NCBI RefSeq assembly: GCF_033001325.1
Contig: NZ_CP133111.1
Coordinates: 4,170,501 to 4,234,500 of the forward strand
Length of the DNA stretch: 64,000 nucleotides
Source of the DNA: Rhodopseudomonas sp. BAL398
GTDB taxonomy: Bacteria > Pseudomonadota > Alphaproteobacteria > Rhizobiales > Xanthobacteraceae
Reading direction: 5' to 3'
Below are positions 1-64,000 of the stretch, piece by piece. The notes beneath the pieces were generated by a model. It saw only the letters and a list, made by a program, of their open reading frames with translations. It ran no database searches and was not told where the DNA came from. How positions within the stretch are numbered: position 1 is the first letter of the stretch; each line of letters opens with the position of its first letter. Made by a program: the position numbers and the translations under genes.

Positions 1-95
1 GGGAGAGGGTTGGGGTGAGGGGTTGCAACCTCTCGTCAGTCCCAACCCCTCACCCGGATTGCTTCGCAATCCGACCTCTCCCTATGGGAGAGGTG
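1..95. repeat. Palindromic intergenic repeat (family E), cut by window start
   Basis: The stretch contains several nested inverted repeats: GGGAGAGG near position 1 pairs with CCTCTCCC near 75-82, the ggttggggtgaggggttg segment pairs with the caacccctcaccc segment near 43-56, and attgcttcgcaat forms an internal hairpin. This is the form of the palindromic repeats common between genes in Bradyrhizobium and Rhodopseudomonas. The left end may lie outside the window. No open reading frame here looks like a protein gene. Confidence 0.6.
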
Positions 96-171
96 AAAAG
101 GCCGTCGCGGCGTAGCTATCGATCTCATCACATCAAAGGCTGGACGACAGAGCCGCCGCGAATAGCTTTAA

Positions 172-702
172 TCAGGCGTCGGGCAGTGTGGCGCCGCCCT
201 CGCCCAGCGCGCGCTGCATCATCACGGTGTCGAGCCAGCGACCGAACTTGAACCCGACATTCGGATTGGTGCCGATCATCTCAAAGCCGAGCCGGGCGTG
301 CAGCCCGATCGAACCGGCATTGTCGGAATCGCCGATCACCGCGATCATCTGGCGATGGCCGCGCGCCTCGCATTGCGTCATCAATTCGCGCAGCAGTCTG
401 GTGCCGAACCCGCGGCGATGCGCGGCGGGGTCGAGATAGATCGAATTCTCCACCGTGAAGCGATAGGCCGGCCGCGGCCGATGCGGCCCCGCATAGGCAT
501 AGCCGGCGATGCTTCCCTGCCGCACCGCCACCAGATAGGGAAATCCGCCATCGCGCAGCGCTTCGAATCGCCGGGTCATTTCGGCCAGATCCGGCGGCGT
601 CAGCTCAAAGGTCGCGGTGCCGAACCGGACGGCCTGCTCATAGATCGCCGTGATGGCCGCCAGATCGGCGGCGACGGCGGGTCTGATTTCAACGTCGAAC
701 AT
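172..702 (-). CDS. GNAT family N-acetyltransferase (phosphinothricin acetyltransferase-like)
   Basis: A 176-residue single-domain GNAT protein that would move an acetyl group from acetyl-CoA to an amine, probably an amino acid analogue or small amine; it resembles the Pat/YwnH branch. Visible marks are the N-terminal IRPA..ADL strand-helix, the AIYEQAV helix, the YAYAGPHRPRPAYR strand typical of phosphinothricin acetyltransferases, and the acetyl-CoA loop RRGFGTRLL, followed by IGLHARLGFE. The start is taken at MFDVEIRPA; an in-frame ATG 24 bases upstream (726) gives 184 residues, and neither has a clear ribosome binding site. The substrate cannot be told from sequence. It is separated from the next gene by a terminator hairpin. 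Confidence 0.85.
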   Translation of the reverse strand: MFDVEIRPAVAADLAAITAIYEQAVRFGTATFELTPPDLAEMTRRFEALRDGGFPYLVAVRQGSIAGYAYAGPHRPRPAYRFTVENSIYLDPAAHRRGFGTRLLRELMTQCEARGHRQMIAVIGDSDNAGSIGLHARLGFEMIGTNPNVGFKFGRWLDTVMMQRALGEGGATLPDA

Positions 703-753
703 GGGATGGGACACGGCACCGGACATGGCCGCAGATTATTTTTGTCGAACGCA

Positions 754-785
754 AAAGAAAAGCCCCGGCCGCGAGGCCGGGGCCT
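754..785 (-). terminator. Intrinsic terminator of the BI-1-like gene
   Basis: On the minus strand, GCCCCGGCC pairs with GGCCGGGGC around a TCGC loop, followed by TTTTCTTTT. The 9-bp GC-only stem plus T-rich tail, 30 bases after the stop codon of the upstream minus-strand gene, is a classic Rho-independent terminator. Confidence 0.85.
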
Positions 786-813
786 TGTATTCGATCGGTT
801 CGGGCGAAGCCCG

Positions 814-1629
814 TTATTCTCGCTGGCCCAGCAGCTGCAGCAGCAGCGTGAACAGGTTGATGAAGTTCAAATACAGCGACAGCGCGCCGGTGATGGCCGC
901 GCGCTCGGCGACGTCGCCGCCCTGCGAGGCATAGCCGTAGATGTAGTCGTTCTTCAGGCGCTGGGTGTCCCAGGCGGTCAGACCCGCGAACACCAGCACG
1001 CCGACCACCGAGACGATGAACTGCAGCATCGAGGAGGCGACGAAGATGTTCACCACGCTGGCGATGATGATGCCGAACAGGCCCATGATCAGGAACGAGC
1101 CCATTCCGGTCATGTCACGCTTGGTGGTGTAGCCATAGAGGCTCAGCGCGCCGAACGAGGCCGCGGTGATGAAGAACACCCGCACGATCGAGGTGTGGGT
1201 ATACACCAGGAAGATCGACGACAGCGAGATGCCCATCAGCGCCGAAAACGCCCAGAACAGCATTTGCGCCGTCGAGGGCTTCAGCCGGTTGATGCCGAAG
1301 GAAATCACGAACACCATCGCCAGCGGCGCCAGCATGAACACCCACTTCAGCGGGCTCACGAAAATGGCAACGCCGAATGAGGTCAGATATTGCCCGCGCG
1401 CCAGCGCCAGCGCGGCACCGTTGGCGGCCTGCGCCGCCTGCGAGGCATCCTTGGTCACCGCGAACATATAGACGCCGAGAGCGGCCGCGCCGGTGATGGC
1501 CAGGCCGATCGACATGTAATTGTAGATGCGCAGCATATAGGCGCGCAGACCGGCATCGACAGCCGCGGCGTCAACGCGCCCGGCCGCCCGGCCGAAAGGA
1601 GAAGCATAGTTGCGGTCGAAGTCCGACAT
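814..1629 (-). CDS. Bax inhibitor-1 / YccA family membrane protein
   Basis: An inner-membrane protein of 271 residues with about seven hydrophobic segments, of the BI-1/YccA (TMBIM) family. YccA in E. coli modulates the FtsH protease and related members act as pH-sensitive calcium leaks; no role is established in this group. Typical features are the N-terminal hydrophilic stretch (MSDFDRNYASPFG), LRAYMLRIYNYM leading into the first membrane segment, the SSIFLVYTHTSI..VF segment and the terminal LYLNFINLFTLLLQLLG helix. The start at MSDFDRN is preferred; a longer frame opens at 1701 but its extra 24 residues do not look like this family. Single gene with its own terminator. Confidence 0.88.
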   Translation of the reverse strand: MSDFDRNYASPFGRAAGRVDAAAVDAGLRAYMLRIYNYMSIGLAITGAAALGVYMFAVTKDASQAAQAANGAALALARGQYLTSFGVAIFVSPLKWVFMLAPLAMVFVISFGINRLKPSTAQMLFWAFSALMGISLSSIFLVYTHTSIVRVFFITAASFGALSLYGYTTKRDMTGMGSFLIMGLFGIIIASVVNIFVASSMLQFIVSVVGVLVFAGLTAWDTQRLKNDYIYGYASQGGDVAERAAITGALSLYLNFINLFTLLLQLLGQRE

Positions 1630-1937
1630 GGTCGAAATCCCGTGGTTGCCTGGCCAAACGCAAAGGGTGGGCGCGGCCAGTTTGAATTCTATCCCGGACA
1701 CCGAAGCATGACTGTTATGAATTTATCGCCATGCAGCCGGTGTCCGACCCATCTGGTATGTGGGAAACTAACACATTCCATGCAAGCTTTAATGCGCGGC
1801 TGAATGTCGCTCCGCGCCATAGGGTAAAGATAATCGCATCGTGGCGTGGCGCCGGCACGCTGCTGGCGGACGGCCAAACCAGGCCGCTTGCACCCGTTCG
1901 GGCAGGATCGGATCGGCCCGGGTGACGCGCGGCATTT

Positions 1938-4499
1938 TCACAAATTCCGTAGCACGGAGGCCGGTTTCTGGTTCAGCGCCACCAGCGTTCCGAGCAGACC
2001 GAGACCGACGGTGACGACCAACGCCGCCACCACCACCACGGCGGCGCTGCCGGCCTGCCATATGAAGCTCAGCGTCATCAGCCGTGTGACGATCAGCCAC
2101 GCCGCGACCGACCCTGCGACCACCCCGAACAGCGCGGTGGCCGCCCCGATCATCGCATATTCCAACGCATAGGCGCCGAGCAGGCGCGCCCGTGTGGCGC
2201 CGAGCGTCTTCAGAATGACCGCGTCATAGACCCGGTGGCGGTGCCCGGCTGCTAGCGCGCCGCCCAGCACCAGGATCGCCGAGATCAGCGTCACCGCGCT
2301 GGCGCCGCGCACCGCCAGCACCAGATTGGTCACCACCTTGCCGACGGTTTCCAGCGCCTCGCGGACCCGCACGCTGGTCACCATCGGAAACGCATCGGCC
2401 ACCGCCTTGATCAGGGCGCCGTCGCCCGCCGCGGTGCCGCCCTTTTCGGTCAAGGTGGCGATATGGGTATGCGGCGCGCCGGCGAACGCATTGGGCGAGA
2501 ACACCAGCACGAAATTGATGCCTAGGCTCTGCCAGTCGACGCTGCGCAGATTGCTGATGGTGGCGGAGATGTCGCGGCCGAGCACATTGACCACCACCTC
2601 GTCGCCGATCTTCAGGCCGAGCCCGTCGGCGAGCTTCTTTTCGAACGACACCAGCGGCGGGCCGTTATAGTCAGGCGCCCACCATTGGCCCTCGACCACT
2701 TTGGAACCGCGCGGCACGTCCTTGGCATAGGTCAGGCCACGGTCGCTTTGCAGAACCCATTCGGCGTCGGTCGACGGCTTCAGATTCTCGGCCTTGACGC
2801 CACGGGCGGCGACGATCCGGCCGCGCAGCATCGGCACGTCCTCGACGCTGGATTGCGGCGCCTGCTGCTGCAAGAAGGCGGCGAAGCGGTCGGCCTCGGT
2901 GGCGGGAATATCGATGAAGAAGAATGACGGCGCCTTGGCGGGCAGCGCCGCCATGAATTGCCGGCGCAGATTGCCGTCGATCTGGGTGATGGTGACCAGC
3001 ACCGCCAGGCCAAGGCCGAGCGACATCACCACCGACGGCGTCAGCGCGCCGGGCCGGTGGATATTGGCGATCGCCAGCCGCAGCATGGTGATGTTGGAGC
3101 GCGGCAACCGCCGCGCCAGTGCCATCAGCCCGGCGGCGACGCCGCGCAGCAGCCCGAACACCACGATCGCGCAGACCACGAAGGCCGCCGCGACCCGCTT
3201 GTCATAGGCCAGCACGATCACCACCGCGAGCAGCAGTACGATCACCGCGCCCATCCAGATCAGATAACGCAGCCTTGGCCGGTGCCGCTCGCTGATCACC
3301 GCCTCGCGAAACAGCGCCGCCACCGGCACGTCATGGACCTGCGCCAGCGGCCATAGCCCGAATGCCAGCGCGGTCAACAAGCCATACAGCAGCCCCAGCG
3401 CCAATTCGTCCGGATGCAGCGCCGCGACCACCGGCAGCGGCAGCAATTTGCCGAACAGCCCGACAATGCCGAATGGCAGCGCGGCGCCGAGCGCCAGGCC
3501 GATCAGGGAGCCGATCGCCGCCAGCACGATCACCTGGGTCAGATAGATCGAAAACACGTCGCGGCCGGTGGCGCCCAGCGCCTTGAAGGTGGCGATGACG
3601 TCGCGGCGGCGGTCGATATGGCTCTTCACCGCATTGGCGACGCCGACGCCGCCGACCAGCAGCGCGGCGAGGCCGACCAGAGTCAGAAACTGGGTGAAAC
3701 GGGTGATGGTCCGCTCCAGCTGCGGCGAGGCATTGCCGCGGGTGCGGATTTCCCATCCGGCCTGCGGCAGCGTCGCGCGCGCCGCATCCGCCAGCGCGTC
3801 GGCGGCCTTGTCGCTGGCGTCGGGCAGCCGCACCCGGTAGATCCAGCGCACCAGGCTGCCGGGCTGCAGCAATTGGGTGGCGCGCAGCGCCTGTTCGCTG
3901 ATCAGGAATCGCGGCCCGAAGCCGACATTGCCGGCGAGCTTGTCGGGCTCGGCGCCGACCACGCTACGAATCGCGAAATTGGCGCTGCCGACGCTGACGC
4001 GATCGCCGACGTTGAGGTCGAGCCGGGCCAGCAGCGCGGCATCGGCGGCAGCGCCGAACACGCCATCCTTTTCCGCCAGCAGATCCTTGGGCGACATGTC
4101 GGGCGCCAGCGTCAATTTGCCGAGCATCGGATAGGCGTCGTCCACCGCCTTGATCTCGACCAGCGCCAGCCGACCGTCCGTGGTCCGCGCCATGCCGCGC
4201 ATGGTGGCGGCCACCGAGACGGTCCCCCGCGCGCGCAGGAACGCGACTTCCTCGGGCTTGGCCTCGCGCTGGATCAGCGAAAACGCCACGTCGCCGCCGA
4301 GCAGCGTGCGGCCCTCGCTGGCCAGACCGGCGCTCAGGCTGGCGGCGACCGAGCCGACGCCCGCGATCGCCATCACGCCCAGCGCAATACAGGCGACGAA
4401 CACATAGAAGCCGCGCAATCCGCCGCGCATCTCGCGCAGGGCATAACGCAGTGGCAGAAACGACAGGCGGCCGGGGCGCGGCTCGGACAGGACGGCCAT
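1938..4499 (-). CDS. ABC transporter permease, FtsX-like (YbbP type)
   Basis: The membrane half of an ABC exporter or mechanotransmission complex, 853 residues. It shows the YbbP layout: an N-terminal membrane helix (FYVFVACIALGVMAIAGVGSVAASL), a periplasmic MacB-like domain, a first FtsX core with several helices (about 265-400), a central membrane pair (about 415-470), a second periplasmic domain, and a C-terminal FtsX core (about 720-853). It lies 3 bases after its ATPase gene, so the two form an operon and a complex. Homologues are often near esterases of the TesA type, as here. The substrate is unknown; roles in lipid or envelope stress export have been suggested for the family. Confidence 0.9.
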   Translation of the reverse strand: MAVLSEPRPGRLSFLPLRYALREMRGGLRGFYVFVACIALGVMAIAGVGSVAASLSAGLASEGRTLLGGDVAFSLIQREAKPEEVAFLRARGTVSVAATMRGMARTTDGRLALVEIKAVDDAYPMLGKLTLAPDMSPKDLLAEKDGVFGAAADAALLARLDLNVGDRVSVGSANFAIRSVVGAEPDKLAGNVGFGPRFLISEQALRATQLLQPGSLVRWIYRVRLPDASDKAADALADAARATLPQAGWEIRTRGNASPQLERTITRFTQFLTLVGLAALLVGGVGVANAVKSHIDRRRDVIATFKALGATGRDVFSIYLTQVIVLAAIGSLIGLALGAALPFGIVGLFGKLLPLPVVAALHPDELALGLLYGLLTALAFGLWPLAQVHDVPVAALFREAVISERHRPRLRYLIWMGAVIVLLLAVVIVLAYDKRVAAAFVVCAIVVFGLLRGVAAGLMALARRLPRSNITMLRLAIANIHRPGALTPSVVMSLGLGLAVLVTITQIDGNLRRQFMAALPAKAPSFFFIDIPATEADRFAAFLQQQAPQSSVEDVPMLRGRIVAARGVKAENLKPSTDAEWVLQSDRGLTYAKDVPRGSKVVEGQWWAPDYNGPPLVSFEKKLADGLGLKIGDEVVVNVLGRDISATISNLRSVDWQSLGINFVLVFSPNAFAGAPHTHIATLTEKGGTAAGDGALIKAVADAFPMVTSVRVREALETVGKVVTNLVLAVRGASAVTLISAILVLGGALAAGHRHRVYDAVILKTLGATRARLLGAYALEYAMIGAATALFGVVAGSVAAWLIVTRLMTLSFIWQAGSAAVVVVAALVVTVGLGLLGTLVALNQKPASVLRNL

Positions 4500-4502
4500 C
4501 GT

Positions 4503-5243
4503 TCAGGCCGTCTGCGCGCGGGCTTGCCCGGCGGCCATGGTGTCGATCCGCCCGGAGCGCAGCCGCACCACACGGTCGCAGCGCTGCGCCAGCGAGGTGT
4601 CGTGGGTCACCAGCACCAGGGTCATGCCGCGTTCGGCATGTTTAGTGAACAGCAGATCGACGATCTGGCGGCCGGTGGTCTCGTCGAGATTGCCGGTCGG
4701 CTCGTCCGCCACCAGGATCGCCGGATCCGGCGCCAGCGCCCGGGCCAGCGCGACGCGCTGCTGCTCGCCGCCGGACAATTGTGTCGGATAATGATGCAGC
4801 CGTTCGCCGAGACCCACCGAGGTCAATTCCTGCGCGGCGCGCGCCGAAGCATCCGGATTGCCGGCCAGTTCCAGCGGCACCGCGACATTCTCCAGCGCCG
4901 TCATGGTCGGGATCAGGTGGAACGACTGGAACACGATGCCTACATGGCGGCCGCGGAACCGGGCCAGCGCGTCCTCGTCGAGGGCATTGAAAGCGGTACC
5001 ATTGAGCACCACCTCACCGCTGTCGGGGCGCTCCAGCCCGGCCATCACCATCAATAGGGTGGATTTGCCGGATCCCGACGGACCGATCAGCCCGATCGCT
5101 TCGCCGGATGCGACCTTGAGGCTGATATCCTTGAGGATATGCACCCGCGCGGCGCCCGACCCGAGCGACAGGTTGACGTCCGTGATGGAAATGGTGTCCG
5201 GCGCGGTGCCGGCCAAGGATGAGGTTTCGATGAGACTGTCCAT
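4503..5243 (-). CDS. ABC transporter ATP-binding protein (YbbA/LolD type)
   Basis: The 246-residue ATPase partner of the permease that follows. Walker A is GPSGSGKST, the Q-loop lies in [11 protein letters not shown], the signature is [15 protein letters not shown] and Walker B is [12 protein letters not shown], followed by the switch histidine in VTHD. The set is typical of the MacB/LolD/YbbA subfamily. The start is set at MDSLIETSS; the frame stays open to 5387, but the added residues are the antisense of the neighbouring esterase signal peptide. With this start its ATG overlaps the divergent esterase ATG in the tetranucleotide CATG, so one of the two starts could be slightly different. Confidence 0.9.
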
Positions 5244-5946
5244 GCTTTCCCCATATGGCAATTCCTCGGCCGCGGTCGAGAGGCCGACGCGCACGATTGC
5301 GTGGCTGCTGGCGCTTTGCGTCGCGGCGCTGGCGATGAGCGCTCCGGCGAGCGCCGAAACCGCCGCCCTCGCCACCAAGCCGATCAAAATCGTGGTGCTG
5401 GGCGATTCGCTGAGCGCCGGCTACGGCCTGCCCGCCGAGGCGGCGTTCCCGACCCGGCTGCAGCAGGCGCTGAAAGCCAAGGGGATTGCGACCGATATGG
5501 TCAATGCCGGGGTGTCGGGCGACACCGCATCCGGCGGGCTCGGCCGGCTCGACTGGTCGGTGCCGCCCGACACCGAGGCGGTGATCCTCGAACTCGGCGC
5601 CAATGACGCGCTGCGCGGCACCGATCCGAAAGTCACCCGCGCGGCGCTCGACGACATCATCAAGCGGCTGCAGGCGCGCAAGATCAAAGTGCTGTTATGC
5701 GGCATGCTGGCGCCGCCGAATTACGGCGCCGACTATGCCGCGCGCTTCAATTCGATCTATCCGGATCTGGCGAAAGCCCATGGGGTGCCGCTATATCCGT
5801 TCTTTCTCGACGGCGTCGCCACCATCGCCAAACTCAACCAGGCCGATGGCATGCATCCGACCGCCGCGGGAGTCGACATCGTGGTGAACAACATCCTGCC
5901 CACGGTTGAAGCATTTCTGGGGTCGGTCGCTGAGCACCGCAGCTGA
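5230..5946 (+). CDS. tesA: Arylesterase / lysophospholipase TesA-like (SGNH hydrolase)
   Basis: A periplasmic SGNH-family hydrolase (thioesterase I/protease I/lysophospholipase L1 type), 238 residues from the first ATG. It has a signal peptide ([23 protein letters not shown]), block [11 protein letters not shown] with the nucleophilic serine, block [11 protein letters not shown] with oxyanion residues, and block [10 protein letters not shown] with catalytic Asp and His. Two in-frame ATGs occur at 5230 and 5242; both overlap the first codons of the divergent ABC ATPase. The esterase and ABC genes are neighbours in many proteobacteria, in line with a lipid-related function, but the substrate is inferred only from family. 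Confidence 0.88.
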
Positions 5947-6079
5947 AAACCAGGCAATCCAACCCTCTAGATGAGGTGTCCACCGGAGTTTCTAACTACC
6001 AGACTTCGCAGTGTCGCAGTTCTGCGATAGGAATTATTTGTCGTTGATTCGTCCTAGGCTCCTGCATCGAGGGTTTGCG

Positions 6080-6616
6080 ATGCCGCGTTTGTTCACTGGA
6101 CTGGAAATTCCGGCCGAGATCGGCCAGACGCTCTCCAACCTGCGCGGCGGTCTGCCGGGCGCGCGCTGGATCGATCCGGAAAACTACCACGTCACTTTGC
6201 GCTTTATCGGCGATATCGACGGGATCACGGCGAATGAAATCGCCTCGACCCTGGTGCGGATCAACCGCAAGCCGTTCGACGTGGCGTTGCAGGGCCTGTC
6301 CAGCTTCGGCGGCAAGAAGCCCCGCGCGGTGGTCGCCTCGGTGGTGCCGAGCCGGCCGCTGATCGAGCTGCAGGCCGAGCTGGAACGGTTGATGCGCCGC
6401 TTCGGGCTCGATCCCGAGGGCCGCAAATTCATCCCCCATGTGACGCTGGCGCGGCTGCGCGACGCCTCCAACCAGGACGTCGCCGATTATCTGTCGCTGC
6501 GCGGCTATTTCCCGACCCGGGTGTTCAAGGCCTCGCGCTTCGTGCTGTTCTCGTCGCGCGCTTCTACCGGAGGTGGGCCCTATGTGGTCGAAGCACCCTA
6601 CGACCTGACGGCGTGA
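6080..6616 (+). CDS. thpR: RNA 2',3'-cyclic phosphodiesterase ThpR (LigT)
   Basis: A 178-residue member of the 2H phosphoesterase superfamily. ThpR hydrolyses 2',3'-cyclic phosphates on RNA to 2'-phosphates, and was first described by its 2'-5' RNA ligase activity. The two catalytic HxTx motifs are visible: HVTLRFIG near residue 39 and HVTLARLR near 123. The MPRLFTGLEIP start fits the family; the frame opens 23 codons earlier without family-like sequence. It stands alone between the esterase and zapE. Confidence 0.88.
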   Translation: MPRLFTGLEIPAEIGQTLSNLRGGLPGARWIDPENYHVTLRFIGDIDGITANEIASTLVRINRKPFDVALQGLSSFGGKKPRAVVASVVPSRPLIELQAELERLMRRFGLDPEGRKFIPHVTLARLRDASNQDVADYLSLRGYFPTRVFKASRFVLFSSRASTGGGPYVVEAPYDLTA

Positions 6617-6685
6617 CACCACCCGCATGGCGGCTGCGTAAATTCGTGGCTTGCATTTGCGGCGCGCTCGGGTCGTAAAGGCGCC

Positions 6686-7870
6686 ATGTCGTCGACCCCC
6701 ACCGCCTCCTTCCGCGAGCAATATCAAGCCCTCCTCTCCTCCGGCGCGATCGAGGCCGACCCGGCCCAGGCCGGCGCGGTCGAGGCCTTCGCCGTGCTGG
6801 ACGCCACGCTGGCCAGCTACAAGCCCCCGAAAAAGCAGGGCTTTCTCGGCCGGCTGTTCGCCGACAAGGACGCGCCGGCGCCGCACGGCCTGTATGTCTA
6901 TGGCGAGGTCGGCCGCGGCAAGACCATGCTGATGGACCTGTTCTTCGATTCCAGCCCGGTGACCTTGAAGCGCCGCGCCCATTTCCACGAATTCATGGCC
7001 GAGACCCATGAGCGGATCTATGCGTTCCGGCAGAACATCAAGCGCGGCGAGATTCCCGACGGCGATGTGATCGCGCTGACCGCGGCATCGATTTTCGAGG
7101 AAGCCTGGTTGCTGTGCTTCGACGAATTCCACGTCACCGACATCGCCGACGCGATGATCCTGTCCCGGCTGTTCGCCAAATTGTTCGAACTCGGCACCGT
7201 GGTGGTGGCGACCTCCAACGTGGCGCCCGACGATCTCTACAAGGGCGGGCTGAACCGGGCGCTGTTCGTGCCGTTCATTCCGCTGCTGAAGGGCCGCATG
7301 GATGTGATGCGGCTCGACGCCCGAACCGATTACCGGATGGAAAAACTGGCCGGCATGAAGGTCTGGCTGGTGCCGGACGACGCCGAGGCCACCGCGTCGA
7401 TCGACCGGGCCTGGGCCCGGATCACCGGCGGCGCGCCGGGGCGGCCGCGCGACATTTCGATCAAGGGCCGCATCCTGCATGTGCCGAAAGCCGACCACCA
7501 TGTGGCGCGGTTCGGCTTCGCCGATCTGTGCGAACGCCCGCTCGGCGCCTCGGATTATCTGCGGCTCGCCCACGACTACCATACGATCATGATCGATCAC
7601 ATTCCGGCGATGGACATCGCCGACCGCAACGCCGCCAAGCGCTTCATCACCCTGATCGACACGCTGTACGACAATGCGGTGAAGCTGATGGCGTCGGCCG
7701 CGGCCGATCCGATCTCGCTGTATCGCGCCAACGACGGCCACGAGGCCAATGAATTCAAGCGCACCGCGTCGCGGCTGATCGAGATGAGCTCGGAAACCTA
7801 TCTGGCGCTGCCCCATGGCCGCAGCGATTCCACCGCGACCGGGTCGTCGACCGGGCTGGTGGAGACGTAG
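6686..7870 (+). CDS. zapE: Cell division protein ZapE (AFG1-family ATPase)
   Basis: A 394-residue P-loop ATPase of the AFG1/LACE1 family. In E. coli ZapE acts on the FtsZ ring during constriction; mitochondrial relatives help protein quality control. Walker A is YGEVGRGKTMLMD and Walker B is LCFDEFHVTD, with the conserved HFHEFM motif and the ATSNVAPDDLY sensor segment, and the C-terminal FKRTASRLIEM motif. It lies just upstream of the mdh-suc block but is separated from it by about 310 bases with a repeat element, so probably not in the same operon. Confidence 0.9.
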   Translation: MSSTPTASFREQYQALLSSGAIEADPAQAGAVEAFAVLDATLASYKPPKKQGFLGRLFADKDAPAPHGLYVYGEVGRGKTMLMDLFFDSSPVTLKRRAHFHEFMAETHERIYAFRQNIKRGEIPDGDVIALTAASIFEEAWLLCFDEFHVTDIADAMILSRLFAKLFELGTVVVATSNVAPDDLYKGGLNRALFVPFIPLLKGRMDVMRLDARTDYRMEKLAGMKVWLVPDDAEATASIDRAWARITGGAPGRPRDISIKGRILHVPKADHHVARFGFADLCERPLGASDYLRLAHDYHTIMIDHIPAMDIADRNAAKRFITLIDTLYDNAVKLMASAAADPISLYRANDGHEANEFKRTASRLIEMSSETYLALPHGRSDSTATGSSTGLVET

Positions 7871-7887
7871 CCACCGCCACCAAAGCC

Positions 7888-8002
7888 GGTCATTCCGGGG
7901 CGCGAGCCCCTTGGGCGAGCGAACCCGGAATCTCGCGGCCATCATCCTGCAGCGAGATTCCGGGTTCGCGCGCAGCTTCGCTGCGCCCGCCCCGGAATGA
8001 CC
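7888..8002. repeat. Long palindromic intergenic repeat (family A, copy 1)
   Basis: The ends GGTCATTCCGGGGCG and CGCCCCGGAATGACC are inverted copies, and an inner pair (gcgaacccggaatctcg / cgagattccgggttcgc) is also inverted, so the element can fold as a long cruciform of about 115 bases. A second, more diverged copy lies at 21020-21144. It sits between the zapE stop and the mdh promoter region. Confidence 0.85.
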
Positions 8003-8095
8003 GCGATTTACCTGGTGTTCACAAATCCGCGCGGATCGCCCATGTCCGATCGCAGGGATGCGCCGCCGCTGTCCAACAATTGGGCGCGGCGCGAC

Positions 8096-9149
<1,054 letters not shown>

Positions 9150-9200
9150 TCGCGCACCCTTCCCGCCATTTTTGCTGAAGAAGACTCCGGGGATTGCCTG

Positions 9201-10400
9201 ATGAACATTCATGAATACCAAGCCAAGGCCGTGTTGCGCGAGTTCGGCGTGCCGGTGTCATTCGGCTACCCGATCTTCAAGGCCTCCGAGGCCCAACGCG
9301 CCGCCGAGCAACTCGGCGGCCCGGTCTGGGTGGTGAAGAGCCAGATCCATGCCGGCGGCCGCGGCAAGGGCAAGTTCAAGGAAGCCTCGGCGGGCGACAA
9401 GGGCGGGGTTCGCCTCGCCAAATCGGTCGACGAGGTCAAGCAATATGCCGGCGAAATGCTCGGCGCGACGCTGGTGACGGTGCAGACCGGCCCCGCCGGC
9501 AAGCAGGTCAACCGGCTCTATATCGAAGAAGGCTCCGAGATCGACAAGGAGTTCTATCTGTCGCTGCTGGTCGACCGCGTCACCTCGCGGATTTCCTTCG
9601 TGGTGTCCACCGAAGGCGGCATGAGCATCGAGGATGTCGCCCACGACACCCCGGAGAAGATCGTCAGCTTCTCGGTCGATCCGGCCACCGGCATCATGCC
9701 GCATCACGGCCGCACCGTCGCCAAGGCGCTGGGGCTGACCGGCGATCTGGCCAAGCAGGCCGGAAGCCTGGTGGCGCAGCTTTATGCTGCCTTCATCGCC
9801 AAGGACATGGAGATGCTGGAGATCAACCCGCTGGTTGTGACCAAGCAGGGCGATCTGAAATGCCTCGACGCCAAGATGTCGTTCGACGGCAACGCGCTGT
9901 ACCGTCACATCGACATCCAGGCGCTGCGCGACGAAAGCGAAGAAGACGCCAAGGAAATCGAGGCCTCGAAATACGACCTCAATTACGTCACCCTCGACGG
10001 CACCATCGGCTGCATGGTCAACGGCGCCGGCCTCGCCATGGCGACGATGGACATCATCAAGCTGTACGGCATGACCCCGGCCAACTTCCTCGATGTCGGC
10101 GGCGGCGCCAACAAGGAGAAGGTGACGGCGGCGTTCAAGATCATCACCGCCGATCCCAATGTGAAGGGCATCCTGATCAACATCTTCGGCGGCATCATGA
10201 AATGCGACATCATCGCCGAGGGCGTCGTCGCCGCGGTGAAGGAAGTGGGTCTCAGCGTCCCCCTGGTGGTGCGGCTCGAAGGCACCAATGTCGAAGCCGG
10301 CAAGAAGATCATCGCCCATTCCGGCCTCAACGTGCTGCCGGCCGATAATCTCGACGACGCCGCCCAGAAGATCGTCAAGGCCGTCAAGGAGTCCGCATAA
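9201..10400 (+). CDS. sucC: Succinyl-CoA synthetase beta subunit (ADP-forming)
   Basis: The nucleotide- and CoA-cooperating beta chain of succinyl-CoA ligase, which makes ATP (or GTP) from succinyl-CoA. The 399 residues show the start [19 protein letters not shown], an ATP-grasp domain with [14 protein letters not shown], and the C-terminal ligase domain with [10 protein letters not shown] and [14 protein letters not shown]. The last base of its stop codon is the first base of the sucD start, so the two subunits are translationally coupled. Confidence 0.97.
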
Positions 10401-11284
10401 TGTCCGTCCTGATCGACAGCAACACCAAGGTCATTTGCCAGGGCTTCACCGGCAAGAACGGCACCTTCCATTCCGAGGCCGCGATGGCCTACGGCACCAA
10501 GATGGTCGGCGGCACCTCGCCGGGCAAAGGCGGCTCGACCCATCTCGGCCTGCCGGTGTTCGACACCGTCGCCGAAGCGAGGGACCGGACCGGGGCCGAC
10601 GCCTCGGTGATCTATGTGCCGCCGCCGGGCGCCGCCGACGCGATCTGCGAGGCGATCGACGCCGAGATCCCGCTGATCGTCTGCATCACCGAGGGCATTC
10701 CGGTGCTCGACATGGTGCGGGTGAAGCGCTCGCTGGCCGGTTCAAAGTCGCGGCTGATCGGCCCGAACTGCCCCGGGGTGATGACCGCCGGCGCTTGCAA
10801 GATCGGCATCATGCCGGTCAATATCTTCAAGCCCGGCTCGGTCGGCATCGTGTCGCGCTCCGGCACGCTGACCTATGAGGCCGTGTTCCAGACCACCAGC
10901 GAAGGCCTCGGCCAGACCACCGCGGTCGGCATCGGTGGCGATCCGGTCAAGGGCACCGAATTCATTGACGTCCTTGAAATGTTCCTGGCCGACCCCAAAA
11001 CCCTGTCGATCGTCATGATCGGCGAAATCGGCGGTTCCGCCGAGGAAGACGCCGCCCAATTCCTGATCGACGAAGCCAAGCGCGGCCGCAGCAAGCCGAC
11101 GGTCGGCTTCATTGCCGGCGTCACCGCGCCTCCCGGCCGCCGCATGGGCCATGCCGGCGCGATCATTTCGGGCGGCAAGGGCGATGCGGGTTCGAAGACC
11201 GCAGCGATGGAGGCCGCCGGTATCACGGTGTCGCCATCCCCCGCCCGGCTCGGCACGACGCTTGCCGAAAAATTGAGGTCTTGA
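10400..11284 (+). CDS. sucD: Succinyl-CoA synthetase alpha subunit
   Basis: The alpha chain of succinyl-CoA ligase, 294 residues, carrying the CoA site and the active-site histidine that is phosphorylated, seen in [13 protein letters not shown]. The N-terminal CoA-binding Rossmann domain has [16 protein letters not shown]. It overlaps sucC by one base. About 130 bases separate it from sucA, so sucA may have an additional promoter. Confidence 0.97.
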
Positions 11285-11350
11285 TTCATAGCTTGTCTGT
11301 TTCCCGGCTTACATTTTCCAAAATTCAGGTAAAAGGTGCACTATGTTGCT

Positions 11351-11367
11351 GATCCGGTAACCGGATC
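11351..11367. promoter_or_regulatory. Perfect 17-base palindrome upstream of sucA
   Basis: GATCCGGT-A-ACCGGATC is a perfect inverted repeat with a single central base, about 45 bases before the sucA start. It could be a regulator binding site or a small RNA hairpin in the sucDA spacer; nothing else in the sequence decides between them. Confidence 0.35.
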
Positions 11368-11412
11368 GGCTGTCGCCCTGTTCGTTGCGACACCCAAATT
11401 CAGGACGCAATC

Positions 11413-14373
11413 ATGTCTCGCCAGGACGCGAATGCCGCTTTTGCCCTTTCTTCGTTTCTGCAGGGCGCCAATGCCAGCTATATCGACGACCTCTATGCAC
11501 GCTTTGAGGCCGATCCCGGCTCGGTCGACGCCGAGTGGCAGGAGTTTTTCAAGAGCCTGAAAGACCAGCCCTCGGACGTTCAGAAGAACGCCGAGGGACC
11601 GTCCTGGGCGCAGGCCAACTGGCCGCTGACCCCGAACGACGATCTGACCTCGGCGCTCGACGGCAACTGGGCCCAGGTCGAAAAGGCGGTCGGCAGCAAG
11701 ATCGCCGCCAAGGCCAAGGCTCAGGCCAAGGGAACCGAGCCGCCGGTCGACGTCAACCAGGCGACCCGGGATTCGGTGCGGGCCCTGATGCTGATCCGCG
11801 CCTACCGGATGCGCGGTCATTTCCACGCCAAGCTCGATCCGCTCGGGTTGGAACCGGCGCGCGACCACGAGGAGCTCGATCCGCGCACCTATGGTTTCAG
11901 CGAGGCCGATTACGACCGCCGGATCTTCCTCGATCACGTGCTGGGGCTGGAATACGGCACGCTGCGCGAGATCGTCGCGATCTGCGAGCGGACCTATTGC
12001 CAGACCATGGGCATCGAGTTTCTGCACATCTCCAATGGCGCGCAGAAGAGCTGGATCCAGGAACGCATCGAAGGTCCCGACAAGGAGATCAGCTTCACCC
12101 GCGAGGGTCGCCGCGCCATCTTGATGAAGCTGATCGAGGCCGAAGGCTTCGAGAAGTTCTGCGACCTGAAATTCACCGGCACCAAGCGGTTCGGGCTCGA
12201 CGGCGGCGAATCGCTGATCCCGGCGCTGGAGCAGATCATCAAGCGCGGCGGCAATCTCGGCGTCCGCGAAATCGTGTTCGGCATGCCGCATCGCGGCCGG
12301 CTCAACGTGCTGACCCAGGTGATGGGCAAGCCGCACCGCGCGCTGTTTCACGAATTCAAGGGCGGCTCGGCCAATCCCGACGAGGTCGAGGGCTCGGGCG
12401 ACGTCAAATATCACCTCGGCGCCTCGTCGGACCGCGAATTCGACCACAACAAGGTGCATCTGTCGCTGACGGCGAACCCGTCGCATCTCGAAATCGTCGA
12501 TCCGGTGGTGCTGGGCAAGGTCCGCGCCAAGCAGGACCAGCATGGCGATCTTCCCGAGGAGCGGGTCTCGGTGCTGCCGCTGCTGATGCATGGCGACGCC
12601 GCCTTCGCCGGCCAGGGCGTGGTTGCGGAATGTTTCGGCCTGTCCGACCTGAAGGGTTACCGCACCGGCGGTTCGATCCACTTCATCGTCAACAACCAGA
12701 TCGGCTTCACCACCTATCCGCGCTATTCGCGCTCCTCGCCCTATCCGTCCGACGTCGCCAAGATGATCGACGCGCCGATCTTCCACGTCAACGGCGACGA
12801 TCCGGAGGCGGTGGTGTTCGCGGCCAAGATCGCGGTCGAATTCCGGCAGAAATTCCACAAGCCGGTCGTCATCGACATGTTCTGCTATCGCCGCCACGGC
12901 CATAATGAAGGCGACGAACCGGCTTTCACCCAGCCGATGATGTACCGCAAGATCGCCGGCCATCCGACCACGCTGGAAATCTACTCGAAGCGGCTGATCG
13001 CCGACGGGGTGATGACCGAGGGCGAGATCGACAAGGCCAAGGCCGACTGGCGCGCCCGGCTCGACGCCGAGCTCGAGGCCGGCACCGGCTATCGGCCCAA
13101 CAAGGCCGACTGGCTCGACGGCAAATGGGCCGGCTTCAAATCCGCCGACCAGGAAGAGGATCCGCGCCGCGGCATCACCGGCGTCGACGTCGCCGCGCTG
13201 AAGGCGATCGGCAACAAGATCACCAAGGTCCCCGAGGGCTTCCGGGTCCACCGCACGGTGCATCGCTATCTGGAGAACCGCGCCAAGGCGATCGATTCCG
13301 GCATCGGCATCGACTGGGCCACCGGCGAGGCCTTGGCGTTCTGCACCCTGCTGCTGGAGGGCCACCGGGTCCGGCTGTCCGGCCAGGATTCCGAGCGCGG
13401 CACCTTCTCGCAGCGCCATTCGGTGCTGTTCGACCAGGAAGACGAGACCCGCTACACCCCGTTCAATCACCTCAGCCCCGACCAGGGCCATTACGAGGTG
13501 ATCAATTCGCTGCTGTCGGAAGAAGCCGTGCTCGGCTTCGAATACGGCTATACGCTGGCCGAGCCGAACGCGCTGACGATCTGGGAAGCGCAATTCGGCG
13601 ACTTCGCCAATGGCGCGCAGGTGTTGTTCGACCAGTTCATCTCGTCGGGCGAACGCAAATGGCTGCGGATGAGCGGCCTGGTCTGCATGCTGCCGCACGG
13701 CTATGAGGGCCAGGGGCCGGAGCATTCGTCGGCGCGGCTCGAGCGTTTCCTGCAGATGTGCGCCGAGGACAACATGCAGGTGGTGCACCCCACCACCCCG
13801 GCGAACTTCTTCCACGTGCTTCGGCGCCAGCTCAAGCGCGAGATCCGCAAGCCGCTGATCCTGATGACGCCGAAGTCGTTGCTGCGCCACAAGCGCGCGG
13901 TGTCACGGCTCGACGAACTCGGCGCCGACACCAGCTTCCACCGCATCCTGTTCGATGACGCCGAGAAGCTGCCGGACGAGAAGATCAAGCTGGTCGCGGA
14001 CGACAAGATGCGCCGCGTCGTGCTGTGCTCCGGCAAGGTCTATTACGATCTCTACGAGGAGCGCGAGCGCCGCGAGATCAACGACGTCTATCTGTTGCGG
14101 GTCGAGCAGCTTTATCCGGTGCCGCTGAAGGCGCTGGTCCAGGAGTTGTCGCGCTTCAAGCAGGCAGAAATCGTCTGGTGCCAGGAAGAGCCGCGCAACA
14201 TGGGCGCGTGGCATTTCATCGAGCCCTATCTGGAATGGGTGCTCAATCAGGTCGGCGCGCCGAATAAGCGGCCGCGCTATGCCGGCCGCCCCGCCTCGGC
14301 TGCGACCGCGACCGGCCTGATGTCGAAGCATCTGGCCCAGCTCAAGGCCTTGCTGGACGAGGCGCTGCGCTGA
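11413..14373 (+). CDS. sucA: 2-oxoglutarate dehydrogenase E1 component
   Basis: The thiamine diphosphate-dependent decarboxylase of the 2-oxoglutarate dehydrogenase complex, 986 residues as usual for the family. The N-terminal segment (SYIDDLYARFEADPGSVDAEWQ) binds E2; the MPHRGRLNVL, HLGASSDRE and GDAAFAGQG motifs line the active site; the ThDP motif begins near the GDDPEAV segment; the C-terminal half carries QDSERGTFSQRH. It is followed after 77 bases by sucB. Together with sucB and lpdA it makes succinyl-CoA for the neighbouring sucCD products. Confidence 0.97.
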   Translation: MSRQDANAAFALSSFLQGANASYIDDLYARFEADPGSVDAEWQEFFKSLKDQPSDVQKNAEGPSWAQANWPLTPNDDLTSALDGNWAQVEKAVGSKIAAKAKAQAKGTEPPVDVNQATRDSVRALMLIRAYRMRGHFHAKLDPLGLEPARDHEELDPRTYGFSEADYDRRIFLDHVLGLEYGTLREIVAICERTYCQTMGIEFLHISNGAQKSWIQERIEGPDKEISFTREGRRAILMKLIEAEGFEKFCDLKFTGTKRFGLDGGESLIPALEQIIKRGGNLGVREIVFGMPHRGRLNVLTQVMGKPHRALFHEFKGGSANPDEVEGSGDVKYHLGASSDREFDHNKVHLSLTANPSHLEIVDPVVLGKVRAKQDQHGDLPEERVSVLPLLMHGDAAFAGQGVVAECFGLSDLKGYRTGGSIHFIVNNQIGFTTYPRYSRSSPYPSDVAKMIDAPIFHVNGDDPEAVVFAAKIAVEFRQKFHKPVVIDMFCYRRHGHNEGDEPAFTQPMMYRKIAGHPTTLEIYSKRLIADGVMTEGEIDKAKADWRARLDAELEAGTGYRPNKADWLDGKWAGFKSADQEEDPRRGITGVDVAALKAIGNKITKVPEGFRVHRTVHRYLENRAKAIDSGIGIDWATGEALAFCTLLLEGHRVRLSGQDSERGTFSQRHSVLFDQEDETRYTPFNHLSPDQGHYEVINSLLSEEAVLGFEYGYTLAEPNALTIWEAQFGDFANGAQVLFDQFISSGERKWLRMSGLVCMLPHGYEGQGPEHSSARLERFLQMCAEDNMQVVHPTTPANFFHVLRRQLKREIRKPLILMTPKSLLRHKRAVSRLDELGADTSFHRILFDDAEKLPDEKIKLVADDKMRRVVLCSGKVYYDLYEERERREINDVYLLRVEQLYPVPLKALVQELSRFKQAEIVWCQEEPRNMGAWHFIEPYLEWVLNQVGAPNKRPRYAGRPASAATATGLMSKHLAQLKALLDEALR

Positions 14374-14450
14374 CGGCCAGACCATTTGTTCGAGAAGCGA
14401 TCAGGCGGGGATCCCGGTAAAGCCGGCGACGCCGCAAAAGGAAAGACAAC

Positions 14451-15704
14451 ATGACTGAAATTCGCGTTCCGACGCTCGGCGAATCAGTGACCGAAGCCAC
14501 GATCGGCCGCTGGTTCAAGAAGGCCGGCGATGCCGTCGCGGTCGACGAGCCGCTGGTCGAATTGGAAACCGACAAGGTGACCATCGAAGTACCGGCGCCC
14601 TCCGCCGGCACGCTCGGCGAGATCATCGCCAAGGACGGCGAGACCGTCGCGGTCGGCGCGCTGCTCGGACAGATCACCGAAGGTGCCGCCGGCAAGGCCG
14701 CCCCCGCCAAGGCGCCCGCTGCGGCAGCCCCTGCTGCCGCCCCCGCCGCTGCGCCGGCCGCAGCAGCCGCGCCGGCGCCGACAACCAAATCCCCGCCCGC
14801 CGATACGCCGCAGGCGCCGTCGGTACGCCGGCTGTCGGCCGAGAGCGGCGTCGACGCCTCGACCGTGCCGGGCTCCGGCAAGGACGGCCGCGTCACCAAG
14901 GGCGACATGCTGGCGGCGATCGAAAAGGCGGCCTCGGCGCCGACCCCGGTCAATCAGCCCGCCGCGGCGGTGCAGGTCCGCGCCCCGTCGCCGGCCGACG
15001 ACGCCGCCCGCGAGGAGCGCGTGAAGATGACGCGGCTGCGCCAGACCATCGCGCGCCGGCTCAAGGAAGTGCAGAACACCGCGGCGATGCTGACGACCTT
15101 CAATGAGGTCGACATGAGCCACATCATGGCGATGCGCACGCAGTACAAAGAGGTGTTTGAGAAGAAGCACGGCTCCAAGCTCGGCTTCATGGGCTTCTTC
15201 ACCAAGGCCTGCGTGCACGCGCTCAAGGACATCCCGGCCGCCAATGCCGAGATCGACGGCACCGATCTGATCTACAAGAATTACTACCATGTCGGCGTCG
15301 CCGTCGGCACCGACAAGGGCCTGGTGGTCCCGGTGGTGCGCGACTGCGACACCAAATCGATCGCCGCGATCGAGAAGACGATCGCCGATTTCGGCCGGCG
15401 CGCCCGCGACGGCGCGCTCAAGATCGACGAAATGCAGGGCGGCACCTTCACCATCACCAATGGCGGCATCTACGGCTCGCTGATGTCGACCCCGATCCTG
15501 AACGCACCGCAATCGGCGATCCTGGGCATGCACAAGATCCAGGAACGCCCGGTCGCGATCGCCGGCAAGGTCGAGATCCGGCCGATGATGTATCTGGCGC
15601 TCAGCTACGACCACCGCGTCATCGACGGCAAGGAAGCCGTCACCTTCCTGGTCCGGGTCAAGGAGAACCTGGAAGACCCGGCCCGGATGGTGCTGGATCT
15701 GTAA
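14451..15704 (+). CDS. sucB: Dihydrolipoyllysine succinyltransferase (2-oxoglutarate dehydrogenase E2)
   Basis: The core acyltransferase of the 2-oxoglutarate dehydrogenase complex, 417 residues. Domains in order: a lipoyl domain with the modified lysine at about residue 42 in ETDKVTIEV; an Ala/Pro-rich linker at about 80-118; a peripheral subunit-binding domain ([12 protein letters not shown]...GRVTKGDML); another flexible linker; and the catalytic domain from about 190 with [13 protein letters not shown] holding the active His. A DUF4160 gene follows after only 12 bases, so the accessory genes downstream are probably read with sucB. Confidence 0.97.
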
Positions 15705-15716
15705 GGACACTCAGCG

Positions 15717-15974
15717 ATGCCGACGATCGCTATTGTCGCCGGCGTTCGCATCATCATCTATCCAAAGGACCACCTGCCGCCACATCTCCATGCCCGTTTT
15801 GCCGAGTTTGAGGTGATGATCTCGATCTTGACCGGGGATGTCTTGGAAGGATCTCTACCGACGGCGAAGTTGCGGGAGGTGCAGTCCTGGCTCGCGGCAA
15901 ATCGCGAGCAGGTTGCCTATGTTTGGCAGGAAGTCCGTGCGCTTCGCTATAGCGGAGGGAGGATCGATCAATGA
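15717..15974 (+). CDS. DUF4160 domain protein, first gene of a DUF4160/DUF2442 pair
   Basis: An 85-residue protein of the DUF4160 family. The family signature with basic residues around a His-Pro-Pro-His core is seen as YPKDHLPPHLHARF at about residues 19-32. Family members are nearly always coupled to DUF2442 genes and have been proposed to be toxin partners of type II-like modules, but I know of no settled biochemical role. It sits 12 bases after sucB and its TGA stop overlaps the ATG of the next gene (ATGA), so the pair is coupled. A related but fused copy occurs 1.9 kb downstream. Confidence 0.85.
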   Translation: MPTIAIVAGVRIIIYPKDHLPPHLHARFAEFEVMISILTGDVLEGSLPTAKLREVQSWLAANREQVAYVWQEVRALRYSGGRIDQ

Positions 15975-16282
15975 ATTACCGCATCGCCGACGTCTCCGTC
16001 CTGCGCTACCCGGTTCTGAGGATCACGTTCGACGATGGCCTGTCGGGCGAATATGATCTCTCGGACATGATCGCCAATGGTCCGGCGTTCGCGCGGTTGC
16101 GCGATGAAGCCTTCTTTGCCGGCGTCGCGGTCGATCCGGACGGCCATACATTCGGATGGAATTTGAACGATATCGGCAACGAGATCGATTTTTGTCCGGA
16201 CGCGACGCGCATCCTCATTGAGACGCAGGAAGTGGCCAAGCTCGCGGATCATTATCGCGCGAGCCGGTCTGCTGCCGAATAG
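15971..16282 (+). CDS. DUF2442 domain protein, second gene of the pair
   Basis: A 103-residue DUF2442 protein. Family-like features are the alternating strand pattern LRITFDDGLSGEYDLSDMI and the end of the domain GWNLNDIGNEIDFCPDATR. It starts inside the stop codon of the DUF4160 gene. Proposed as the antitoxin-like partner in such pairs; this is an inference from conserved pairing. After it come 145 bases that hold only a weak small ORF (16307-16420) before the MAPEG gene. Confidence 0.85.
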   Translation: MNYRIADVSVLRYPVLRITFDDGLSGEYDLSDMIANGPAFARLRDEAFFAGVAVDPDGHTFGWNLNDIGNEIDFCPDATRILIETQEVAKLADHYRASRSAAE

Positions 16283-16427
16283 TCCTATTCCGACCGGGAG
16301 GCCGACATGACTGATCGCGTTGCCCTCCTCATTGCGGTCGCGGCTCTTCGTCGATCGTCGCAACCAGCCGGCGACGACCGCCGAATCGGCGTGACCCGCC
16401 AGCCCAGCCAAAGCGAATAGGAACCCG

Positions 16428-16829
16428 ATGCCGCCATTGCCGACCGAAATCACCGTGCTGGGCTGGAGCGTCGTGCTGCTGATCGGGCAGATATTTCTGG
16501 CGTCGGTGCCGGTGACCTTGGAGCTCGGCGGTCAGTATCAGGCCGGCCCGCGCGACGCCGGCAAAGTCGCGCATGGCAAATTCGCCGGACGCGCCGGCCG
16601 GGCGTTTCGCAATTTGCTCGAGACCTATCCGGTGTTCGTGGCGCTGGCGCTGGCGCTCGTCGTGACCGGCCGCGGCGGCGGCTGGGGCGCGCTTGGCGCC
16701 GAGATCTGGCTGCTGGCGCGGATTGTCTACGTGCCGCTGTATCTGGTGCAAATTCCATTCGCCCGCAGCCTGGCGTGGTTCGTGTCGCTGCTGGCGCTGA
16801 TCGCCATGCTGATCCGGCTGCTGAGCTGA
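16428..16829 (+). CDS. MAPEG family membrane protein
   Basis: A 133-residue integral membrane protein with four hydrophobic segments, of the MAPEG family (eicosanoid and glutathione metabolism in eukaryotes). The bacterial members are mostly of unknown role. Characteristic parts are LIGQIFLASVPVTLELGGQYQAGPRD after the first segment and GRAGRAFRNLLETYPVFVALAL, with the conserved basic-then-N-x-x-E-x-x-P pattern, then ARIVYVPLYLVQIP. It lies 22 bases before the short-chain dehydrogenase. Confidence 0.85.
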   Translation: MPPLPTEITVLGWSVVLLIGQIFLASVPVTLELGGQYQAGPRDAGKVAHGKFAGRAGRAFRNLLETYPVFVALALALVVTGRGGGWGALGAEIWLLARIVYVPLYLVQIPFARSLAWFVSLLALIAMLIRLLS

Positions 16830-16851
16830 ACGTGAATAAGGGGAGCACGCC

Positions 16852-17598
16852 TTGACCGATCGCGTTGTCATCGTCACCGGCGGAAGCCGCGGCATCGGCC
16901 GGGCCACCGCGATCGCCGCCGCGGCGCGCGGCTTCCGGGTCGTCATCGGCTATGCCAGCAACGCGGTCGCGGCCGCCGAGGTGGTGGCCAAGATCGAGGC
17001 CCGCAACGGCAAGGCGGTGGCGGTCAAATGCGACGTCGGCGACGAGGACGATATCGTAGCGCTGTTCAAGGCGGCGGATGCGTTCGGCACGCTCGGCGCG
17101 CTGGTCAACAATGCCGGCATCGTCGGCCCGACCTCGCGGGTCGACGAAATGTCGGCCGAGCGGATCCAGCGCATGATGGCGGTCAACGTCACCGGCAGCA
17201 TCCTGTGCGCGCGCGAGGCGGTCAAACGCCTATCGACCCGGCATGGCGGCCAGGGCGGCGTCATCGTCAACCTGTCGTCAGTCGCCGCCAAGCTCGGCTC
17301 GCCCAACACCTATGTGGATTACGCCGCCTCCAAGGGCGCAATCGATTCCTTCACCGTCGGCCTCGGCCACGAGGTCGCTGGCGAAGGCATTCGCGTCGCG
17401 GCGATCCGCCCCGGCCTGATCGATACCGACATCCATGCCTCCGGCGGCGACCCCGAGCGCGCCCACCGGCTCAGCTCGAACGTGCCGATGAAGCGCGTCG
17501 GCACCGCCGACGAAATCGCCAACGCCATCGTCTGGCTGTTGTCCGACGAGGCCTCCTACGTCACCAGCGCCATTCTCGACGTCTCGGGCGGGCGCTAA
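16852..17598 (+). CDS. Short-chain dehydrogenase/reductase (SDR)
   Basis: A 248-residue classical SDR oxidoreductase using NAD(P)H. The cofactor motif is VTGGSRGIG near the N-terminus, NNAG follows near residue 86, and the catalytic residues are Ser in NLSSVAAK and YxxxK in YVDYAASKGA. The start is TTG with GGGGAGC upstream. It is an alcohol/ketoacyl reductase type by sequence but its substrate is unknown. The first codons closely match bases at 16307-16322 upstream of the MAPEG gene, which may mark an old rearrangement. Confidence 0.92.
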   Translation: MTDRVVIVTGGSRGIGRATAIAAAARGFRVVIGYASNAVAAAEVVAKIEARNGKAVAVKCDVGDEDDIVALFKAADAFGTLGALVNNAGIVGPTSRVDEMSAERIQRMMAVNVTGSILCAREAVKRLSTRHGGQGGVIVNLSSVAAKLGSPNTYVDYAASKGAIDSFTVGLGHEVAGEGIRVAAIRPGLIDTDIHASGGDPERAHRLSSNVPMKRVGTADEIANAIVWLLSDEASYVTSAILDVSGGR

Positions 17599-17617
17599 CA
17601 TTGCCACGGAGGAAGCC

Positions 17618-18154
17618 GTGCCGGTGGTCGCGATGGTCGATGGCGTGAAGATCGAATTCTATCCAGACGAGCATCCGCCGCCGCATTTCCCCGCCCGGTC
17701 GGCGGAGTTCGTGGCTCAAATTGAGATCCGGACCGGCCGGATTTTGCGCGGGTCGCTGCCTCCCGCGAAACTCGGCCGTGTGCTATCCTGGACCGACAGG
17801 CACCAAATGGACCTGATGAAAGCCTGGACCGCGGTTGAGGAGCTGCGCAAGCCGGAGAGATCAATGACTGAGATCGTCGCCATCAAGAGCGCGGAGCCGG
17901 TGATATTCGGGGTTCTCAAGATCGTCTGGACTGACGATTTTGCCGGCGTCGTTGATTTGCGGCCGTTGCTCGCCAAGGGCGAGATGTTCGAATTCCTCCG
18001 CGCCAACCCGGCGCGCTTTGACGATCTCAAACTCGAAGACCATGGCTACAAAATCTTCTGGCTCGACGACGAGGGAGACGAAATCGATTTCGGGTCGGAC
18101 TCCCTGCGCCAACGCGCCGTGAGGCAAGCTAGCCTCCTCCATCTCGCAAGCTGA
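17618..18154 (+). CDS. Fused DUF4160-DUF2442 protein
   Basis: A 178-residue protein joining, in one frame, a DUF4160 half (about 1-82) and a DUF2442 half (about 83-178). It starts at GTG with a good GGAGGA site 7 bases upstream. The first half matches the separate DUF4160 protein at 15717 (GVKIEFYPDEHPPPHF against GVRIIIYPKDHLPPHL), but the last His of the HxPPHxH core is Pro here. The second half matches the separate DUF2442 gene (DDEGDEIDFGSDSL against NDIGNEIDFCPDAT). The junction still holds the ATG that would begin a separate DUF2442 gene. It sits 16 bases before lpdA. It is either a natural gene fusion or a pair fused by a small deletion. Confidence 0.82.
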   Translation: MPVVAMVDGVKIEFYPDEHPPPHFPARSAEFVAQIEIRTGRILRGSLPPAKLGRVLSWTDRHQMDLMKAWTAVEELRKPERSMTEIVAIKSAEPVIFGVLKIVWTDDFAGVVDLRPLLAKGEMFEFLRANPARFDDLKLEDHGYKIFWLDDEGDEIDFGSDSLRQRAVRQASLLHLAS

Positions 18155-18169
18155 ACAGAAAGTCTTTTC

Positions 18170-19573
18170 ATGTCCACCTACGATCTCGTTGTTATCGGCA
18201 CCGGCCCCGGCGGCTATGTCTGCGCGATTCGCGCGGCGCAACTCGGCCTCAAGGTCGCTGTGGTGGAGAAGAACGCCACGCTGGGCGGCACCTGCCTCAA
18301 TATCGGCTGCATGCCGTCGAAGGCGCTGCTCTATGCCTCGGAGATGTTCGAGGAAGCCGGCCACTCCTTCGCCAAGATGGGCATCACGGTGCCGGCGCCG
18401 AAGCTCGACTTGGCGGCGATGATGGCTTTCAAGCAGCAGGGCATCGACGGCAACACCAAGGGCGTCGAATTCCTGATGAAGAAGAACAAGATCGACGTGA
18501 TCCACGGCAAGGGCAAGGTGCTCGGCGCCGAAAAGGTCGAGGTCACCGACGCCGACGGCAAGACCCAGACCGTGGCGGCCAAGAACATCGTGATCGCCAC
18601 CGGCTCCGATGTGGCGCGGCTGAAGGGCATCGAGATCGACGAGAAGCGGATCGTGTCGTCGACCGGCGCGCTGTCGCTCGACAAGGTGCCGGAGAAGATG
18701 GTGGTGGTCGGCGCCGGGGTGATCGGGCTCGAGCTCGGCTCGGTGTGGCGCCGGCTCGGCGCGCAGGTCACCGTGGTCGAATATCTCGACCGCATCCTAC
18801 CCGGCATGGACAGCGAGATCGTCAAGCAATTCCAGCGCATCCTTGAAAAGCAGGGTTTCGCTTTCAAGCTCGGCGCCAAGGTGACCGGCGTCGATGGCGC
18901 CGGCGCCAAGCTCAAGGTGACGGTGGAGGCCGCCGCCGGCGGCAATCCGGAGGTGCTGGACGCCGATGTCGTGTTGGTGGCGATCGGGCGCGTGCCCTAC
19001 ACCAGGGACCTTGGCCTGAAGGAAGCCGGCGTCGCGCTCGACGAGCGCGGCCGGATCCAGATCGACGACCATTTTGCTTCCAGCGTGAAGGGCATCTACG
19101 CCATCGGCGACGTCGTCGCCGGGCCGATGCTGGCGCACAAGGCCGAGGACGAAGGCGTCGCGGTCGCCGAGATCTTGGCCGGCAAGGCTGGTCACGTGAA
19201 TTACGACGTGATCCCGGGCGTGGTCTACACCACCCCGGAAGTGTCCTCGGTCGGCAAGACCGAGGACGAGCTGAAGCAGGCCGGCGTCGCCTACACCGTC
19301 GGCAAGTTTCCCTTCACCGCCAATGGCCGCTCCAAGGTCAACCAGACCACCGAGGGCCTGGTGAAGATACTCGCCGATGCCGCCACCGACCGCGTGCTCG
19401 GCGTGCATATTGTCGGCCGCGAGGCCGGCGAGATGATCCACGAGGCCGCGGTGCTGATGGAATTCGGCGGCTCCGCCGAAGACCTGGCGCGCACCTGCCA
19501 CGCCCATCCGACCCGTTCCGAGGCGGTCAAGGAAGCCGCGCTTGCGGTCGGCAAGCGCGCCATCCATATGTGA
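18170..19573 (+). CDS. lpdA: Dihydrolipoyl dehydrogenase (E3)
   Basis: The FAD-dependent E3 enzyme that reoxidises the lipoyl groups of SucB, 467 residues. Visible are the FAD motif [17 protein letters not shown], the redox-active disulfide [13 protein letters not shown], the NAD motif [19 protein letters not shown], the second FAD segment [20 protein letters not shown], and the dimer-interface catalytic His-Glu in [10 protein letters not shown]. It closes the TCA block; accessory genes separate it from sucB. Confidence 0.97.
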
Positions 19574-19610
19574 TCCAGCACCGGCCTGGTCCGGACAACG
19601 GACGAGGCCG

Positions 19611-20153
19611 ATGATGCGCCGCCTGCTGCAGCCGCTGTGGTTCATCCTCGCGGTCGCGTTCCTGATCGAGGCCTGGTTCTGGGACCACCTCGAGCCGGTG
19701 GTGGCGCGGATCGTCGCGCAGATTCCGCTGCGCCAGTTGAAATCCTGGCTGACGCTGCGGATCGAACGGCTGTCGCCGCGGCTGGCGCTGACCGTGTTCC
19801 TGGTGCCGCTGCTGCCGCTGTATCCGCTGAAGCTATTCGCGCTGGCGCTGCTCGCGCGCGGACAGATGATCGGCGGCCTCGCCATCTTCGGCTTTGCGCA
19901 GATCGTCGGGCTCGGCGTGATCGCCTTCATTTTCGATGTGACCAAGCCGAAGCTGCTGCAGCTGCGCTGGTTCGCGGCGACCTATCGGTTCATCATCCGG
20001 ATGCGCCTCAAGGCGCATGACTACGTCGCCCCGATCATGGCGACGATCCGAACCAGGATCCGGGACACGCTCGGGGCGACCGGTGCCGGCTGGGGCGCGC
20101 GGACGCTGCGGCTCATGCAACGGTTTCGCAGGCGGGTGCAGCAGTCGCGATAA
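19611..20153 (+). CDS. Conserved membrane protein of unknown function
   Basis: A protein of about 180 residues with an N-terminal hydrophobic helix (LWFILAVAFLIEAWFW), two further helices (TVFLVPLLPLYPLKLFALALLA and MIGGLAIFGFAQIVGLGVIAFIFDV) and a basic C-terminal tail rich in Arg. I do not recognise a named family; similar proteins are common downstream of lpd in Bradyrhizobiaceae as far as I know. The start is set at one of two adjacent ATGs after GACGAGG; a longer frame opens inside lpdA. It is probably co-transcribed with lpdA (37-base gap). Confidence 0.7.
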   Translation: MMRRLLQPLWFILAVAFLIEAWFWDHLEPVVARIVAQIPLRQLKSWLTLRIERLSPRLALTVFLVPLLPLYPLKLFALALLARGQMIGGLAIFGFAQIVGLGVIAFIFDVTKPKLLQLRWFAATYRFIIRMRLKAHDYVAPIMATIRTRIRDTLGATGAGWGARTLRLMQRFRRRVQQSR

Positions 20154-20178
20154 TACCAACAGTCGTTGCCTCTCGTTC

Positions 20179-20266
20179 GTCATGCCCGGCCTTGTGCCGG
20201 GCATCCACGCCTTGAAAGCAGTGCCGGATCAAAGACGTGGATGGCCGGGACAAGCCCGGCCATGAC
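20179..20266. repeat. Palindromic intergenic repeat (family B, copy 1)
   Basis: An 88-base element with ends GTCATGCCCGGCCTTG and GACAAGCCCGGCCATGAC, and internal inverted arms (ccttgtgccgggcatccacg / cgtggatggccgggacaag). A nearly identical copy lies at 44450-44537, including eight conserved bases on the left flank. A half element is seen at 28113-28138. Confidence 0.9.
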
Positions 20267-20313
20267 CAAATTGATGTGTCAACGCAAAGTCCGTTGGCAT
20301 AACTCCGCTTGCG

Positions 20314-20904
20314 CTACATCAGATGCACGGCGTGCGGCGCGAACAGGCCGATCGCCGTGAACGCCAGCCCGGTCACCGCCAGCAGCCCAGAGATCCAGGC
20401 CAGCGCGATCATCCCGGTGATGATGGTGGCGGAGGCCAGCACGATGCCGATCTGAAACGCCGCGGACGCCAGCTCATAATGATGATAGCGCGCCATCGCC
20501 AGGTCGCGCTCATGTTCGGCATGTTTGGCGCGTTCGGCCAATTGATCCTGCCCCTCGCCAGTCTCCGGCTCGGAGCGGTAGCGCGCCGCGGTCTGCTTCC
20601 ACGCATCGATCTGTTTCTGCAGCGCGGCCTTGGCGGCATCGTCGCCCATCAAGCCGAGGCTGAGCCGGGCCTGATCCGAGGTCGCCTGGACCACGGTGCG
20701 GCGGATGCTCTTGGCCTGGAAGAATGCCCAGAGGTTCGCGGCTTCGACGTTCTTGCTGATCGATTCGGTCTGCGCGCCCTTGCCGAGCGTTTCCGACAGC
20801 GCCAGGAACAGCGCCAGCACGGCGATCAGCAGCGCGATGTTCTTACTCGAACCCGAGGCGTGCTGGGCGTGCTCGGCGTGTTCCATGCTCTCATGCGCGC
20901 TCAT
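20314..20904 (-). CDS. DUF4337 family membrane protein
   Basis: A 196-residue protein of the DUF4337 family. It has a His-rich N-terminus (MSAHESMEHAEHAQHASG), a membrane helix (NIALLIAVLALFLALSETLGKGAQTE), a long helical middle region that includes NLWAFFQAKSIRRTVVQ, and two C-terminal membrane helices (about 140-190). The family's function is not known. It has no close operon partner: repeats fill the 370 bases upstream. Confidence 0.85.
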   Translation of the reverse strand: MSAHESMEHAEHAQHASGSSKNIALLIAVLALFLALSETLGKGAQTESISKNVEAANLWAFFQAKSIRRTVVQATSDQARLSLGLMGDDAAKAALQKQIDAWKQTAARYRSEPETGEGQDQLAERAKHAEHERDLAMARYHHYELASAAFQIGIVLASATIITGMIALAWISGLLAVTGLAFTAIGLFAPHAVHLM

Positions 20905-21019
20905 CGATTCGTCTCCATTGCAGCGGGCGTCGACGATTGACCGAACTACCCAAAGCGCGCAAGGGCGCAGATCGTTGTGACGAGGATGTGTCGATCGGCA
21001 ATTCTTCAGATACTCACTT

Positions 21020-21144
21020 GGTCATTCCGGGGCGCGAGGCGCAGGCCGAGCGAACCCGGAATCTCGCAGCGGGTGCGGGAGTGGGCGCAAGTGGCAAGAT
21101 TCCGGGTTCGCTCACAGCTGACGCTGTTCGCGCCCAGGAATGAC
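21020..21144. repeat. Palindromic intergenic repeat (family A, copy 2)
   Basis: Shares the ends GGTCATTCCGGGGCGCGAG and CAGGAATGACG and the inner GCGAACCCGGAATCTCGC arm with the copy at 7888-8002; the right side is more diverged. It lies between the DUF4337 and xerC genes, next to a family F repeat. The rest of the 370-base gap between these two genes shows nothing else I can name. Confidence 0.8.
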
Positions 21145-21179
21145 GGCTTCATGGTTGCACAAACCAGCCGCGCGAAGCC

Positions 21180-21280
21180 TAGAGCTTAGGTTCTGATGGA
21201 TCAGAACCGAGGCTCTAGATTCTTGTTTTGACGCGTTTTCTTCACGCGAACCGGCACCCACTTCGCTCGAAAACGCGCTA
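21180..21280. repeat. Palindromic repeat (family F, copy 1) overlapping the xerC stop
   Basis: On the minus strand the element starts TAGCGCGTTTTCGAGCGAAG and ends AAGCTCTA, matching the copies at 38737-38854 and 63221-63324. Its first three minus-strand bases (complement of 21278-21280) are the TAG stop of xerC, so the repeat abuts or has replaced the end of that gene. Confidence 0.85.
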
Positions 21281-22273
21281 TGCCCGCGGATGCGCGGTCT
21301 TGTAGACCTCGAACAGGCGCTCGGTGTCGATTCCGGTATAGATCTGCGTGGTCGACAGCGAGGCGTGGCCGAGCAGCTCCTGGATCGCGCGCAAATCGCC
21401 GCCACGGCTCAGCAAATGCGTGGCGAAAGAGTGCCGCAGCGCGTGCGGCGTCGCCGAATCGGGCAGGCCGAGCGCGCCGCGCAGCCGCTCCATCGTGAGC
21501 TGGATGATGCGCGGGCTGAGCGGCCCGCCGCGCGCACCAACGAAGATCGGCCCGTCGGGCGGCAGCGGATGCGGACAGACCGCGGCGTAATCGGCGATCA
21601 GCGCCAGCACATTTTGCAGCACCGGCACCATCCGGGTCTTGTTGCCCTTGCCGAGCACGATCAGCGTATCGCCCTTGCCGGGTGCCGGCACGTCGCGGCG
21701 CTTCAGCCCCAGCGCCTCCGAGATGCGCAGACCGGAGCCGTACAGCAGGCCCATGACGGCAGCGTCGCGGGCCCAGATCCACGGCTCGCGATTTTCCCCG
21801 GCGCGCTCGTCGGCGTCGGCGAGGCGTTTGGCGCTGGCGATCTGGATCGGCTTGGGCAGGCTCTTGCCGACCTTCGGCGCGCGAATCGCCGACAGCGCCC
21901 CGACCCGGCCCTTGCCTTCGCGTTCGAGAAAGCGGCCGAACGAGCGCATGCCCGCCAGCGCCCGCATCAAAGAACGGCTGCCGATGTCGTCGCCGCGCCG
22001 CGCCGCCATGAAGCCGCGCACGTCGCTGGCCTCGAGCGCAGCGAATCGCCCCAGTGCCACCCGCTCGCCCCAATGCTGGCTGAGAAAGATCAGGAACTGG
22101 CGGACATCGCGGCTATAGGCTTCCAGCGTTTTCGGCGACAGCCGGCGCTCGGCGCGCAGATGCGCCAGCCAGCGGGTCATTTCCGCCGCGATATCGGCTG
22201 CGGCGCAGTCGAGTTCGATCGGGGCGATCGCCGGTTTGGCCTCGGACTTGGCTTTGACCTTGGGCTGGATCAT
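21278..22273 (-). CDS. xerC: Tyrosine recombinase XerC
   Basis: A 331-residue site-specific recombinase that, with XerD, resolves chromosome dimers at dif. The N-terminal SAM-like DNA-binding domain (WLAHLRAERRLSPKTLEAYSRDVRQFL) is followed by the catalytic domain with Arg in GSGLRISEAL, the HALRHSFATHLL box (His, Arg), the LGHASLSTTQIYT box with His and the Tyr nucleophile. It is housekeeping rather than phage-related: divergent priA neighbours it in this lineage. The last codons run into a palindromic repeat that supplies the stop. Confidence 0.93.
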   Translation of the reverse strand: MIQPKVKAKSEAKPAIAPIELDCAAADIAAEMTRWLAHLRAERRLSPKTLEAYSRDVRQFLIFLSQHWGERVALGRFAALEASDVRGFMAARRGDDIGSRSLMRALAGMRSFGRFLEREGKGRVGALSAIRAPKVGKSLPKPIQIASAKRLADADERAGENREPWIWARDAAVMGLLYGSGLRISEALGLKRRDVPAPGKGDTLIVLGKGNKTRMVPVLQNVLALIADYAAVCPHPLPPDGPIFVGARGGPLSPRIIQLTMERLRGALGLPDSATPHALRHSFATHLLSRGGDLRAIQELLGHASLSTTQIYTGIDTERLFEVYKTAHPRA

Positions 22274-22332
22274 GGCTGGCTCGGGAGCGCGCTGCGCGAT
22301 TAGGTGATATTAGCAGATTTCCTTTCGCTTTC

Positions 22333-24573
22333 ATGAACCGTCCCCTCCGGCTCGAGCCCGATTCCCCGATGGACCATTCCTCGCGCAGCGGGCCGCCCTC
22401 GACCACGCAAGTGGTCGACGTGCTGCTGCCGGTCGCGCTCGACCACACTTATTCCTACCGGGTGGCGCGCGGCACCGAGCTGAAGCCCGGCGATGTGGTC
22501 AGCGTCCCGCTGGGGCCGCGCCAGGTGATCGGCGTGGTCTGGGCGCAGAACGCCAATCCGGATCCGCGGCTGCATAACCGTCTCAAGGACGTCGACGACA
22601 AGCTCGACGTGCCGCCGCTGCGCGAGGAGCTGCGCAGCCTGGTCGACTGGGTCGCCAATTACAATCTGTCGGCGCGCGGCATGGTGCTGCGGATGACGCT
22701 GCGGATGGGCGAGCATCTCGGCCCCGAGCGGGTCCGGCTCGGGGTGCGGCTGGTGGGCTCCCCGCCGCGGCGGATGACGCCGGCGCGGGCGCGGCTGATC
22801 GAGATCCTGGCCGACGGCCTGCTGCACGGCAAATCCGAGGCTGCCAAGGAAGCCGGCTGCAGCGCCGGGGTGATCGACGGGCTGGTCGACGAGGGCACAC
22901 TCACGGTCGAGCCGATGCCGCGCGCGCTGGCAGCCCCCGTGCCGGACCCGGACTTCTGCGCGCCGGATTTTTCCCCCGACCAGCAGATCGCGGCCGATGC
23001 GATGACCACGCTGGCGGCGGCCGGCGGCTTCCAGGTGGCGCTGCTCGACGGCGTCACCGGCTCCGGCAAGACCGAGGTGTATTTCGAGGCGGTCGCCGAA
23101 ATCATCCGCCGCGGCCGCCAGGTGCTGATCCTGATGCCGGAAATCGCCCTGACCGGGCAGTTTCTCGATCGCTTCGCGCTGCGCTTCGGGGTCCGGCCGC
23201 TGGAATGGCACTCCGAACTGACGCCGCGCACCCGCGCCCGCAATTGGGCGGCGATCGCCGAGGGCAGCGCCCAGGTGGTGGTCGGCGCCCGCTCGGCGCT
23301 GTTCCTGCCTTACGCCAGGCTCGGCCTGATCATCGTCGATGAGGAGCACGACCAGGCCTATAAGCAGAATGAGGGCGTGCATTATCACGCCCGCGACATG
23401 GCGGTGGTGCGGGCCTCGATCGCGAAGATTCCGATCGTGCTGTCGTCGGCGACGCCGTCGGTCGAGACCGAGGTCAATGCGCGCAAGGGCCGCTATCAGC
23501 GCGTGGTGCTGCCGGCGCGGTTCGGCGGCCAGCACATGCCGCATATCGAAGCCATCGATCTGCGCCGCTTCGCGCCGCCGCGCGGCCGCTTCGTATCGCC
23601 GCTGCTGGCCGAGCAGATCGGCATCGCCATCGAGCGTCGCGAACAGGCGCTGTTATTCCTCAACCGCCGCGGCTATGCGCCGCTGACGCTGTGCCGCGCC
23701 TGCGGCCACCGCTTCGCCTGCACCATCTGCGACGCCTGGCTGGTCGATCACCGCTTTCGCGCGCGCCTGGTCTGCCATCATTGCGGCTTCTCGATGCCAC
23801 GGCCGCGGATCTGCCCGCATTGCAGCGCCGAGGACTCGCTGGTCGCGGTCGGCCCCGGCGTCGAGCGTCTGCAGGAAGAGGCGGCGGCGCTGTTTCCCAA
23901 TGCCCGCACCATGGTGCTGTCGAGCGACCTGATCACCTCGATCGAAACCATGCGCAGCGAACTCAACGAGATCGCCGAGGGCCGGGTCGACATCATCATC
24001 GGCACCCAGCTGGTGGCGAAGGGGCACAATTTTCCCAGGCTCAATCTGGTCGGCGTGATCGATGCCGATCTCGGGCTCGGCAATGGCGATCCGCGCGCCG
24101 CCGAGCGCACCTATCAATTGCTCAACCAGGTGATCGGCCGCGCCGGCCGCGACCAGGGCCGCGGCGTCGGCTTCTTGCAAACCCACCAACCCGAGCATCC
24201 GGTGATGAAGGCGCTGGTCGCCTGCGACCGCGAGGCGTTCTACGCCTCCGAGATCGACGCGCGCGAACGCACCGGCTACCCGCCATTCGGCCGGCTCGCC
24301 AGCCTGATCGTCTCCGCCGGAGATCGCCCCACCGCAGAGGGCTATGCGCGCCAGCTGGTGGCGATCGCGCCGATCGACGAACGGATCAAGGTGCTGGGAC
24401 CGGCCGAGGCGCCGCTGGCGGTGATCAAGGGCCGCTACCGTTTTCGCATTCTGCTGAAGGCGCCGCGCCAAGTCGATCTGTCGCACTACTTGCGGCAATG
24501 GCTCGCGGAGGGGCCGAAGACCAAGGGAAACCTCAAGCTCGAGGTCGACGTCGATCCGCAAAGCTTTCTTTGA
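22333..24573 (+). CDS. priA: Primosomal protein N' (PriA helicase)
   Basis: The replication-restart helicase, 746 residues. An N-terminal 3'-end DNA-binding domain (VDVLLPVALDHTYSYRVARG) is followed by helicase motifs: Walker A GVTGSGKTEVY, the DEEH box IIVDEEHDQAYKQ, and ATPSVET. Paired zinc-binding cysteines are seen in CRACGHRFACTICD and CHHCGF..RICPHC, followed by the helicase C domain (IGTQLVAKGHNFP, VIGRAGR). The first ATG is used; an internal ATG at 22369 would remove 12 residues that are not conserved-looking. Divergent from xerC with only 59 bases between. Confidence 0.95.
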   Translation: MNRPLRLEPDSPMDHSSRSGPPSTTQVVDVLLPVALDHTYSYRVARGTELKPGDVVSVPLGPRQVIGVVWAQNANPDPRLHNRLKDVDDKLDVPPLREELRSLVDWVANYNLSARGMVLRMTLRMGEHLGPERVRLGVRLVGSPPRRMTPARARLIEILADGLLHGKSEAAKEAGCSAGVIDGLVDEGTLTVEPMPRALAAPVPDPDFCAPDFSPDQQIAADAMTTLAAAGGFQVALLDGVTGSGKTEVYFEAVAEIIRRGRQVLILMPEIALTGQFLDRFALRFGVRPLEWHSELTPRTRARNWAAIAEGSAQVVVGARSALFLPYARLGLIIVDEEHDQAYKQNEGVHYHARDMAVVRASIAKIPIVLSSATPSVETEVNARKGRYQRVVLPARFGGQHMPHIEAIDLRRFAPPRGRFVSPLLAEQIGIAIERREQALLFLNRRGYAPLTLCRACGHRFACTICDAWLVDHRFRARLVCHHCGFSMPRPRICPHCSAEDSLVAVGPGVERLQEEAAALFPNARTMVLSSDLITSIETMRSELNEIAEGRVDIIIGTQLVAKGHNFPRLNLVGVIDADLGLGNGDPRAAERTYQLLNQVIGRAGRDQGRGVGFLQTHQPEHPVMKALVACDREAFYASEIDARERTGYPPFGRLASLIVSAGDRPTAEGYARQLVAIAPIDERIKVLGPAEAPLAVIKGRYRFRILLKAPRQVDLSHYLRQWLAEGPKTKGNLKLEVDVDPQSFL

Positions 24574-24718
24574 TTGTCGCGGGCGAGCTGATGCGCCCGG
24601 TCTGGCAATGCCCGCCGTCATTGGCGACGGCAGGCTCGCACGCGGCCCGCGCAATGTGCGGCCGCGTTCCACGCGACAATCTTGTCTCGGTCGAACGAAG
24701 CTGTCCCGCGACGCGCGG

Positions 24719-25186
24719 TTACATCACTTCCGCGACCACCATGCCGACGCCGCGGCTGGTGAGGCCGATGGCGCGCGCCGCGCCTTTCGACAGATCAAGG
24801 ACGCGGCCGCGAACGAACGGGCCACGGTCATTGATGGTGACCACCACGCTTCGGCCGCCATGGCTGACCTTGAGCTTGGTGCCGAACGGCAGGCTGCGAT
24901 GTGCGGCCGTCATGGCGCTCTGGTTGAAACGCTGGCCCGACGCGGTGCGCCGGCCGGACTCATTGCCGTAATAGGACGCCATCCCGGAAAAGCTGCGCGA
25001 CGATCCGCCGATCGAGGCATTCGCATCCTGCCAGCTGTGGTGGGCATGATGGCGGTGGTGGCTCCGCTTGGACTTCGCCGAAGCTTCAGTGGCCGCGCCG
25101 CTCAGCAGAATAGTTGCGGCGACCAAAGCAACCGCGGTGCGTGGCCGGGCTCGAAATCCCGCCGTCGATGTCTTGGTTTTCAGCAT
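24719..25186 (-). CDS. RlpA-like septal ring lytic transglycosylase / DPBB domain protein
   Basis: A 155-residue exported protein. A signal peptide (TAVALVAATILLSGAATEASA) precedes a His-rich stretch (KRSHHRHHAHHSW) and a double-psi beta-barrel domain of the RlpA type: ASYYGNESGRRTASGQRF, AAHRSLPFGTKLKV, VTINDRGPFVRGRVLDLSKGAARAIG. RlpA cleaves denuded glycan strands at the septum in Pseudomonas. This protein lacks the C-terminal SPOR domain and a lipobox Cys. The start at MLKTKTST has AAGGA nine bases upstream; the frame runs further upstream but without family-like sequence. Confidence 0.88.
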   Translation of the reverse strand: MLKTKTSTAGFRARPRTAVALVAATILLSGAATEASAKSKRSHHRHHAHHSWQDANASIGGSSRSFSGMASYYGNESGRRTASGQRFNQSAMTAAHRSLPFGTKLKVSHGGRSVVVTINDRGPFVRGRVLDLSKGAARAIGLTSRGVGMVVAEVM

Positions 25187-25959
25187 ACATGAATCCTTGA
25201 GGAAGTATTGCCACGTATGTGGCAAGTGGAACCCCCGTCCCAGTTTCGCTGGCCGACCGTTCGCTGCGTAATAAGGCGACATATTGTCGAACAGAGGATT
25301 CATTACAGCGCTGAAATATCTTTTGAAGCGCTGCGCCCAGTCAAACGGGAACAAAATCGACTCTTAGTCAGATCGACTTACGCCCTTTGTCTATCGGCTA
25401 TACTGGCCAATTAAGTGTTGCTTGGCGAAACACTTAGCCGGATTCCTGGCAGAGCAAATCGTGACGCGACAAGCAAGGATTCGCGTGACACGCGCGCCGT
25501 TTTGCGAAGTACAGCGGTTTAAGGGAATTTTGACGCGTCCACGGGCAACGGCGGCAAATCGGCAATGGCCCAGACCCCTGTCCGCGGCAAACATGCAGAG
25601 GGCCCCGCCCGCAACCAGGCTCGCCCTACAACTTTGCCCCACAACCTTGCCTCACAGCCCGGCACCCGCTTTGCCGGCACCGGTCTGTGCGCCGCCGCGC
25701 TGGCCCGCGAGGTTGGCGGACTTGCCGCGACACGGATCAACCTCTTCGCCAGCCTTGCGACATGGCGTCGTGGCTCTCGTCATCGTGTTGCGCCTGCGCG
25801 CGCGCTATGTTAGCAAAGCCGCGATTTTAAGGTCGCCGGTCACATTCGTGCCGGTCGGAAATCGAAGTCCAGCTTGAATTCCAAGGACTTGAACCGGCAA
25901 GCGCCACAACTTGGCGACGGTTTTCCCCTTGCGGATTTGACAGCAAGAAGAGCGCGTCT
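25187..25959. other. Long intergenic region between the RlpA-like gene and atpH
   Basis: About 770 bases with no gene I can support. The open frames here have compositions of shadow frames and no recognisable family. A perfect 8-bp inverted repeat (TAAGTGTT ... AACACTTA, 9-base loop) lies at 25412-25436. The region should contain the promoter of the atpHAGDC operon, but I could not pick a convincing -35/-10 pair. Confidence 0.5.
25412..25436. promoter_or_regulatory. Perfect inverted repeat in the region upstream of atpH
   Basis: TAAGTGTT and AACACTTA pair perfectly around the 9-base loop GCTTGGCGA, in an AT-richer part of the 770-base gap. It may be an operator or a small RNA hairpin. It has no T-run, so it is unlikely to be a terminator. 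Confidence 0.35.
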
Positions 25960-28052
<2,093 letters not shown>

Positions 28053-28055
28053 TGA

Positions 28056-28084
28056 AAAAGCGGCCGGGCTCCCCGGCCGCTTTT
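28056..28084 (+). terminator. Terminator-like hairpin between atpA and atpG
   Basis: AAAAGCGGCCGGG and CCCGGCCGCTTTT form a perfect 13-bp stem around a CTC loop, beginning 3 bases after the atpA stop. The four T bases belong to the stem and the sequence continues ACTT, so termination may be partial. Its place within a co-directional operon suggests an attenuator or a 3'-end stabilising structure for the atpHA part of the message. Confidence 0.7.
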
Positions 28085-28112
28085 ACTTGGCGGCACAATC
28101 GAAGACGTGAGA

Positions 28113-28138
28113 ATGCCCGGCACGAGGTCGGGCATGAC
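28113..28138. repeat. Half palindromic repeat (family B remnant)
   Basis: ATGCCCGGCACGAGGTCGGGCATGACG is an inverted repeat like one arm of the family B elements at 20179 and 44450. It lies in the 139-base gap between atpA and atpG, downstream of the hairpin. Confidence 0.55.
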
Positions 28139-28191
28139 GGTTGAGGGGTTTGCGGTCGGATTGATGATCTGATCGCCGGGGTGAACTGAGA

Positions 28192-29070
28192 ATGGCTTCT
28201 CTTAAAGACATGCGGGTCCGCATCGCCTCGACCAAGGCGACGCAGAAGATCACCAAGGCGATGCAGATGGTTGCTGCGTCGAAGCTGCGCCGCGCCCAGA
28301 TGGCGGCGGAAGCGGCCCGGCCCTATGCCGAGAAAATGGATGCGGTGATCTCCAACATCGCCAGCGCCGCGGCCGGTTCGCCCGGCGCGCCAGTGCTGCT
28401 GTCCGGCACCGGCAATGACAAGGTGCATCTGTTCCTGGTCTGCACCGGCGAGCGCGGCCTGTCCGGCGCTTTCAACTCCTCGATCGTGCGGCTGGCCCGC
28501 GAACGCGCCCTGGCGCTGATGAACCAGGGCAAGCAGGTCAAGTTCTTCTGCGTCGGCCGCAAAGGCTACGAGCAGCTGCGCCGCACCTTCGACAAGCAGA
28601 TCATCGAGAACGTCGAACTGCGCTCGGTGCGTCAGCTCGGCTTCGTCAATGCCGAGGACATCGCCAAGAAGGTGATCGCCCGCTTCGACGCCGGCGAATT
28701 CGACGTCTGCACGCTGTTCTATTCGCGGTTCAAATCGGTGATCGCCCAGATCCCGACCGCGCAGCAGATCATTCCGCTGGTGGTCGAGGCGCCCGCCGCC
28801 AATGCCGGCCCCGCCACATCCTACGAATACGAGCCCGAAGAAGACGAGATCCTCGCCTCCCTGCTGCCGCGCAACCTCGCGGTGCAGATCTTCCGCGCGC
28901 TTCTGGAAAACAACGCTTCGTTCTACGGCGCGCAAATGAGCGCGATGGACAACGCCACCCGCAACGCCGGCGACATGATCAGGAAGCAGACCCTGATCTA
29001 CAACCGCACGCGGCAGGCGATGATCACCAAGGAGCTGATCGAGATCATCTCCGGCGCCGAGGCGATCTAA
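28192..29070 (+). CDS. atpG: ATP synthase F1 gamma subunit
   Basis: The central rotor shaft of F1, 292 residues. The N-terminal helix [36 protein letters not shown] and the C-terminal [33 protein letters not shown] are family signatures. The internal segment with [17 protein letters not shown] is the variable part seen in alphaproteobacterial gamma chains. The 139-base gap to atpA is unusually long for this operon and contains a hairpin and a repeat remnant. Confidence 0.97.
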
Positions 29071-29114
29071 CGCATTCACAGACTTCAATTCCGGTCGAGC
29101 CGACCGTGGTTTAG

Positions 29115-30572
<1,458 letters not shown>

Positions 30573-30582
30573 CAACGGAAAG

Positions 30583-30683
30583 CCTCACCCTGAGGAGCCG
30601 ACCGCAGGTCGGCGTCTCGAAGGGTGACGAACAACTCTCTCATCCTTCGAGACGCGCGCCAAGGCGCGCTGCTCAGGATGAGG
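30583..30683. repeat. Palindromic repeat (family C) within the atp operon
   Basis: A 101-base element with ends CCTCACCCTGAGGAG and CTCAGGATGAGG and inner inverted arms (cgtctcgaagggtga / tcatccttcgagacg) fills the atpD-atpC gap. Fragments of the same family occur at 31219-31260 and near 31445-31459. Its right end lies a few bases before the possible atpC starts. Confidence 0.85.
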
Positions 30684-30690
30684 CCAGCGG

Positions 30691-31110
30691 ATGAGCATGA
30701 CCATGGCCACCTTCCACTTCGATCTCGTCTCGCCCGAAAAGCTGGCCTTCTCGGGCCAAGTCGATCAGGTCGACATTCCCGGCGTCGAGGGTGATTTCGG
30801 CGTGCTCGCCGGCCATGCGCCGGTGGTCGCGACGATCCGGCCGGGAATCCTCACCGTCACTGCGGGCGGCAGCAAGCAGCAGATCGTGGTGCTGGGCGGC
30901 CTCGCCGAAGTCTCCGACAGCGGCCTCACCGTGCTGGCCGACGTTGCGACGTCGGTGAAGGATCTCGACGCGGCGGCGTTCGGCGCGACGATTTCCAGCA
31001 TGGAAGCCAAATTGGCCCAGCAGCAGGGCACCGAACTCGACCGCGCGATCGAGCGGCTGGACCATTACAAGAGCATCCAGCATCAGCTGATGACCACGGC
31101 GATGCACTGA
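30691..31110 (+). CDS. atpC: ATP synthase F1 epsilon subunit
   Basis: The regulatory epsilon chain at the foot of the rotor, 139 residues from the first ATG. The beta-barrel part shows [40 protein letters not shown], and the C-terminal helices include [20 protein letters not shown]. Three in-frame ATGs (30691, 30697, 30703) are possible; [13 protein letters not shown] from 30703 is the common family start. The ribosome binding site must lie in or next to the right end of the preceding repeat. Confidence 0.93.
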
Positions 31111-31218
31111 CGCCCAAGGCTCCACTGACGCCAAAGGCTCGGCTTCCCAATTCTGCAAACGATCTGCGCTCCTCATGCCGAGCGCGTCTATGCGCGTCTC
31201 AAACCATGAGGCCACGAC

Positions 31219-31260
31219 GCTCATCCTTCGAGACGCGGCCAAGTGGCCGCTCCTCAGCGT
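31219..31260. repeat. Partial palindromic repeat (family C)
   Basis: GCTCATCCTTCGAGACGCGG...CCGCTCCTCAG repeats the right half of the element at 30583-30683. A matching end (CCCTCAGGATGAGG) appears at about 31446-31459, on the other side of a family D element, giving a mosaic of repeats after atpC. Confidence 0.65.
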
Positions 31261-31301
31261 CTGACTCAAATAGCGATCAATAGAATCAAGCCTTCGCGGC
31301 C

Positions 31302-31407
31302 GTCATTGCGAGGAGCTCTTGCGACGAAGCAATCCAGTCCTTGCTTGGCGCCCCTGGATTGCTTCGCTTTCGGACGGCGCTCCGCGCCGGCCTCGGCTCG
31401 CAATGAC
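31302..31407. repeat. Palindromic intergenic repeat (family D)
   Basis: Ends GTCATTGCGAGGAGC and GGCTCGCAATGAC are inverted; inner arms cgaagcaatccag / ctggattgcttcg also pair. This form is widely known in Bradyrhizobium-group genomes. With the family C pieces it accounts for most of the 400 bases between atpC and the convergent rppH-like gene; I see no gene there. Confidence 0.85.
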
Positions 31408-31517
31408 GAATCAAGCCTGACTTAAGTGGTTTCTTTTCGGTCAGACCCTCAGGATGAGGTAAGCGCCTGTCGCGGCCAGGCGCAAAAGCGGGGCGAGCGT
31501 TACCGCAAGGCACCGGT

Positions 31518-32048
31518 TCAGGCGAAGCCGGCGAAGCTGCGCGCCACTTCGAGATAGACCTCGCGCCGGAACGGCACCACCAGATCGGCGACGCGGTCGA
31601 GCCGTTCCCAGCGCCAGGCATCGAATTCGGGCGGCTGGCCGTTGCGGGTGGCGAGCGGATTGATCTCGCTGTCGGTGCCGGTAAAGCGCAGCGCGAACCA
31701 TTTCTGGCGCTGTCCGCCGAAATGCCCGAGCCGATGATGCGGGCCGTGATAGGGCGGGAAGTCGTAGCTCAGCCAGCCGGTTTCGCCGAGATGCTCGGCG
31801 TTATGGACGCCGGTCTCCTCCCATAATTCCCGCATCACCGCGACGCACGGCTCCTCGCCGGGATCGATGCCGCCCTGCGGCATCTGCCAGTCGAGCCCCG
31901 GCAGCACGATTTCCGGCCCGTCATCCCTGAATCGATGGCCGATCAGCACCAGGCCCTGGGCATTGAACAGCGCGATCCCGACATTGAGCCGGTACGGCCG
32001 CGGCTCCGTCGTTGGTCCAGTGTCGCGATGGCTGTTGATCAGGTCCAT
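31518..32048 (-). CDS. rppH: RNA pyrophosphohydrolase (Nudix), first of two
   Basis: A 176-residue Nudix hydrolase of the RppH/IalA type, which removes pyrophosphate from 5'-triphosphate RNA and so starts decay; some members act on dinucleoside polyphosphates. The Nudix box is GGIDPGEEPCVAVMRELWEETGV, preceded by the WQMPQ segment typical of RppH, and followed by [13 protein letters not shown] second protein of the same family is encoded 1.5 kb away, so it is unclear which performs the main RNA role. Confidence 0.9.
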   Translation of the reverse strand: MDLINSHRDTGPTTEPRPYRLNVGIALFNAQGLVLIGHRFRDDGPEIVLPGLDWQMPQGGIDPGEEPCVAVMRELWEETGVHNAEHLGETGWLSYDFPPYHGPHHRLGHFGGQRQKWFALRFTGTDSEINPLATRNGQPPEFDAWRWERLDRVADLVVPFRREVYLEVARSFAGFA

Positions 32049-32393
32049 GGGTCTTCGCTCTCATGGGTCGTCATATTCGGGCCGACGCCGACGATTGTGG
32101 GTTCGAAATCGGTTCCAAGCATTGCGGTGCCGCAAACAATTTGACGCCGCCCTTCGCACCGAACCGCGGCTGTCGCAACCTTCAAAGACCGCCTGTTCGC
32201 AAGACGGGCTGGAATAGCTCCGTTTGCATGGCCTTGCGGCTGCGCTCAGCCACGGCCGGTTTCGCTGCATTGAACCGCATCAGACCCCATGCTAGCAAGC
32301 GGCGTTCCGCGCCAGCCACGGCCGGCGCCGAATTGCGGACAGAGGCGTTGGCGCGCCAGATTCGGCGCAGCCGACTAGCGGAATTTCAAGCTG
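32049..32393. other. Intergenic region between divergent genes
   Basis: About 345 bases between the starts of a Nudix gene and of a glycosyltransferase-like gene. Frames that cross it have no recognisable features, and one long frame runs on through the next gene out of phase. It should hold promoters for both genes, but I cannot place them with confidence. Confidence 0.4.
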
Positions 32394-33500
32394 ATGTCAG
32401 CCGACCCCCAACCACCGACGCCGACGCGCGACATCTCCCAGCTGCGCATTCTGGAAATCGGCGGCGCCTATTTCAAATACCAATATCCCGACCGCACCAC
32501 CTGCCTGTGGACCGGCACCAAGCTGAACCGGCTTTGCGAGGTCGACGGGTTCGCGACGCCCGACCGGGTGCTGCGCGAGCTGCGCGCGGCCGCGCAAGGC
32601 CGTTACGACGTGGTGATCGCCAATACGGTGCGCTATTCGCCGTGGCATCCGCGCTATTGGGCGCGCGCGCCATTCAAGACGCCGACCCATCCCTGGGCCT
32701 CGCTCTCCCGGCAGTTCGGCGTCGAGACGTTGCGCTGGGCCAAGATCCCGGTGCCGCTGATCGCGCTCGATATGGATGATTCCTTCGGGATCGGCTCGGA
32801 TTCGGTGTTCCTGCTCGACAAGGCCAAGGCGTTCTTCAAGCGCGAATTGCCGGTCGACAAATGGCAGGTGCTGCACGGCACCATCCATCCGCATCTGCCG
32901 ACGCTGCGCTTTCGCAACAATCCGACCTGGCGCCGCCGCATCGACAGATTGCAGCCGATCGCATTGCCGATCTTCAATGTCGACGAACGCTGGCGCGACG
33001 CGCCGTTTCCGGACAAGACCCACGACATCTTCTTCTCCGGCGCGGTGGCGGGCAATTCCACCGTGCGCGGCGCCGGCCTGCCCGAACTGGAGCGGCTGAA
33101 GGCGCTGGGTTACCGGATCGATCAGCCAACCGAACGGCTGCCCTATGAGGCGTTCATGGAGCGGATGTCGCATTCCTGGCTGGCCTGGTCGCCCGAAGGC
33201 ATGGGCTGGGATTGCTACCGCCATTATGAGGCGCCGCTGATGCAGACGGTGCCGCTGATCAATCACCCGACGATCATCCGCCAGGCGCCGCTGCGCGAGG
33301 GCGTCCACGCATTCTATTACGACGTCGAGCCCGGCGGCATGGAACGCGCGGCGGTGGCGGCGCTGGCCGACAAGGATCGGCTGCGCGAGGTCGCGATCGC
33401 GGCGCGCGACCACAGCTTCGCGCACCATCTGATCAAGCCGTTTTGCGACCACATCCTGCGCGTCGCCTTCGATCAGGCCGAACACGCCACGCCGGCTTGA
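32394..33500 (+). CDS. Unassigned protein, glycosyltransferase-like
   Basis: A 368-residue soluble protein with no signal peptide. The alternating pattern (LRILEIGGAYFKYQ, YDVVIANTVRYSPWHPRYW, IPVPLIALDMDDSFG) looks like a Rossmann-type first half, and the C-terminal part (DIFFSGAVAGNSTVRG, MSHSWLAWSPEGMGWDCYRHYEAPLMQTVPLINHP) resembles the donor-binding half of GT-B or exostosin-like glycosyltransferases, in which an acidic or polar residue follows such a segment. The role is an inference from pattern only. No sugar-pathway genes surround it. Confidence 0.6.
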   Translation: MSADPQPPTPTRDISQLRILEIGGAYFKYQYPDRTTCLWTGTKLNRLCEVDGFATPDRVLRELRAAAQGRYDVVIANTVRYSPWHPRYWARAPFKTPTHPWASLSRQFGVETLRWAKIPVPLIALDMDDSFGIGSDSVFLLDKAKAFFKRELPVDKWQVLHGTIHPHLPTLRFRNNPTWRRRIDRLQPIALPIFNVDERWRDAPFPDKTHDIFFSGAVAGNSTVRGAGLPELERLKALGYRIDQPTERLPYEAFMERMSHSWLAWSPEGMGWDCYRHYEAPLMQTVPLINHPTIIRQAPLREGVHAFYYDVEPGGMERAAVAALADKDRLREVAIAARDHSFAHHLIKPFCDHILRVAFDQAEHATPA

Positions 33501-33510
33501 GCGCCCGCGC

Positions 33511-34017
33511 TCAGACCGCCGCCGCCAACTGCGAGAATTCCTGGACCACCCGCTCATAGACCGGGCGCTTGAACGGCACGATCAGCTCCGGCAGGTTCTT
33601 CATCGGCTCCCATCGCCAGGCGATGAATTCCGGCTTATGGCCGCCGCCCGGATTCGCGACATCGATCTCACTGTCATGGCCGGTGAAGCGGACCGCGAAC
33701 CATTTCTGCCGCTGCCCGCGATAGCGGCCCTTCCAGGCGCGGCCGGCGACGGTGCGCGGAATATCGTAGATCAGCCAGTCCGGGACCTCGCCCAGCTTTT
33801 CGACCGAGCGGACGCTGGTTTCCTCATAGAGCTCGCGTTTGGCGGCCTCCCAATTATCCTCGCCGGGATCGACGCCGCCTTGCGGCATCTGCCAGACATG
33901 CTGATCGTCGACGTGTTCGATGCCGCCGGTGCGACGGCCGATGAACACCAGTCCGGCCTGATTGATCAGCATCATGCCGACACAGGTTCGATAGGGCAGA
34001 TCTTCGTAGCGCGCCAT
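33511..34017 (-). CDS. rppH: RNA pyrophosphohydrolase (Nudix), second of two
   Basis: A 168-residue RppH-type Nudix protein. Visible are [21 protein letters not shown] at the start, [13 protein letters not shown], the Nudix helix [12 protein letters not shown], and [13 protein letters not shown]. The glycine usual near the end of the Nudix box (EExG) is Ser here, a small departure. The ATG at 34017 is used; a TTG three codons earlier is possible. The protein is about as similar to the first Nudix protein as two members of one family with distinct roles would be. Convergent with the preceding gene (11 bases apart). Confidence 0.9.
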
Positions 34018-34101
34018 TACGGTCAATGCCTCCTGCGTCCGGGCGATCCGTCCGCAGTTGTGCGATCCGGCTGTGCCAATTCATCCCTGCCCCGGGGCGA
34101 A

Positions 34102-35364
34102 TTAGCTCGATTTTGGTTTCAGCATCGCGGTTGTCAATGGCACAAGCAGGATACCCCGGCTCGCCAGCGATTTGCTCCAGCTGCCAATCCGCTCGATCGA
34201 GATCGGCAGCGCCGAGGCGATGCCGACCGCGTTGCCGCGTTCCTTGGCCAGGCTTTCGAGCTTGGCCAGAGCCTTGTCGATATCTTGCGCGGTCGGAACC
34301 GCGTCGATGGTGAGATCGGCCTGGGCAAACGGCATCGCCTGCCCCAACGCCTGAGTTTGCGCCACGCTGCGCGGCGCCGCCCCGTCATCCAGATAGCCAA
34401 GGCCGCGCTTGGCGGCCTCGGCGATGATCGGCTGCATCGCCGCGTCCTCGGTGACGAATCGGCTGCCCATGAAATTGGCCAGGCCGACATAGCCCTGGAA
34501 CCGGCTCATGTCCCAGAACAGGCGGTCGAGGTTCTGGTCGCTCGACACCGAGGTCAGCAGGGTCTGCGGGCCGGGATCGTTGTCCGGATAATCGAACGGC
34601 TCCATCGGGATCTGCAGCAGCACTTCATGACGCTTGGCCCGGGCGCGCTCCACCAGCTTGGCCGGATCGGAGCCATAGGGGGTGAATGCCAGCGTCACCG
34701 CACCCGGCAGTTTGACGATCGCCTCATTGGTCTTGGCGGCGCCGATCCCAAGGCCGGTTACCACGATGGCGACGGTCGGCACTTTGGCGGCGTCGGCGCG
34801 TTCGGCGTCGGTCGCGGCCGCATAGGCGGTGAACGGCTTCAGGCCGCCGGCGGCGATCGGGATCATCCCGTAGCGGGATTTTTCCAGCAATTTTGGATTG
34901 ATCCCGGCCGCCTCCGGCGCCGCGGCGGGCTCCACCGGATCGGACGATTGGCCCGGGACGAGCACGTTCTGTCGCGCGCCGCTGCTGCCGTCGATGATGG
35001 TGACGGTCTGCTGGCCGGCCGGGACGGCGGTCTTTCCGTCAGCCTTGTCATCCGCCTTGTCATCAGCCTTGGCGGCCGTCGCGTCGTGCCCGCCGTGGCC
35101 GGCCTTGTCCGCGGACTTGTCGTGGGATTTGGCGGCGTCCGCCGCGGTCGCGGATTGTTCGGCGCCGGCGGGTGCCTGGAGCGCCACCCGCACCACTGGT
35201 TCGCCGCCCAGCGGATCATCACCGAAGATCGCAAAGCCGAGAAAACCGAGCAGGAACAGGCCGAGCATCGCGGCGATCGCCTGGGTCGCGGTGAACGGCA
35301 GCCGGAAGCGGCGCTTACGCCCGCGCTTGCGACCAAGCGGTGTGCTCAGTTCGTCCGCTGTCAA
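34102..35364 (-). CDS. Divergent polysaccharide deacetylase family protein
   Basis: A 420-residue protein with a short basic N-terminus, one membrane helix (AIAAMLGLFLLGFLGFAIFG), an Ala/Lys/Asp-rich linker (about 60-150), and a C-terminal domain of the divergent polysaccharide deacetylase (YibQ) family: TVAIVVTGLGIGAAKTNEAI, GAVTLAFTPYG, HEVLLQIPMEPFDYPDNDPGP. In E. coli yibQ lies next to envC, and here an envC-like gene and ctpA are just upstream, suggesting a shared envelope role. The start is TTG with GGGAGG nine bases upstream. Confidence 0.85.
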   Translation of the reverse strand: MTADELSTPLGRKRGRKRRFRLPFTATQAIAAMLGLFLLGFLGFAIFGDDPLGGEPVVRVALQAPAGAEQSATAADAAKSHDKSADKAGHGGHDATAAKADDKADDKADGKTAVPAGQQTVTIIDGSSGARQNVLVPGQSSDPVEPAAAPEAAGINPKLLEKSRYGMIPIAAGGLKPFTAYAAATDAERADAAKVPTVAIVVTGLGIGAAKTNEAIVKLPGAVTLAFTPYGSDPAKLVERARAKRHEVLLQIPMEPFDYPDNDPGPQTLLTSVSSDQNLDRLFWDMSRFQGYVGLANFMGSRFVTEDAAMQPIIAEAAKRGLGYLDDGAAPRSVAQTQALGQAMPFAQADLTIDAVPTAQDIDKALAKLESLAKERGNAVGIASALPISIERIGSWSKSLASRGILLVPLTTAMLKPKSS

Positions 35365-35448
35365 TGCCGTGGACCTCCCGAATCAACCGCGCGCAGGATA
35401 CCACGGGCCGGCGCCGCCGCGGCAGCACGCCGGCCGGCGATTCGGCAG

Positions 35449-35478
35449 CAAAAAGGGCGACCCGAGGGCCGCCCTTCC
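35449..35478 (-). terminator. Intrinsic terminator after ctpA
   Basis: On the minus strand GGGCGGCCC and GGGTCGCCC form a stem with a short loop and are followed by TTTTTGC, about 30 bases after the ctpA stop. This ends the envC-ctpA transcript, though some read-through into the deacetylase gene is possible. Confidence 0.8.
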
Positions 35479-35503
35479 GCGTCGGTCAGTCAGATGCGCC
35501 GGA

Positions 35504-36865
35504 TCAGTTGGCGATCTTCTTGTCGGTCTTGTCGATCGCCGCCTTGTCGCCGGTCACGGGGGCAGCGTTGACGTTGACGTCGACGCCGTGCAGCAGGTCG
35601 ACGGCCATCTTCAAGGCCTTGTCGTTCTTGGGGTCCGGCGGCACGTAGGATTGCGAGCCGGTCTTCTCGTCGCCCTCGGCCTTCAGATGGCCGCGCAGCG
35701 AGGCTTCACCCTTGGTGTCGGTGCGCGACTTGATCTCGTCGGGCACGTCCTGCAGCACCTCGATATCCGGGGTGATGCCCTTGGCCTGGATCGACTTGCC
35801 CGACGGCGTGAAGTAGCGCGCGGTGGTCAGCCGCAGCGCGCCATTACCGGAGCCGAGCGGGATGATGGTCTGCACCGAGCCCTTGCCGAACGAGCGGGTG
35901 CCGATCAGCGTGGCGCGCTTATGATCCTGCAACGCGCCGGCGACGATTTCCGACGCCGAGGCGGAGCCGCCATTGATCAGCACCATCAGCTTCTTGCCCT
36001 TGATCATATCGCCGCGGTGCGCGGTGCGACGCTGGGTTTCCTCGGCGTTGCGGCCGCGGGTCGAGACGATCTCGCCGCGATCCAGGAAGGTGTCGGAGAC
36101 CGTGACGGCCTCTTCCAGCAAGCCGCCGGGATTGTTGCGCAGATCCAGGATCCAGCCCTTCACCTTGTCGGCGCCGATCGACTTGGTCAGATTGCCGATT
36201 TCGCGCGTCAGGCCTTCGGTGGTCTGCTCGTTGAAAGTGGTGATGCGGATATAGCCGATGTCGTCGCCCTCGGTGTGGGCGCGCACCGAGCGAACGCGGA
36301 TGTTGTCGCGGACCAGCGTCACCTCGATCGGATCCGACTGGCCCTTGCGCACGATCTTCAACTTGATCTTGGTATTGACCGGGCCGCGCATCTTCTCGAC
36401 GGCCTGATTCAGGGTCAGACCCTGCACCGCTTCGTCGTCCAGATTGGTGATGATGTCGTTGGCCATGATGCCGGCCTTCGACGCCGGCGTGTCGTCGATC
36501 GGCGACACCACCTTGATCAGCCCGTCTTCCATCGTGACTTCGATGCCGAGGCCGCCGAATTCGCCGCGGGTCTGCACCTGCATGTCACGGAAGCTCTTGG
36601 CGTCCATGTAGCTGGAATGCGGATCGAGACCGGTCAGCATGCCGCTGATGGCGGATTCGACCAGCTTGCTGTCGTCGGGCTTCTCGACATAGTCGCTGCG
36701 AACCCGCTCGAACACATCGCCGAACAGATTGAGCTGGCGGTAGGTATCGGAGGTCGCCGCGCGGGCGCTGGCTCCCATGAATACCGAGCGCGGCTGGGTC
36801 GCCAGCAGCGTTAGCGCGGCGCCGGTGGCGACGCTGAGCAGAATTACCGAGGTCTTGCGCATCAT
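35504..36865 (-). CDS. ctpA: Carboxy-terminal processing protease (S41)
   Basis: A periplasmic serine protease of the C-terminal processing family, 453 residues. It has a signal peptide/anchor (ILLSVATGAALTLLATQP), a PDZ domain (FGGLGIEVTMEDGLIKVVSPIDDTPASKAGI) and the S41 catalytic domain with Ser in NGGSASASEIVAGAL and Lys in GTRSFGKGSVQ. Its ATG overlaps the stop of the upstream envC-like gene by four bases. The pair is conserved widely in alphaproteobacteria and links peptidoglycan hydrolase control to proteolysis. Confidence 0.95.
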   Translation of the reverse strand: MMRKTSVILLSVATGAALTLLATQPRSVFMGASARAATSDTYRQLNLFGDVFERVRSDYVEKPDDSKLVESAISGMLTGLDPHSSYMDAKSFRDMQVQTRGEFGGLGIEVTMEDGLIKVVSPIDDTPASKAGIMANDIITNLDDEAVQGLTLNQAVEKMRGPVNTKIKLKIVRKGQSDPIEVTLVRDNIRVRSVRAHTEGDDIGYIRITTFNEQTTEGLTREIGNLTKSIGADKVKGWILDLRNNPGGLLEEAVTVSDTFLDRGEIVSTRGRNAEETQRRTAHRGDMIKGKKLMVLINGGSASASEIVAGALQDHKRATLIGTRSFGKGSVQTIIPLGSGNGALRLTTARYFTPSGKSIQAKGITPDIEVLQDVPDEIKSRTDTKGEASLRGHLKAEGDEKTGSQSYVPPDPKNDKALKMAVDLLHGVDVNVNAAPVTGDKAAIDKTDKKIAN

Positions 36866-38223
36866 CCGCGAACCTTTTCGCCTTCATTTGCGGCCCACCA
36901 TGGGCCTGGATCAATGGGAGTGCCGTCCTTACGGAACTCGATATAGAGCACGGGCTGACTCGCGTTGGCGGCGAGTATCGATGCGACCTGGGATGTCGAT
37001 CCCATCGTCGCCACCGGCTCCCCCGTGAGCACAAATTGGCCAATATTAACCGAAATGCGCTCCATCCCGGCGATCAACACATGATACCCGCCACCGGCAT
37101 TCAGGATCAAGAGTTGTCCGTAGCTGCGGAACGGGCCGGCGTAAACCACCCAGCCATCACACGGCGTTGTGACCTGCGCGCCGGGGCGGCTGGCCAGCGA
37201 GATCCCCTTCTCGACGCCGCCGACGCCATCGGGCCTGCCGAAGGCGCGCAGCTTGGTCCCGTTCACCGGAAGCGGCAACAGGCCCTTGGCGGAGGCGAAG
37301 GCGATCGCCGGGCTGAGGCGACCCGGATTCTTCAAGGCGCTGAGATTGGGTTTGCCGTCGAGCGCGGCCGGCGCGCCTTTCAGACTTGCGATCTCCGCCG
37401 CCTTGGCGGCGGTCTTCAGATCCAGTTCCATCTTGGCGATCAGGTCTTGCAGATTGTCGACCTGGCGCGACAGCGTCACCGCGCGGGAGCGCTCGGCTTC
37501 CATGTCCTTTTCGGCGGCGCGCTGCTTGCGCTGCCGCTCTTCGACCAGCGACGCGAGTTGGAGCTGATCCGTGGTGAGCTTGGCGCGATCGGCGGTGAGC
37601 TGATCGCGCTCGGCCGAGATCGCCTTGCGCAACGAGATCAATTCGCCGAGGTCGCTGACCAGATGATCGGCGCGCGCGCGCATGTCCGGCACCACGGCGC
37701 CGAGCAGCATCGCGGTGCGCAGCGATTGCAGCGCATCTTCCGGCCGCACCAGCAGGGCCGGCGGCGCGCGCCGGCCGGCGCGCTGCAGCGCCGCCAGCAC
37801 CTCGGAGATTTCGGCGCGGCGGGATTCCAGCGAGGCGCGGATCTGGGTCTCGCGCGCATCGAGCGGCAGCAGTCGCGCCTCGGTCTCGCCGATTCGGGTC
37901 TCGACGCCGCGCACCTTGGCGGCGACATCGATCAGTTGCTGATTGAGCTTGGCGCGGTCTTCGCCGATCGCCGCGATGTCGGCCTTGAGTTTTTCCTGCA
38001 GCTCGGCGGCGCTTTTTTGCCGCGCGCGCGCGGCCTCGAGCTCCTGTTCGCGCTGCCTGATCAGATCGACCGTCGGCGGCGTCGGCGCGCCTTGCGCGCG
38101 CGCGGCCGGCGTCGGACCCGCGGCAAAGCCGATCGAGATCAGGCTGGCGGACAACAGCGCGAAGCTCGGCCAGCCGGGAACGGCGGCGCGCGTTTTCGGA
38201 CTGGGGGACCGCTCTGATGGCAT
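36862..38223 (-). CDS. EnvC-like murein hydrolase activator (LytM/M23 domain)
   Basis: A 453-residue periplasmic protein. A signal sequence (PSFALLSASLISIGFAAGPTPAARAQG) precedes about 200 residues of coiled coil (from IRQREQELEAARARQKSAAELQEKL onward), and the C-terminal LytM domain shows GISLASRPGAQVTTPCDGWVVYAG and GGGYHVLIAGMERISV. The domain keeps GGGYH..I but lacks a complete HxH zinc set, so it is probably an activator of amidases rather than a peptidase, as in EnvC. Start at MPSERSPSP; the frame is open for 45 more codons without likely coding sequence. Overlaps ctpA downstream. Confidence 0.88.
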   Translation of the reverse strand: MPSERSPSPKTRAAVPGWPSFALLSASLISIGFAAGPTPAARAQGAPTPPTVDLIRQREQELEAARARQKSAAELQEKLKADIAAIGEDRAKLNQQLIDVAAKVRGVETRIGETEARLLPLDARETQIRASLESRRAEISEVLAALQRAGRRAPPALLVRPEDALQSLRTAMLLGAVVPDMRARADHLVSDLGELISLRKAISAERDQLTADRAKLTTDQLQLASLVEERQRKQRAAEKDMEAERSRAVTLSRQVDNLQDLIAKMELDLKTAAKAAEIASLKGAPAALDGKPNLSALKNPGRLSPAIAFASAKGLLPLPVNGTKLRAFGRPDGVGGVEKGISLASRPGAQVTTPCDGWVVYAGPFRSYGQLLILNAGGGYHVLIAGMERISVNIGQFVLTGEPVATMGSTSQVASILAANASQPVLYIEFRKDGTPIDPGPWWAANEGEKVRG

Positions 38224-38243
38224 CGGCAGGGTTCGGCGCCTCG

Positions 38244-38726
38244 TTATGAACGATGGTAAGGATGGCCGGACAAAATGGTCGCGGCGCGGTAAATCTGTTC
38301 CAGAAGCATGACGCGAACCATCTGATGCGGCCAGGTCGCGGCGCCAAATGAGAGGCACAACTTCGCCTTGCGCCGCAATTCGGGCAAAAGTCCGTCCGCG
38401 CCGCCGATCACGAAAATTGTGTTCGGCACCGATTCATCGCGCCAGCGCCCGAGCTGGCGGGCAAAGCTCGGGCTATCGAGGCTTTGGCCGCGCTCGTCGA
38501 GCGCCACCAGCACGGATTTATCGGGGATCAACGCCGCGATCGCGGCCGCCTCGTCGGCGATTCGGGTGGGCGCGTCGCGGGCGCGGCTTTCCGGCAATTC
38601 GTGGATCTCGAGGCCGCGAAGCCCGAGTTTGCGGCCGACATCGTCGAACCGCGCGCGGTAACGCTCGGCAAGTTCCCGTTCCGGACCTTGCTTCAGCCGG
38701 CCTATCGCAATCACAGCAAGTCGCAT
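38244..38726 (-). CDS. rlmH: 23S rRNA pseudouridine(1915) N3-methyltransferase
   Basis: A SPOUT-class RNA methyltransferase acting on helix 69 of 23S rRNA, 160 residues. The knotted SAM site is seen in NTIFVIGGADGLLPELRRKAKLCLSFGAATWPHQMVRVMLLEQIYRA, and the C-terminus HPYHRS is the family end. rsfS lies upstream in the same orientation; a family F repeat with a short tandem expansion separates the two. Confidence 0.95.
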   Translation of the reverse strand: MRLAVIAIGRLKQGPERELAERYRARFDDVGRKLGLRGLEIHELPESRARDAPTRIADEAAAIAALIPDKSVLVALDERGQSLDSPSFARQLGRWRDESVPNTIFVIGGADGLLPELRRKAKLCLSFGAATWPHQMVRVMLLEQIYRAATILSGHPYHRS

Positions 38727-38736
38727 CGGCTCACGC

Positions 38737-38854
38737 TAGAGCGTTTTCGAGCGAAGTGGAAACCGGTTCGCGGTTCGCGGTTCGCGTGAAGAAAACGCGT
38801 CAAAACAACAATCTAGAGCTCCGGTTCTGATCTATCAGATCCGGAATAGCTCTA
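38737..38854. repeat. Palindromic repeat (family F, copy 2) with 7-base tandem expansion
   Basis: Starts TAGAGCGTTTTCGAGCGAAG and ends AGCTCTA as in the copies at 21180 and 63221. In place of one GGTTCGC unit it has three in tandem, which accounts for most of its extra length. It fills the gap between rsfS and rlmH, ending 10 bases before the rlmH start. Confidence 0.88.
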
Positions 38855-38886
38855 GCATGAGCGCGCGGTGGACCTCGGCAGATCCG

Positions 38887-39396
38887 TTACAGCGTTTTCG
38901 CCGGCGTGGGGCTTTGCGTCCACAATCGTTCCAGATTGTAGAATTCGCGCACCTCGGGCCGAAACACATGCAGGATCACGTCGCCGCAATCGATCAGCAC
39001 CCAGTCGCAATTGGGCAAGCCCTCGACATGGAGCTTCTTGATGCCGGATTCCTTCAGCGCCTTGGCGACATTTTCCGCGATCGCGCCGACATGGCGGTTC
39101 ACCCGTCCGCTGGTTACGACCATATAGTCGGAAAAGGCGGATTTGCCGCGCAGGTCAATGGTGATCGTTTCCTCCGCCTTCATGTCGTCGAGGCGGGAGA
39201 GGATCAGTTTGAGGGTCTCGGCGGCGTCAGCTTGCGCCTCGGCGGCCGCAGCGGGTGTCGATGTTTTGCGGGTCCGCGACGCCACGGATTTAACCGGCTT
39301 GGCCTTGACGGCCTCGTCGAGCACGGCCTCGTCCAAGACGGATTTGGGCAACGCAGCCTTCGCTAAAACAGACTTAGACAATACAGATGTGGTCAG
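38887..39396 (-). CDS. rsfS: Ribosome silencing factor RsfS
   Basis: Binds ribosomal protein L14 and blocks subunit joining in starvation. About 165-169 residues, with a family domain from about residue 60: LKLILSRLDDMKAEETITIDLRGKSAFSDYMVVTSGRVNRHVGAIAENV, then GLPNCDWVLIDCGDVILHVFRPEVREFYNLERLW. The N-terminal 50 residues are Lys/Ala-rich and weakly repetitive (KSVLDEAVLDEAVKAKPVKSV). The start is uncertain: no ATG is in frame after the upstream stop. A CTG (39396) has AAGGA seven bases upstream, while a TTG (39381) has none nearby. Confidence 0.9.
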   Translation of the reverse strand: MTTSVLSKSVLAKAALPKSVLDEAVLDEAVKAKPVKSVASRTRKTSTPAAAAEAQADAAETLKLILSRLDDMKAEETITIDLRGKSAFSDYMVVTSGRVNRHVGAIAENVAKALKESGIKKLHVEGLPNCDWVLIDCGDVILHVFRPEVREFYNLERLWTQSPTPAKTL

Positions 39397-39499
39397 GGAC
39401 CATTCCTTTCACTGTATCGCGAACGCCGAATCTCGACGCCCGGCACACATACTAGGCATGTGGGGTGTGTGGTTTCAATATTCCAGTTGCGCGAGCATA

Positions 39500-40129
39500 T
39501 CATTTCTTCCAGCTGCCGTCCGGGTTCCGCAGGCTGGTGGACGACAGCTGCGATTTCATCCCGGTCAGAAACACCCAGGCCGGCGGCTTGCGGTCCGCCA
39601 GCGTCGCGGCCGCATTCGACGGAATCCGCGACCGCGCCAAGGCCCGCGCCGCGGGCGCGGCCAGCGCCCGGAAACTGGTCGGCGGCCGATCGATCACCGC
39701 AATCGCAACCTCGGCTGCGATCCGCTGCCAGCCCTGCCAGCGATGGAACTGTGCGAGATTATCGGCGCCCATGATCCAGACGAACCGCGCCGCGGGACAA
39801 TGCCGGCGCAAATAATGGATGGTGTCGTGAGTGTAGCGGGTGCCGATGACCGATTCGAGACAGCTCACCACGATCCGCGGATCGTGCGCCATGGCGCGGG
39901 CGGCGGCGGCGCGGTCGTCGAGCTCGCGCAAACCGGCGGCGTCCTTCAGCGGATTGCCCGGCGAGACCAGCCACCAGATCCGGTCGAGCTGCAGGCGCTT
40001 GAGCGCAAACAGGCTGATGGCGCGATGCGCCTGATGCGGCGGGTTGAACGACCCGCCGAGCAGCCCGATGCGCATCCCATTGGTGAAGGCCGGAATCGCG
40101 GATGTGGCGGGGGCTTTGTCCAGCGCCAA
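39500..40129 (-). CDS. nadD: Nicotinate-nucleotide adenylyltransferase
   Basis: Makes nicotinic acid adenine dinucleotide in NAD synthesis. The catalytic [14 protein letters not shown] motif is near the N-terminus, followed by [12 protein letters not shown] and the C-terminal SQLSSTSLR segment for the adenylate. With a TTG start at 40129 the protein has 209 residues; ATG at 40075 ([13 protein letters not shown]) gives 191 and is equally possible. It belongs to the rsfS-nadD-proA cluster common in alphaproteobacteria, 30 bases after proA. Confidence 0.94.
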
Positions 40130-40159
40130 ATCAGGATCCGCCGCTGCAGTAAGACGCGG

Positions 40160-41458
40160 TCAAGGCCGGGTCTGCCCGGTGCCGTGGACGCGATATTTGA
40201 AACTGGTCAGTTGCTCTGCTCCGACGGGTCCGCGCGCGTGAAACTTGCCGGTGGCAATCCCGATCTCGGCGCCAAAGCCGAATTCGCCGCCATCGGCGAA
40301 TTGGGTCGAGGCGTTATGCAGCACGATCGCCGAATCCACGCCGTTGAGAAAGGCCTCGGCGGCGGCCGCATCCTCGGTCACGATCGCGTCGGTGTGATGC
40401 GAGCCGTGGCCCGCGATATGGGCCATCGCCCCCTCGACGCCGTCGACCAGCCTGGCGGCGATGATCGGCGCCTCGAATTCGGTGTTCCAATCCTGCTCCG
40501 ACGCCGGCTTCACCCGCGGGTCGGCGCGCTGCACATCGTCGTCGCCGCGCACCTCGCAGCCGGCCTCGAGCAGCATTGCCACCAGCGGCTGCAGAGTAGC
40601 CGCCGCAGCGGCGCGGTCGATCAGCAGGGTTTCGGCGGCGCCGCAGACCCCGGTGCGCCGCATCTTGGCGTTGAGCACGATCGCCTTGGCCATCTGCAGA
40701 TCGGCGGCGCGATCGACATAGACCGCGTTGATGCCTTCCAGATGCGCGAACACCGGCACCCGCGCCTCGGCCTCGACCCGGGCGACCAGGCTCTTGCCGC
40801 CGCGCGGCACGATCACGTCGATGCCGCCATCGAGGCCGCCGAGCAGCAGCCCGACCGCGGCGCGGTCGCGGGTCGGCACCAGCGTAATCGCCGCTTCCGG
40901 CAGACCGGCCTCGCGTAAACCCTGCACCAGGCAGGCATGGATGGCGCGGCAGGAGCGGAAACTGTCGGAGCCGCCGCGCAGGATCACCGCATTGCCGGAT
41001 TTCAGGCACAGCACGCCGGCGTCGGCGGCCACATTGGGGCGGCTTTCGAAGATCACGGCGATCACCCCGAGCGGCACCCGGACCCGCTCGATGACCATGC
41101 CGTTGGGACGCTGCCAGCGTTCGGTGACGGCGCCGACCGGATCGGCGATGCCGCGCACCACCGCGATGCCATCGGCCATCGCGGCGACCCGGGCCGGCGT
41201 CAGCGCCAGCCGGTCGACAAAGGCGTCGGTGGCGCCGGCCGCCTTGGCCTCGGCGACATCCTCCGCATTAGCGGCGAGAATTGCGGCAGCGCCGGCGCGT
41301 ACCGCGCGCTCCATGGCGTCCAGCGCCTGATTCTTCTGCTCAGCCGGCGTCAGCGCCAGCAGCCGCGCCGCGGCGCGGGCCTGGCGGGCCAGATCGGTCA
41401 TCAGGGTCGACAGCTCGGCGCTGCCGTCGATGGCTTTGAGAGAGGCGGTCATGGTCAT
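40160..41458 (-). CDS. proA: Gamma-glutamyl phosphate reductase
   Basis: The second enzyme of proline synthesis, reducing gamma-glutamyl phosphate with NADPH; 432 residues. It is an ALDH-superfamily protein with the catalytic Cys in [16 protein letters not shown] and the NADP-binding [18 protein letters not shown]. The C-terminal [23 protein letters not shown] is the usual end. proB is not next to it in this window. It begins the minus-strand block leading to nadD and rsfS. Confidence 0.96.
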
Positions 41459-41619
41459 CCGCAGGCTAAAAGGTCTTTGCCATCATACAAATAGACAGGA
41501 AACCCGCGGCCGCCAAGGCGCTTGCGGGATCCAGCGGCTGATCTTGGCAGATTACGGACGATTTCGCCGGGGCCACCGCCGACCGGCGCGGATGGGTTTT
41601 CAGGCGACCACTCATTTGA

Positions 41620-41652
41620 GATATCAGTTGATATATTAATATCACTCGATAT
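41620..41652. promoter_or_regulatory. Repeated dyad operator upstream of oleate hydratase
   Basis: An AT-rich stretch in otherwise GC-rich DNA with three overlapping dyads: ATATCA-GT-TGATAT, TGATAT-ATTA-ATATCA and ATATC-ACTC-GATAT. It lies about 60-90 bases before the ohyA start and includes TTGATA, a possible -35 element. A TetR-family gene just downstream of ohyA is the natural candidate to bind here; that link is inference. Confidence 0.6.
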
Positions 41653-41709
41653 GGTCCTATCCAGAGCGACCGACGGCCAAATGGGCTGTCGAACAATGGA
41701 AGTGAATTC

Positions 41710-43683
41710 ATGACCGACAATTCCAGCACGCCAGCACCGGCGTCCGTCTTCCCGATCGAAGCCAATGTGGGCTCGGGTTTCTGGAAAAAAGGGCCGAGTG
41801 ACACGCTGCCGCCGCCCGACATGACCGGCCCCTATATGCGCAACCGCCCGGTTCCGACCGCGCCGGTCGCGGGGCGCAAGGCATGGATCATCGGCAGCGG
41901 CATCGCTGGCCTGGCCGCCGCCTTCTACATGATCCGCGACGGCGGCATGAATGGCGAGGACATCACCATCATCGACACGATGGACATCGCCGGCGGCTCG
42001 CTCGACGGCGCCGGAAATGCGGAAGAGGGCTACATCATCCGCGGTGGCCGCGAGATGAACTTCAACTACGACAATTTCTGGGACATGTTCCAGGACGTTC
42101 CGGCGCTGGAGCTGCCCGAAGGTTTTAGCGTCCTCGACGAATACCGCCTGGTCAACGACAACGACCCGAACTACTCCAAGGCCCGGCTGATGCACAAGCA
42201 GGGCCAGATCCGCGATTTTTCGACGCTTGGCCTGAGCAAGGCCCACCAGTGGGAAATCATCAAGCTTCTGCTCAAGCGCAAGGAAGACCTCGATGACATC
42301 ACCATCGAGGAGTATTTCAGCGAAAGTTTCTTCGAGACCAATTTCTGGTATCTGTGGCGATCGATGTTCGCCTTCGAGAACTGGCAGAGCCTGCTCGAGC
42401 TCAAGCTCTATATGCATCGCTTCCTCGATGCGCTCGACGGCATGGCCGACATGTCGGCGCTGGTATTTCCGAAGTACAATCAATATGACAGCTTCGTCGT
42501 GCCGCTGGTCCGCATGCTCAAGGACAAGGGCGTCAAGGTGCAGTTCGATACCCGCGCCTACGACCTCGACATGGTCGAGCAGGATGGCGAGCGCATCGTC
42601 ACGGCGATCCGGTGCAAGGTCGGCGGCAACAGCGAGAGCATCGCGGTCGGTGAGAACGATATGGTGTTCGCGCTGACCGGCTCGATGACCGAGGGCACGG
42701 CCTATGGCGACATGGACACCGTCCCGGTTCTGCAGCGCGGCAATGCCGAGCCGGGCGAGGACAGCGACTGGGCGCTGTGGAAGAACCTGGCGAAGAAATC
42801 GCCGATCTTCGGCAAGCCGGAGAAATTCTACGGCAATGTCGCCGGTTCAATGTGGGAATCGGCAACGCTGACCGGCAAGCCGTCGCCCCTCGTCGACAGG
42901 CTGAAGCAATTGTCGGTCAACGATCCCTATTCGGGAAAGACCGTGACCGGCGGGGTCATCACCTTCACCGATTCCAACTGGGTGATGAGCTTCACCTGTA
43001 ACCGCCAGCCGCACTTTCCGACCCAGCCCGACGATGTGCTGGTGCTGTGGGTCTATGCGCTGCTGATGGACAAGGATGGCAACTACGTCAAGAAGCCGAT
43101 GCCGGCCTGTACCGGCCGCGAGATTTTGGCGGAGCTGTGCTATCATCTGGGCATCGTCGATCAGCTCGATGAGGTCGCGGGCAAGACCAAGGTCCGCCTG
43201 GCGCTGATGCCCTATATCACCGCGCAGTTCATGCCGCGCGCGGCCGGCGACCGCCCGCGCGTGGTGCCGGAGGGCTGCACCAACCTCGCTTTGATGGGGC
43301 AGTTCGTGGAAACCAGCAACGACATTATTTTCACGATGGAGGCTTCGGTGCGCACGGCGCGGATCGGCGTCTATACGTTGCTCGGCCTGCCCAAGCAGGT
43401 CGCCGACATCAGCCCGGTGCAATACGACATCCGCAACATGTTGAGGGGCGCCCGCGCGCTCAACAACAACGAGCCGTTCCCCGGCGAACGGCTGTTGCAT
43501 CGCCTGCTCGGCAACAGCTATTACGCCCATATCCTGCCGCCTTTGCCCGACCGGGACGACACGATCGGCGAACATCTGGAAGCCGAGCTGGCCACCGTTC
43601 TCGGCAAGGGCAGCCAGGCGCTCGGCGCGGTGCAAACCTGGCTCGAGAAAATGCGCGACGGGCTGAGCGGCAAATCGAAATAG
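41710..43683 (+). CDS. ohyA: Oleate hydratase
   Basis: An FAD-binding fatty acid hydratase (the former MCRA family) that adds water across the cis-9 double bond of oleate to give 10-hydroxystearate; a cytoplasmic or membrane-associated enzyme. The 657 residues show the dinucleotide motif [20 protein letters not shown], the GGRE loop after [18 protein letters not shown], and C-terminal [24 protein letters not shown] for FAD. Such enzymes detoxify unsaturated fatty acids. It has its own operator-like upstream region and a TetR gene 79 bases downstream, so a fatty acid-responsive unit is likely. It is not part of the core genes around it. Confidence 0.95.
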
Positions 43684-43707
43684 CCCATCCAAGACTGTGC
43701 GGATGGG
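43684..43707. other. Hairpin after ohyA
   Basis: CCCATCC and GGATGGG pair around a 10-base loop directly after the ohyA stop. Without a T-run it is a weak terminator at best, so the following TetR gene may be transcribed with ohyA. Confidence 0.4.
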
Positions 43708-43762
43708 GCAGCGGTCGACGCCGCCTCGCCCTCCGCACAGGACTCACATCGGGACCGAGTTG

Positions 43763-44368
43763 ATGCGCAAGACACGGCAACAGCAGCGACTCGAAACGCG
43801 GGAGCGCCTGATCGCCTCGGCCCATGCGTCGATCGTGCGCGGCGGCATCGGCGGCTTGTCGTTGCGCGGATTGTGCGACGAGGCCGGCTATTCGCAAGGC
43901 GCGTTCTATTCGAATTTCGCCAGCCGCGACGAGCTGTTGTTGGCGCTGATGGAACGCCATCTCCACGACGAAGTCGAAGCGCTGCGCCGCCTCGTCGAGA
44001 CCACCCAGGACAAAGCTCTGGATGATGTCCTTGCCGCCCTCGCGCTGCATCTCGGCGGTCTGGCCAAACAGCCGCATTGGTCGCTGCTGGCGATCGAGCT
44101 GCAGCTTTACGCCCAGCGCGACCCTGGATTCGCCGAATCCTACAACGCCGCGAAGGTCCGCTCCCATGCGGCATTTGCGGGTTTGGTCGAGGATCTGCTG
44201 CGGCGCCACAGCCTCGCGCCAGCCTTGCCGCCATTGCAGATCGCGATCGGCCTCTATGCGCTGTGGTCGGGCCTGGTGGTTCAGGGAACGGTGCCGGGCG
44301 CCCGGCCACGCGATCAGCTGTTTCTGGCGTTTCTGCGCGCCGTCATCGGCGCGCCACTATCGCGCTGA
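43763..44368 (+). CDS. TetR/AcrR family transcriptional regulator
   Basis: A 201-residue repressor-type protein. The N-terminal helix-turn-helix domain reads LETRERLIASAHASIVRGGIGGLSLRGLCDEAGYSQGAFYSNFASRDELLLALMERH; the C-terminal ligand domain is helical and typical in length. Start at MRKTRQQQR; the frame begins 22 codons earlier with a non-family segment. Located after oleate hydratase in the same direction, it probably controls ohyA through the dyads at 41620-41652, with a fatty acid as the likely ligand; both are inferred. Confidence 0.9.
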   Translation: MRKTRQQQRLETRERLIASAHASIVRGGIGGLSLRGLCDEAGYSQGAFYSNFASRDELLLALMERHLHDEVEALRRLVETTQDKALDDVLAALALHLGGLAKQPHWSLLAIELQLYAQRDPGFAESYNAAKVRSHAAFAGLVEDLLRRHSLAPALPPLQIAIGLYALWSGLVVQGTVPGARPRDQLFLAFLRAVIGAPLSR

Positions 44369-44449
44369 GCGGGACATTGATCGGCACCGGATCTGTTGGC
44401 AGCGTCAGCAAGGCGGATGGCCTATACCAAAGGGCACAGCCTCTCGTTC

Positions 44450-44537
44450 GTCATGCCCGGCCTTGTGCCGGGCATCCACGCCTTGAAAGCAGGGCCGGAT
44501 CAAAGACGCGGATGGCCGGGACAAGCCCGGCCCTGAC
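44450..44537. repeat. Palindromic intergenic repeat (family B, copy 2)
   Basis: Nearly identical to the element at 20179-20266 across its 88 bases, with four or so substitutions, and sharing bases of the left flank. It separates the convergent TetR and LysR genes. Confidence 0.9.
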
Positions 44538-44591
44538 GCGTGGATGAGTCGAAACCAAAGGCTTTTGGTTTAAGCCGGATGTCGTGCTGCG

Positions 44592-45512
44592 TCAGGGCGC
44601 CATGTGCTGCGGAAACACCGCCTGCAGATGGCTGAGGAAGGCGCGGACCGCCGGATTGGCGCGGCGGCTGTCCGGCCAGACCGCCGTGATATTGTGCCGC
44701 TCGACCGCATGATCGGACAGCACCGGCACCAATTCGCCGCGCGCCACATAGGGCGCCGTGACGAAACTGGCGCTGATGCCGATGCCGGCGCCGGCCACCA
44801 GCGTCGCGATCAGGGCTTCGCTGGCATCCACTACAATCCCGGAGGGCGGCACGATCTCGATCTCGCGCTCGCCGACCCGGAACGGCCAGCGCAGCACATG
44901 GCCGGTGCTTTGATAGCGCAGGTTCACGGTGTCGTGCTCCCCCAATTGGTCCGGATGCGACGGGGTGCCCCGCGCGGCCAGATAGGCCGGGGACGCAAAG
45001 CAGCAGAACCGGTGCGGCACCATTTTGCGCGACAACAGCCGCGAATCCGCCAGCTCGCCGATCCGCACCGCGACGTCGATGCCGTCCGCGACAATATCGA
45101 CGAAGCGGTCGCTCAGCCGCAGATCGATCGTCACCTTGGGGTGGCGCCTGCGAAAGCCCGGCAGCGCCGGCGCGATCAGATGAATGCCGATCGGCAGCGA
45201 GGCGGCGATCCGCAGATTGCCCGCGGGCTCCGCGCGCGCCGTCTTCGCCACCTGCTCAATCTCCTCGGCGTCGCGCAGCAGGCGCAGCGCGCGTTGATGC
45301 AGATCGCGCCCTTCGGCGGTCAGCGTCAGCGACCGGGTGGTCCGGGTGAACAGCGAAATGCCGAGATTCTGCTCGAGCCGCTGGATGCTTTTGCTGACCG
45401 CCGAGGGCGAAATCGACAGCGAGCGTGCCGCCGCGGTGTAGCTGCCCATCGACCCGGCCCGCGCAAAGGCGATCAGGCCGGTCAGTCGTTCCAGCGCTAT
45501 TTGTTCCTTCAT
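44592..45512 (-). CDS. LysR family transcriptional regulator
   Basis: A 306-residue LysR-type regulator. The winged helix-turn-helix is at about 8-65 ([53 protein letters not shown]) and the periplasmic-binding-like effector domain follows ([26 protein letters not shown]). Start at [10 protein letters not shown]; a frame 18 codons longer exists but does not match the family. It is divergent from the quinone oxidoreductase gene with 100 bases between, the common arrangement in which LysR controls its neighbour. Confidence 0.93.
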
Positions 45513-45612
45513 GGCATGAGTAAAGCGAATTACGCCGAGATTATCAATGACGGCGCCGATCTCCACATCCCGGACTTGGGGCCTGGCCTGGTCCTGTCTG
45601 ATGGAGTGAACG

Positions 45613-46629
45613 ATGAGCGAGATGATGAAAGCGGTCCGGCTGCACGCCTTCGGCGGGCCCGAGCAGTTGCGCTATGAGGATGCGCCCCGCCCCGAGCTGG
45701 CGCCCGGCGAGGTGCTGGTCTGCGTCCATGCGGTCGGTCTCAATCCGCCGGATTGGTATCTGCGCGACGGCTACCGCTTGCTGCCCCCCGAATGGCATCC
45801 GCATCCCAGTTTTCCGCTGATCCTCGGAACGGACGTATCGGGCGTCGTCGCGGCGGTGGCCGGCGACGTCGGGGAATTCGCCGTCGGCGATGAGGTCTAC
45901 GCGATGGTGCGCTTTCCCGCCGATGTGATGGAGGGCAGCAAGGCCTATGCCGAATATGTCAGCGTCCCGGCGTCCGAATTGGCGCACAAGCCGACCGGGA
46001 TCGATCATATCCACGCCGCCGGCGCGCCGATGTCGCTGCTCACCGCCTGGCAGCTGCTGATCGCGCTCGGCCATGACGAGCCGAATCCGCTGCAACCGTT
46101 CCGGCACCTGCCGGTGCCGCTGCAGGACAGGACGGTTGTGGTCAACGGCGCCGGTGGCGGTGTCGGGCACCTGGCGGTGCAGCTTGCGATCTGGCAGGGC
46201 GCGCGGGTGATCGCCGTGGCGTCGGGCAAGAACGAAGCGCTGATGCGCGAGTTCGGCGTCGATCGGTTCATCGACTACACCAAGACGGCGGCCGAAGATG
46301 TCGTGCGCGACGCCGACCTGGTCGTCGACGCGGTGGGCGGCGCGCAAACCGCACGCTTCCTGCGCAGCCTGAAACGGGGCGGCGCCCTGTTCCCGGTGAA
46401 TCCGCTCGGCTTCACCGGCCACGACCAGGCAAAGACGCTCGGCATCACGGTGTCGACCCCCCAGGTCCGGTCGAACGGCGCGCAACTGGCACAGGCCGCC
46501 CGCCTGCTCGACGACGGCACCCTCCGCGTGGTCGTGGACAGCACCTTCCCGCTGGCCGACGCCGCGCGGGCGCATCAACGCGCCGCCCGCGGCGGCATCC
46601 AGGGCAAGATCGTTCTCACGGTCAAGTAA
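45613..46629 (+). CDS. Zinc-independent quinone oxidoreductase-like protein (MDR family)
   Basis: A 338-residue NADPH-dependent oxidoreductase of the medium-chain dehydrogenase family, quinone oxidoreductase type. Signs are [38 protein letters not shown], the cofactor motif [26 protein letters not shown] and GGIQGKIVL at the end. Zinc-binding cysteines are absent. The divergent LysR gene probably regulates it. Likely substrates are quinones or reactive carbonyls, from family knowledge only. Confidence 0.9.
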
Positions 46630-46789
46630 CCACACCAACGCGGCTCCCCGGTGGTCGGCCAGACCGACCGCCGGGGTCCTGGGTTCGAAGGCCGAAGGCC
46701 GTCGACCGGTCCGACGCATTCCCGATGACTTCCTGATGGACATCGTTAAAAGGGGGAATAGCCCGATAGCCTCCTTTGTCGAGTATCCC

Positions 46790-48727
46790 ATGGCCCTCGT
46801 TAAAACCTCCAAGATTCCGAAGACGGCAACCGGAAAACCCCCGGCGCCAGCTGCCAAGGCCGCCAAGCTTCCGGTGGCGGCCAAGCCGGCGGCACGCGCC
46901 GCCAAGGCCGGGACCATGAGCCAGGCCGACCGCGTGGCCGAGCGCATCGCGGCGGCGACCGAGCAGCTGGCGAGCGGCCTGACCCAGGCGTCCGCGGCCG
47001 CCGAGGAACTGCAGGGATCGATGCAACAGATCGCGGCCGGCGCCGACGAGGCCGCCGGAGCGTCGCAGGAGCAGCTGTCGGCAATTTCCAGCGTGTCGAC
47101 CAGCCTGGCCGTGGCCCGCAACGAGGCGGAGAATTCGCGGCGGCGGACCGAGGCCACGCAGCTGCTGATTGCCGAAACCGCGCTGCAGATTTCCGTGTCG
47201 GTGCGCGCCATCGAAAGGAACGCCGAGCGCCAGGTCGCCGCCGGACGGGTCATCGGTGAACTCGACCGCCGCGCCCAGGACGTCGGCGCCATCACCGGGA
47301 CGGTGAGCAAGATCTCGGATCAGACCAACCTTCTTGCCCTCAACGCGGCCATCGAGGCGGCGCGCGCCGGGGATCAAGGCCGGGGCTTCGCCGTCGTCGC
47401 CGACGAGGTGCGGGCGCTGGCCGAAGTCTCCGACAGGAGCGCCCAGGAGGTTCAGGGCCTGGCCGATGAAATCACCGCCAATGTGCGCTCGGCGGTGGAT
47501 GTGGTGGCGGCCGCAGCCAGCGCCGCCGTGGCGCAGGCCCAGGCGGGCGGCCTGGTCGTCGAAACCCTCGCATCGATCCGCGAGGACATGACCGCCCTCG
47601 CCGAGGGCAGCCAGCAGACCGTCACGGCGGCGATCGAGGCGGAACGCGCCATCTTGGAAGCGCAAAAGGGCGCCGAGCAGGTCGCCGGCGCGGCCGAGCA
47701 ACAGGCTTCGGCGGCGAATGAAGCGCAGTCGGCGGTCCGCCAGCAGGCCGAGGCCCTGGCCCAGGGACAGACCGCGGCGCGGGCCCTGGCCGCGCTCACC
47801 GAGGAATTGCGCAACGGCAAGGCCAGCAAATCGGCGCCCGAGCAGATCGCCGGGGCCGCGGAGGAACTGTCCGCGACCATCCAGGAGCTTTCCAGCGCAG
47901 CGAGCCAGATTTCCACCGCCGTCGAGCAGATCAATCGCGGCGCCCAGCAGCAGGCCGCGGCCGCGCAGCAGACGTCCGCGGCCCTGGCGCAGATCGAGGC
48001 GAGCGCGCAACTGGCCCAGCACAAGGGCCAGACTGCCAGCGCACGGGTCGCGGCGATCGAAACCAAGCTCGAGCAAAGCCGGGCATCGGTCGAGCAGTTG
48101 GTCGTCGGCGTCGACCTGTCGCTCAGCCAGACCCGCGACAGCCTGCTGACGATCGTGCAGCTCGAGGCGGTGGGAAGGAAGATCGCCAAGATCGTGGATT
48201 CGATCACGCTGGTGACGATCCAGACCAGCATGCTGGCGGTCAGCGGATCGGTCGAGGCGGCGCGCGCGGGCGATGCCGGCCGAGGCTTTGCGCTGGTGTC
48301 GAATGATATCCGCGGACTGGCGCGCGAAGCCTCCGACAGCGTCGAGCGGATCAAGGACTCGGTGCAGAACATCCTCGACCAGATCACGCTGTTGCGCCGC
48401 GATCTGGAGCAGATCATCGCCGCCGCCGAGGTCGAGGCGCAGAACAACCGCGCCGTCGCCAAGGCCCTGGCCAATGTCACCGACGATCTGGTGGCGCTCG
48501 CGGCGGCCAACCGCGTCGTCGTCTCGGGTGCCGAAAGCATTCTGTCGGGCGCGACGGAATCGGCGATTGCGGCCCGGCAGATCGCCGCGGCGGCAGAGCA
48601 AACCAGTTCGGCGGTGCGCCAGGCCGCGACCGCCTCGACGGAACAGGCCCAGGGCGCCGATGATCTTGCCGCCGCGATCGAGGAGATTGCCTTGCTGTCG
48701 GACGAGCTGATGCAACAGCATGACTGA
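46790..48727 (+). CDS. Soluble methyl-accepting chemotaxis protein with two signalling hairpins
   Basis: A 645-residue cytoplasmic receptor-like protein with no membrane helix and no recognisable sensor domain. After a Lys/Ala/Pro-rich N-terminus (about 45 residues) the whole chain is heptad-rich coiled coil. Numbering from the earlier ATG (46736), one signalling tip lies at about 193-230, canonical ([27 protein letters not shown]), and a second at about 487-530 with altered residues ([20 protein letters not shown] then [17 protein letters not shown]). Thus it carries two tandem MCP signalling domains. The start is put at [11 protein letters not shown]; an earlier ATG at 46736 is possible, and neither has a strong binding site. 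First gene of the chemosensory operon; its stop overlaps the next gene by eight bases. Confidence 0.9.
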
Positions 48728-50234
48728 GACCGTCACTCCCAGCGGCGGCCGCTTCCTGACCTTCCGGTCCGAGGGGCGGCTCTATGCCGTGGCGGCGCAC
48801 AAAGTGTCTGAAGTGGTGCGGATGGCGCCGCTGGCGCGGGTGCCGCAGGCGCCGAAGAGTCTGTTGGGGCTCGCCAATTTGCGCGGCGCGGTGGTGCCGG
48901 TGGCCGGCATGCGCAGCCTGATGGGCCGCGGCGAGATCGCGGTTTCCGACCGTTCGCGCCTGGTCGTGCTCGGCGGCGCGATGCCTGTCGCGCTTGCGGT
49001 CGACGAGGTGGCCTCGCTGGTCACCATCGAGGGCCAGCAGATCCAGGCCGGCGAAGCCGATGCGTCGGCGGAGGCCGAGGAACGGCTGCAAGGCGTGTTC
49101 CAGACCGGCGCGGGCGTCACCAAAATTCTTGATATCGAGGCGCTGCTGGCTCGGGCATTTCCACGCGAGGCCACGGTGCGAAAATCTTCCGGCGGGGTGG
49201 CGAAGCCGATCGCGACGGCAGCCGCCGACATCGTCGTGCGCCGGCGCCTGATTACCTTCGATGTCGCCGGCCAGGAATATGCGCTGTCGCTGGATGCGGT
49301 GCGCGAGATCGTGCTGGCGCCGGACAGCCTGGCCTATGTGCCCGGCAGCGACGAAGCGGTGCGCGGCGTGATGGCCTATCGCGACGGCCTGCTGCCGTTA
49401 TTGTCGCTGCGTGTCCTTCTCGGCCTCGGCGGCCACGCGCCGCAGCACAGCGGCAAGATCATCGTCACGGTCGTGGCCGGCACCGTGGTCGGGTTGATCG
49501 CCGACAACGCCCGCTCGATTCTGTCGGTTGATCCGCGCCTGATCGAGCCCGCCCCAAAGGTGCTGAGCGCCCGCGCCGGCGGCGAAGCACGGATTCAGGA
49601 AATCTACCGCGCCGGCCACGGTCGGCTGATCTCAATCCTGGTCGCAGAGACACTTTTTCGGGAAGACGTCATGCAGAAATTGGCGCAGACGACCGCGCAG
49701 GCCGCCGCCGGCGGGGCCGTCGCCGACGGCACAACAGCCGAGCTGCGGTTTCTGGTGTTTCGGCTCGACGGCAATGAGTTTGCGCTGCCGATCGACGCCG
49801 TCGACGAAGTCGCCCGCGTGCCGGAGCAGATCACGCGGCTGCCGAAGACGCCGAAATTTCTCGAAGGCGTCGTCAATTTGCGCGGCACGGTGCTGCCGGT
49901 GGTCGACCAGCGGCGCCGCTTCGACATGCCGCCGTCGGACGGCGGCGCCGCCCGACGGCTGGTCGTCGTGACCTCCGGCGCCCATCGCGCCGGGCTGATC
50001 GTCGACAGCGTCACCGAGGTGCTGCGCTGTGGCGCCGACGCGATTCGGCCGGCGCCCGAGCTGATGACCGGCGAGGCGCTGGCGCTGGTCGGCTCGGTGA
50101 TCAATCTGGAAGCGTCCGGCCGGATGCTGCTGCTGCTCGATCCCGCGGAGCTGCTGAGCCGCGCCGAGCGGGGCCTGCTGGATTCATTCAGCAAGACCGC
50201 GGCCGGAAAGGACACCAGGCAATCGCGGCCGTGA
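48720..50234 (+). CDS. Triple CheW-domain coupling protein
   Basis: A 504-residue protein made of three CheW-like domains in series, roughly residues 8-150, 172-318 and 338-490. Each has its own start ([72 protein letters not shown]) and the NLRG-like segment [33 protein letters not shown]. CheW joins receptors to CheA; a triple version may link several receptors or kinases in an array. It starts inside the receptor gene and ends inside the cheB start (GTGA). Confidence 0.92.
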
Positions 50235-51310
50235 TCAACCTTCTGATCGTTGACGATTCCGCGCTGGTCCGCAAACTGCTGGGCCAGGTGTTTGCCGCGC
50301 AAGGCGACTTCCAGGTCGCGTTCGCGCGCAGCGGCAAGGAGGCGCTGGCGGCGATCGCCGTCGCGGTGCCGGACGTCGTCACGCTCGACGTGCACATGCC
50401 GGACCTCGACGGGCTGCAATGCCTCGATCGCATCATGATCGAACATCCGTGTCCGGTGATCATGGTCTCGTCGATGACGGCCGACGGCGCCGACGCGACA
50501 TTGGAAGCGCTGCGACTCGGCGCGGTGGATTTCGTCGCCAAACCGACTGGCGCCGTCTCGCTGCGGATCGACGAACTGGCCGCGGAGCTGGTCGCCAAAG
50601 TGCGTCAGGCCGCCGGCGCCAAACTGCGGCCGTCATTGCGGCTTCGCGAGCGGGTCCGCCACCGCATCAGCAACGCGCCGCGCCTGCCGGCCTCGCGCCA
50701 GAAAACCTCCCCCGATATCTCACCCGCGATCGGCGAGGGCATCGTGCTGGTCGGCACGTCGACCGGCGGGCCGCCGGCGCTGGAGGCGTTGCTGACCAGG
50801 CTGCCCGCGGACTTTCCGTGGCCGATCGTGGTGGCGCAGCATATGCCCGCCACCTTCACCGGCTCGCTGGCGCGGCGGCTCGACGGCATCTGCCAGGTCA
50901 GTGTGGTGGAAGTCGCGGCGGTCACCGCGCTGCAGCCCGGTCACGTCTATATCGGGCGCGGCGATGCCGATATCATCATTTCCAGACGCAAGGCAGCCCT
51001 GGTGGCCATGCCGGCGCCCGCGGAGGTGTATCCGTGGCATCCGAGCACCGACCGGCTTGTCAGAAGCGCGATGAACCAGATCGACGCCGGCCAGTTGCTA
51101 GGCATACTCATGACGGGCATGGGCAATGACGGAGCCGAGGCCATGAGCATTCTGCGCAGCAAGGGCGGGCGGACGATCGCCGAAGCCGAGGAGACGGCTG
51201 TGGTGTGGGGCATGCCCGGCGAACTGGTCAAAGCCGGCGGCGCCGACTTTGTCACCCCGTTGCCGGAGATTGCCGCGCAACTGCTCAAGCTGGTGCCGCC
51301 ATGCCTTTGA
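50231..51310 (+). CDS. cheB: Chemotaxis methylesterase CheB
   Basis: A 359-residue response regulator-controlled esterase that removes methyl groups from receptors and deamidates Gln. The receiver domain (1-120) has LIVDDSALVRKLL with the phospho-Asp at 53 in VVTLDVHMPDLDG and Lys in FVAKPTG. The esterase domain shows the catalytic Ser in VGTSTGGPPALEALL, His in VAQHMPATFT and Asp in TGMGNDGAEAM. Starts at GTG overlapping the preceding stop. It pairs with the CheR two genes downstream. Confidence 0.95.
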   Translation: MINLLIVDDSALVRKLLGQVFAAQGDFQVAFARSGKEALAAIAVAVPDVVTLDVHMPDLDGLQCLDRIMIEHPCPVIMVSSMTADGADATLEALRLGAVDFVAKPTGAVSLRIDELAAELVAKVRQAAGAKLRPSLRLRERVRHRISNAPRLPASRQKTSPDISPAIGEGIVLVGTSTGGPPALEALLTRLPADFPWPIVVAQHMPATFTGSLARRLDGICQVSVVEVAAVTALQPGHVYIGRGDADIIISRRKAALVAMPAPAEVYPWHPSTDRLVRSAMNQIDAGQLLGILMTGMGNDGAEAMSILRSKGGRTIAEAEETAVVWGMPGELVKAGGADFVTPLPEIAAQLLKLVPPCL

Positions 51311-51924
51311 TCAAGAGCAAGGCCGCAACACCGGCCAGCGAAACGCTCGACCGCGACAAGATCGCGGCGGCCATCACGCAGGGCAGCGTCGACGAGCGCT
51401 GGGCGGCGGCCCGCGCCGCAGCCGGTCTGCCCACCGGCCTGGAGATCCTGCGTCAGGCGCTGGCGCAGGAAACCGTGCCGCGGGTCCGCGAAGCCATTTT
51501 CACCAGCCTGGGGCGGATCCGGACACCTGCCAGCGCGGCGGTCGTCGCGCCCTGTCTGAGATCGGACGATCCCGACATCCGCACCGGTGCGCTGGACGCG
51601 CTGCGGACCATGCCGGACGCCACCGCACCGCTGCTTGCCGGATTGCTCGACGATGCCGATGCCGATGTTCGCGTATTGGCGTGCGAGCTGGTGCGCAACC
51701 AGCCGGCCGAGGCGGCCAATGATTTGCTGGCGGCGCTGCTGTCTCGCGAAAACGAGACCAATGTCTGTGGCGCCGCGGTCGAGGTGCTGGCCGAGATCGG
51801 CACGCCCGCCGCCCTGCCGGCGCTGGCGCAGTGCGCCGCGCGCTTTCCCGACGATCCCTTCCTCAGCTTCGCCATCGCCATGGCTCGCGACCGCATCGGT
51901 TCGCAAGCGTCTTGCCGTGGTTGA
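51301..51924 (+). CDS. HEAT-repeat domain protein between cheB and cheR
   Basis: A 207-residue protein composed mainly of paired helices of HEAT/Armadillo type, e.g. VDERWAAARAAAGLPTGLEILRQALAQETVPRVREAIFTSLGRI, then SDDPDIRTGALDALRTMPDATAPLLAGLLDDADADVRVLACELVR, a pattern of about 31 residues. HEAT repeats bind partners, so it may be an adaptor or docking factor for CheB/CheR or receptor. Start at MPLIKSKAA overlaps the cheB stop; longer frames exist but are cheB shadow. Its stop overlaps the cheR start. Confidence 0.85.
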   Translation: MPLIKSKAATPASETLDRDKIAAAITQGSVDERWAAARAAAGLPTGLEILRQALAQETVPRVREAIFTSLGRIRTPASAAVVAPCLRSDDPDIRTGALDALRTMPDATAPLLAGLLDDADADVRVLACELVRNQPAEAANDLLAALLSRENETNVCGAAVEVLAEIGTPAALPALAQCAARFPDDPFLSFAIAMARDRIGSQASCRG

Positions 51925-52765
51925 TCCGGTAACCATCACCGAGGACGAGTTTCGCAAACTCGCTGAATTCCTGTACCGGCGTACCGGAATGGTTTTCAAT
52001 GAGAGCAAGCGCTATTACGTCGAGCGCCGGATCATGGACCGGATGGCGGCAACTTCAAATGCCACCTTTGCCCACTACTTCATGTTTCTTCGCGGCGAGA
52101 CCGGTAACGAGGTCGAGCATTTCATCAACGCGTTCACCGTCAACGAGACCTACTTCTATCGCGAAGACCATCAGCTGGAATGTCTGGTTCGCGACCTGCT
52201 GCCGCAGCGCGTGCGCGGCCGACGCAGAGGCGAACCGATCCGGATCTGGTCGGCGCCATGCTCGACCGGCGAGGAGCCCTATTCGATCGCGATCTGGCTG
52301 CTGGAGAACTGGCCACAGGTCGACGCCTACGACATCGAAATCGTCGGCTCGGATATCGATACCGAAGTGCTCGACGCCGCCGCAATCGGCATCTACGGCA
52401 AGCGCGCTTTGATGCGACTGGCGCCCGACATCGTCGCAAAATACTTCCGCCGGCTCGATGACCAGCACTGGCAGATCCTGGAGGACCTGCGGGATTCCGT
52501 TCAGTTCTCCCGCGTCAACATCATGCAGTCGCGCGAGACCCGGCCGCAGGGGCGCTTCGACATCATCTTCTGCCGCAACGTGCTGATCTATTTCGACGAC
52601 GAGTCGCGCCGGCTGGCCGCAGAGAACCTGTTCGAGAATTTGCATCCGGGCGGCTATATCTGTCTCGGTCACACCGAGTCGATGAGCCGGATCTCGCCGC
52701 TGTTCGAGGTGTGCCGGTTTTCGGATGCGATCGTGTACCGGCGCCCCGTGGAGGATCGCACATGA
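51917..52765 (+). CDS. cheR: Chemotaxis methyltransferase CheR
   Basis: A SAM-dependent glutamate methyltransferase for receptors, about 282 residues. The N-terminal helical domain has FRKLAEFLYRRTGMVFNESKRYYVERRIMDRM; the catalytic domain has the SAM motif IRIWSAPCSTGEEPYSIA, then GSDIDTEVLDAA, and the FDIIFCRNVLIYFDD segment. Starts at GTG, overlapping the end of the HEAT-repeat gene by eight bases; no ATG suits. A C-terminal pentapeptide-binding loop is not evident in the sequence. Its stop overlaps the next ATG (ATGA). Confidence 0.95.
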   Translation: MVDPVTITEDEFRKLAEFLYRRTGMVFNESKRYYVERRIMDRMAATSNATFAHYFMFLRGETGNEVEHFINAFTVNETYFYREDHQLECLVRDLLPQRVRGRRRGEPIRIWSAPCSTGEEPYSIAIWLLENWPQVDAYDIEIVGSDIDTEVLDAAAIGIYGKRALMRLAPDIVAKYFRRLDDQHWQILEDLRDSVQFSRVNIMQSRETRPQGRFDIIFCRNVLIYFDDESRRLAAENLFENLHPGGYICLGHTESMSRISPLFEVCRFSDAIVYRRPVEDRT

Positions 52766-53145
52766 CCGCCGGACCGAAACGCGTCCTGATCGTCGACGAC
52801 GCCACCCTGGTGCGGGCCTATTACCGCCAGGCGCTGGAGCGGGCCGGCTATGAGGTCGACGAGGCCATGAACGGCCTCGAAGGCCTGGAAAAGATACTGA
52901 TGCAACCGTTCGATCTGGCGATCGTCGACGTCAACATGCCGCAGATGGACGGCATGACGTTCATCCGAACGCTGCGCGGCAAGGAGCTGCCGACCTCGGC
53001 CATCCCCACCCTCGTCACCAGCACGGAGGCCGGAGAGCAGGACGTCGCTGCGGCCCGCGTCGCCGGGGCGAATTATTATCTGACCAAGCCGATCAGCCAG
53101 GACCGCCTGATCGAGCACGTCGTGCTGCTGTGCGGTGCGGCGTGA
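52762..53145 (+). CDS. CheY-like single-domain response regulator, first copy
   Basis: A 127-residue receiver with no output domain. The acidic pair is D12-D13 (VLIVDDATLVR), the phospho-acceptor Asp56 (LAIVDVNMPQMDG), the switch Thr/Ser in LVTSTE and Lys109 in YYLTKP. It overlaps cheR by four bases and cheA by one, so is likely the direct output or phosphate sink of this CheA. Confidence 0.94.
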   Translation: MTAGPKRVLIVDDATLVRAYYRQALERAGYEVDEAMNGLEGLEKILMQPFDLAIVDVNMPQMDGMTFIRTLRGKELPTSAIPTLVTSTEAGEQDVAAARVAGANYYLTKPISQDRLIEHVVLLCGAA

Positions 53146-55301
53146 TGGATGAATTCGTCGAACAATTCCTGATCGAATCGCGCGAGCTGGTCGAGCAGGG
53201 TACCGCCGCGCTCGCCGCGCTCGAACAGGGTAGCGACGCCGGGCGCGAGATCGACAGCCTGTTTCGCGCCATCCACACCCTGAAGGGCGCCGCCGGCATC
53301 GTCGATTTCGACGCGATGGGCCGGGCGCTGCACGCCGTCGAAGGGCGCCTATCGGAACTGCGTTCGTCGACGCAACCGCCGCCGCCCGGTTTCGTCAGCG
53401 ATTGCTATGTCTGCCTCGACCAGGTCACCCGCTGGCTCGACGAGATGCAGCTCACCGGCGAGCCGCCGAAACAGGCCGAAGCGGCCGCCGATGACATTGT
53501 CGGCCGGTTTACCGGCGCGGCGCCAGCCCTGGCGACGCCGCCGGATCAGGGCTGGCTGGAGCGATTGCGCGCGGCGCATCCCGCGGAGGCGGCCGCGAGC
53601 CGCTCGGCGTTTTTTTATTGTCCGGCGGACGATGCCTTCTTCCGCGGCGAGGATCCGCTTGCGCTGGCGGCGACGGTGCCGGGCGTTGCGGGGCTCGACC
53701 TGTCGCTGGGCGCCGATACCGCGCTTGAAGACTTCGATCCCTTCAGCTGCGCGATCCGTATCGCGGCATTTTCGAGCGCGCCGGTGCCTGAATTGCAGCG
53801 GCTGTTTCACGAGGTGATCGATCAGATAGAGATCGTGGCGTTGGGCGATGCCCCGGCCGGCGACGGCGAACTCTCGGCGACCGCACGCGCGCTTCTGGAG
53901 GCGCAGATCCTGTTGCTCGACAGCAACGAGCCGGGCGGCCGTGCCGGCCGGATCGGATCGGCGGGCAAGATTGCGCTCAATATCCTGCAACTGGCCGGCA
54001 TTGCCGCCGCGTCCGCCGTCGCGCAGGCGCTGGCCGGACCCGAGGGCAGTGCCCGTGAGGCGCTGATCGCTGCCATCAAGGACGTGTTGCACCCACCGCC
54101 ACAGGTCGACGCTCCGCTCACGCCAGCCACGGCGATGCGGTCGTTGCGGGTCGACCTCGACCGCATCGACGCGCTGGTCAATCTGACCGGCGAATTGATG
54201 GTGGTGAAGAATGCGATCGGTCACGTCGCCGGGCAGGCCCAGGCTTTGGAGACCAAGTCGGTCGGACTGGAGTTGCGCAAGCAGCACGACCTGCTGGAGC
54301 GCCTCGTCGGGCAATTGCAGCGCGCCGTGCTCGAGGTGCGGGTCTTGCCGCTGCGGCACGTGTTTCAGCGCTTTCCGCGGCTGGTGCGCGAGATCTCCGC
54401 CACGCTCGGCAAGCCGGTCAGGTTCGTCATCGAAGGCGAGGCGACCGAGGCCGACGCGACGGTGGTCGAAAGCCTGTTCGAGCCGCTGCTGCACGTGCTG
54501 CGCAACGCGATCGGGCACGGCGTCGAAGACCCGGCGGGCCGTGCCGCGGCAGGCAAGGCCGCGGTCGCCACGGTCACGCTGCGGGCGAGCCGGCGGCTTG
54601 AGAACGTCGTCGTCGAGGTCGAGGATGATGGTCGCGGCATCGATATCGCCCGGGTTCGTGACACCGCGCTCGCGCGGCGGATCGTCACCACGGACGCCCT
54701 CGCGGCGATGAGCGAACAGGACATCGTGGCGCTGATTTTTGCGCCGGGCTTCTCCACCGCGGCGGAAGTGACCGGGTTGTCGGGGCGCGGCGTCGGCATG
54801 GATGCCGTCAAGACGGCGGTCGAGCGGATCGGCGGCGGCGTCGCGATCGACAGCCGGCCCGGGCAGGGGACGGTCATTCGACTGAACCTGCCATTCTCGG
54901 TGATGATGACGCGGGTGATGACGGTGGAGGTCGCCGGTCAATCATTCGGCCTGCCGCTCGATGCCGTGGTCGAGACCGCGCTGGTTCCACGCGAGGCCAT
55001 CGTCGCGGTCGGAGCCGGACGCGCCGTCGTGTTGCGCGACCGCACGCTGCCCGTGCTTGATCTGACGGTCGAGCTGGGGCTGCCGGAGCCGGCCGCGGCG
55101 GCAGACGAGGTCCGCATCGTGGTGATCGCCGCCAGCGACCAGCTCGGGGCCATCGCGGTCGACCGGGTGGGTGGCCGCATGGATGTGATGCTGAAGCCGA
55201 TGGAAGGGCTGTTGCAGGGGATGGGCGGCGTCGCCGGTACGACCTTGATGGGGGACGGTCGGGTGCTCGTTGTCCTCGATGTACAGGAACTGTTCATATG
55301 A
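53145..55301 (+). CDS. cheA: Chemotaxis histidine kinase CheA
   Basis: A 718-residue CheA. Domains in order: P1 phosphotransfer with His44 in LFRAIHTLKGAAG; a divergent region at about 140-260 (FYCPADDAFFRGEDPLALAATVPGVAGLDL..) that may stand in for P2; P3 dimerisation (about 335-400, VDLDRIDALVNLTGELMVVKNAI); the ATPase domain with HVLRNAIGHGVED, DDGRGID and GRGVGMDAV; and a C-terminal CheW-like P5 (about 590-718). No receiver is fused. ATG is used; the earlier GTG lies in the preceding gene. Its stop overlaps the next start (ATGA). Confidence 0.94.
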   Translation: MDEFVEQFLIESRELVEQGTAALAALEQGSDAGREIDSLFRAIHTLKGAAGIVDFDAMGRALHAVEGRLSELRSSTQPPPPGFVSDCYVCLDQVTRWLDEMQLTGEPPKQAEAAADDIVGRFTGAAPALATPPDQGWLERLRAAHPAEAAASRSAFFYCPADDAFFRGEDPLALAATVPGVAGLDLSLGADTALEDFDPFSCAIRIAAFSSAPVPELQRLFHEVIDQIEIVALGDAPAGDGELSATARALLEAQILLLDSNEPGGRAGRIGSAGKIALNILQLAGIAAASAVAQALAGPEGSAREALIAAIKDVLHPPPQVDAPLTPATAMRSLRVDLDRIDALVNLTGELMVVKNAIGHVAGQAQALETKSVGLELRKQHDLLERLVGQLQRAVLEVRVLPLRHVFQRFPRLVREISATLGKPVRFVIEGEATEADATVVESLFEPLLHVLRNAIGHGVEDPAGRAAAGKAAVATVTLRASRRLENVVVEVEDDGRGIDIARVRDTALARRIVTTDALAAMSEQDIVALIFAPGFSTAAEVTGLSGRGVGMDAVKTAVERIGGGVAIDSRPGQGTVIRLNLPFSVMMTRVMTVEVAGQSFGLPLDAVVETALVPREAIVAVGAGRAVVLRDRTLPVLDLTVELGLPEPAAAADEVRIVVIAASDQLGAIAVDRVGGRMDVMLKPMEGLLQGMGGVAGTTLMGDGRVLVVLDVQELFI

Positions 55302-55540
55302 CGGTCGCTATGCGACAGGGAGTTATTGTTCTCGAGGGCACCTGTCCGGCCGGCGACGCCGAGGAACTGCTGCAGCTGCTGCTTTCGGCCACCGCCAATG
55401 TCGACTGGCGGACATGTGATGCGGCGCATACCTCGGTCATTCAGGTATTAATGGCGGCCGGATGCCGCATGATCGGGCCTCCCCGCGGCGAGGTTCTCGC
55501 CTCGATCGTCGCGCCCGCATTGTCCCGCGGGCGGGAATAA
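55298..55540 (+). CDS. Small STAS-like protein
   Basis: An 80-residue protein starting in the cheA stop codon. The pattern (VIVLEGTCPAGDAEELLQLLLSATANVDWRTCDAAHTSVIQVLMAAGCRMIGPP) matches a short STAS domain: a first strand, a helix, a strand, then AAHTSVIQVLM in the place where STAS domains have their phosphorylatable Ser/Thr. STAS proteins are antagonists of kinases in other pathways; in chemosensory operons they are rare and their role is unknown. The family call is by pattern only. Confidence 0.72.
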   Translation: MTVAMRQGVIVLEGTCPAGDAEELLQLLLSATANVDWRTCDAAHTSVIQVLMAAGCRMIGPPRGEVLASIVAPALSRGRE

Positions 55541-55617
55541 ATTCTGGCTTCCCGTGCCTAGCGGGACATGCGAAACACCAGCAATACGTCCGCAAACGGA
55601 CGAAGACGGAAGAATTC

Positions 55618-56001
55618 ATGCCCTACAAGCTCTTGATCGTCGATGACAGCAAACTGGCCCGGATGTCGGTCGCTAAGGCGATGAAGGCGCTTTATCCGGA
55701 CTGGACGCGGGTCGAGGCGGCCAATGCCGACGAGGCGTTGGCGCTGTCTGGCGATGCCGCCTTCGACGTTGCCCTGCTCGATTTCAACATGCCAGGCCGC
55801 GACGGGCTCGAGCTGGCGATCGAGCTGCAAAACGCCCATCCGAAATTGCCGATTGCGATCATTTCGGCCAATCACCAGGATGAGATCGTCGCCCGCGCCG
55901 CCGCGATCGGGGCGGTGTTCCTGCCAAAGCCCCTGACCGAAGCCGCGTTGTCCAAATTTTTGCTGACAGCGCTCCAACAACTTGAATCGGCCAAGCGATG
56001 A
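55618..56001 (+). CDS. CheY-like single-domain response regulator, second copy
   Basis: A 127-residue receiver. D9-D10 (LLIVDDSKLAR), phospho-acceptor Asp55 (VALLDFNMPGRDG), Lys104 (FLPKPL) and the Ser in IISANHQ form the usual active site. It differs clearly from the first copy (second residue after the Asp and the switch region), so is a separate lineage. Start at MPYKLLIVDD with GGAAG ten bases upstream; earlier frame residues do not fit. The stop overlaps the CheC gene by four bases. Confidence 0.93.
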   Translation: MPYKLLIVDDSKLARMSVAKAMKALYPDWTRVEAANADEALALSGDAAFDVALLDFNMPGRDGLELAIELQNAHPKLPIAIISANHQDEIVARAAAIGAVFLPKPLTEAALSKFLLTALQQLESAKR

Positions 56002-56654
56002 CCATGACGGCGCCATCGCTGCTCAACGATCTGCAACTCGATGCACTGACCGAACTGGTCAATATCGGCGTCAGCCGGGCCGCGACCAATTTGCGCGAGA
56101 TGGTCGGCGCGCAGGTGCACTTGTCGGTGCCGACGGTCGAACTGGTGACGCGCGGCCGTGCGATCGCCATCCTGGCGGAGCGCGAGAGCGACAACCTGGT
56201 CGCTGTGCATCAGGTGTTCGAGGGCGATATCGGCGGCCGCGCGCTGCTGATCTTTCCGGAAACCAAAAGTCTCGAGCTGGTTCGCGCCATCACCGGCGGC
56301 GATCTTCCGCTCGAGGACATCATCGAACTCGAGCAGGAGGCGTTGGCCGAAACCGGCAACGTGCTGCTCAACAGCTGCCTGGCGACCATCGCCAACATGT
56401 TGCATCGCAGCCTGAAGATGTCGCTGCCGGAAGTGCTACGCGGCAATGCCGCGACATTCTTCAGCCTTGTGCCGCCGGAAGCCGACGACATCGTGCCGCC
56501 GCCGGAAGCCGGCGACATCGTGATGTTCCTCTACATCACCTTCGCGGTACGCGAACGCGACATCAGCGGCTACATCGCCATGATCATGGACATGCCGTCG
56601 CTGACGGCGCTCACTCAATTGCTCGACGAGTTCATCGAACGAACAGCAGGCTGA
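55998..56654 (+). CDS. cheC: CheC-type phosphatase
   Basis: A 218-residue CheC/CheX/FliY-family protein. CheC removes phosphate from CheY-P. Two catalytic motifs are seen: Glu19 and Asn22 in ALTELVNIGVSRA, and Glu118 and Asn121 in ALAETGNVLLNSC, each of the E-x-x-N type. The two-site layout marks CheC rather than CheX. It is best known from Bacillus and Thermotoga; it is less usual in alphaproteobacteria, where CheZ or phosphate sinks are common. The gene overlaps the second CheY-like gene. Confidence 0.88.
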   Translation: MTMTAPSLLNDLQLDALTELVNIGVSRAATNLREMVGAQVHLSVPTVELVTRGRAIAILAERESDNLVAVHQVFEGDIGGRALLIFPETKSLELVRAITGGDLPLEDIIELEQEALAETGNVLLNSCLATIANMLHRSLKMSLPEVLRGNAATFFSLVPPEADDIVPPPEAGDIVMFLYITFAVRERDISGYIAMIMDMPSLTALTQLLDEFIERTAG

Positions 56655-56663
56655 CCCACGCCG

Positions 56664-59006
56664 ATGTCCGAGCTTGACCAGGGGCTGTTGAAGGCGGCGC
56701 TGAACGCGCTCGATGCAGGCATCGCGATCCTCGATCATTCCGGTCGCGTGATCGGCTGGAACGACTGGCTGGTATCGGCCAGCGGCATCGCTTCCGCCGA
56801 TGCCGCCGGCAAGTCGCTGTCGGAGATCTTTGGCACGGCGCTGTCGAACCGGTTGATGACGGCGATCACCGATGCGCTGACGCTGAATTCATCCGGCTTC
56901 CTCACCCATTCGCTCAATCCCAAGCTGTTTCCGTTCCGCACCCGGGCGGGACTGCCGATGCTGCAGAACGTCACCATCCGCCCGCTGGGGACGTCGGCGG
57001 AATCGCGCTGCCTGATCCAGGTCGTCGACGTGACCGGCGCCGCGCATCGCGAGAAGGTGCTGCGCGAGCGCCAGAATGCCCGCTACGACGCCGTGGTCGA
57101 AAGCGCGCCCGACGCGATCCTGACGCTCGACGCCGCGGGGGTGGTGCGCTTCGCCAATCCGTCCGCGGCGCGCGAAATCGGTTACCCGCCGCAGGACCTG
57201 GTCGGACAGCCGCTCGGCATTCTGTTTGACGATGCAACGGAATGGGACGCGCTGCTGGGCCGCGTGCTGAACGGCGAGAGCTCGGGGCGCCCGATCGAGC
57301 TGCTGGCGCGACGCAAGGATGGCACCGATACGCGGCTGGAGATTTCGGCTTCCCGATGGGTCAGCGCCGGGCGTTTTCTCATCACCGCGATCCTGCGCGA
57401 CGTCAGCGAGCGCCATGCCGCCCAACAGGCGCTTCAGGCGCTCAATCTCACCCTGGAAAAGCGCGTCGCCGAGCGCACCCAGGAGCGCGATCAGGTCTGG
57501 CAGGTCAGCCAGGACATGCTCGGCGTCGCCGACGTCAACGGCATCTGGATCAGCGTCAACCCGGCATGGCAGCATACGCTGGGGTGGATGCCCGAAGATA
57601 TCCGGGGCAAGACGCTGGCCTGGCTGCAGGAGCCGGCCGAGGGCATCAGCAGCCTGGAGCAGTTTGTCCAGCTCGCCGCGACCGAGCAGACTTTTCATTT
57701 CGAGAACAGCCTTCGCACCCGTGACGGTGAGTACCGCGTGCTGTCGTGGACGGCGGTTCATGCCGAGGGGCTGATCTATTGCGTGGCGCGCGACATCACC
57801 GAGCAACGGCGCCAGCAGGAGGCGCTGCTCAAGGCCGAGGACGCGCTGCGGCAGTCGCAGAAGATGGAGGCGGTCGGACAGCTCACCGGCGGCCTCGCCC
57901 ATGACTTCAACAATCTACTGACGGGCATTTCCGGAAGCCTGGAACTGTTGCAGTTGCGGATCTCGCAGGGCCGCCACAAGGACGTCGAGCGCTATATTTC
58001 GACCGCCCAGGGCGCGGCCAACCGCGCCGCGGCGCTGACGCATCGGCTGCTGGCGTTTTCGCGCCGGCAGACGCTCGATCCGAAGGCGACCGACATCAAC
58101 CGTCTGATCGCCGGCATGCGCGACCTGATCGACAACACGGTCAGCCCGGCGATCGAGACGCGGATCGTCGAGTCTGCCTCGCTTTGGACAACGCTGGTCG
58201 ATCCCAACCAACTCGAAAATGCCCTGCTCAACCTGTGCATCAACGCGCGCGACGCCATGCCGGACGGCGGCAGCCTGACGATCGAGACGCAGAATCATGC
58301 GTTCGATTCCGTCTCGGCTCAGATCCTCGAGATTCCGGCGGGCGACTATGTCGGTCTTTCAGTCCTGGATTCGGGCACGGGAATGAATGAAGAGGTGATG
58401 CAGCGCGCCTTCGATCCTTTCTATACGACCAAGCCGCTGGGGCAGGGGACCGGGCTCGGGCTGTCGATGATTTACGGCTTTGCCAAGCAATCGGGCGGCC
58501 AGGTGCGAATTACCTCGAAGGTCGGCGTCGGCACCAAGGTCGAGATTTTCCTGCCGCGTCACGATCAGCTTGAAGCCGCGCTCGATTCGGCCGCCGATAT
58601 CTCGCATTCGCCGCGGGCGCGGGCCGGCGAAACCGTCCTGATCGTCGATGACGAGCCGTCGGTTCGCATGCTGATCACCGAGGTGCTGGCCGAGCTCGGC
58701 TACACCTCGATCGAGGCGTCCGAAGGCTCGAGCGCACTTCGCGTGTTGCAGTCGGACGTCCGGATCGATCTGCTTGTCACCGATGTCGGCCTGCCCGGCG
58801 GCATGAACGGACGCCAGCTGGCCGATTACGGACGCATCGCCCGACCGGAGCTGAAAGTCCTGTTCATCACCGGCTATGCCGAGAAGTCCGTGCTGGGCGG
58901 CGAACAGATCGAGGACGGCATGAGCATTTTGACCAAGCCGTTCGCTATGGAAGGCCTCGCCACGCGGATCAAGGAGTTGATCGCGCTCAACGCGACGACT
59001 CACTGA
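56664..59006 (+). CDS. PAS-containing hybrid histidine kinase with receiver
   Basis: A 780-residue soluble hybrid kinase. Three PAS segments are seen at about 1-125 (AGIAILDHSGRVIGWND), 138-255 (AILTLDAAGVVRFANPSAAREIGY) and 278-385 (GVADVNGIWISVNPAWQHTLGW), with a coiled coil at 255-275. The HisKA phosphorylation site is His413 in GGLAHDFNNLLTG; the ATPase has LENALLNLCINARDAM, DSGTGM and GTGLGLSM; the receiver from 655 has VLIVDDEPSV and Asp707. No membrane helix. It starts 9 bases after cheC and closes the operon. It may feed or drain phosphate from the CheY-like proteins. Confidence 0.93.
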   Translation: MSELDQGLLKAALNALDAGIAILDHSGRVIGWNDWLVSASGIASADAAGKSLSEIFGTALSNRLMTAITDALTLNSSGFLTHSLNPKLFPFRTRAGLPMLQNVTIRPLGTSAESRCLIQVVDVTGAAHREKVLRERQNARYDAVVESAPDAILTLDAAGVVRFANPSAAREIGYPPQDLVGQPLGILFDDATEWDALLGRVLNGESSGRPIELLARRKDGTDTRLEISASRWVSAGRFLITAILRDVSERHAAQQALQALNLTLEKRVAERTQERDQVWQVSQDMLGVADVNGIWISVNPAWQHTLGWMPEDIRGKTLAWLQEPAEGISSLEQFVQLAATEQTFHFENSLRTRDGEYRVLSWTAVHAEGLIYCVARDITEQRRQQEALLKAEDALRQSQKMEAVGQLTGGLAHDFNNLLTGISGSLELLQLRISQGRHKDVERYISTAQGAANRAAALTHRLLAFSRRQTLDPKATDINRLIAGMRDLIDNTVSPAIETRIVESASLWTTLVDPNQLENALLNLCINARDAMPDGGSLTIETQNHAFDSVSAQILEIPAGDYVGLSVLDSGTGMNEEVMQRAFDPFYTTKPLGQGTGLGLSMIYGFAKQSGGQVRITSKVGVGTKVEIFLPRHDQLEAALDSAADISHSPRARAGETVLIVDDEPSVRMLITEVLAELGYTSIEASEGSSALRVLQSDVRIDLLVTDVGLPGGMNGRQLADYGRIARPELKVLFITGYAEKSVLGGEQIEDGMSILTKPFAMEGLATRIKELIALNATTH

Positions 59007-59250
59007 GGCGGGACAGGCTCGTCAACGCGTTTGGATAATCGGATAATCGACTCGAATGTCGTTTCGATCATTACGAGGCAATACTAAACGACGGCATCGC
59101 GGCTGCGCTGATTAGGCTTGAAAAGCATTGGGGTTAGCCAAGAGTTTTCGATTTGTCGTCGGCACGGTAAAGGTCAGTTGCCGTTTATAGCCCTATGCAA
59201 CAAACTCAGGCCATCTCTGCTAGGCGTCTAAAATTTGGGGGAAACAAAAA
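59007..59250. other. Intergenic region after the chemosensory operon
   Basis: About 240 bases, less GC-rich than the flanks, with no gene I can support. The start region of the small lipoprotein has GGGGGAAAC before its ATG. I found no convincing terminator for the preceding kinase gene. Confidence 0.4.
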
Positions 59251-59523
59251 ATGCGTGCTTTGCTGATCTTTCCGATTTTTGCCGCGTTGGCGGGCTGTGC
59301 AGGTTCTCCGGTCGGTGACGCTATGGCGGGGCCGGAGAAGCTTGCCGCGCAAGATGATGCTTATTGCCAATCCATCGGTGCAGCCAAAGGAACCCCGCAG
59401 TACACAGACTGCCGGTTGCGTGTGACACAGATGCGAGAGACCAAGCACAACACGGCGCGAGCGGCAGCAATGAGTGGCGGCGTGGTTTGCAACCGAATAG
59501 GGGCGACGACGATATGTGACTGA
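59251..59523 (+). CDS. Small putative lipoprotein
   Basis: A 90-residue protein. The lipobox LAGC at residues 14-17 of a short signal peptide (LLIFPIFAALAGC) marks a lipoprotein to be lipid-modified on Cys and anchored in a membrane. The rest has four Cys residues (YCQSIG, TDCRLRV, VVCNRIG, TICD), suggesting one or two disulfides. Similar small, Cys-rich exported proteins are common in Bradyrhizobium, without known function. It is a single gene with a good ribosome binding site. Confidence 0.8.
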   Translation: MRALLIFPIFAALAGCAGSPVGDAMAGPEKLAAQDDAYCQSIGAAKGTPQYTDCRLRVTQMRETKHNTARAAAMSGGVVCNRIGATTICD

Positions 59524-59605
59524 GGAGACTTGGGGACTGATTTGGGGGCCTCGCGCAAGTCACAATACAAAAGTAGAGCAATTTCAACAAATTAGATCAG
59601 TAGAC

Positions 59606-59695
59606 TGGCGGAGAGGGAGGGATTCGAACCCCCGATAGGCTTGCACCTATGCCGCATTTCGAGTGCGGTGCATTCGACCACTCTGCCACCTCTCC
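59606..59695 (-). tRNA. tRNA-Ser (anticodon CGA)
   Basis: On the minus strand a 90-base Ser-type tRNA is seen: acceptor GGAGAGG with CCTCTCC, anticodon stem CCGCA/TGCGG with loop CTCGAAA (anticodon CGA, reading UCG), a long variable arm (GCATAGGTGCAAGCCTATC), T-loop GTTCGAATCCC and an encoded CCA end. Confidence 0.96.
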
Positions 59696-59905
59696 GCGGT
59701 GCCGAAACAGGCCGTCTCCGGTCTGGGGTCGGGCGAAGTTCTAGGCGAGGCGAGGCGAACAGACAAGGCGCGGATGGTCGGATATTTTGCCGACGCGCAA
59801 TCGGGCGGCGATTGGCCACGGCGACGCTATGGCCCGCCAACGCGCCCGGCCAGCCACGCGGGCCGCCGCAGCGGCCCGGACGGGCTCACAGCCGCGGGCG
59901 CGGGC

Positions 59906-61087
59906 TCAATCCTTGTCCTTCTTGTCCTTTTCGCCGGCTTTGGCTTTGTCCTTGCCGTTTTCCTTGCGGTTTTCCTTCTCTTTCTCTTTGCCCTTGTCCT
60001 CTTTGTCCTTGTCCTTTTTGGGCGTGTCGGCCGGCTTGCGGTTGGTGAAGCGGGCGTTGCCGAGGCCGGTGCCGATGGTCAGCACCCCCCAACGCTTGAA
60101 TTCCTGCATATAGGGGACCTCGCTGAGGCCCTGGGCGACGCCGTCATTGTGCATTAGCACCGCGGTATCGTGCTGGCCGATCGTTGGAATCCCCTCGATC
60201 AGCGCGCCAGGCAGGTGAAAACGGCTGCTTTCCCAATTGCCCGGCAGGTTTTGCGCGCCTTTTTCGATCGAGCCGTCGGCATTGATCACGCCGGGGCAGG
60301 AGATGCCGATGAAGGGCGCCAGCTTGAAGCCCTCGTCTTCGGCGGCGGCGATCAGCTCCTTCAGCATCTTGATCAGGCGCTTGACCGCACCCTCCCGGGT
60401 CGGCTCGTCGTCGGCATGGCGCCACAGGCTGGATTTCCACACCGAGGCCTTGGACAGGTCCGGCGCTTTCTTCCAGCCGGTCTCGACCACGCCGCAGCGA
60501 ATGTTGGAGCCGCCGATATCCACCGCCAGGATGCTGTCATGGCCCTCGAAGATCCAGGACGGCGCCAGATGCAGGCAGCCGATCAGCCCGGCCTCATCGG
60601 GATGAAACCGGATCGGCACCAGTCCGACCTTCAGCCCCTCGGCTTTCAGGATGAGGTCGGCGCGCGCGATCGCCAGTTCGCCGATCCGGCCCTGGCGAAA
60701 GCCGCCGCCGACCACGATCGATTCGGTGTCGGCCCAGGCCTTGGTCTTGAGAAAGCGCCGCGTCACATAGGCCAGTTCCTGGGCGAAATCCTCGATCGCG
60801 CCGTGCACCAGCGCCGCGGCCGCGACATCGTCGCCGTTCAGCACCTCGCTGAGCTGGGTCTTGCCGATCTCGTCAGTCGACATCTTGCCGAACGGATCGT
60901 CGCCATTCTTGCGCAGCGGCTTGCGCCAGCCCTCGAGAATGCGCTGAAACGCCCCCTTGCTGGCGCGATCGCCAAGAAAGCCGTCCTCGTCCTTCAATTC
61001 GATATTATAGCTGTCGACATCCACCGAAGGCAGCCGCGTGGCGCCGTGGCTGGCGATTCCGGTTTTGGTCGATGTGTCCTCGGTCAT
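59906..61087 (-). CDS. ROK-family sugar kinase-like protein, apparently circularly permuted, with Lys-rich tail
   Basis: A 393-residue cytoplasmic protein with ROK motifs in swapped order. Residues about 80-175 look like the C-terminal part of a ROK kinase: NGDDVAAAALVHGAIEDF, VVGGGFRQG (126-132), DEAGLIGCLHLA (164-174). Residues about 185-350 look like the N-terminal part: LAVDIGGSNIRCGVVE (phosphate loop at 190-195), GISCPGVINADGSI, NLPGNW, HNDGVAQG with the likely catalytic Asp315, and TIGTGLGNARF. In standard ROK proteins DIGGT comes first and GGG last. The CxCGxxGC zinc motif is missing. A tail of about 40 residues is made mostly of Lys, Asp and Glu. Start at MTEDTSTKT. Substrate is unknown; family would suggest a hexose. 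Confidence 0.85.
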   Translation of the reverse strand: MTEDTSTKTGIASHGATRLPSVDVDSYNIELKDEDGFLGDRASKGAFQRILEGWRKPLRKNGDDPFGKMSTDEIGKTQLSEVLNGDDVAAAALVHGAIEDFAQELAYVTRRFLKTKAWADTESIVVGGGFRQGRIGELAIARADLILKAEGLKVGLVPIRFHPDEAGLIGCLHLAPSWIFEGHDSILAVDIGGSNIRCGVVETGWKKAPDLSKASVWKSSLWRHADDEPTREGAVKRLIKMLKELIAAAEDEGFKLAPFIGISCPGVINADGSIEKGAQNLPGNWESSRFHLPGALIEGIPTIGQHDTAVLMHNDGVAQGLSEVPYMQEFKRWGVLTIGTGLGNARFTNRKPADTPKKDKDKEDKGKEKEKENRKENGKDKAKAGEKDKKDKD

Positions 61088-61210
61088 TTGGCTTGCCCCG
61101 TTGAATTTGCGCGGGACAACATTCGGGGAACCGGTTTGTTCAAAGCCGCCGCGCGGCCCGGCCAATTGGCAAAACCCCGCCAAATCCCGGCGTTTCCGGC
61201 GCCGCCTGGC

Positions 61211-61238
61211 TTGACTCCGGGCCGTGGCGGGCTATAAG
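61211..61238 (+). promoter_or_regulatory. Promoter of rplU-rpmA
   Basis: TTGACT at 61211-61216 and TATAAG at 61233-61238 are separated by 16 bases, a strong match to housekeeping promoters. It lies about 170 bases before the rplU start, leaving a leader of about 160 bases that could carry regulatory structure, as leaders of ribosomal protein L21 operons sometimes do. The match to consensus is seen; the leader role is inferred. Confidence 0.7.
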
Positions 61239-61409
61239 TCCCGCACCCGGCGCAGGAAATCCTCGCGCCGATTGTTTTTGCGCGGCCGGCGGCAACGACC
61301 CCGACCAAGCAGGAATGTCGCGGCGGTTCACGCCGCAACCCATCAAGACTGAACAAGAAGCCGGCCCGGACGCATCCGAGGCCGGGATCGAACACGAAGG
61401 ATGAAAACG

Positions 61410-61802
61410 ATGTTCGCAGTCATCAAGACCGGCGGCCGGCAATACCGCGTCGTCCCGGATGATGTGCTCGAGATAGGCAAGATCGACGGCGACGTCGGTA
61501 CGATCATTCAGCTCGGCGACGTGCTGGTGCTTGGCGGTGATACGCCGGTGCTGGGCCTGCCGATGGTGGAAGGCGCCACCGTTGCGGCCGAGGTGCTGCA
61601 GCACAAGCGCGGCCCCAAGGTGATTTCGTTCAAGAAGCGCCGCCGCAAGAATTCCAAGCGCAAGCGTGGTTATCGCGACGAGCTCACGGTGTTGCGCATC
61701 ACCGAGATCCTCGCCGACGGCAAATCGCCGACCATCGGCCCGCGCCCGAAGCGCGAGAAGCCGGTCGCCGCCGCGCCCGTCGAGGATGCCGACGACGAGT
61801 GA
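61410..61802 (+). CDS. rplU: 50S ribosomal protein L21
   Basis: A 130-residue L21. MFAVIKTGGRQYRVVPDDVLEIGKIDGDVG is the family start; an ATG three codons upstream (61401) is possible, but AAGGA sits about ten bases before 61410. The core VISFKKRRRKNSKRKRGYRDELTVLRITEI is intact. The C-terminal Lys/Ala/Pro tail (PRPKREKPVAAAPVEDADDE) is the kind of extension seen in this group. Followed by rpmA. Confidence 0.95.
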   Translation: MFAVIKTGGRQYRVVPDDVLEIGKIDGDVGTIIQLGDVLVLGGDTPVLGLPMVEGATVAAEVLQHKRGPKVISFKKRRRKNSKRKRGYRDELTVLRITEILADGKSPTIGPRPKREKPVAAAPVEDADDE

Positions 61803-61882
61803 CGCGACGAGCGTGACAAAACGTGAAATGATTCCGTCAGGGAATTGATCTAGACAAGTTTACGGAAGTTTGGAGACGGGCC

Positions 61883-62155
61883 ATGGCTCACAAAAAAGCA
61901 GGCGGTTCATCGCGCAACGGTCGTGACTCGGCCGGCAAGCGACTCGGGATCAAGGCCTATGGCGGCGAATTGGTGATTCCCGGCAATATTATCGCGCGCC
62001 AGCGCGGCACCACGTGGCATCCCGGCCTCAATGTCGGCATGGGCACCGATCACACTTTGTTCGCCAAGGTCGAAGGTCACGTCGAATTTCGCGCCAAACG
62101 CAACGGCCGCACCTTCATTTCTGTACTCCCGCGTGCAGTCGAAGCGGCCGAATAG
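61883..62155 (+). CDS. rpmA: 50S ribosomal protein L27
   Basis: A 90-residue L27, with [28 protein letters not shown] at the N-terminus, whose tip reaches the peptidyl transferase centre, and [35 protein letters not shown] is the family core. It is followed by a terminator. Confidence 0.97.
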
Positions 62156-62216
62156 ACGGTGGATCACATTCGTGTCCGCCGGGTCCTGTTGAACCGGCGG
62201 AGCACCTGAAGGCTCC

Positions 62217-62250
62217 AAGGGGGAGGCGGGAAACCAGCCTTCCCCTTTTT
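62217..62250 (+). terminator. Intrinsic terminator after rpmA
   Basis: AAGGGGGAGGC pairs with GCCTTCCCCTT (one G-T pair, 11 bp) around a 9-base loop and is followed by TTT, about 60 bases after the rpmA stop. It ends the L21-L27 transcript. Confidence 0.85.
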
Positions 62251-62287
62251 CGTTGCGCGTCGCATCGAACGTCCCCAGGAGCCCGCC

Positions 62288-62878
62288 ATGTTGCAAGAAA
62301 TCCCCACCTCCTCGCCGAGAGAGCCGAGTAGCTGCGTCCTCGAGACCGAACGGCTGACACTGCGCAAGCCGGCACTCGCGGACGTAAAAGCCATCGCCCA
62401 TCTGGCCAATGACCGCCGCGTCGCCGAGATGACGAAGCGGCTGCCGCATCCCTATACGCGCCACGACGCGACAAGCTTCATCGAGGCTTTGGCGCAGAGC
62501 AACAACGAAACCGTGTTCGTGATCGAGCAGGAGTGGCGGCTGATCGGCATGGTCGGCGTTGACTGGCGCGAGCCCGACGCGCCGGAGCTCGGCTATTGGC
62601 TCGGTACGCCGTTCTGGGGCCATGGCTTCGCCACCGAGGCCGCGCGCGCCGTGATTGATTTCACCTTCGAGGAATTCTCGGTCGGCCAGCTGATTTCCGG
62701 CGCCCGGGTCGCCAATCCGGCGTCGCGCAATGTGCTGGAGAAGTGCGGCTTCCAATGGACCGGCGTCGAGCTGCACCGCTTCGAGGCGCTGGGCTCCTCG
62801 ACCCCGGTGGACCGATTCCGGCTGAGCCGCGGTGTGTGGTCCTCGCTGCGAAACTGGAGCGCCTCGACCAGGCGGTGA
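62288..62878 (+). CDS. GNAT N-acetyltransferase, RimJ/RimL-like
   Basis: A 196-residue GNAT protein of the RimJ/RimL type that could acetylate N-termini of proteins or small molecules. It has LETERLTLRKPALADVKAIAHLAND at the start, the EWRLIGMVGV strand, ELGYWLGTPFWGHGFATEAARAVIDF as acetyl-CoA site, and NPASRNVLEKCGFQ. A gene next to L21/L27 is often a RimJ-like enzyme in this lineage; the target is not known. Confidence 0.88.
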   Translation: MLQEIPTSSPREPSSCVLETERLTLRKPALADVKAIAHLANDRRVAEMTKRLPHPYTRHDATSFIEALAQSNNETVFVIEQEWRLIGMVGVDWREPDAPELGYWLGTPFWGHGFATEAARAVIDFTFEEFSVGQLISGARVANPASRNVLEKCGFQWTGVELHRFEALGSSTPVDRFRLSRGVWSSLRNWSASTRR

Positions 62879-63049
62879 GGCGGCGGCCCGCAAGGGCCGG
62901 CGCGACCGCCGGCCGGGCCAGCGTCGATTGCGCGCAATTTGCGCGCAATCCGTTAGCCAAGGCGCAACCAAGCCGGCTGTTGCTGGTAACCGACCGAGTA
63001 CGCAGCCTGATCGGCCCGAGCTACGAGCATCTCCGCACAGGAGATTCAG

Positions 63050-63223
63050 ATGTCGAACCGATCCATCCTCGCCATGCTCAGAAACGAGACGTTCAGCGAA
63101 GGCGGCCACCACATCGTCGATAGCGCGCCAGCCGCACGGGCGCCGCAACCCGAGCGACGCCAGCCGCCGGCGCCGCCGGCGAACGACGAAGCCGGGCAGT
63201 TGAGCTTCGCCTTCGCCAGTTAG
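63050..63223 (+). CDS. Small protein of unknown function (57 residues)
   Basis: A short ORF with a good ribosome binding site (CAGGAG, 8 bases before ATG). The protein MSNRSILAMLRNETFSEGG continues with HHIVDSAPAARAPQPERRQPPAPPANDEAGQLSFAFAS. The N-terminal helix and Pro-rich middle and the LSFAF end are unusual enough to be real, but I know no family. Its TAG stop is the first three bases of a family F repeat. It stands alone between the GNAT and transporter genes. Confidence 0.45.
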   Translation: MSNRSILAMLRNETFSEGGHHIVDSAPAARAPQPERRQPPAPPANDEAGQLSFAFAS

Positions 63224-63324
63224 AGCGTTTTCGAGCGAAGTGGATACCGGTTCGCGTAAAGAAAACGCGTCAAAACAACAATCTAGAGCTCCGGTTCTGA
63301 TCTATCAGAACCGGAATTGCTCTA
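63221..63324. repeat. Palindromic repeat (family F, copy 3) between two convergent stop codons
   Basis: Starts TAGAGCGTTTTCGAGCGAAG and ends AATTGCTCTA. The left TAG is the stop of the 57-residue ORF and the right CTA is the stop (TAG) of the convergent transporter gene. Compared with the copy at 38737 it has a single GGTTCGC unit. Confidence 0.88.
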
Positions 63325-64000
63325 GCTAACATTCGCCGGCGCGGCGGCCCGGGCGGCGGCGTCCTTCTGCTCGCGCATGAAGATATAGAGCCCCGCGCCG
63401 ATGATGATGGCGACGCCGACCAGGGTGGCGGCCGACGGCACATCGCCGAACACCAGATAGCCGAACAGCACCGCCCAGAAGATCATCGAATATTGATACG
63501 GCACCACCACGCTGGCGGGCGCCAGCCGTAGCGAGCGGTTGACGCATAGCAGCGCCGCCACCGACACCACGCCGGCGATCGCAAACAGGCTGAGATCCGG
63601 CAGGCTCGGCGTGATCCATTGCGACGGCGCCAGGATGGCGCCGAGCGCGAAGGTGCCGAGGAATTGCTGCGAGGCCAGCACCATGTCGGGCGTGCTGCGC
63701 AGCGAACGGGTGAGCAGCAGCAGCGCTGCGAACAGCATGCTGGCGGCGAGCGCGATCAGCGCCGGCCAGCTGACGCTCTGCGCCGAGGGCTGCAGCGCGA
63801 TCAGCACGCCGCCAAACCCGACCAGGATCGCGATCCAGCGCGCCCGGTCGACCTGTTCGCGCAGGAACAGCGCCGAGCCGAGCGACACGAACAAAGCGGA
63901 AGCGAGGTAATAGGTGATGACGTCGGCGAGCGGCAGATAGGCCGCGGCGAGAAAGAACGCCGCCACTTCCAGCGACGAGATCACGATCCGGGCCAGTTGC
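63322..64000 (-). CDS. EamA/DMT-family transporter, cut by the window end
   Basis: A partial inner-membrane transporter (at least 220 residues seen) of the drug/metabolite transporter superfamily. About eight membrane helices are visible, e.g. VAAFFLAAAYLPLADVITYYLASALFVSLGSALFL, IAILVGFGGVLIAL, VVSVAALLCVNRSL, MIFWAVLFGYLVFGDVPSAATLVGVAIIIGAGLYIF. The usual length is near 300, and the frame stays open past the right edge, so the N-terminus lies outside the window. A short charged tail (REQKDAAARAAAPANVS) ends the protein. Its stop is part of the family F repeat. Confidence 0.88.
   Translation of the reverse strand, partial: QLARIVISSLEVAAFFLAAAYLPLADVITYYLASALFVSLGSALFLREQVDRARWIAILVGFGGVLIALQPSAQSVSWPALIALAASMLFAALLLLTRSLRSTPDMVLASQQFLGTFALGAILAPSQWITPSLPDLSLFAIAGVVSVAALLCVNRSLRLAPASVVVPYQYSMIFWAVLFGYLVFGDVPSAATLVGVAIIIGAGLYIFMREQKDAAARAAAPANVS

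Follow-up and report, generated by a model that had tools for sequence, protein, structure and literature searches.

A DosM-type chemoreceptor with two signalling domains in a probable F9-class gene cluster of Rhodopseudomonas sp. BAL398

The chemoreceptor DosM of Vibrio cholerae (VC1403) is described in PMC7534058 as having two signalling domains, and it is numbered there beside a concatenated triple CheW, VC1402. The same account presents DosM as an extended rod that has a signalling domain at each end and is integrated in both baseplates, and as required for the formation of arrays or clusters in V. cholerae (PMC7534058). DosM and the concatenated triple CheW define the F9 class, as set out in PMC7534058 and PMC9321776. 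In a survey of 2781 species, F9 clusters were full in 64 and partial in 8, and 98% of DosM homologs consisted of two signalling domains only, with no sensor (PMC9321776).

Soluble MCP hairpins are also found in single-tip cytoplasmic receptors, such as Tm14 of Thermotoga (3g67) and TlpT/TlpC of Rhodobacter sphaeroides, but these have one tip per chain, so that a sandwich built from them needs two opposed receptor layers. The cytoplasmic domain of T. maritima TM1143 (2ch7) is matched over its whole hairpin by one half of the receptor modelled here, but it is a single hairpin and comes from a transmembrane receptor.

The window, by which we mean the whole 64,000 nucleotide stretch analysed (contig NZ_CP133111.1, positions 4,170,501 to 4,234,500), encodes a soluble chain that, like V. 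cholerae DosM, has two MCP signalling domains, is without a sensor and adjoins a triple-domain CheW. The likeness to the V. cholerae protein is one of description; the sequences compared were those of three further two-tip homologs from a genus of 227 genomes, probably Vibrio, which are 36% identical to the window receptor. The rod arrangement of V. cholerae DosM is an assignment from cryo-ET, and for the window receptor it would hold by analogy. At the level of sequence this is a receptor of a known kind, DosM-type and F9-class, with every defining feature examined present: tandem signalling domains, no sensor or transmembrane segment, CheW3, and a CheA, CheY, CheR and CheB of its own.

Gene content of the locus

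The receptor gene lies in an open frame on the forward strand (46736-48727), in which an ATG at 46736 is in frame with another at 46790. The ATG at 46790 is likely the start codon, because orthologs begin MALVK at the same point (MALVKTSK... in the window protein). In a profile search, PF00015 was matched twice in this single frame, over separate stretches that scored 94.4 and 53.7 bits (curated cut-off 34.6 bits). No domain other than PF00015 was found in a Pfam search of the 645 aa protein, and no hydrophobic window rose above the Kyte-Doolittle threshold for a membrane helix, in agreement with the initial annotation, which had seen neither a sensor domain nor a membrane helix. No NCBIfam model applied to the receptor, as every match was far under its cut-off, and PLSDB contained no plasmid with a match covering 80% of the receptor query.

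The receptor is the first gene listed in the cluster in Table 1. From the receptor through CheA, neighbouring genes overlap by 1-10 bases, a gap of 310 bases separates CheA from the second CheY, and the kinase frame begins 9 bases past the CheC/CheX gene. At all homolog loci for which sufficient flanking sequence was available, apart from L024, CheW3 is encoded directly downstream of the receptor. Two of these loci, L001 and L002, have an identical gene order that includes the kinase, for which counterparts are found at the same place in both (41% identity), and most of the order is also present in L003. Sensory input to the F9 system may come from this PAS hybrid kinase. The CheW-domain loci of the genome are consistent with four CheA genes, of which that of the cluster is one, and the cluster places a complete F9 system in an alphaproteobacterium with three other CheA-type loci.

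Within CheW3, the NLRG motif is degenerate in the middle CheW domain (residues 207-238) and is kept in domains 1 and 3, hinting that the three CheW modules might bind unequally.

Table 1. Features of the receptor and of the surrounding gene cluster (window coordinates)
Feature	Position	Strand	Evidence or remarks
DosM-type double-signalling-domain chemoreceptor, 645 aa	46790-48727	+	PF00015 twice; ortholog starts; 24-member family
N-terminal tail, disordered, Ala/Pro/Lys-rich, residues 1-44	46790-46921	+	pLDDT <50 at residues 1-42; most family indels here
First hairpin, helices 45-192 and 194-341	46922-47812	+	AlphaFold2; 3.5 periodicity; 2ch7 match TMt 0.88
Tip 1, residues 178-211	47321-47422	+	sequence; canonical; most conserved segment (entropy 0.70)
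Non-helical junction, residues 342-348	47813-47833	+	AlphaFold2 secondary structure; heptad phase shift about -1 residue
Second hairpin, helices 349-492 and 494-644	47834-48721	+	AlphaFold2; 3.5 periodicity
Tip 2, residues 478-511	48221-48322	+	signature MLAV.G.[VI]EAAR.G; exactly 300 residues past tip 1
CheW3, three concatenated CheW domains	48720-50234	+	PF01584 three times; 8-base overlap with receptor gene
CheB, receiver and methylesterase	50231-51310	+	PF00072, PF01339
HEAT-repeat protein, between CheB and CheR	51301-51924	+	PF13646; same place in L001, L002, L003
CheR methyltransferase, GTG start	51917-52765	+	PF01739, PF03705
CheY-like single-domain receiver	52762-53145	+	PF00072
CheA: Hpt, dimerisation, ATPase and CheW-like domains	53145-55301	+	PF01627, PF02895, PF02518, PF01584
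Second CheY-like receiver	55612-56001	+	PF00072
CheC/CheX-type phosphatase-like protein	55998-56654	+	PF13690, PF04509
Putative hybrid histidine kinase (long frame; PAS, receiver)	56664-59006	+	named from sequence only

Two hairpins in one chain

Comparison of the halves of the receptor by hhalign gave a gap-free alignment of residues 46-340 with residues 346-645 over 293 columns (probability 100, E 1.3e-42, 27% identity), and ungapped self-identity was highest at an offset of exactly 300, where it reached 26%; offsets 280-320 averaged 12%. All four arms have a sharp 3.5-residue hydrophobic period, which was reached by 0 of 1000 shuffles. The AlphaFold2 monomer (pLDDT 88, pTM 0.64) has the four helices given in Table 1 and turns its hairpins at residues 193 and 493; a break of seven residues (342-348), at which the heptad phase changes, lies between the hairpins. 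An antiparallel heptad hairpin with a conserved turn and a score over the cut-off are among the characters of the PF00015 family, and both are present here. When Foldseek was used to compare one half of the model with T. maritima 2ch7, an rmsd of 2.4 over 298 columns was obtained (TMt in Table 1). As modelled, the receptor is two complete hairpin domains that are joined base to base through a 7-residue linker.

The initial annotation proposed a cytoplasmic receptor in which two signalling hairpins stand in tandem, and the periodicity of both halves and the predicted turns bear this out. Heptad analysis of the second half gave a 3.5-residue period in both of its arms, as in a receptor bundle, and its tip contains the predicted turn at residue 493. 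We take the second tip to be a true hairpin turn because the AlphaFold2 turns, the 3.5 periodicity and the hairpin match all point to one, and the outcome named in the initial annotation as refuting its proposal was not obtained. The EAARAGD.GRGFA core that was said to be shared by the two tips is present in the sequence, but the distance given between them, 294 residues, is not correct, as the tips are 300 residues apart. Glx pairs that resemble the methylation-site consensus occur in each half, for example at residues 303 (14/21 sequences), 358 (17/21) and 603 (10/21).

Arrangement of the receptor in the array

We put at about 0.7 the probability that the receptor is the DosM-type scaffold of an F9-class cytoplasmic chemosensory system and serves as a strut that bridges two baseplates. 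By analogy with V. cholerae DosM, two chains would pair as a homodimeric strut whose ends each carry a tip, each tip would enter its own CheA/CheW3 baseplate, and the strut would tie two opposed receptor lattices into a membrane-free sandwich. Sensory input might arrive via further soluble receptors or from the PAS kinase nearby, and adaptation would presumably be carried out by CheR and CheB, the Glx pairs of methylation-site type being found in both halves. The strut is held to be the most likely arrangement because the rod model rests on imaging, namely the cryo-ET of V. cholerae.

Two features of the prediction stand against a strut. The AlphaFold2 monomer apparently sets the two hairpins side by side with the tips together, as read from its VIA-align matches, and no continuous helix runs through the junction, which forms a loop where the heptad phase shifts. 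The best VIA-align matches of the model were single-chain four-helix bundles, in an alignment that spans model residues 143-548. The match to 6z0c_C had a Z of 19.3 and an rmsd of 2.1 over 198/198 residues, but helical bundles easily score a high Z.

The length of the strut also bears on this question. At a rise of about 10.5 Å per heptad (PMC6628036), a straight strut of 300 residues would be about 44-45 nm long. A computed length of about 44 nm disagrees with the distance between the baseplates of the V. cholerae F9 array, which is 35 nm (PMC7184735). In sandwiches formed in vitro by single-hairpin Tar fragments the distance is 31 nm (PMC3964821), which means that arrays of this type can be made shorter by bases that overlap or are disordered. 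With about 44 nm predicted and 35 nm reported, the array geometry is directly checkable.

An unlikely alternative is a single-chain pseudo-dimer in place of the usual homodimer, with the chain turning back on itself at residues 342-348 and its hairpins packed against each other in a single four-helix bundle that has both tips at the same end. In such a bundle the tips would make up a fixed hetero-pair, able to split the trimer contacts and the CheA/CheW contacts between them. A built-in dimer of hairpins had been put forward in the initial annotation, and the AlphaFold2 monomer appears to take that form. The apparently folded-back monomer is consistent with this, as are the equal, gap-free halves, the location of all four helix ends at the junction, the junction loop with its phase shift, the presence of two tips that have diverged and yet are fixed, and a straight strut that seems to exceed the reported baseplate distance. 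However, the fold-back is not decisive, because a monomer run tends to fold back anyway, and in a prediction made without a partner chain this is expected under either arrangement. The usual trimer and kinase-contact residues are kept in both tips, with no division of labour visible, and the cryo-ET account in PMC7534058 makes V. cholerae DosM a rod that bears a tip on either end. The broader proposal, that DosM-family receptors, that of the window included, are single-chain pseudo-dimers in which diverged tips lie side by side at one baseplate and have separate jobs, is marginally less probable still. If it were true, the accepted rod model of DosM would need revision.

The second tip and the two-tip family

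The initial annotation had called for a search for other two-tip receptors, and homologs were found across the alpha- and gammaproteobacteria. Together with the window receptor, the 23 homologs make up a family of 24 proteins. Two-tip relatives were present in 4 of 289 class genomes, 10 of 397 phylum genomes and 9 of 297 order genomes (the window's own genome counted), and among the named loci is one from Methylocapsa palsarum (about 60% identity). Occurrence is patchy, at about 1-3% of the genomes searched, which agrees with the published 2%.

The spacing of the tips is exactly 300 residues in 21 of the 24 members, including all three probable Vibrio proteins. In a 21-row alignment, 18 rows have a spacing of 300 and one row each has 299, 296 and 302, and there are zero gaps from residue 46 to tip 1 across the aligned sequences. 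Mean column entropy in the same alignment is 0.70 bits for tip 1, 0.98 bits for tip 2 and 1.8-1.9 bits for the arms. In a maximum-likelihood tree, all of the second halves form one clade with 100/100 support, which is separated by a long distance from the first halves.

As the initial annotation had recognised, the first tip is canonical and the second is altered, with several residues that differ from the canonical motif. In Tsr numbering, the changes in tip 2 are N376S, L380V, N381S, A382G and A383S, and the equivalents of Tsr E385, R388, F396 and R404 are retained. The M, L, V and G of the tip-2 motif are equivalent to Tsr 377, 378, 380 and 382. In all of the homologs tip 2 has an almost fixed pattern, MLAV-x-G-x-[VI]EAAR, and the probable Vibrio proteins carry QTAMLAVNGAVEAARAGE there. 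The L, the V and, third, the G of the motif MLAV.G are invariant in 21/21 rows and the M is found in 20/21. Tip 2 also aligns with Thermotoga Tm14. Because the pattern is near-fixed in homologs that include the probable Vibrio proteins, and because the second halves are one clade, we conclude from the alignment and the tree that the differences in tip 2 are an old, maintained signature rather than decay.

It had been suggested that only one tip may be active, the other having a decoy or inhibitory role; such a tip would titrate CheW or CheA. The non-canonical positions of tip 2 might favour this, but tip 2 is far better conserved than the arms, and its changes are conservative, are a fixed family signature common to alpha- and gammaproteobacterial homologs, and are absent from the single-tip receptors recovered in this genome. 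Given the conservation of tip 2, a decoy or inhibitory role is unsupported and was dropped as very improbable. Tip 2 would instead be a specialised, array-competent tip that is probably tuned to its own lattice neighbours. A lattice partner might be recognised by a tip-2-like motif elsewhere among the receptors of the genome, but none was found among the tips recovered by pattern, all of which are single (30 loci searched, 5 of which gave no tip to the pattern).

We did not find the 300-residue tip-to-tip lock or the fixed second-tip motif stated in the DosM literature cited here, and both bear on how sandwich arrays are constructed. That the receptor is the product of a chance fusion or tandem duplication in one genome, without distinct function, has next to no probability, for although the halves are plainly duplicates of each other, such an origin is ruled out by a conserved family in which alpha- and gammaproteobacterial two-tip homologs share spacing and neighbours, and by the single clade of second halves in the tree.

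Three genomes of one genus, from the same order as the window, contain DosM homologs with strongly degenerate tips (L022, L023 and L024, with spacings of 300, 296 and 302, respectively). The most degenerate is L024, in which the tips read GETRILSLNASVEAAHAG and GQTGALGVDGSLEAARG and a CheA-like match is found in place of the adjoining CheW3. This may be a lineage whose two-tip receptor has kept its shape but no longer has a kinase role.

What the first reader, a model, noticed from the sequence alone, without database searches (positions are those of the whole stretch)
59906..61087. ROK-family protein with its halves in swapped order (circular permutation) and Lys-rich tail
In all ROK kinases I know, the phosphate loop (DIGGT) is near the N-terminus and the GGG/agliGA segment near the C-terminus. 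Here VVGGGFRQG and DEAGLIGCLHLA are at about 126-174 and DIGGSN comes at 190-195; GTGLGNA follows at 339-345 near the end of the domain. The CxCGxxGC zinc motif is absent. The C-terminal 40 residues are nearly all Lys, Glu and Asp. The order is seen directly; that it folds as a permuted kinase is inference. A permuted sugar kinase would be new to me.
Basis: partly seen in the sequence, partly recalled or inferred. Interest (0 to 1): 0.8.

Follow-up and report, generated by a model that had tools for sequence, protein, structure and literature searches.

The report
Circularly permuted ROK sugar kinase
This gene encodes a sugar-kinase-like enzyme whose two halves are joined in the reverse of the usual order, a rearrangement shared by a large bacterial family that looks catalytically intact, seems to be switched on by stress, and that I could not find described.

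Summary
The 393-aa protein at 59906-61087(-) belongs to a family spread through Alphaproteobacteria and other Proteobacteria (122 members compared, down to 39% identity). All carry the ROK C-terminal half first and the ROK N-terminal half second.

Profile-profile comparison gives two order-swapped matches in natural order and one continuous 293-294-column match only when the sequence is rotated at residue 175-184. Column-shuffled and reversed N-halves do not match. An AlphaFold2 model is confident (pLDDT 84, pTM 0.83). Its residues 182-350 align to the first ~150 residues of ROK structures, and the separately folded N-half (low confidence) to their second half.

PHOSPHATE1, the catalytic Asp, PHOSPHATE2 and the glycine-rich adenosine motif are essentially invariant. 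The Cys zinc motif is lost, and the new termini lie next to its position. The Lys-rich tail is a variable Nitrobacteraceae feature outside the conserved domain.

New here: the genes often have sigma-EcfG (general stress response) promoters, and in several lineages lie beside trehalose-phosphatase, sugar ABC transporter or stress genes. Most likely a permuted stress-regulon hexokinase, perhaps glucokinase. Activity and substrate are untested. No publication found describes a permuted ROK protein.

The parts
59906..61087 (-). whole gene, 393 aa, circularly permuted ROK-type protein
   Evidence: orthologues
60539..61087 (-). residues 1-183: equivalent of the C-terminal half of classical ROK proteins (after the GTGxG strand to the end)
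   Evidence: hhalign 72-177 to classical 207-307; N-half model to ROK structures 134-294
60035..60538 (-). residues 184-351: equivalent of the N-terminal half of classical ROK proteins (DIGGT to GTGxG)
   Evidence: Pfam ROK 187-351 to 2-143/294; hhalign; VIA-align Z 12.2 with 2yhw
59909..60034 (-). residues 352-393: variable Lys/Glu/Asp-rich tail outside the fold
60701..60709 (-). GGG 127-129, glycine-rich (ADENOSINE-like) motif, invariant
60578..60598 (-). DEAGLIG 164-170, equivalent of the C-terminal D-x-AG-LGA segment of classical ROK proteins
60503..60520 (-). DIGGSN 190-195, PHOSPHATE1
60230..60253 (-). QNLPGNWE 279-286, putative sugar-binding loop (N280, W285 invariant)
   Evidence: role inferred
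60143..60151 (-). HND 313-315 with the putative catalytic base Asp315, invariant
   Evidence: role inferred from ROK kinases (PMC5458393)
60053..60073 (-). GTGLGNA 339-345, PHOSPHATE2
61046..61048 (-). His14, invariant; candidate equivalent of the His of the ROK ExGH motif
   Evidence: invariant in 122/122; equivalence from rotated profile alignment, tentative
60968..60970 (-). Asp40 (Asp or Glu in all 122), candidate equivalent of the sugar-binding Glu after the lost zinc motif
   Evidence: tentative
61118..61142 (-). TGAAC-N16-TGTT, degenerate match to the sigma-EcfG promoter GGAAC-N16-17-CGTT
   Evidence: conserved in register as AAC-N16-xGTT in 84 of 92 Nitrobacteraceae loci

Best explanation
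The protein is a circularly permuted, zinc-less ROK-type sugar kinase. The chain was opened next to where the Cys zinc motif lies in ordinary ROK kinases, between the GTGxG strand and the sugar-contacting His segment, and the old C- and N-termini were joined through the segment around residues 175-184. The fold and the ATP site (PHOSPHATE1 D190-N195, PHOSPHATE2 G339-G343, GGG 127-129) and the catalytic base D315 are rebuilt in three dimensions, so the enzyme should transfer the gamma-phosphate of ATP to a hexose hydroxyl. The most likely physiological role is to supply hexose-6-phosphate, probably glucose-6-phosphate, during the sigma-EcfG general stress response, for example for trehalose synthesis. 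The permutation is shown by sequence profiles and supported by predicted structure; the promoter and neighbour links are shown by sequence; kinase activity, substrate and the trehalose link are inferred.
For: Order swap: natural-order profile matches 185-344 to 4-148 and 72-177 to 207-307; rotated profile one continuous match, score 111-112 against 80.6; a scan of rotation points peaks at 175-184. Model pLDDT 83.8, pTM 0.83, best-ranked structural matches are ROK proteins, model 182-350 to ROK-domain residues ~1-150; N-half alone to ROK residues 134-294, Z 6.9. Active-site motifs essentially invariant in 122 members, 39% minimum identity. Strict EcfG promoter GGAAC-N16-17-CGTT in 11 of 30 members outside Nitrobacteraceae against 0.0 expected, also in S. 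meliloti, Rhizobium and a Bradyrhizobium plasmid copy. Motif as published: PMC3892343. otsB neighbour in R. laguerreae and in L168; ABC transporter, DUF892 and SDR neighbours. The window genome has no PF02685 glucokinase and one other PF00480 match over cut-off, in what looks like a surface-sugar cluster. In Bradyrhizobium, OtsA uses glucose-6-phosphate and otsAB are under sigma-EcfG (PMC8092242).
Against: No activity data. The Glu of ExGH has no clear equivalent and the Cys zinc site is gone, so sugar binding may differ. The window's own copy scores below Pfam's ROK cut-off (18.8 against 22.9 bits). The N-half model alone is low-confidence (pLDDT 64) and its Z of 6.9 lies within the range for chance matches; only the first of five full-length models is confident (83.8, then 72-63). 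The window's own promoter match is degenerate. In Nitrobacteraceae the gene neighbours rplU-rpmA, not sugar genes.
Confidence: 0.72

Rival explanations
1. Permuted ROK fold, but a kinase for a different substrate or phosphate donor (other hexose, amino sugar, inositol-like compound, or polyphosphate-dependent glucokinase).
For: NCBIfam polyphosphate--glucose phosphotransferase is among the better weak matches of the second half, and those enzymes also lack the Cys motif (PMC6406325). Neighbouring sugar ABC transporters suggest various sugars.
Against: ROK_glcA glucokinase, BglK, NanK and polyP-Glk models all match weakly and in varying order, so no subfamily stands out. The otsB neighbours favour glucose-6-phosphate.
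Confidence: 0.3
2. Permuted ROK pseudo-kinase: a sugar or ATP sensor or regulator without catalysis, as ROK repressors are.
For: Structural matches include the ROK repressors Mlc and Lmo0178; zinc motif lost; ExGH Glu not evident.
Against: Phosphate motifs and catalytic Asp315 essentially invariant in 122 members. No extra domain: the conserved chain is filled by the two ROK halves.
Confidence: 0.12
3. Not a permutation: an ordinary ROK N-terminal half with an unrelated N-terminal domain.
For: For the window protein Pfam alone sees only the second half; the N-half model alone is poor.
Against: N-half matches the ROK C-half by profile (score 55.9 against a shuffled maximum of 23.5), BglK HMM E 2e-6 for L097, continuous rotated match, structure match.
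Confidence: 0.03

Closest known systems
ROK sugar kinases (PF00480): glucokinase GlcA/GlkA, NanK/GNE kinase domain, BglK
   Same: Both halves, PHOSPHATE1, PHOSPHATE2, catalytic Asp, glycine-rich adenosine loop; best structural matches
   Different: Order of the halves swapped; no CxCGxxGC; new termini next to the zinc-motif position; ExGH reduced to a conserved His
Zinc-less ROK kinases (Fusobacterium nucleatum and Listeria NanK; methanotroph polyphosphate glucokinases)
   Same: Lack the Cys zinc motif (PMC5458393, PMC6406325)
   Different: They keep the classical order of halves
Other ASKHA/ribonuclease H-like proteins (hexokinase, PPX/GppA, MreB)
   Same: Share the ATPase core; Foldseek lists them
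   Different: VIA-align ranks ROK structures first; the kinase survey PMC1079889 allows for circular permutation within fold groups in general, and the passages read name none for this group

Membership tests
ROK family (PF00480) | Sequence match to the family model above its gathering score | tested here: inconclusive
   Window protein 18.8 bits, under the 22.9 cut-off; divergent orthologues 32.9-42.9, over it
ROK family (PF00480) | DxGxT nucleotide-binding motif | tested here: met
   DIGG[S/T]N; D190, G193 and N195 invariant in 122
ROK family (PF00480) | Nucleotide-binding DxGxT region located at the N-terminus | tested here: not met
   It lies at residues 190-195, after the C-half equivalent
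ROK family (PF00480) | Catalytic Asp in the active-site loop | tested here: met
   HND 313-315 invariant in 122
ROK family (PF00480) | ExGH sugar-contact motif | tested here: inconclusive
   His14 invariant and aligned near the motif in the rotated profile; the Glu has no clear equivalent
ROK family (PF00480) | CxCGxxGCx(E/D) zinc motif | tested here: not met
   No Cys motif; D/E40 may stand for the terminal acid
ROK family (PF00480) | Both lobes of the ROK fold | tested here: met
   Structural matches of each half to the corresponding half of ROK chains; the N-half match rests on a low-confidence model
Sigma-EcfG regulon | GGAAC-N16-17-CGTT promoter upstream | tested here: inconclusive
   Met strictly in 11 of 30 non-Nitrobacteraceae members and in S. 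meliloti; degenerate in the window
Sigma-EcfG regulon | EcfG-dependent expression | not testable with these tools
   Needs expression data; supplementary regulon tables not readable
Glucokinase (EC 2.7.1.2) | ATP-dependent phosphorylation of glucose | not testable with these tools
   Needs enzyme assay

The most novel reading that the evidence does not exclude
A natural, catalytically active circular permutant of a ROK/ASKHA sugar kinase, old enough to span several proteobacterial classes, serving as the stress-regulon hexokinase (possibly the only glucokinase) of many rhizobia and relatives. It would show that the chain of the ROK fold can be opened next to its zinc site.
Probability: 0.6. 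Interest if true: 0.75.

Novelty: new variant of a known kind. Interest (0 to 1): 0.66.

Why it matters
Natural circular permutants of well-studied enzyme folds are uncommon, and I found none described for ROK or sugar kinases. This one is conserved in some of the best-studied nitrogen-fixing bacteria, yet annotated only as 'ROK family protein' or 'hypothetical', and standard family models see mostly half of it. It offers a natural experiment on folding and active-site assembly in the actin-like ATPase fold. It may also fill the glucose-phosphorylation step of the stress response on which trehalose synthesis, and hence symbiosis, depends.

Tried and rejected
PDB sequence search found only NanK at E 0.19. 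Foldseek alone ranked PPX and hexokinases first with poor TM-scores, as expected if a sequential aligner meets a permuted chain. The N-half folded alone was poor and gave no significant Foldseek match. An HMM 'permuted ROK' search outside Pseudomonadota was not possible with the search centres on hand. Phage records: no match. Literature: no paper found on a permuted ROK or glucokinase. Two shared-ORF clusters (L169 and L172 ORFs present in all loci) are most likely the antisense or out-of-frame reading of the gene itself and were ignored. A polyphosphate-related or KEKE role for the tail was considered from memory and dropped for lack of evidence.

Full report
What is there. The minus-strand ORF 61087-59906 encodes 393 residues. 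Pfam ROK matches residues 187-351 to profile positions 2-143 of 294, just under its cut-off, and NCBIfam NanK weakly matches residues 107-175 to positions 220-286 of 288. Thus even simple searches hint that the N-terminal half of a ROK protein comes second and the C-terminal half first.

A real, old family. 321 related stretches were found in genome contigs, of which the best 80, mainly from Nitrobacteraceae, were kept. Full-length relatives at 47-80% identity occur in other families of the order and class and in other classes of the phylum. They are in 22 of 398 genomes sampled across the phylum, not counting seven classical ROK genes that match only in the second half. They also occur on plasmids of Rhizobium, Sinorhizobium (including pSymB of strain 1021), Shinella, Methylobacterium and Roseateles. 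None was found in phage records. All align over residues ~10-351 and the lowest pairwise identity is 39%.

Order of the halves. Against a profile of 25 classical ROK proteins, a profile of 35 permuted proteins gives two matches in natural order: 185-344 to 4-148 (probability 97) and 72-177 to 207-307 (probability 93). Rotated at residue 184 it gives one continuous match of 294 columns, with the score rising from 80.6 to 111. Scanning the rotation point gives a maximum at 184 (112.0), 108.8 at 175, and about 80 without useful rotation. The N-half scores 55.9, while 30 column-shuffled N-halves reach at most 23.5 and the reversed one 17.5. Independently, the N-half of L097 matches BglK positions 194-282 at E 2e-6, and that of L092 positions 191-283 at 2.7e-5.

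Structure. AlphaFold2 with 48 close orthologues gives pLDDT 83.8 and pTM 0.83 for the best of five models. Foldseek lists many ASKHA proteins with poor TM-scores, as expected when a sequential aligner meets a permuted chain. VIA-align ranks ROK structures first: residues 182-350 align to the first ~150 residues of the ROK domain (2yhw Z 12.2, 2.2 A over 132). The N-half folded alone is a poor model (pLDDT 64), but its five best VIA-align matches are sugar kinases of the ROK type, over their second halves (3r8e 134-294, Z 6.9, 3.8 A over 133). That Z alone would not be convincing; it agrees with the sequence result.

Active site. Of 122 members, all keep G127-129, D164, D190, G193, N195, N280, W285, H313-N314-D315, T340, G343 and H14; residue 40 is Asp or Glu in all. 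The published ROK signatures are DxGxT, a catalytic Asp, ExGH, and CxCGxxGCx(E/D) (PMC5458393). The first two are met. ExGH may survive as His14. The Cys motif is lost, as in some classical-order ROK kinases. The rotated profile alignment puts the new termini between the strand after GTGxG and the His segment, that is, next to the missing zinc loop. That D315 is the base and that H14 and D40 contact sugar is inference.

Tail. After residue 351 the Nitrobacteraceae members carry a variable tail (5-63 residues, 38% Lys, 19% Asp, 10% Glu). Elsewhere the protein ends a median of 4 residues beyond the same point. The tail is an accessory lineage feature.

Regulation and setting. Strict sigma-EcfG promoters, GGAAC-N16-17-CGTT (motif as in PMC3892343), lie upstream in 11 of 30 members outside Nitrobacteraceae against 0.0 expected from shuffles; a looser form occurs in 73 of 92 Nitrobacteraceae members against 1.7 expected, though these are closely related and not independent. 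S. meliloti has GGAAC-N16-CGTT, Rhizobium and a Bradyrhizobium plasmid copy likewise. The window copy has a degenerate TGAAC-N16-TGTT in register. Neighbours in unrelated lineages include trehalose-phosphatase and sugar ABC transporter genes, DUF892 and SDR genes and a PfkB kinase. In Nitrobacteraceae the gene lies within 4 kb of rplU in 76 of 80 loci. The window genome lacks a PF02685 glucokinase and has one other ROK gene, with the zinc motif, between an oxidoreductase-like and an aminotransferase-like gene.

Reading. Most likely a permuted, zinc-less ROK hexokinase of the general stress response. In Bradyrhizobium, OtsA makes trehalose-6-phosphate from UDP-glucose and glucose-6-phosphate under sigma-EcfG control (PMC8092242), which makes glucose the leading substrate, but this is not shown. 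Confidence by step (my estimates): permuted fold about 0.95; active kinase about 0.8; stress-regulated in most alphaproteobacterial members about 0.75; glucose as main substrate about 0.5.

Novelty. No paper found in the open library describes a permuted ROK or glucokinase; most subscription journals were not searched. It is a new variant of a known kind.

Noticed in passing
window 61118-61142 and upstream regions of Nitrobacteraceae loci (for example L014, L024, L040): In Nitrobacteraceae the spacer of the EcfG-like promoter contains a conserved GGTTCC (as in TGAAACCAAAGGGTTCCCCGCCCGTTGTC), unlike the GGAAC -35 form of other families; it may be an additional operator or a lineage-specific promoter form.
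   Followed up: partly
L130 1483-2367 (+): The window genome's other ROK gene keeps the classical order and a CSCGRVGC zinc motif and sits between an oxidoreductase-like and an aminotransferase-like gene, apparently in a surface-sugar cluster.
   Followed up: partly
L165 5001-6071; G217:C1:3796342-3797394; G200:C151:162559-163611: Second copies of the permuted ROK gene occur in some Bradyrhizobium genomes, and one copy lies on a conjugative Bradyrhizobium plasmid next to DUF2235, ferritin-like, SDR and PRC-barrel genes, suggesting a mobile stress island.
   Followed up: partly
G599:C1:11001-11369, G599:C7:38761-38934, G597:C36:101459-101653: Some genomes hold only fragments of the permuted ROK gene, perhaps decayed copies or contig breaks.
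   Followed up: no
window 59606-59695: tRNA-Ser (cga) on the minus strand just downstream of the gene.
   Followed up: no
window 56664-59006: 780-aa PAS-like hybrid histidine kinase with receiver domain (by eye), not found near the orthologues.
   Followed up: no
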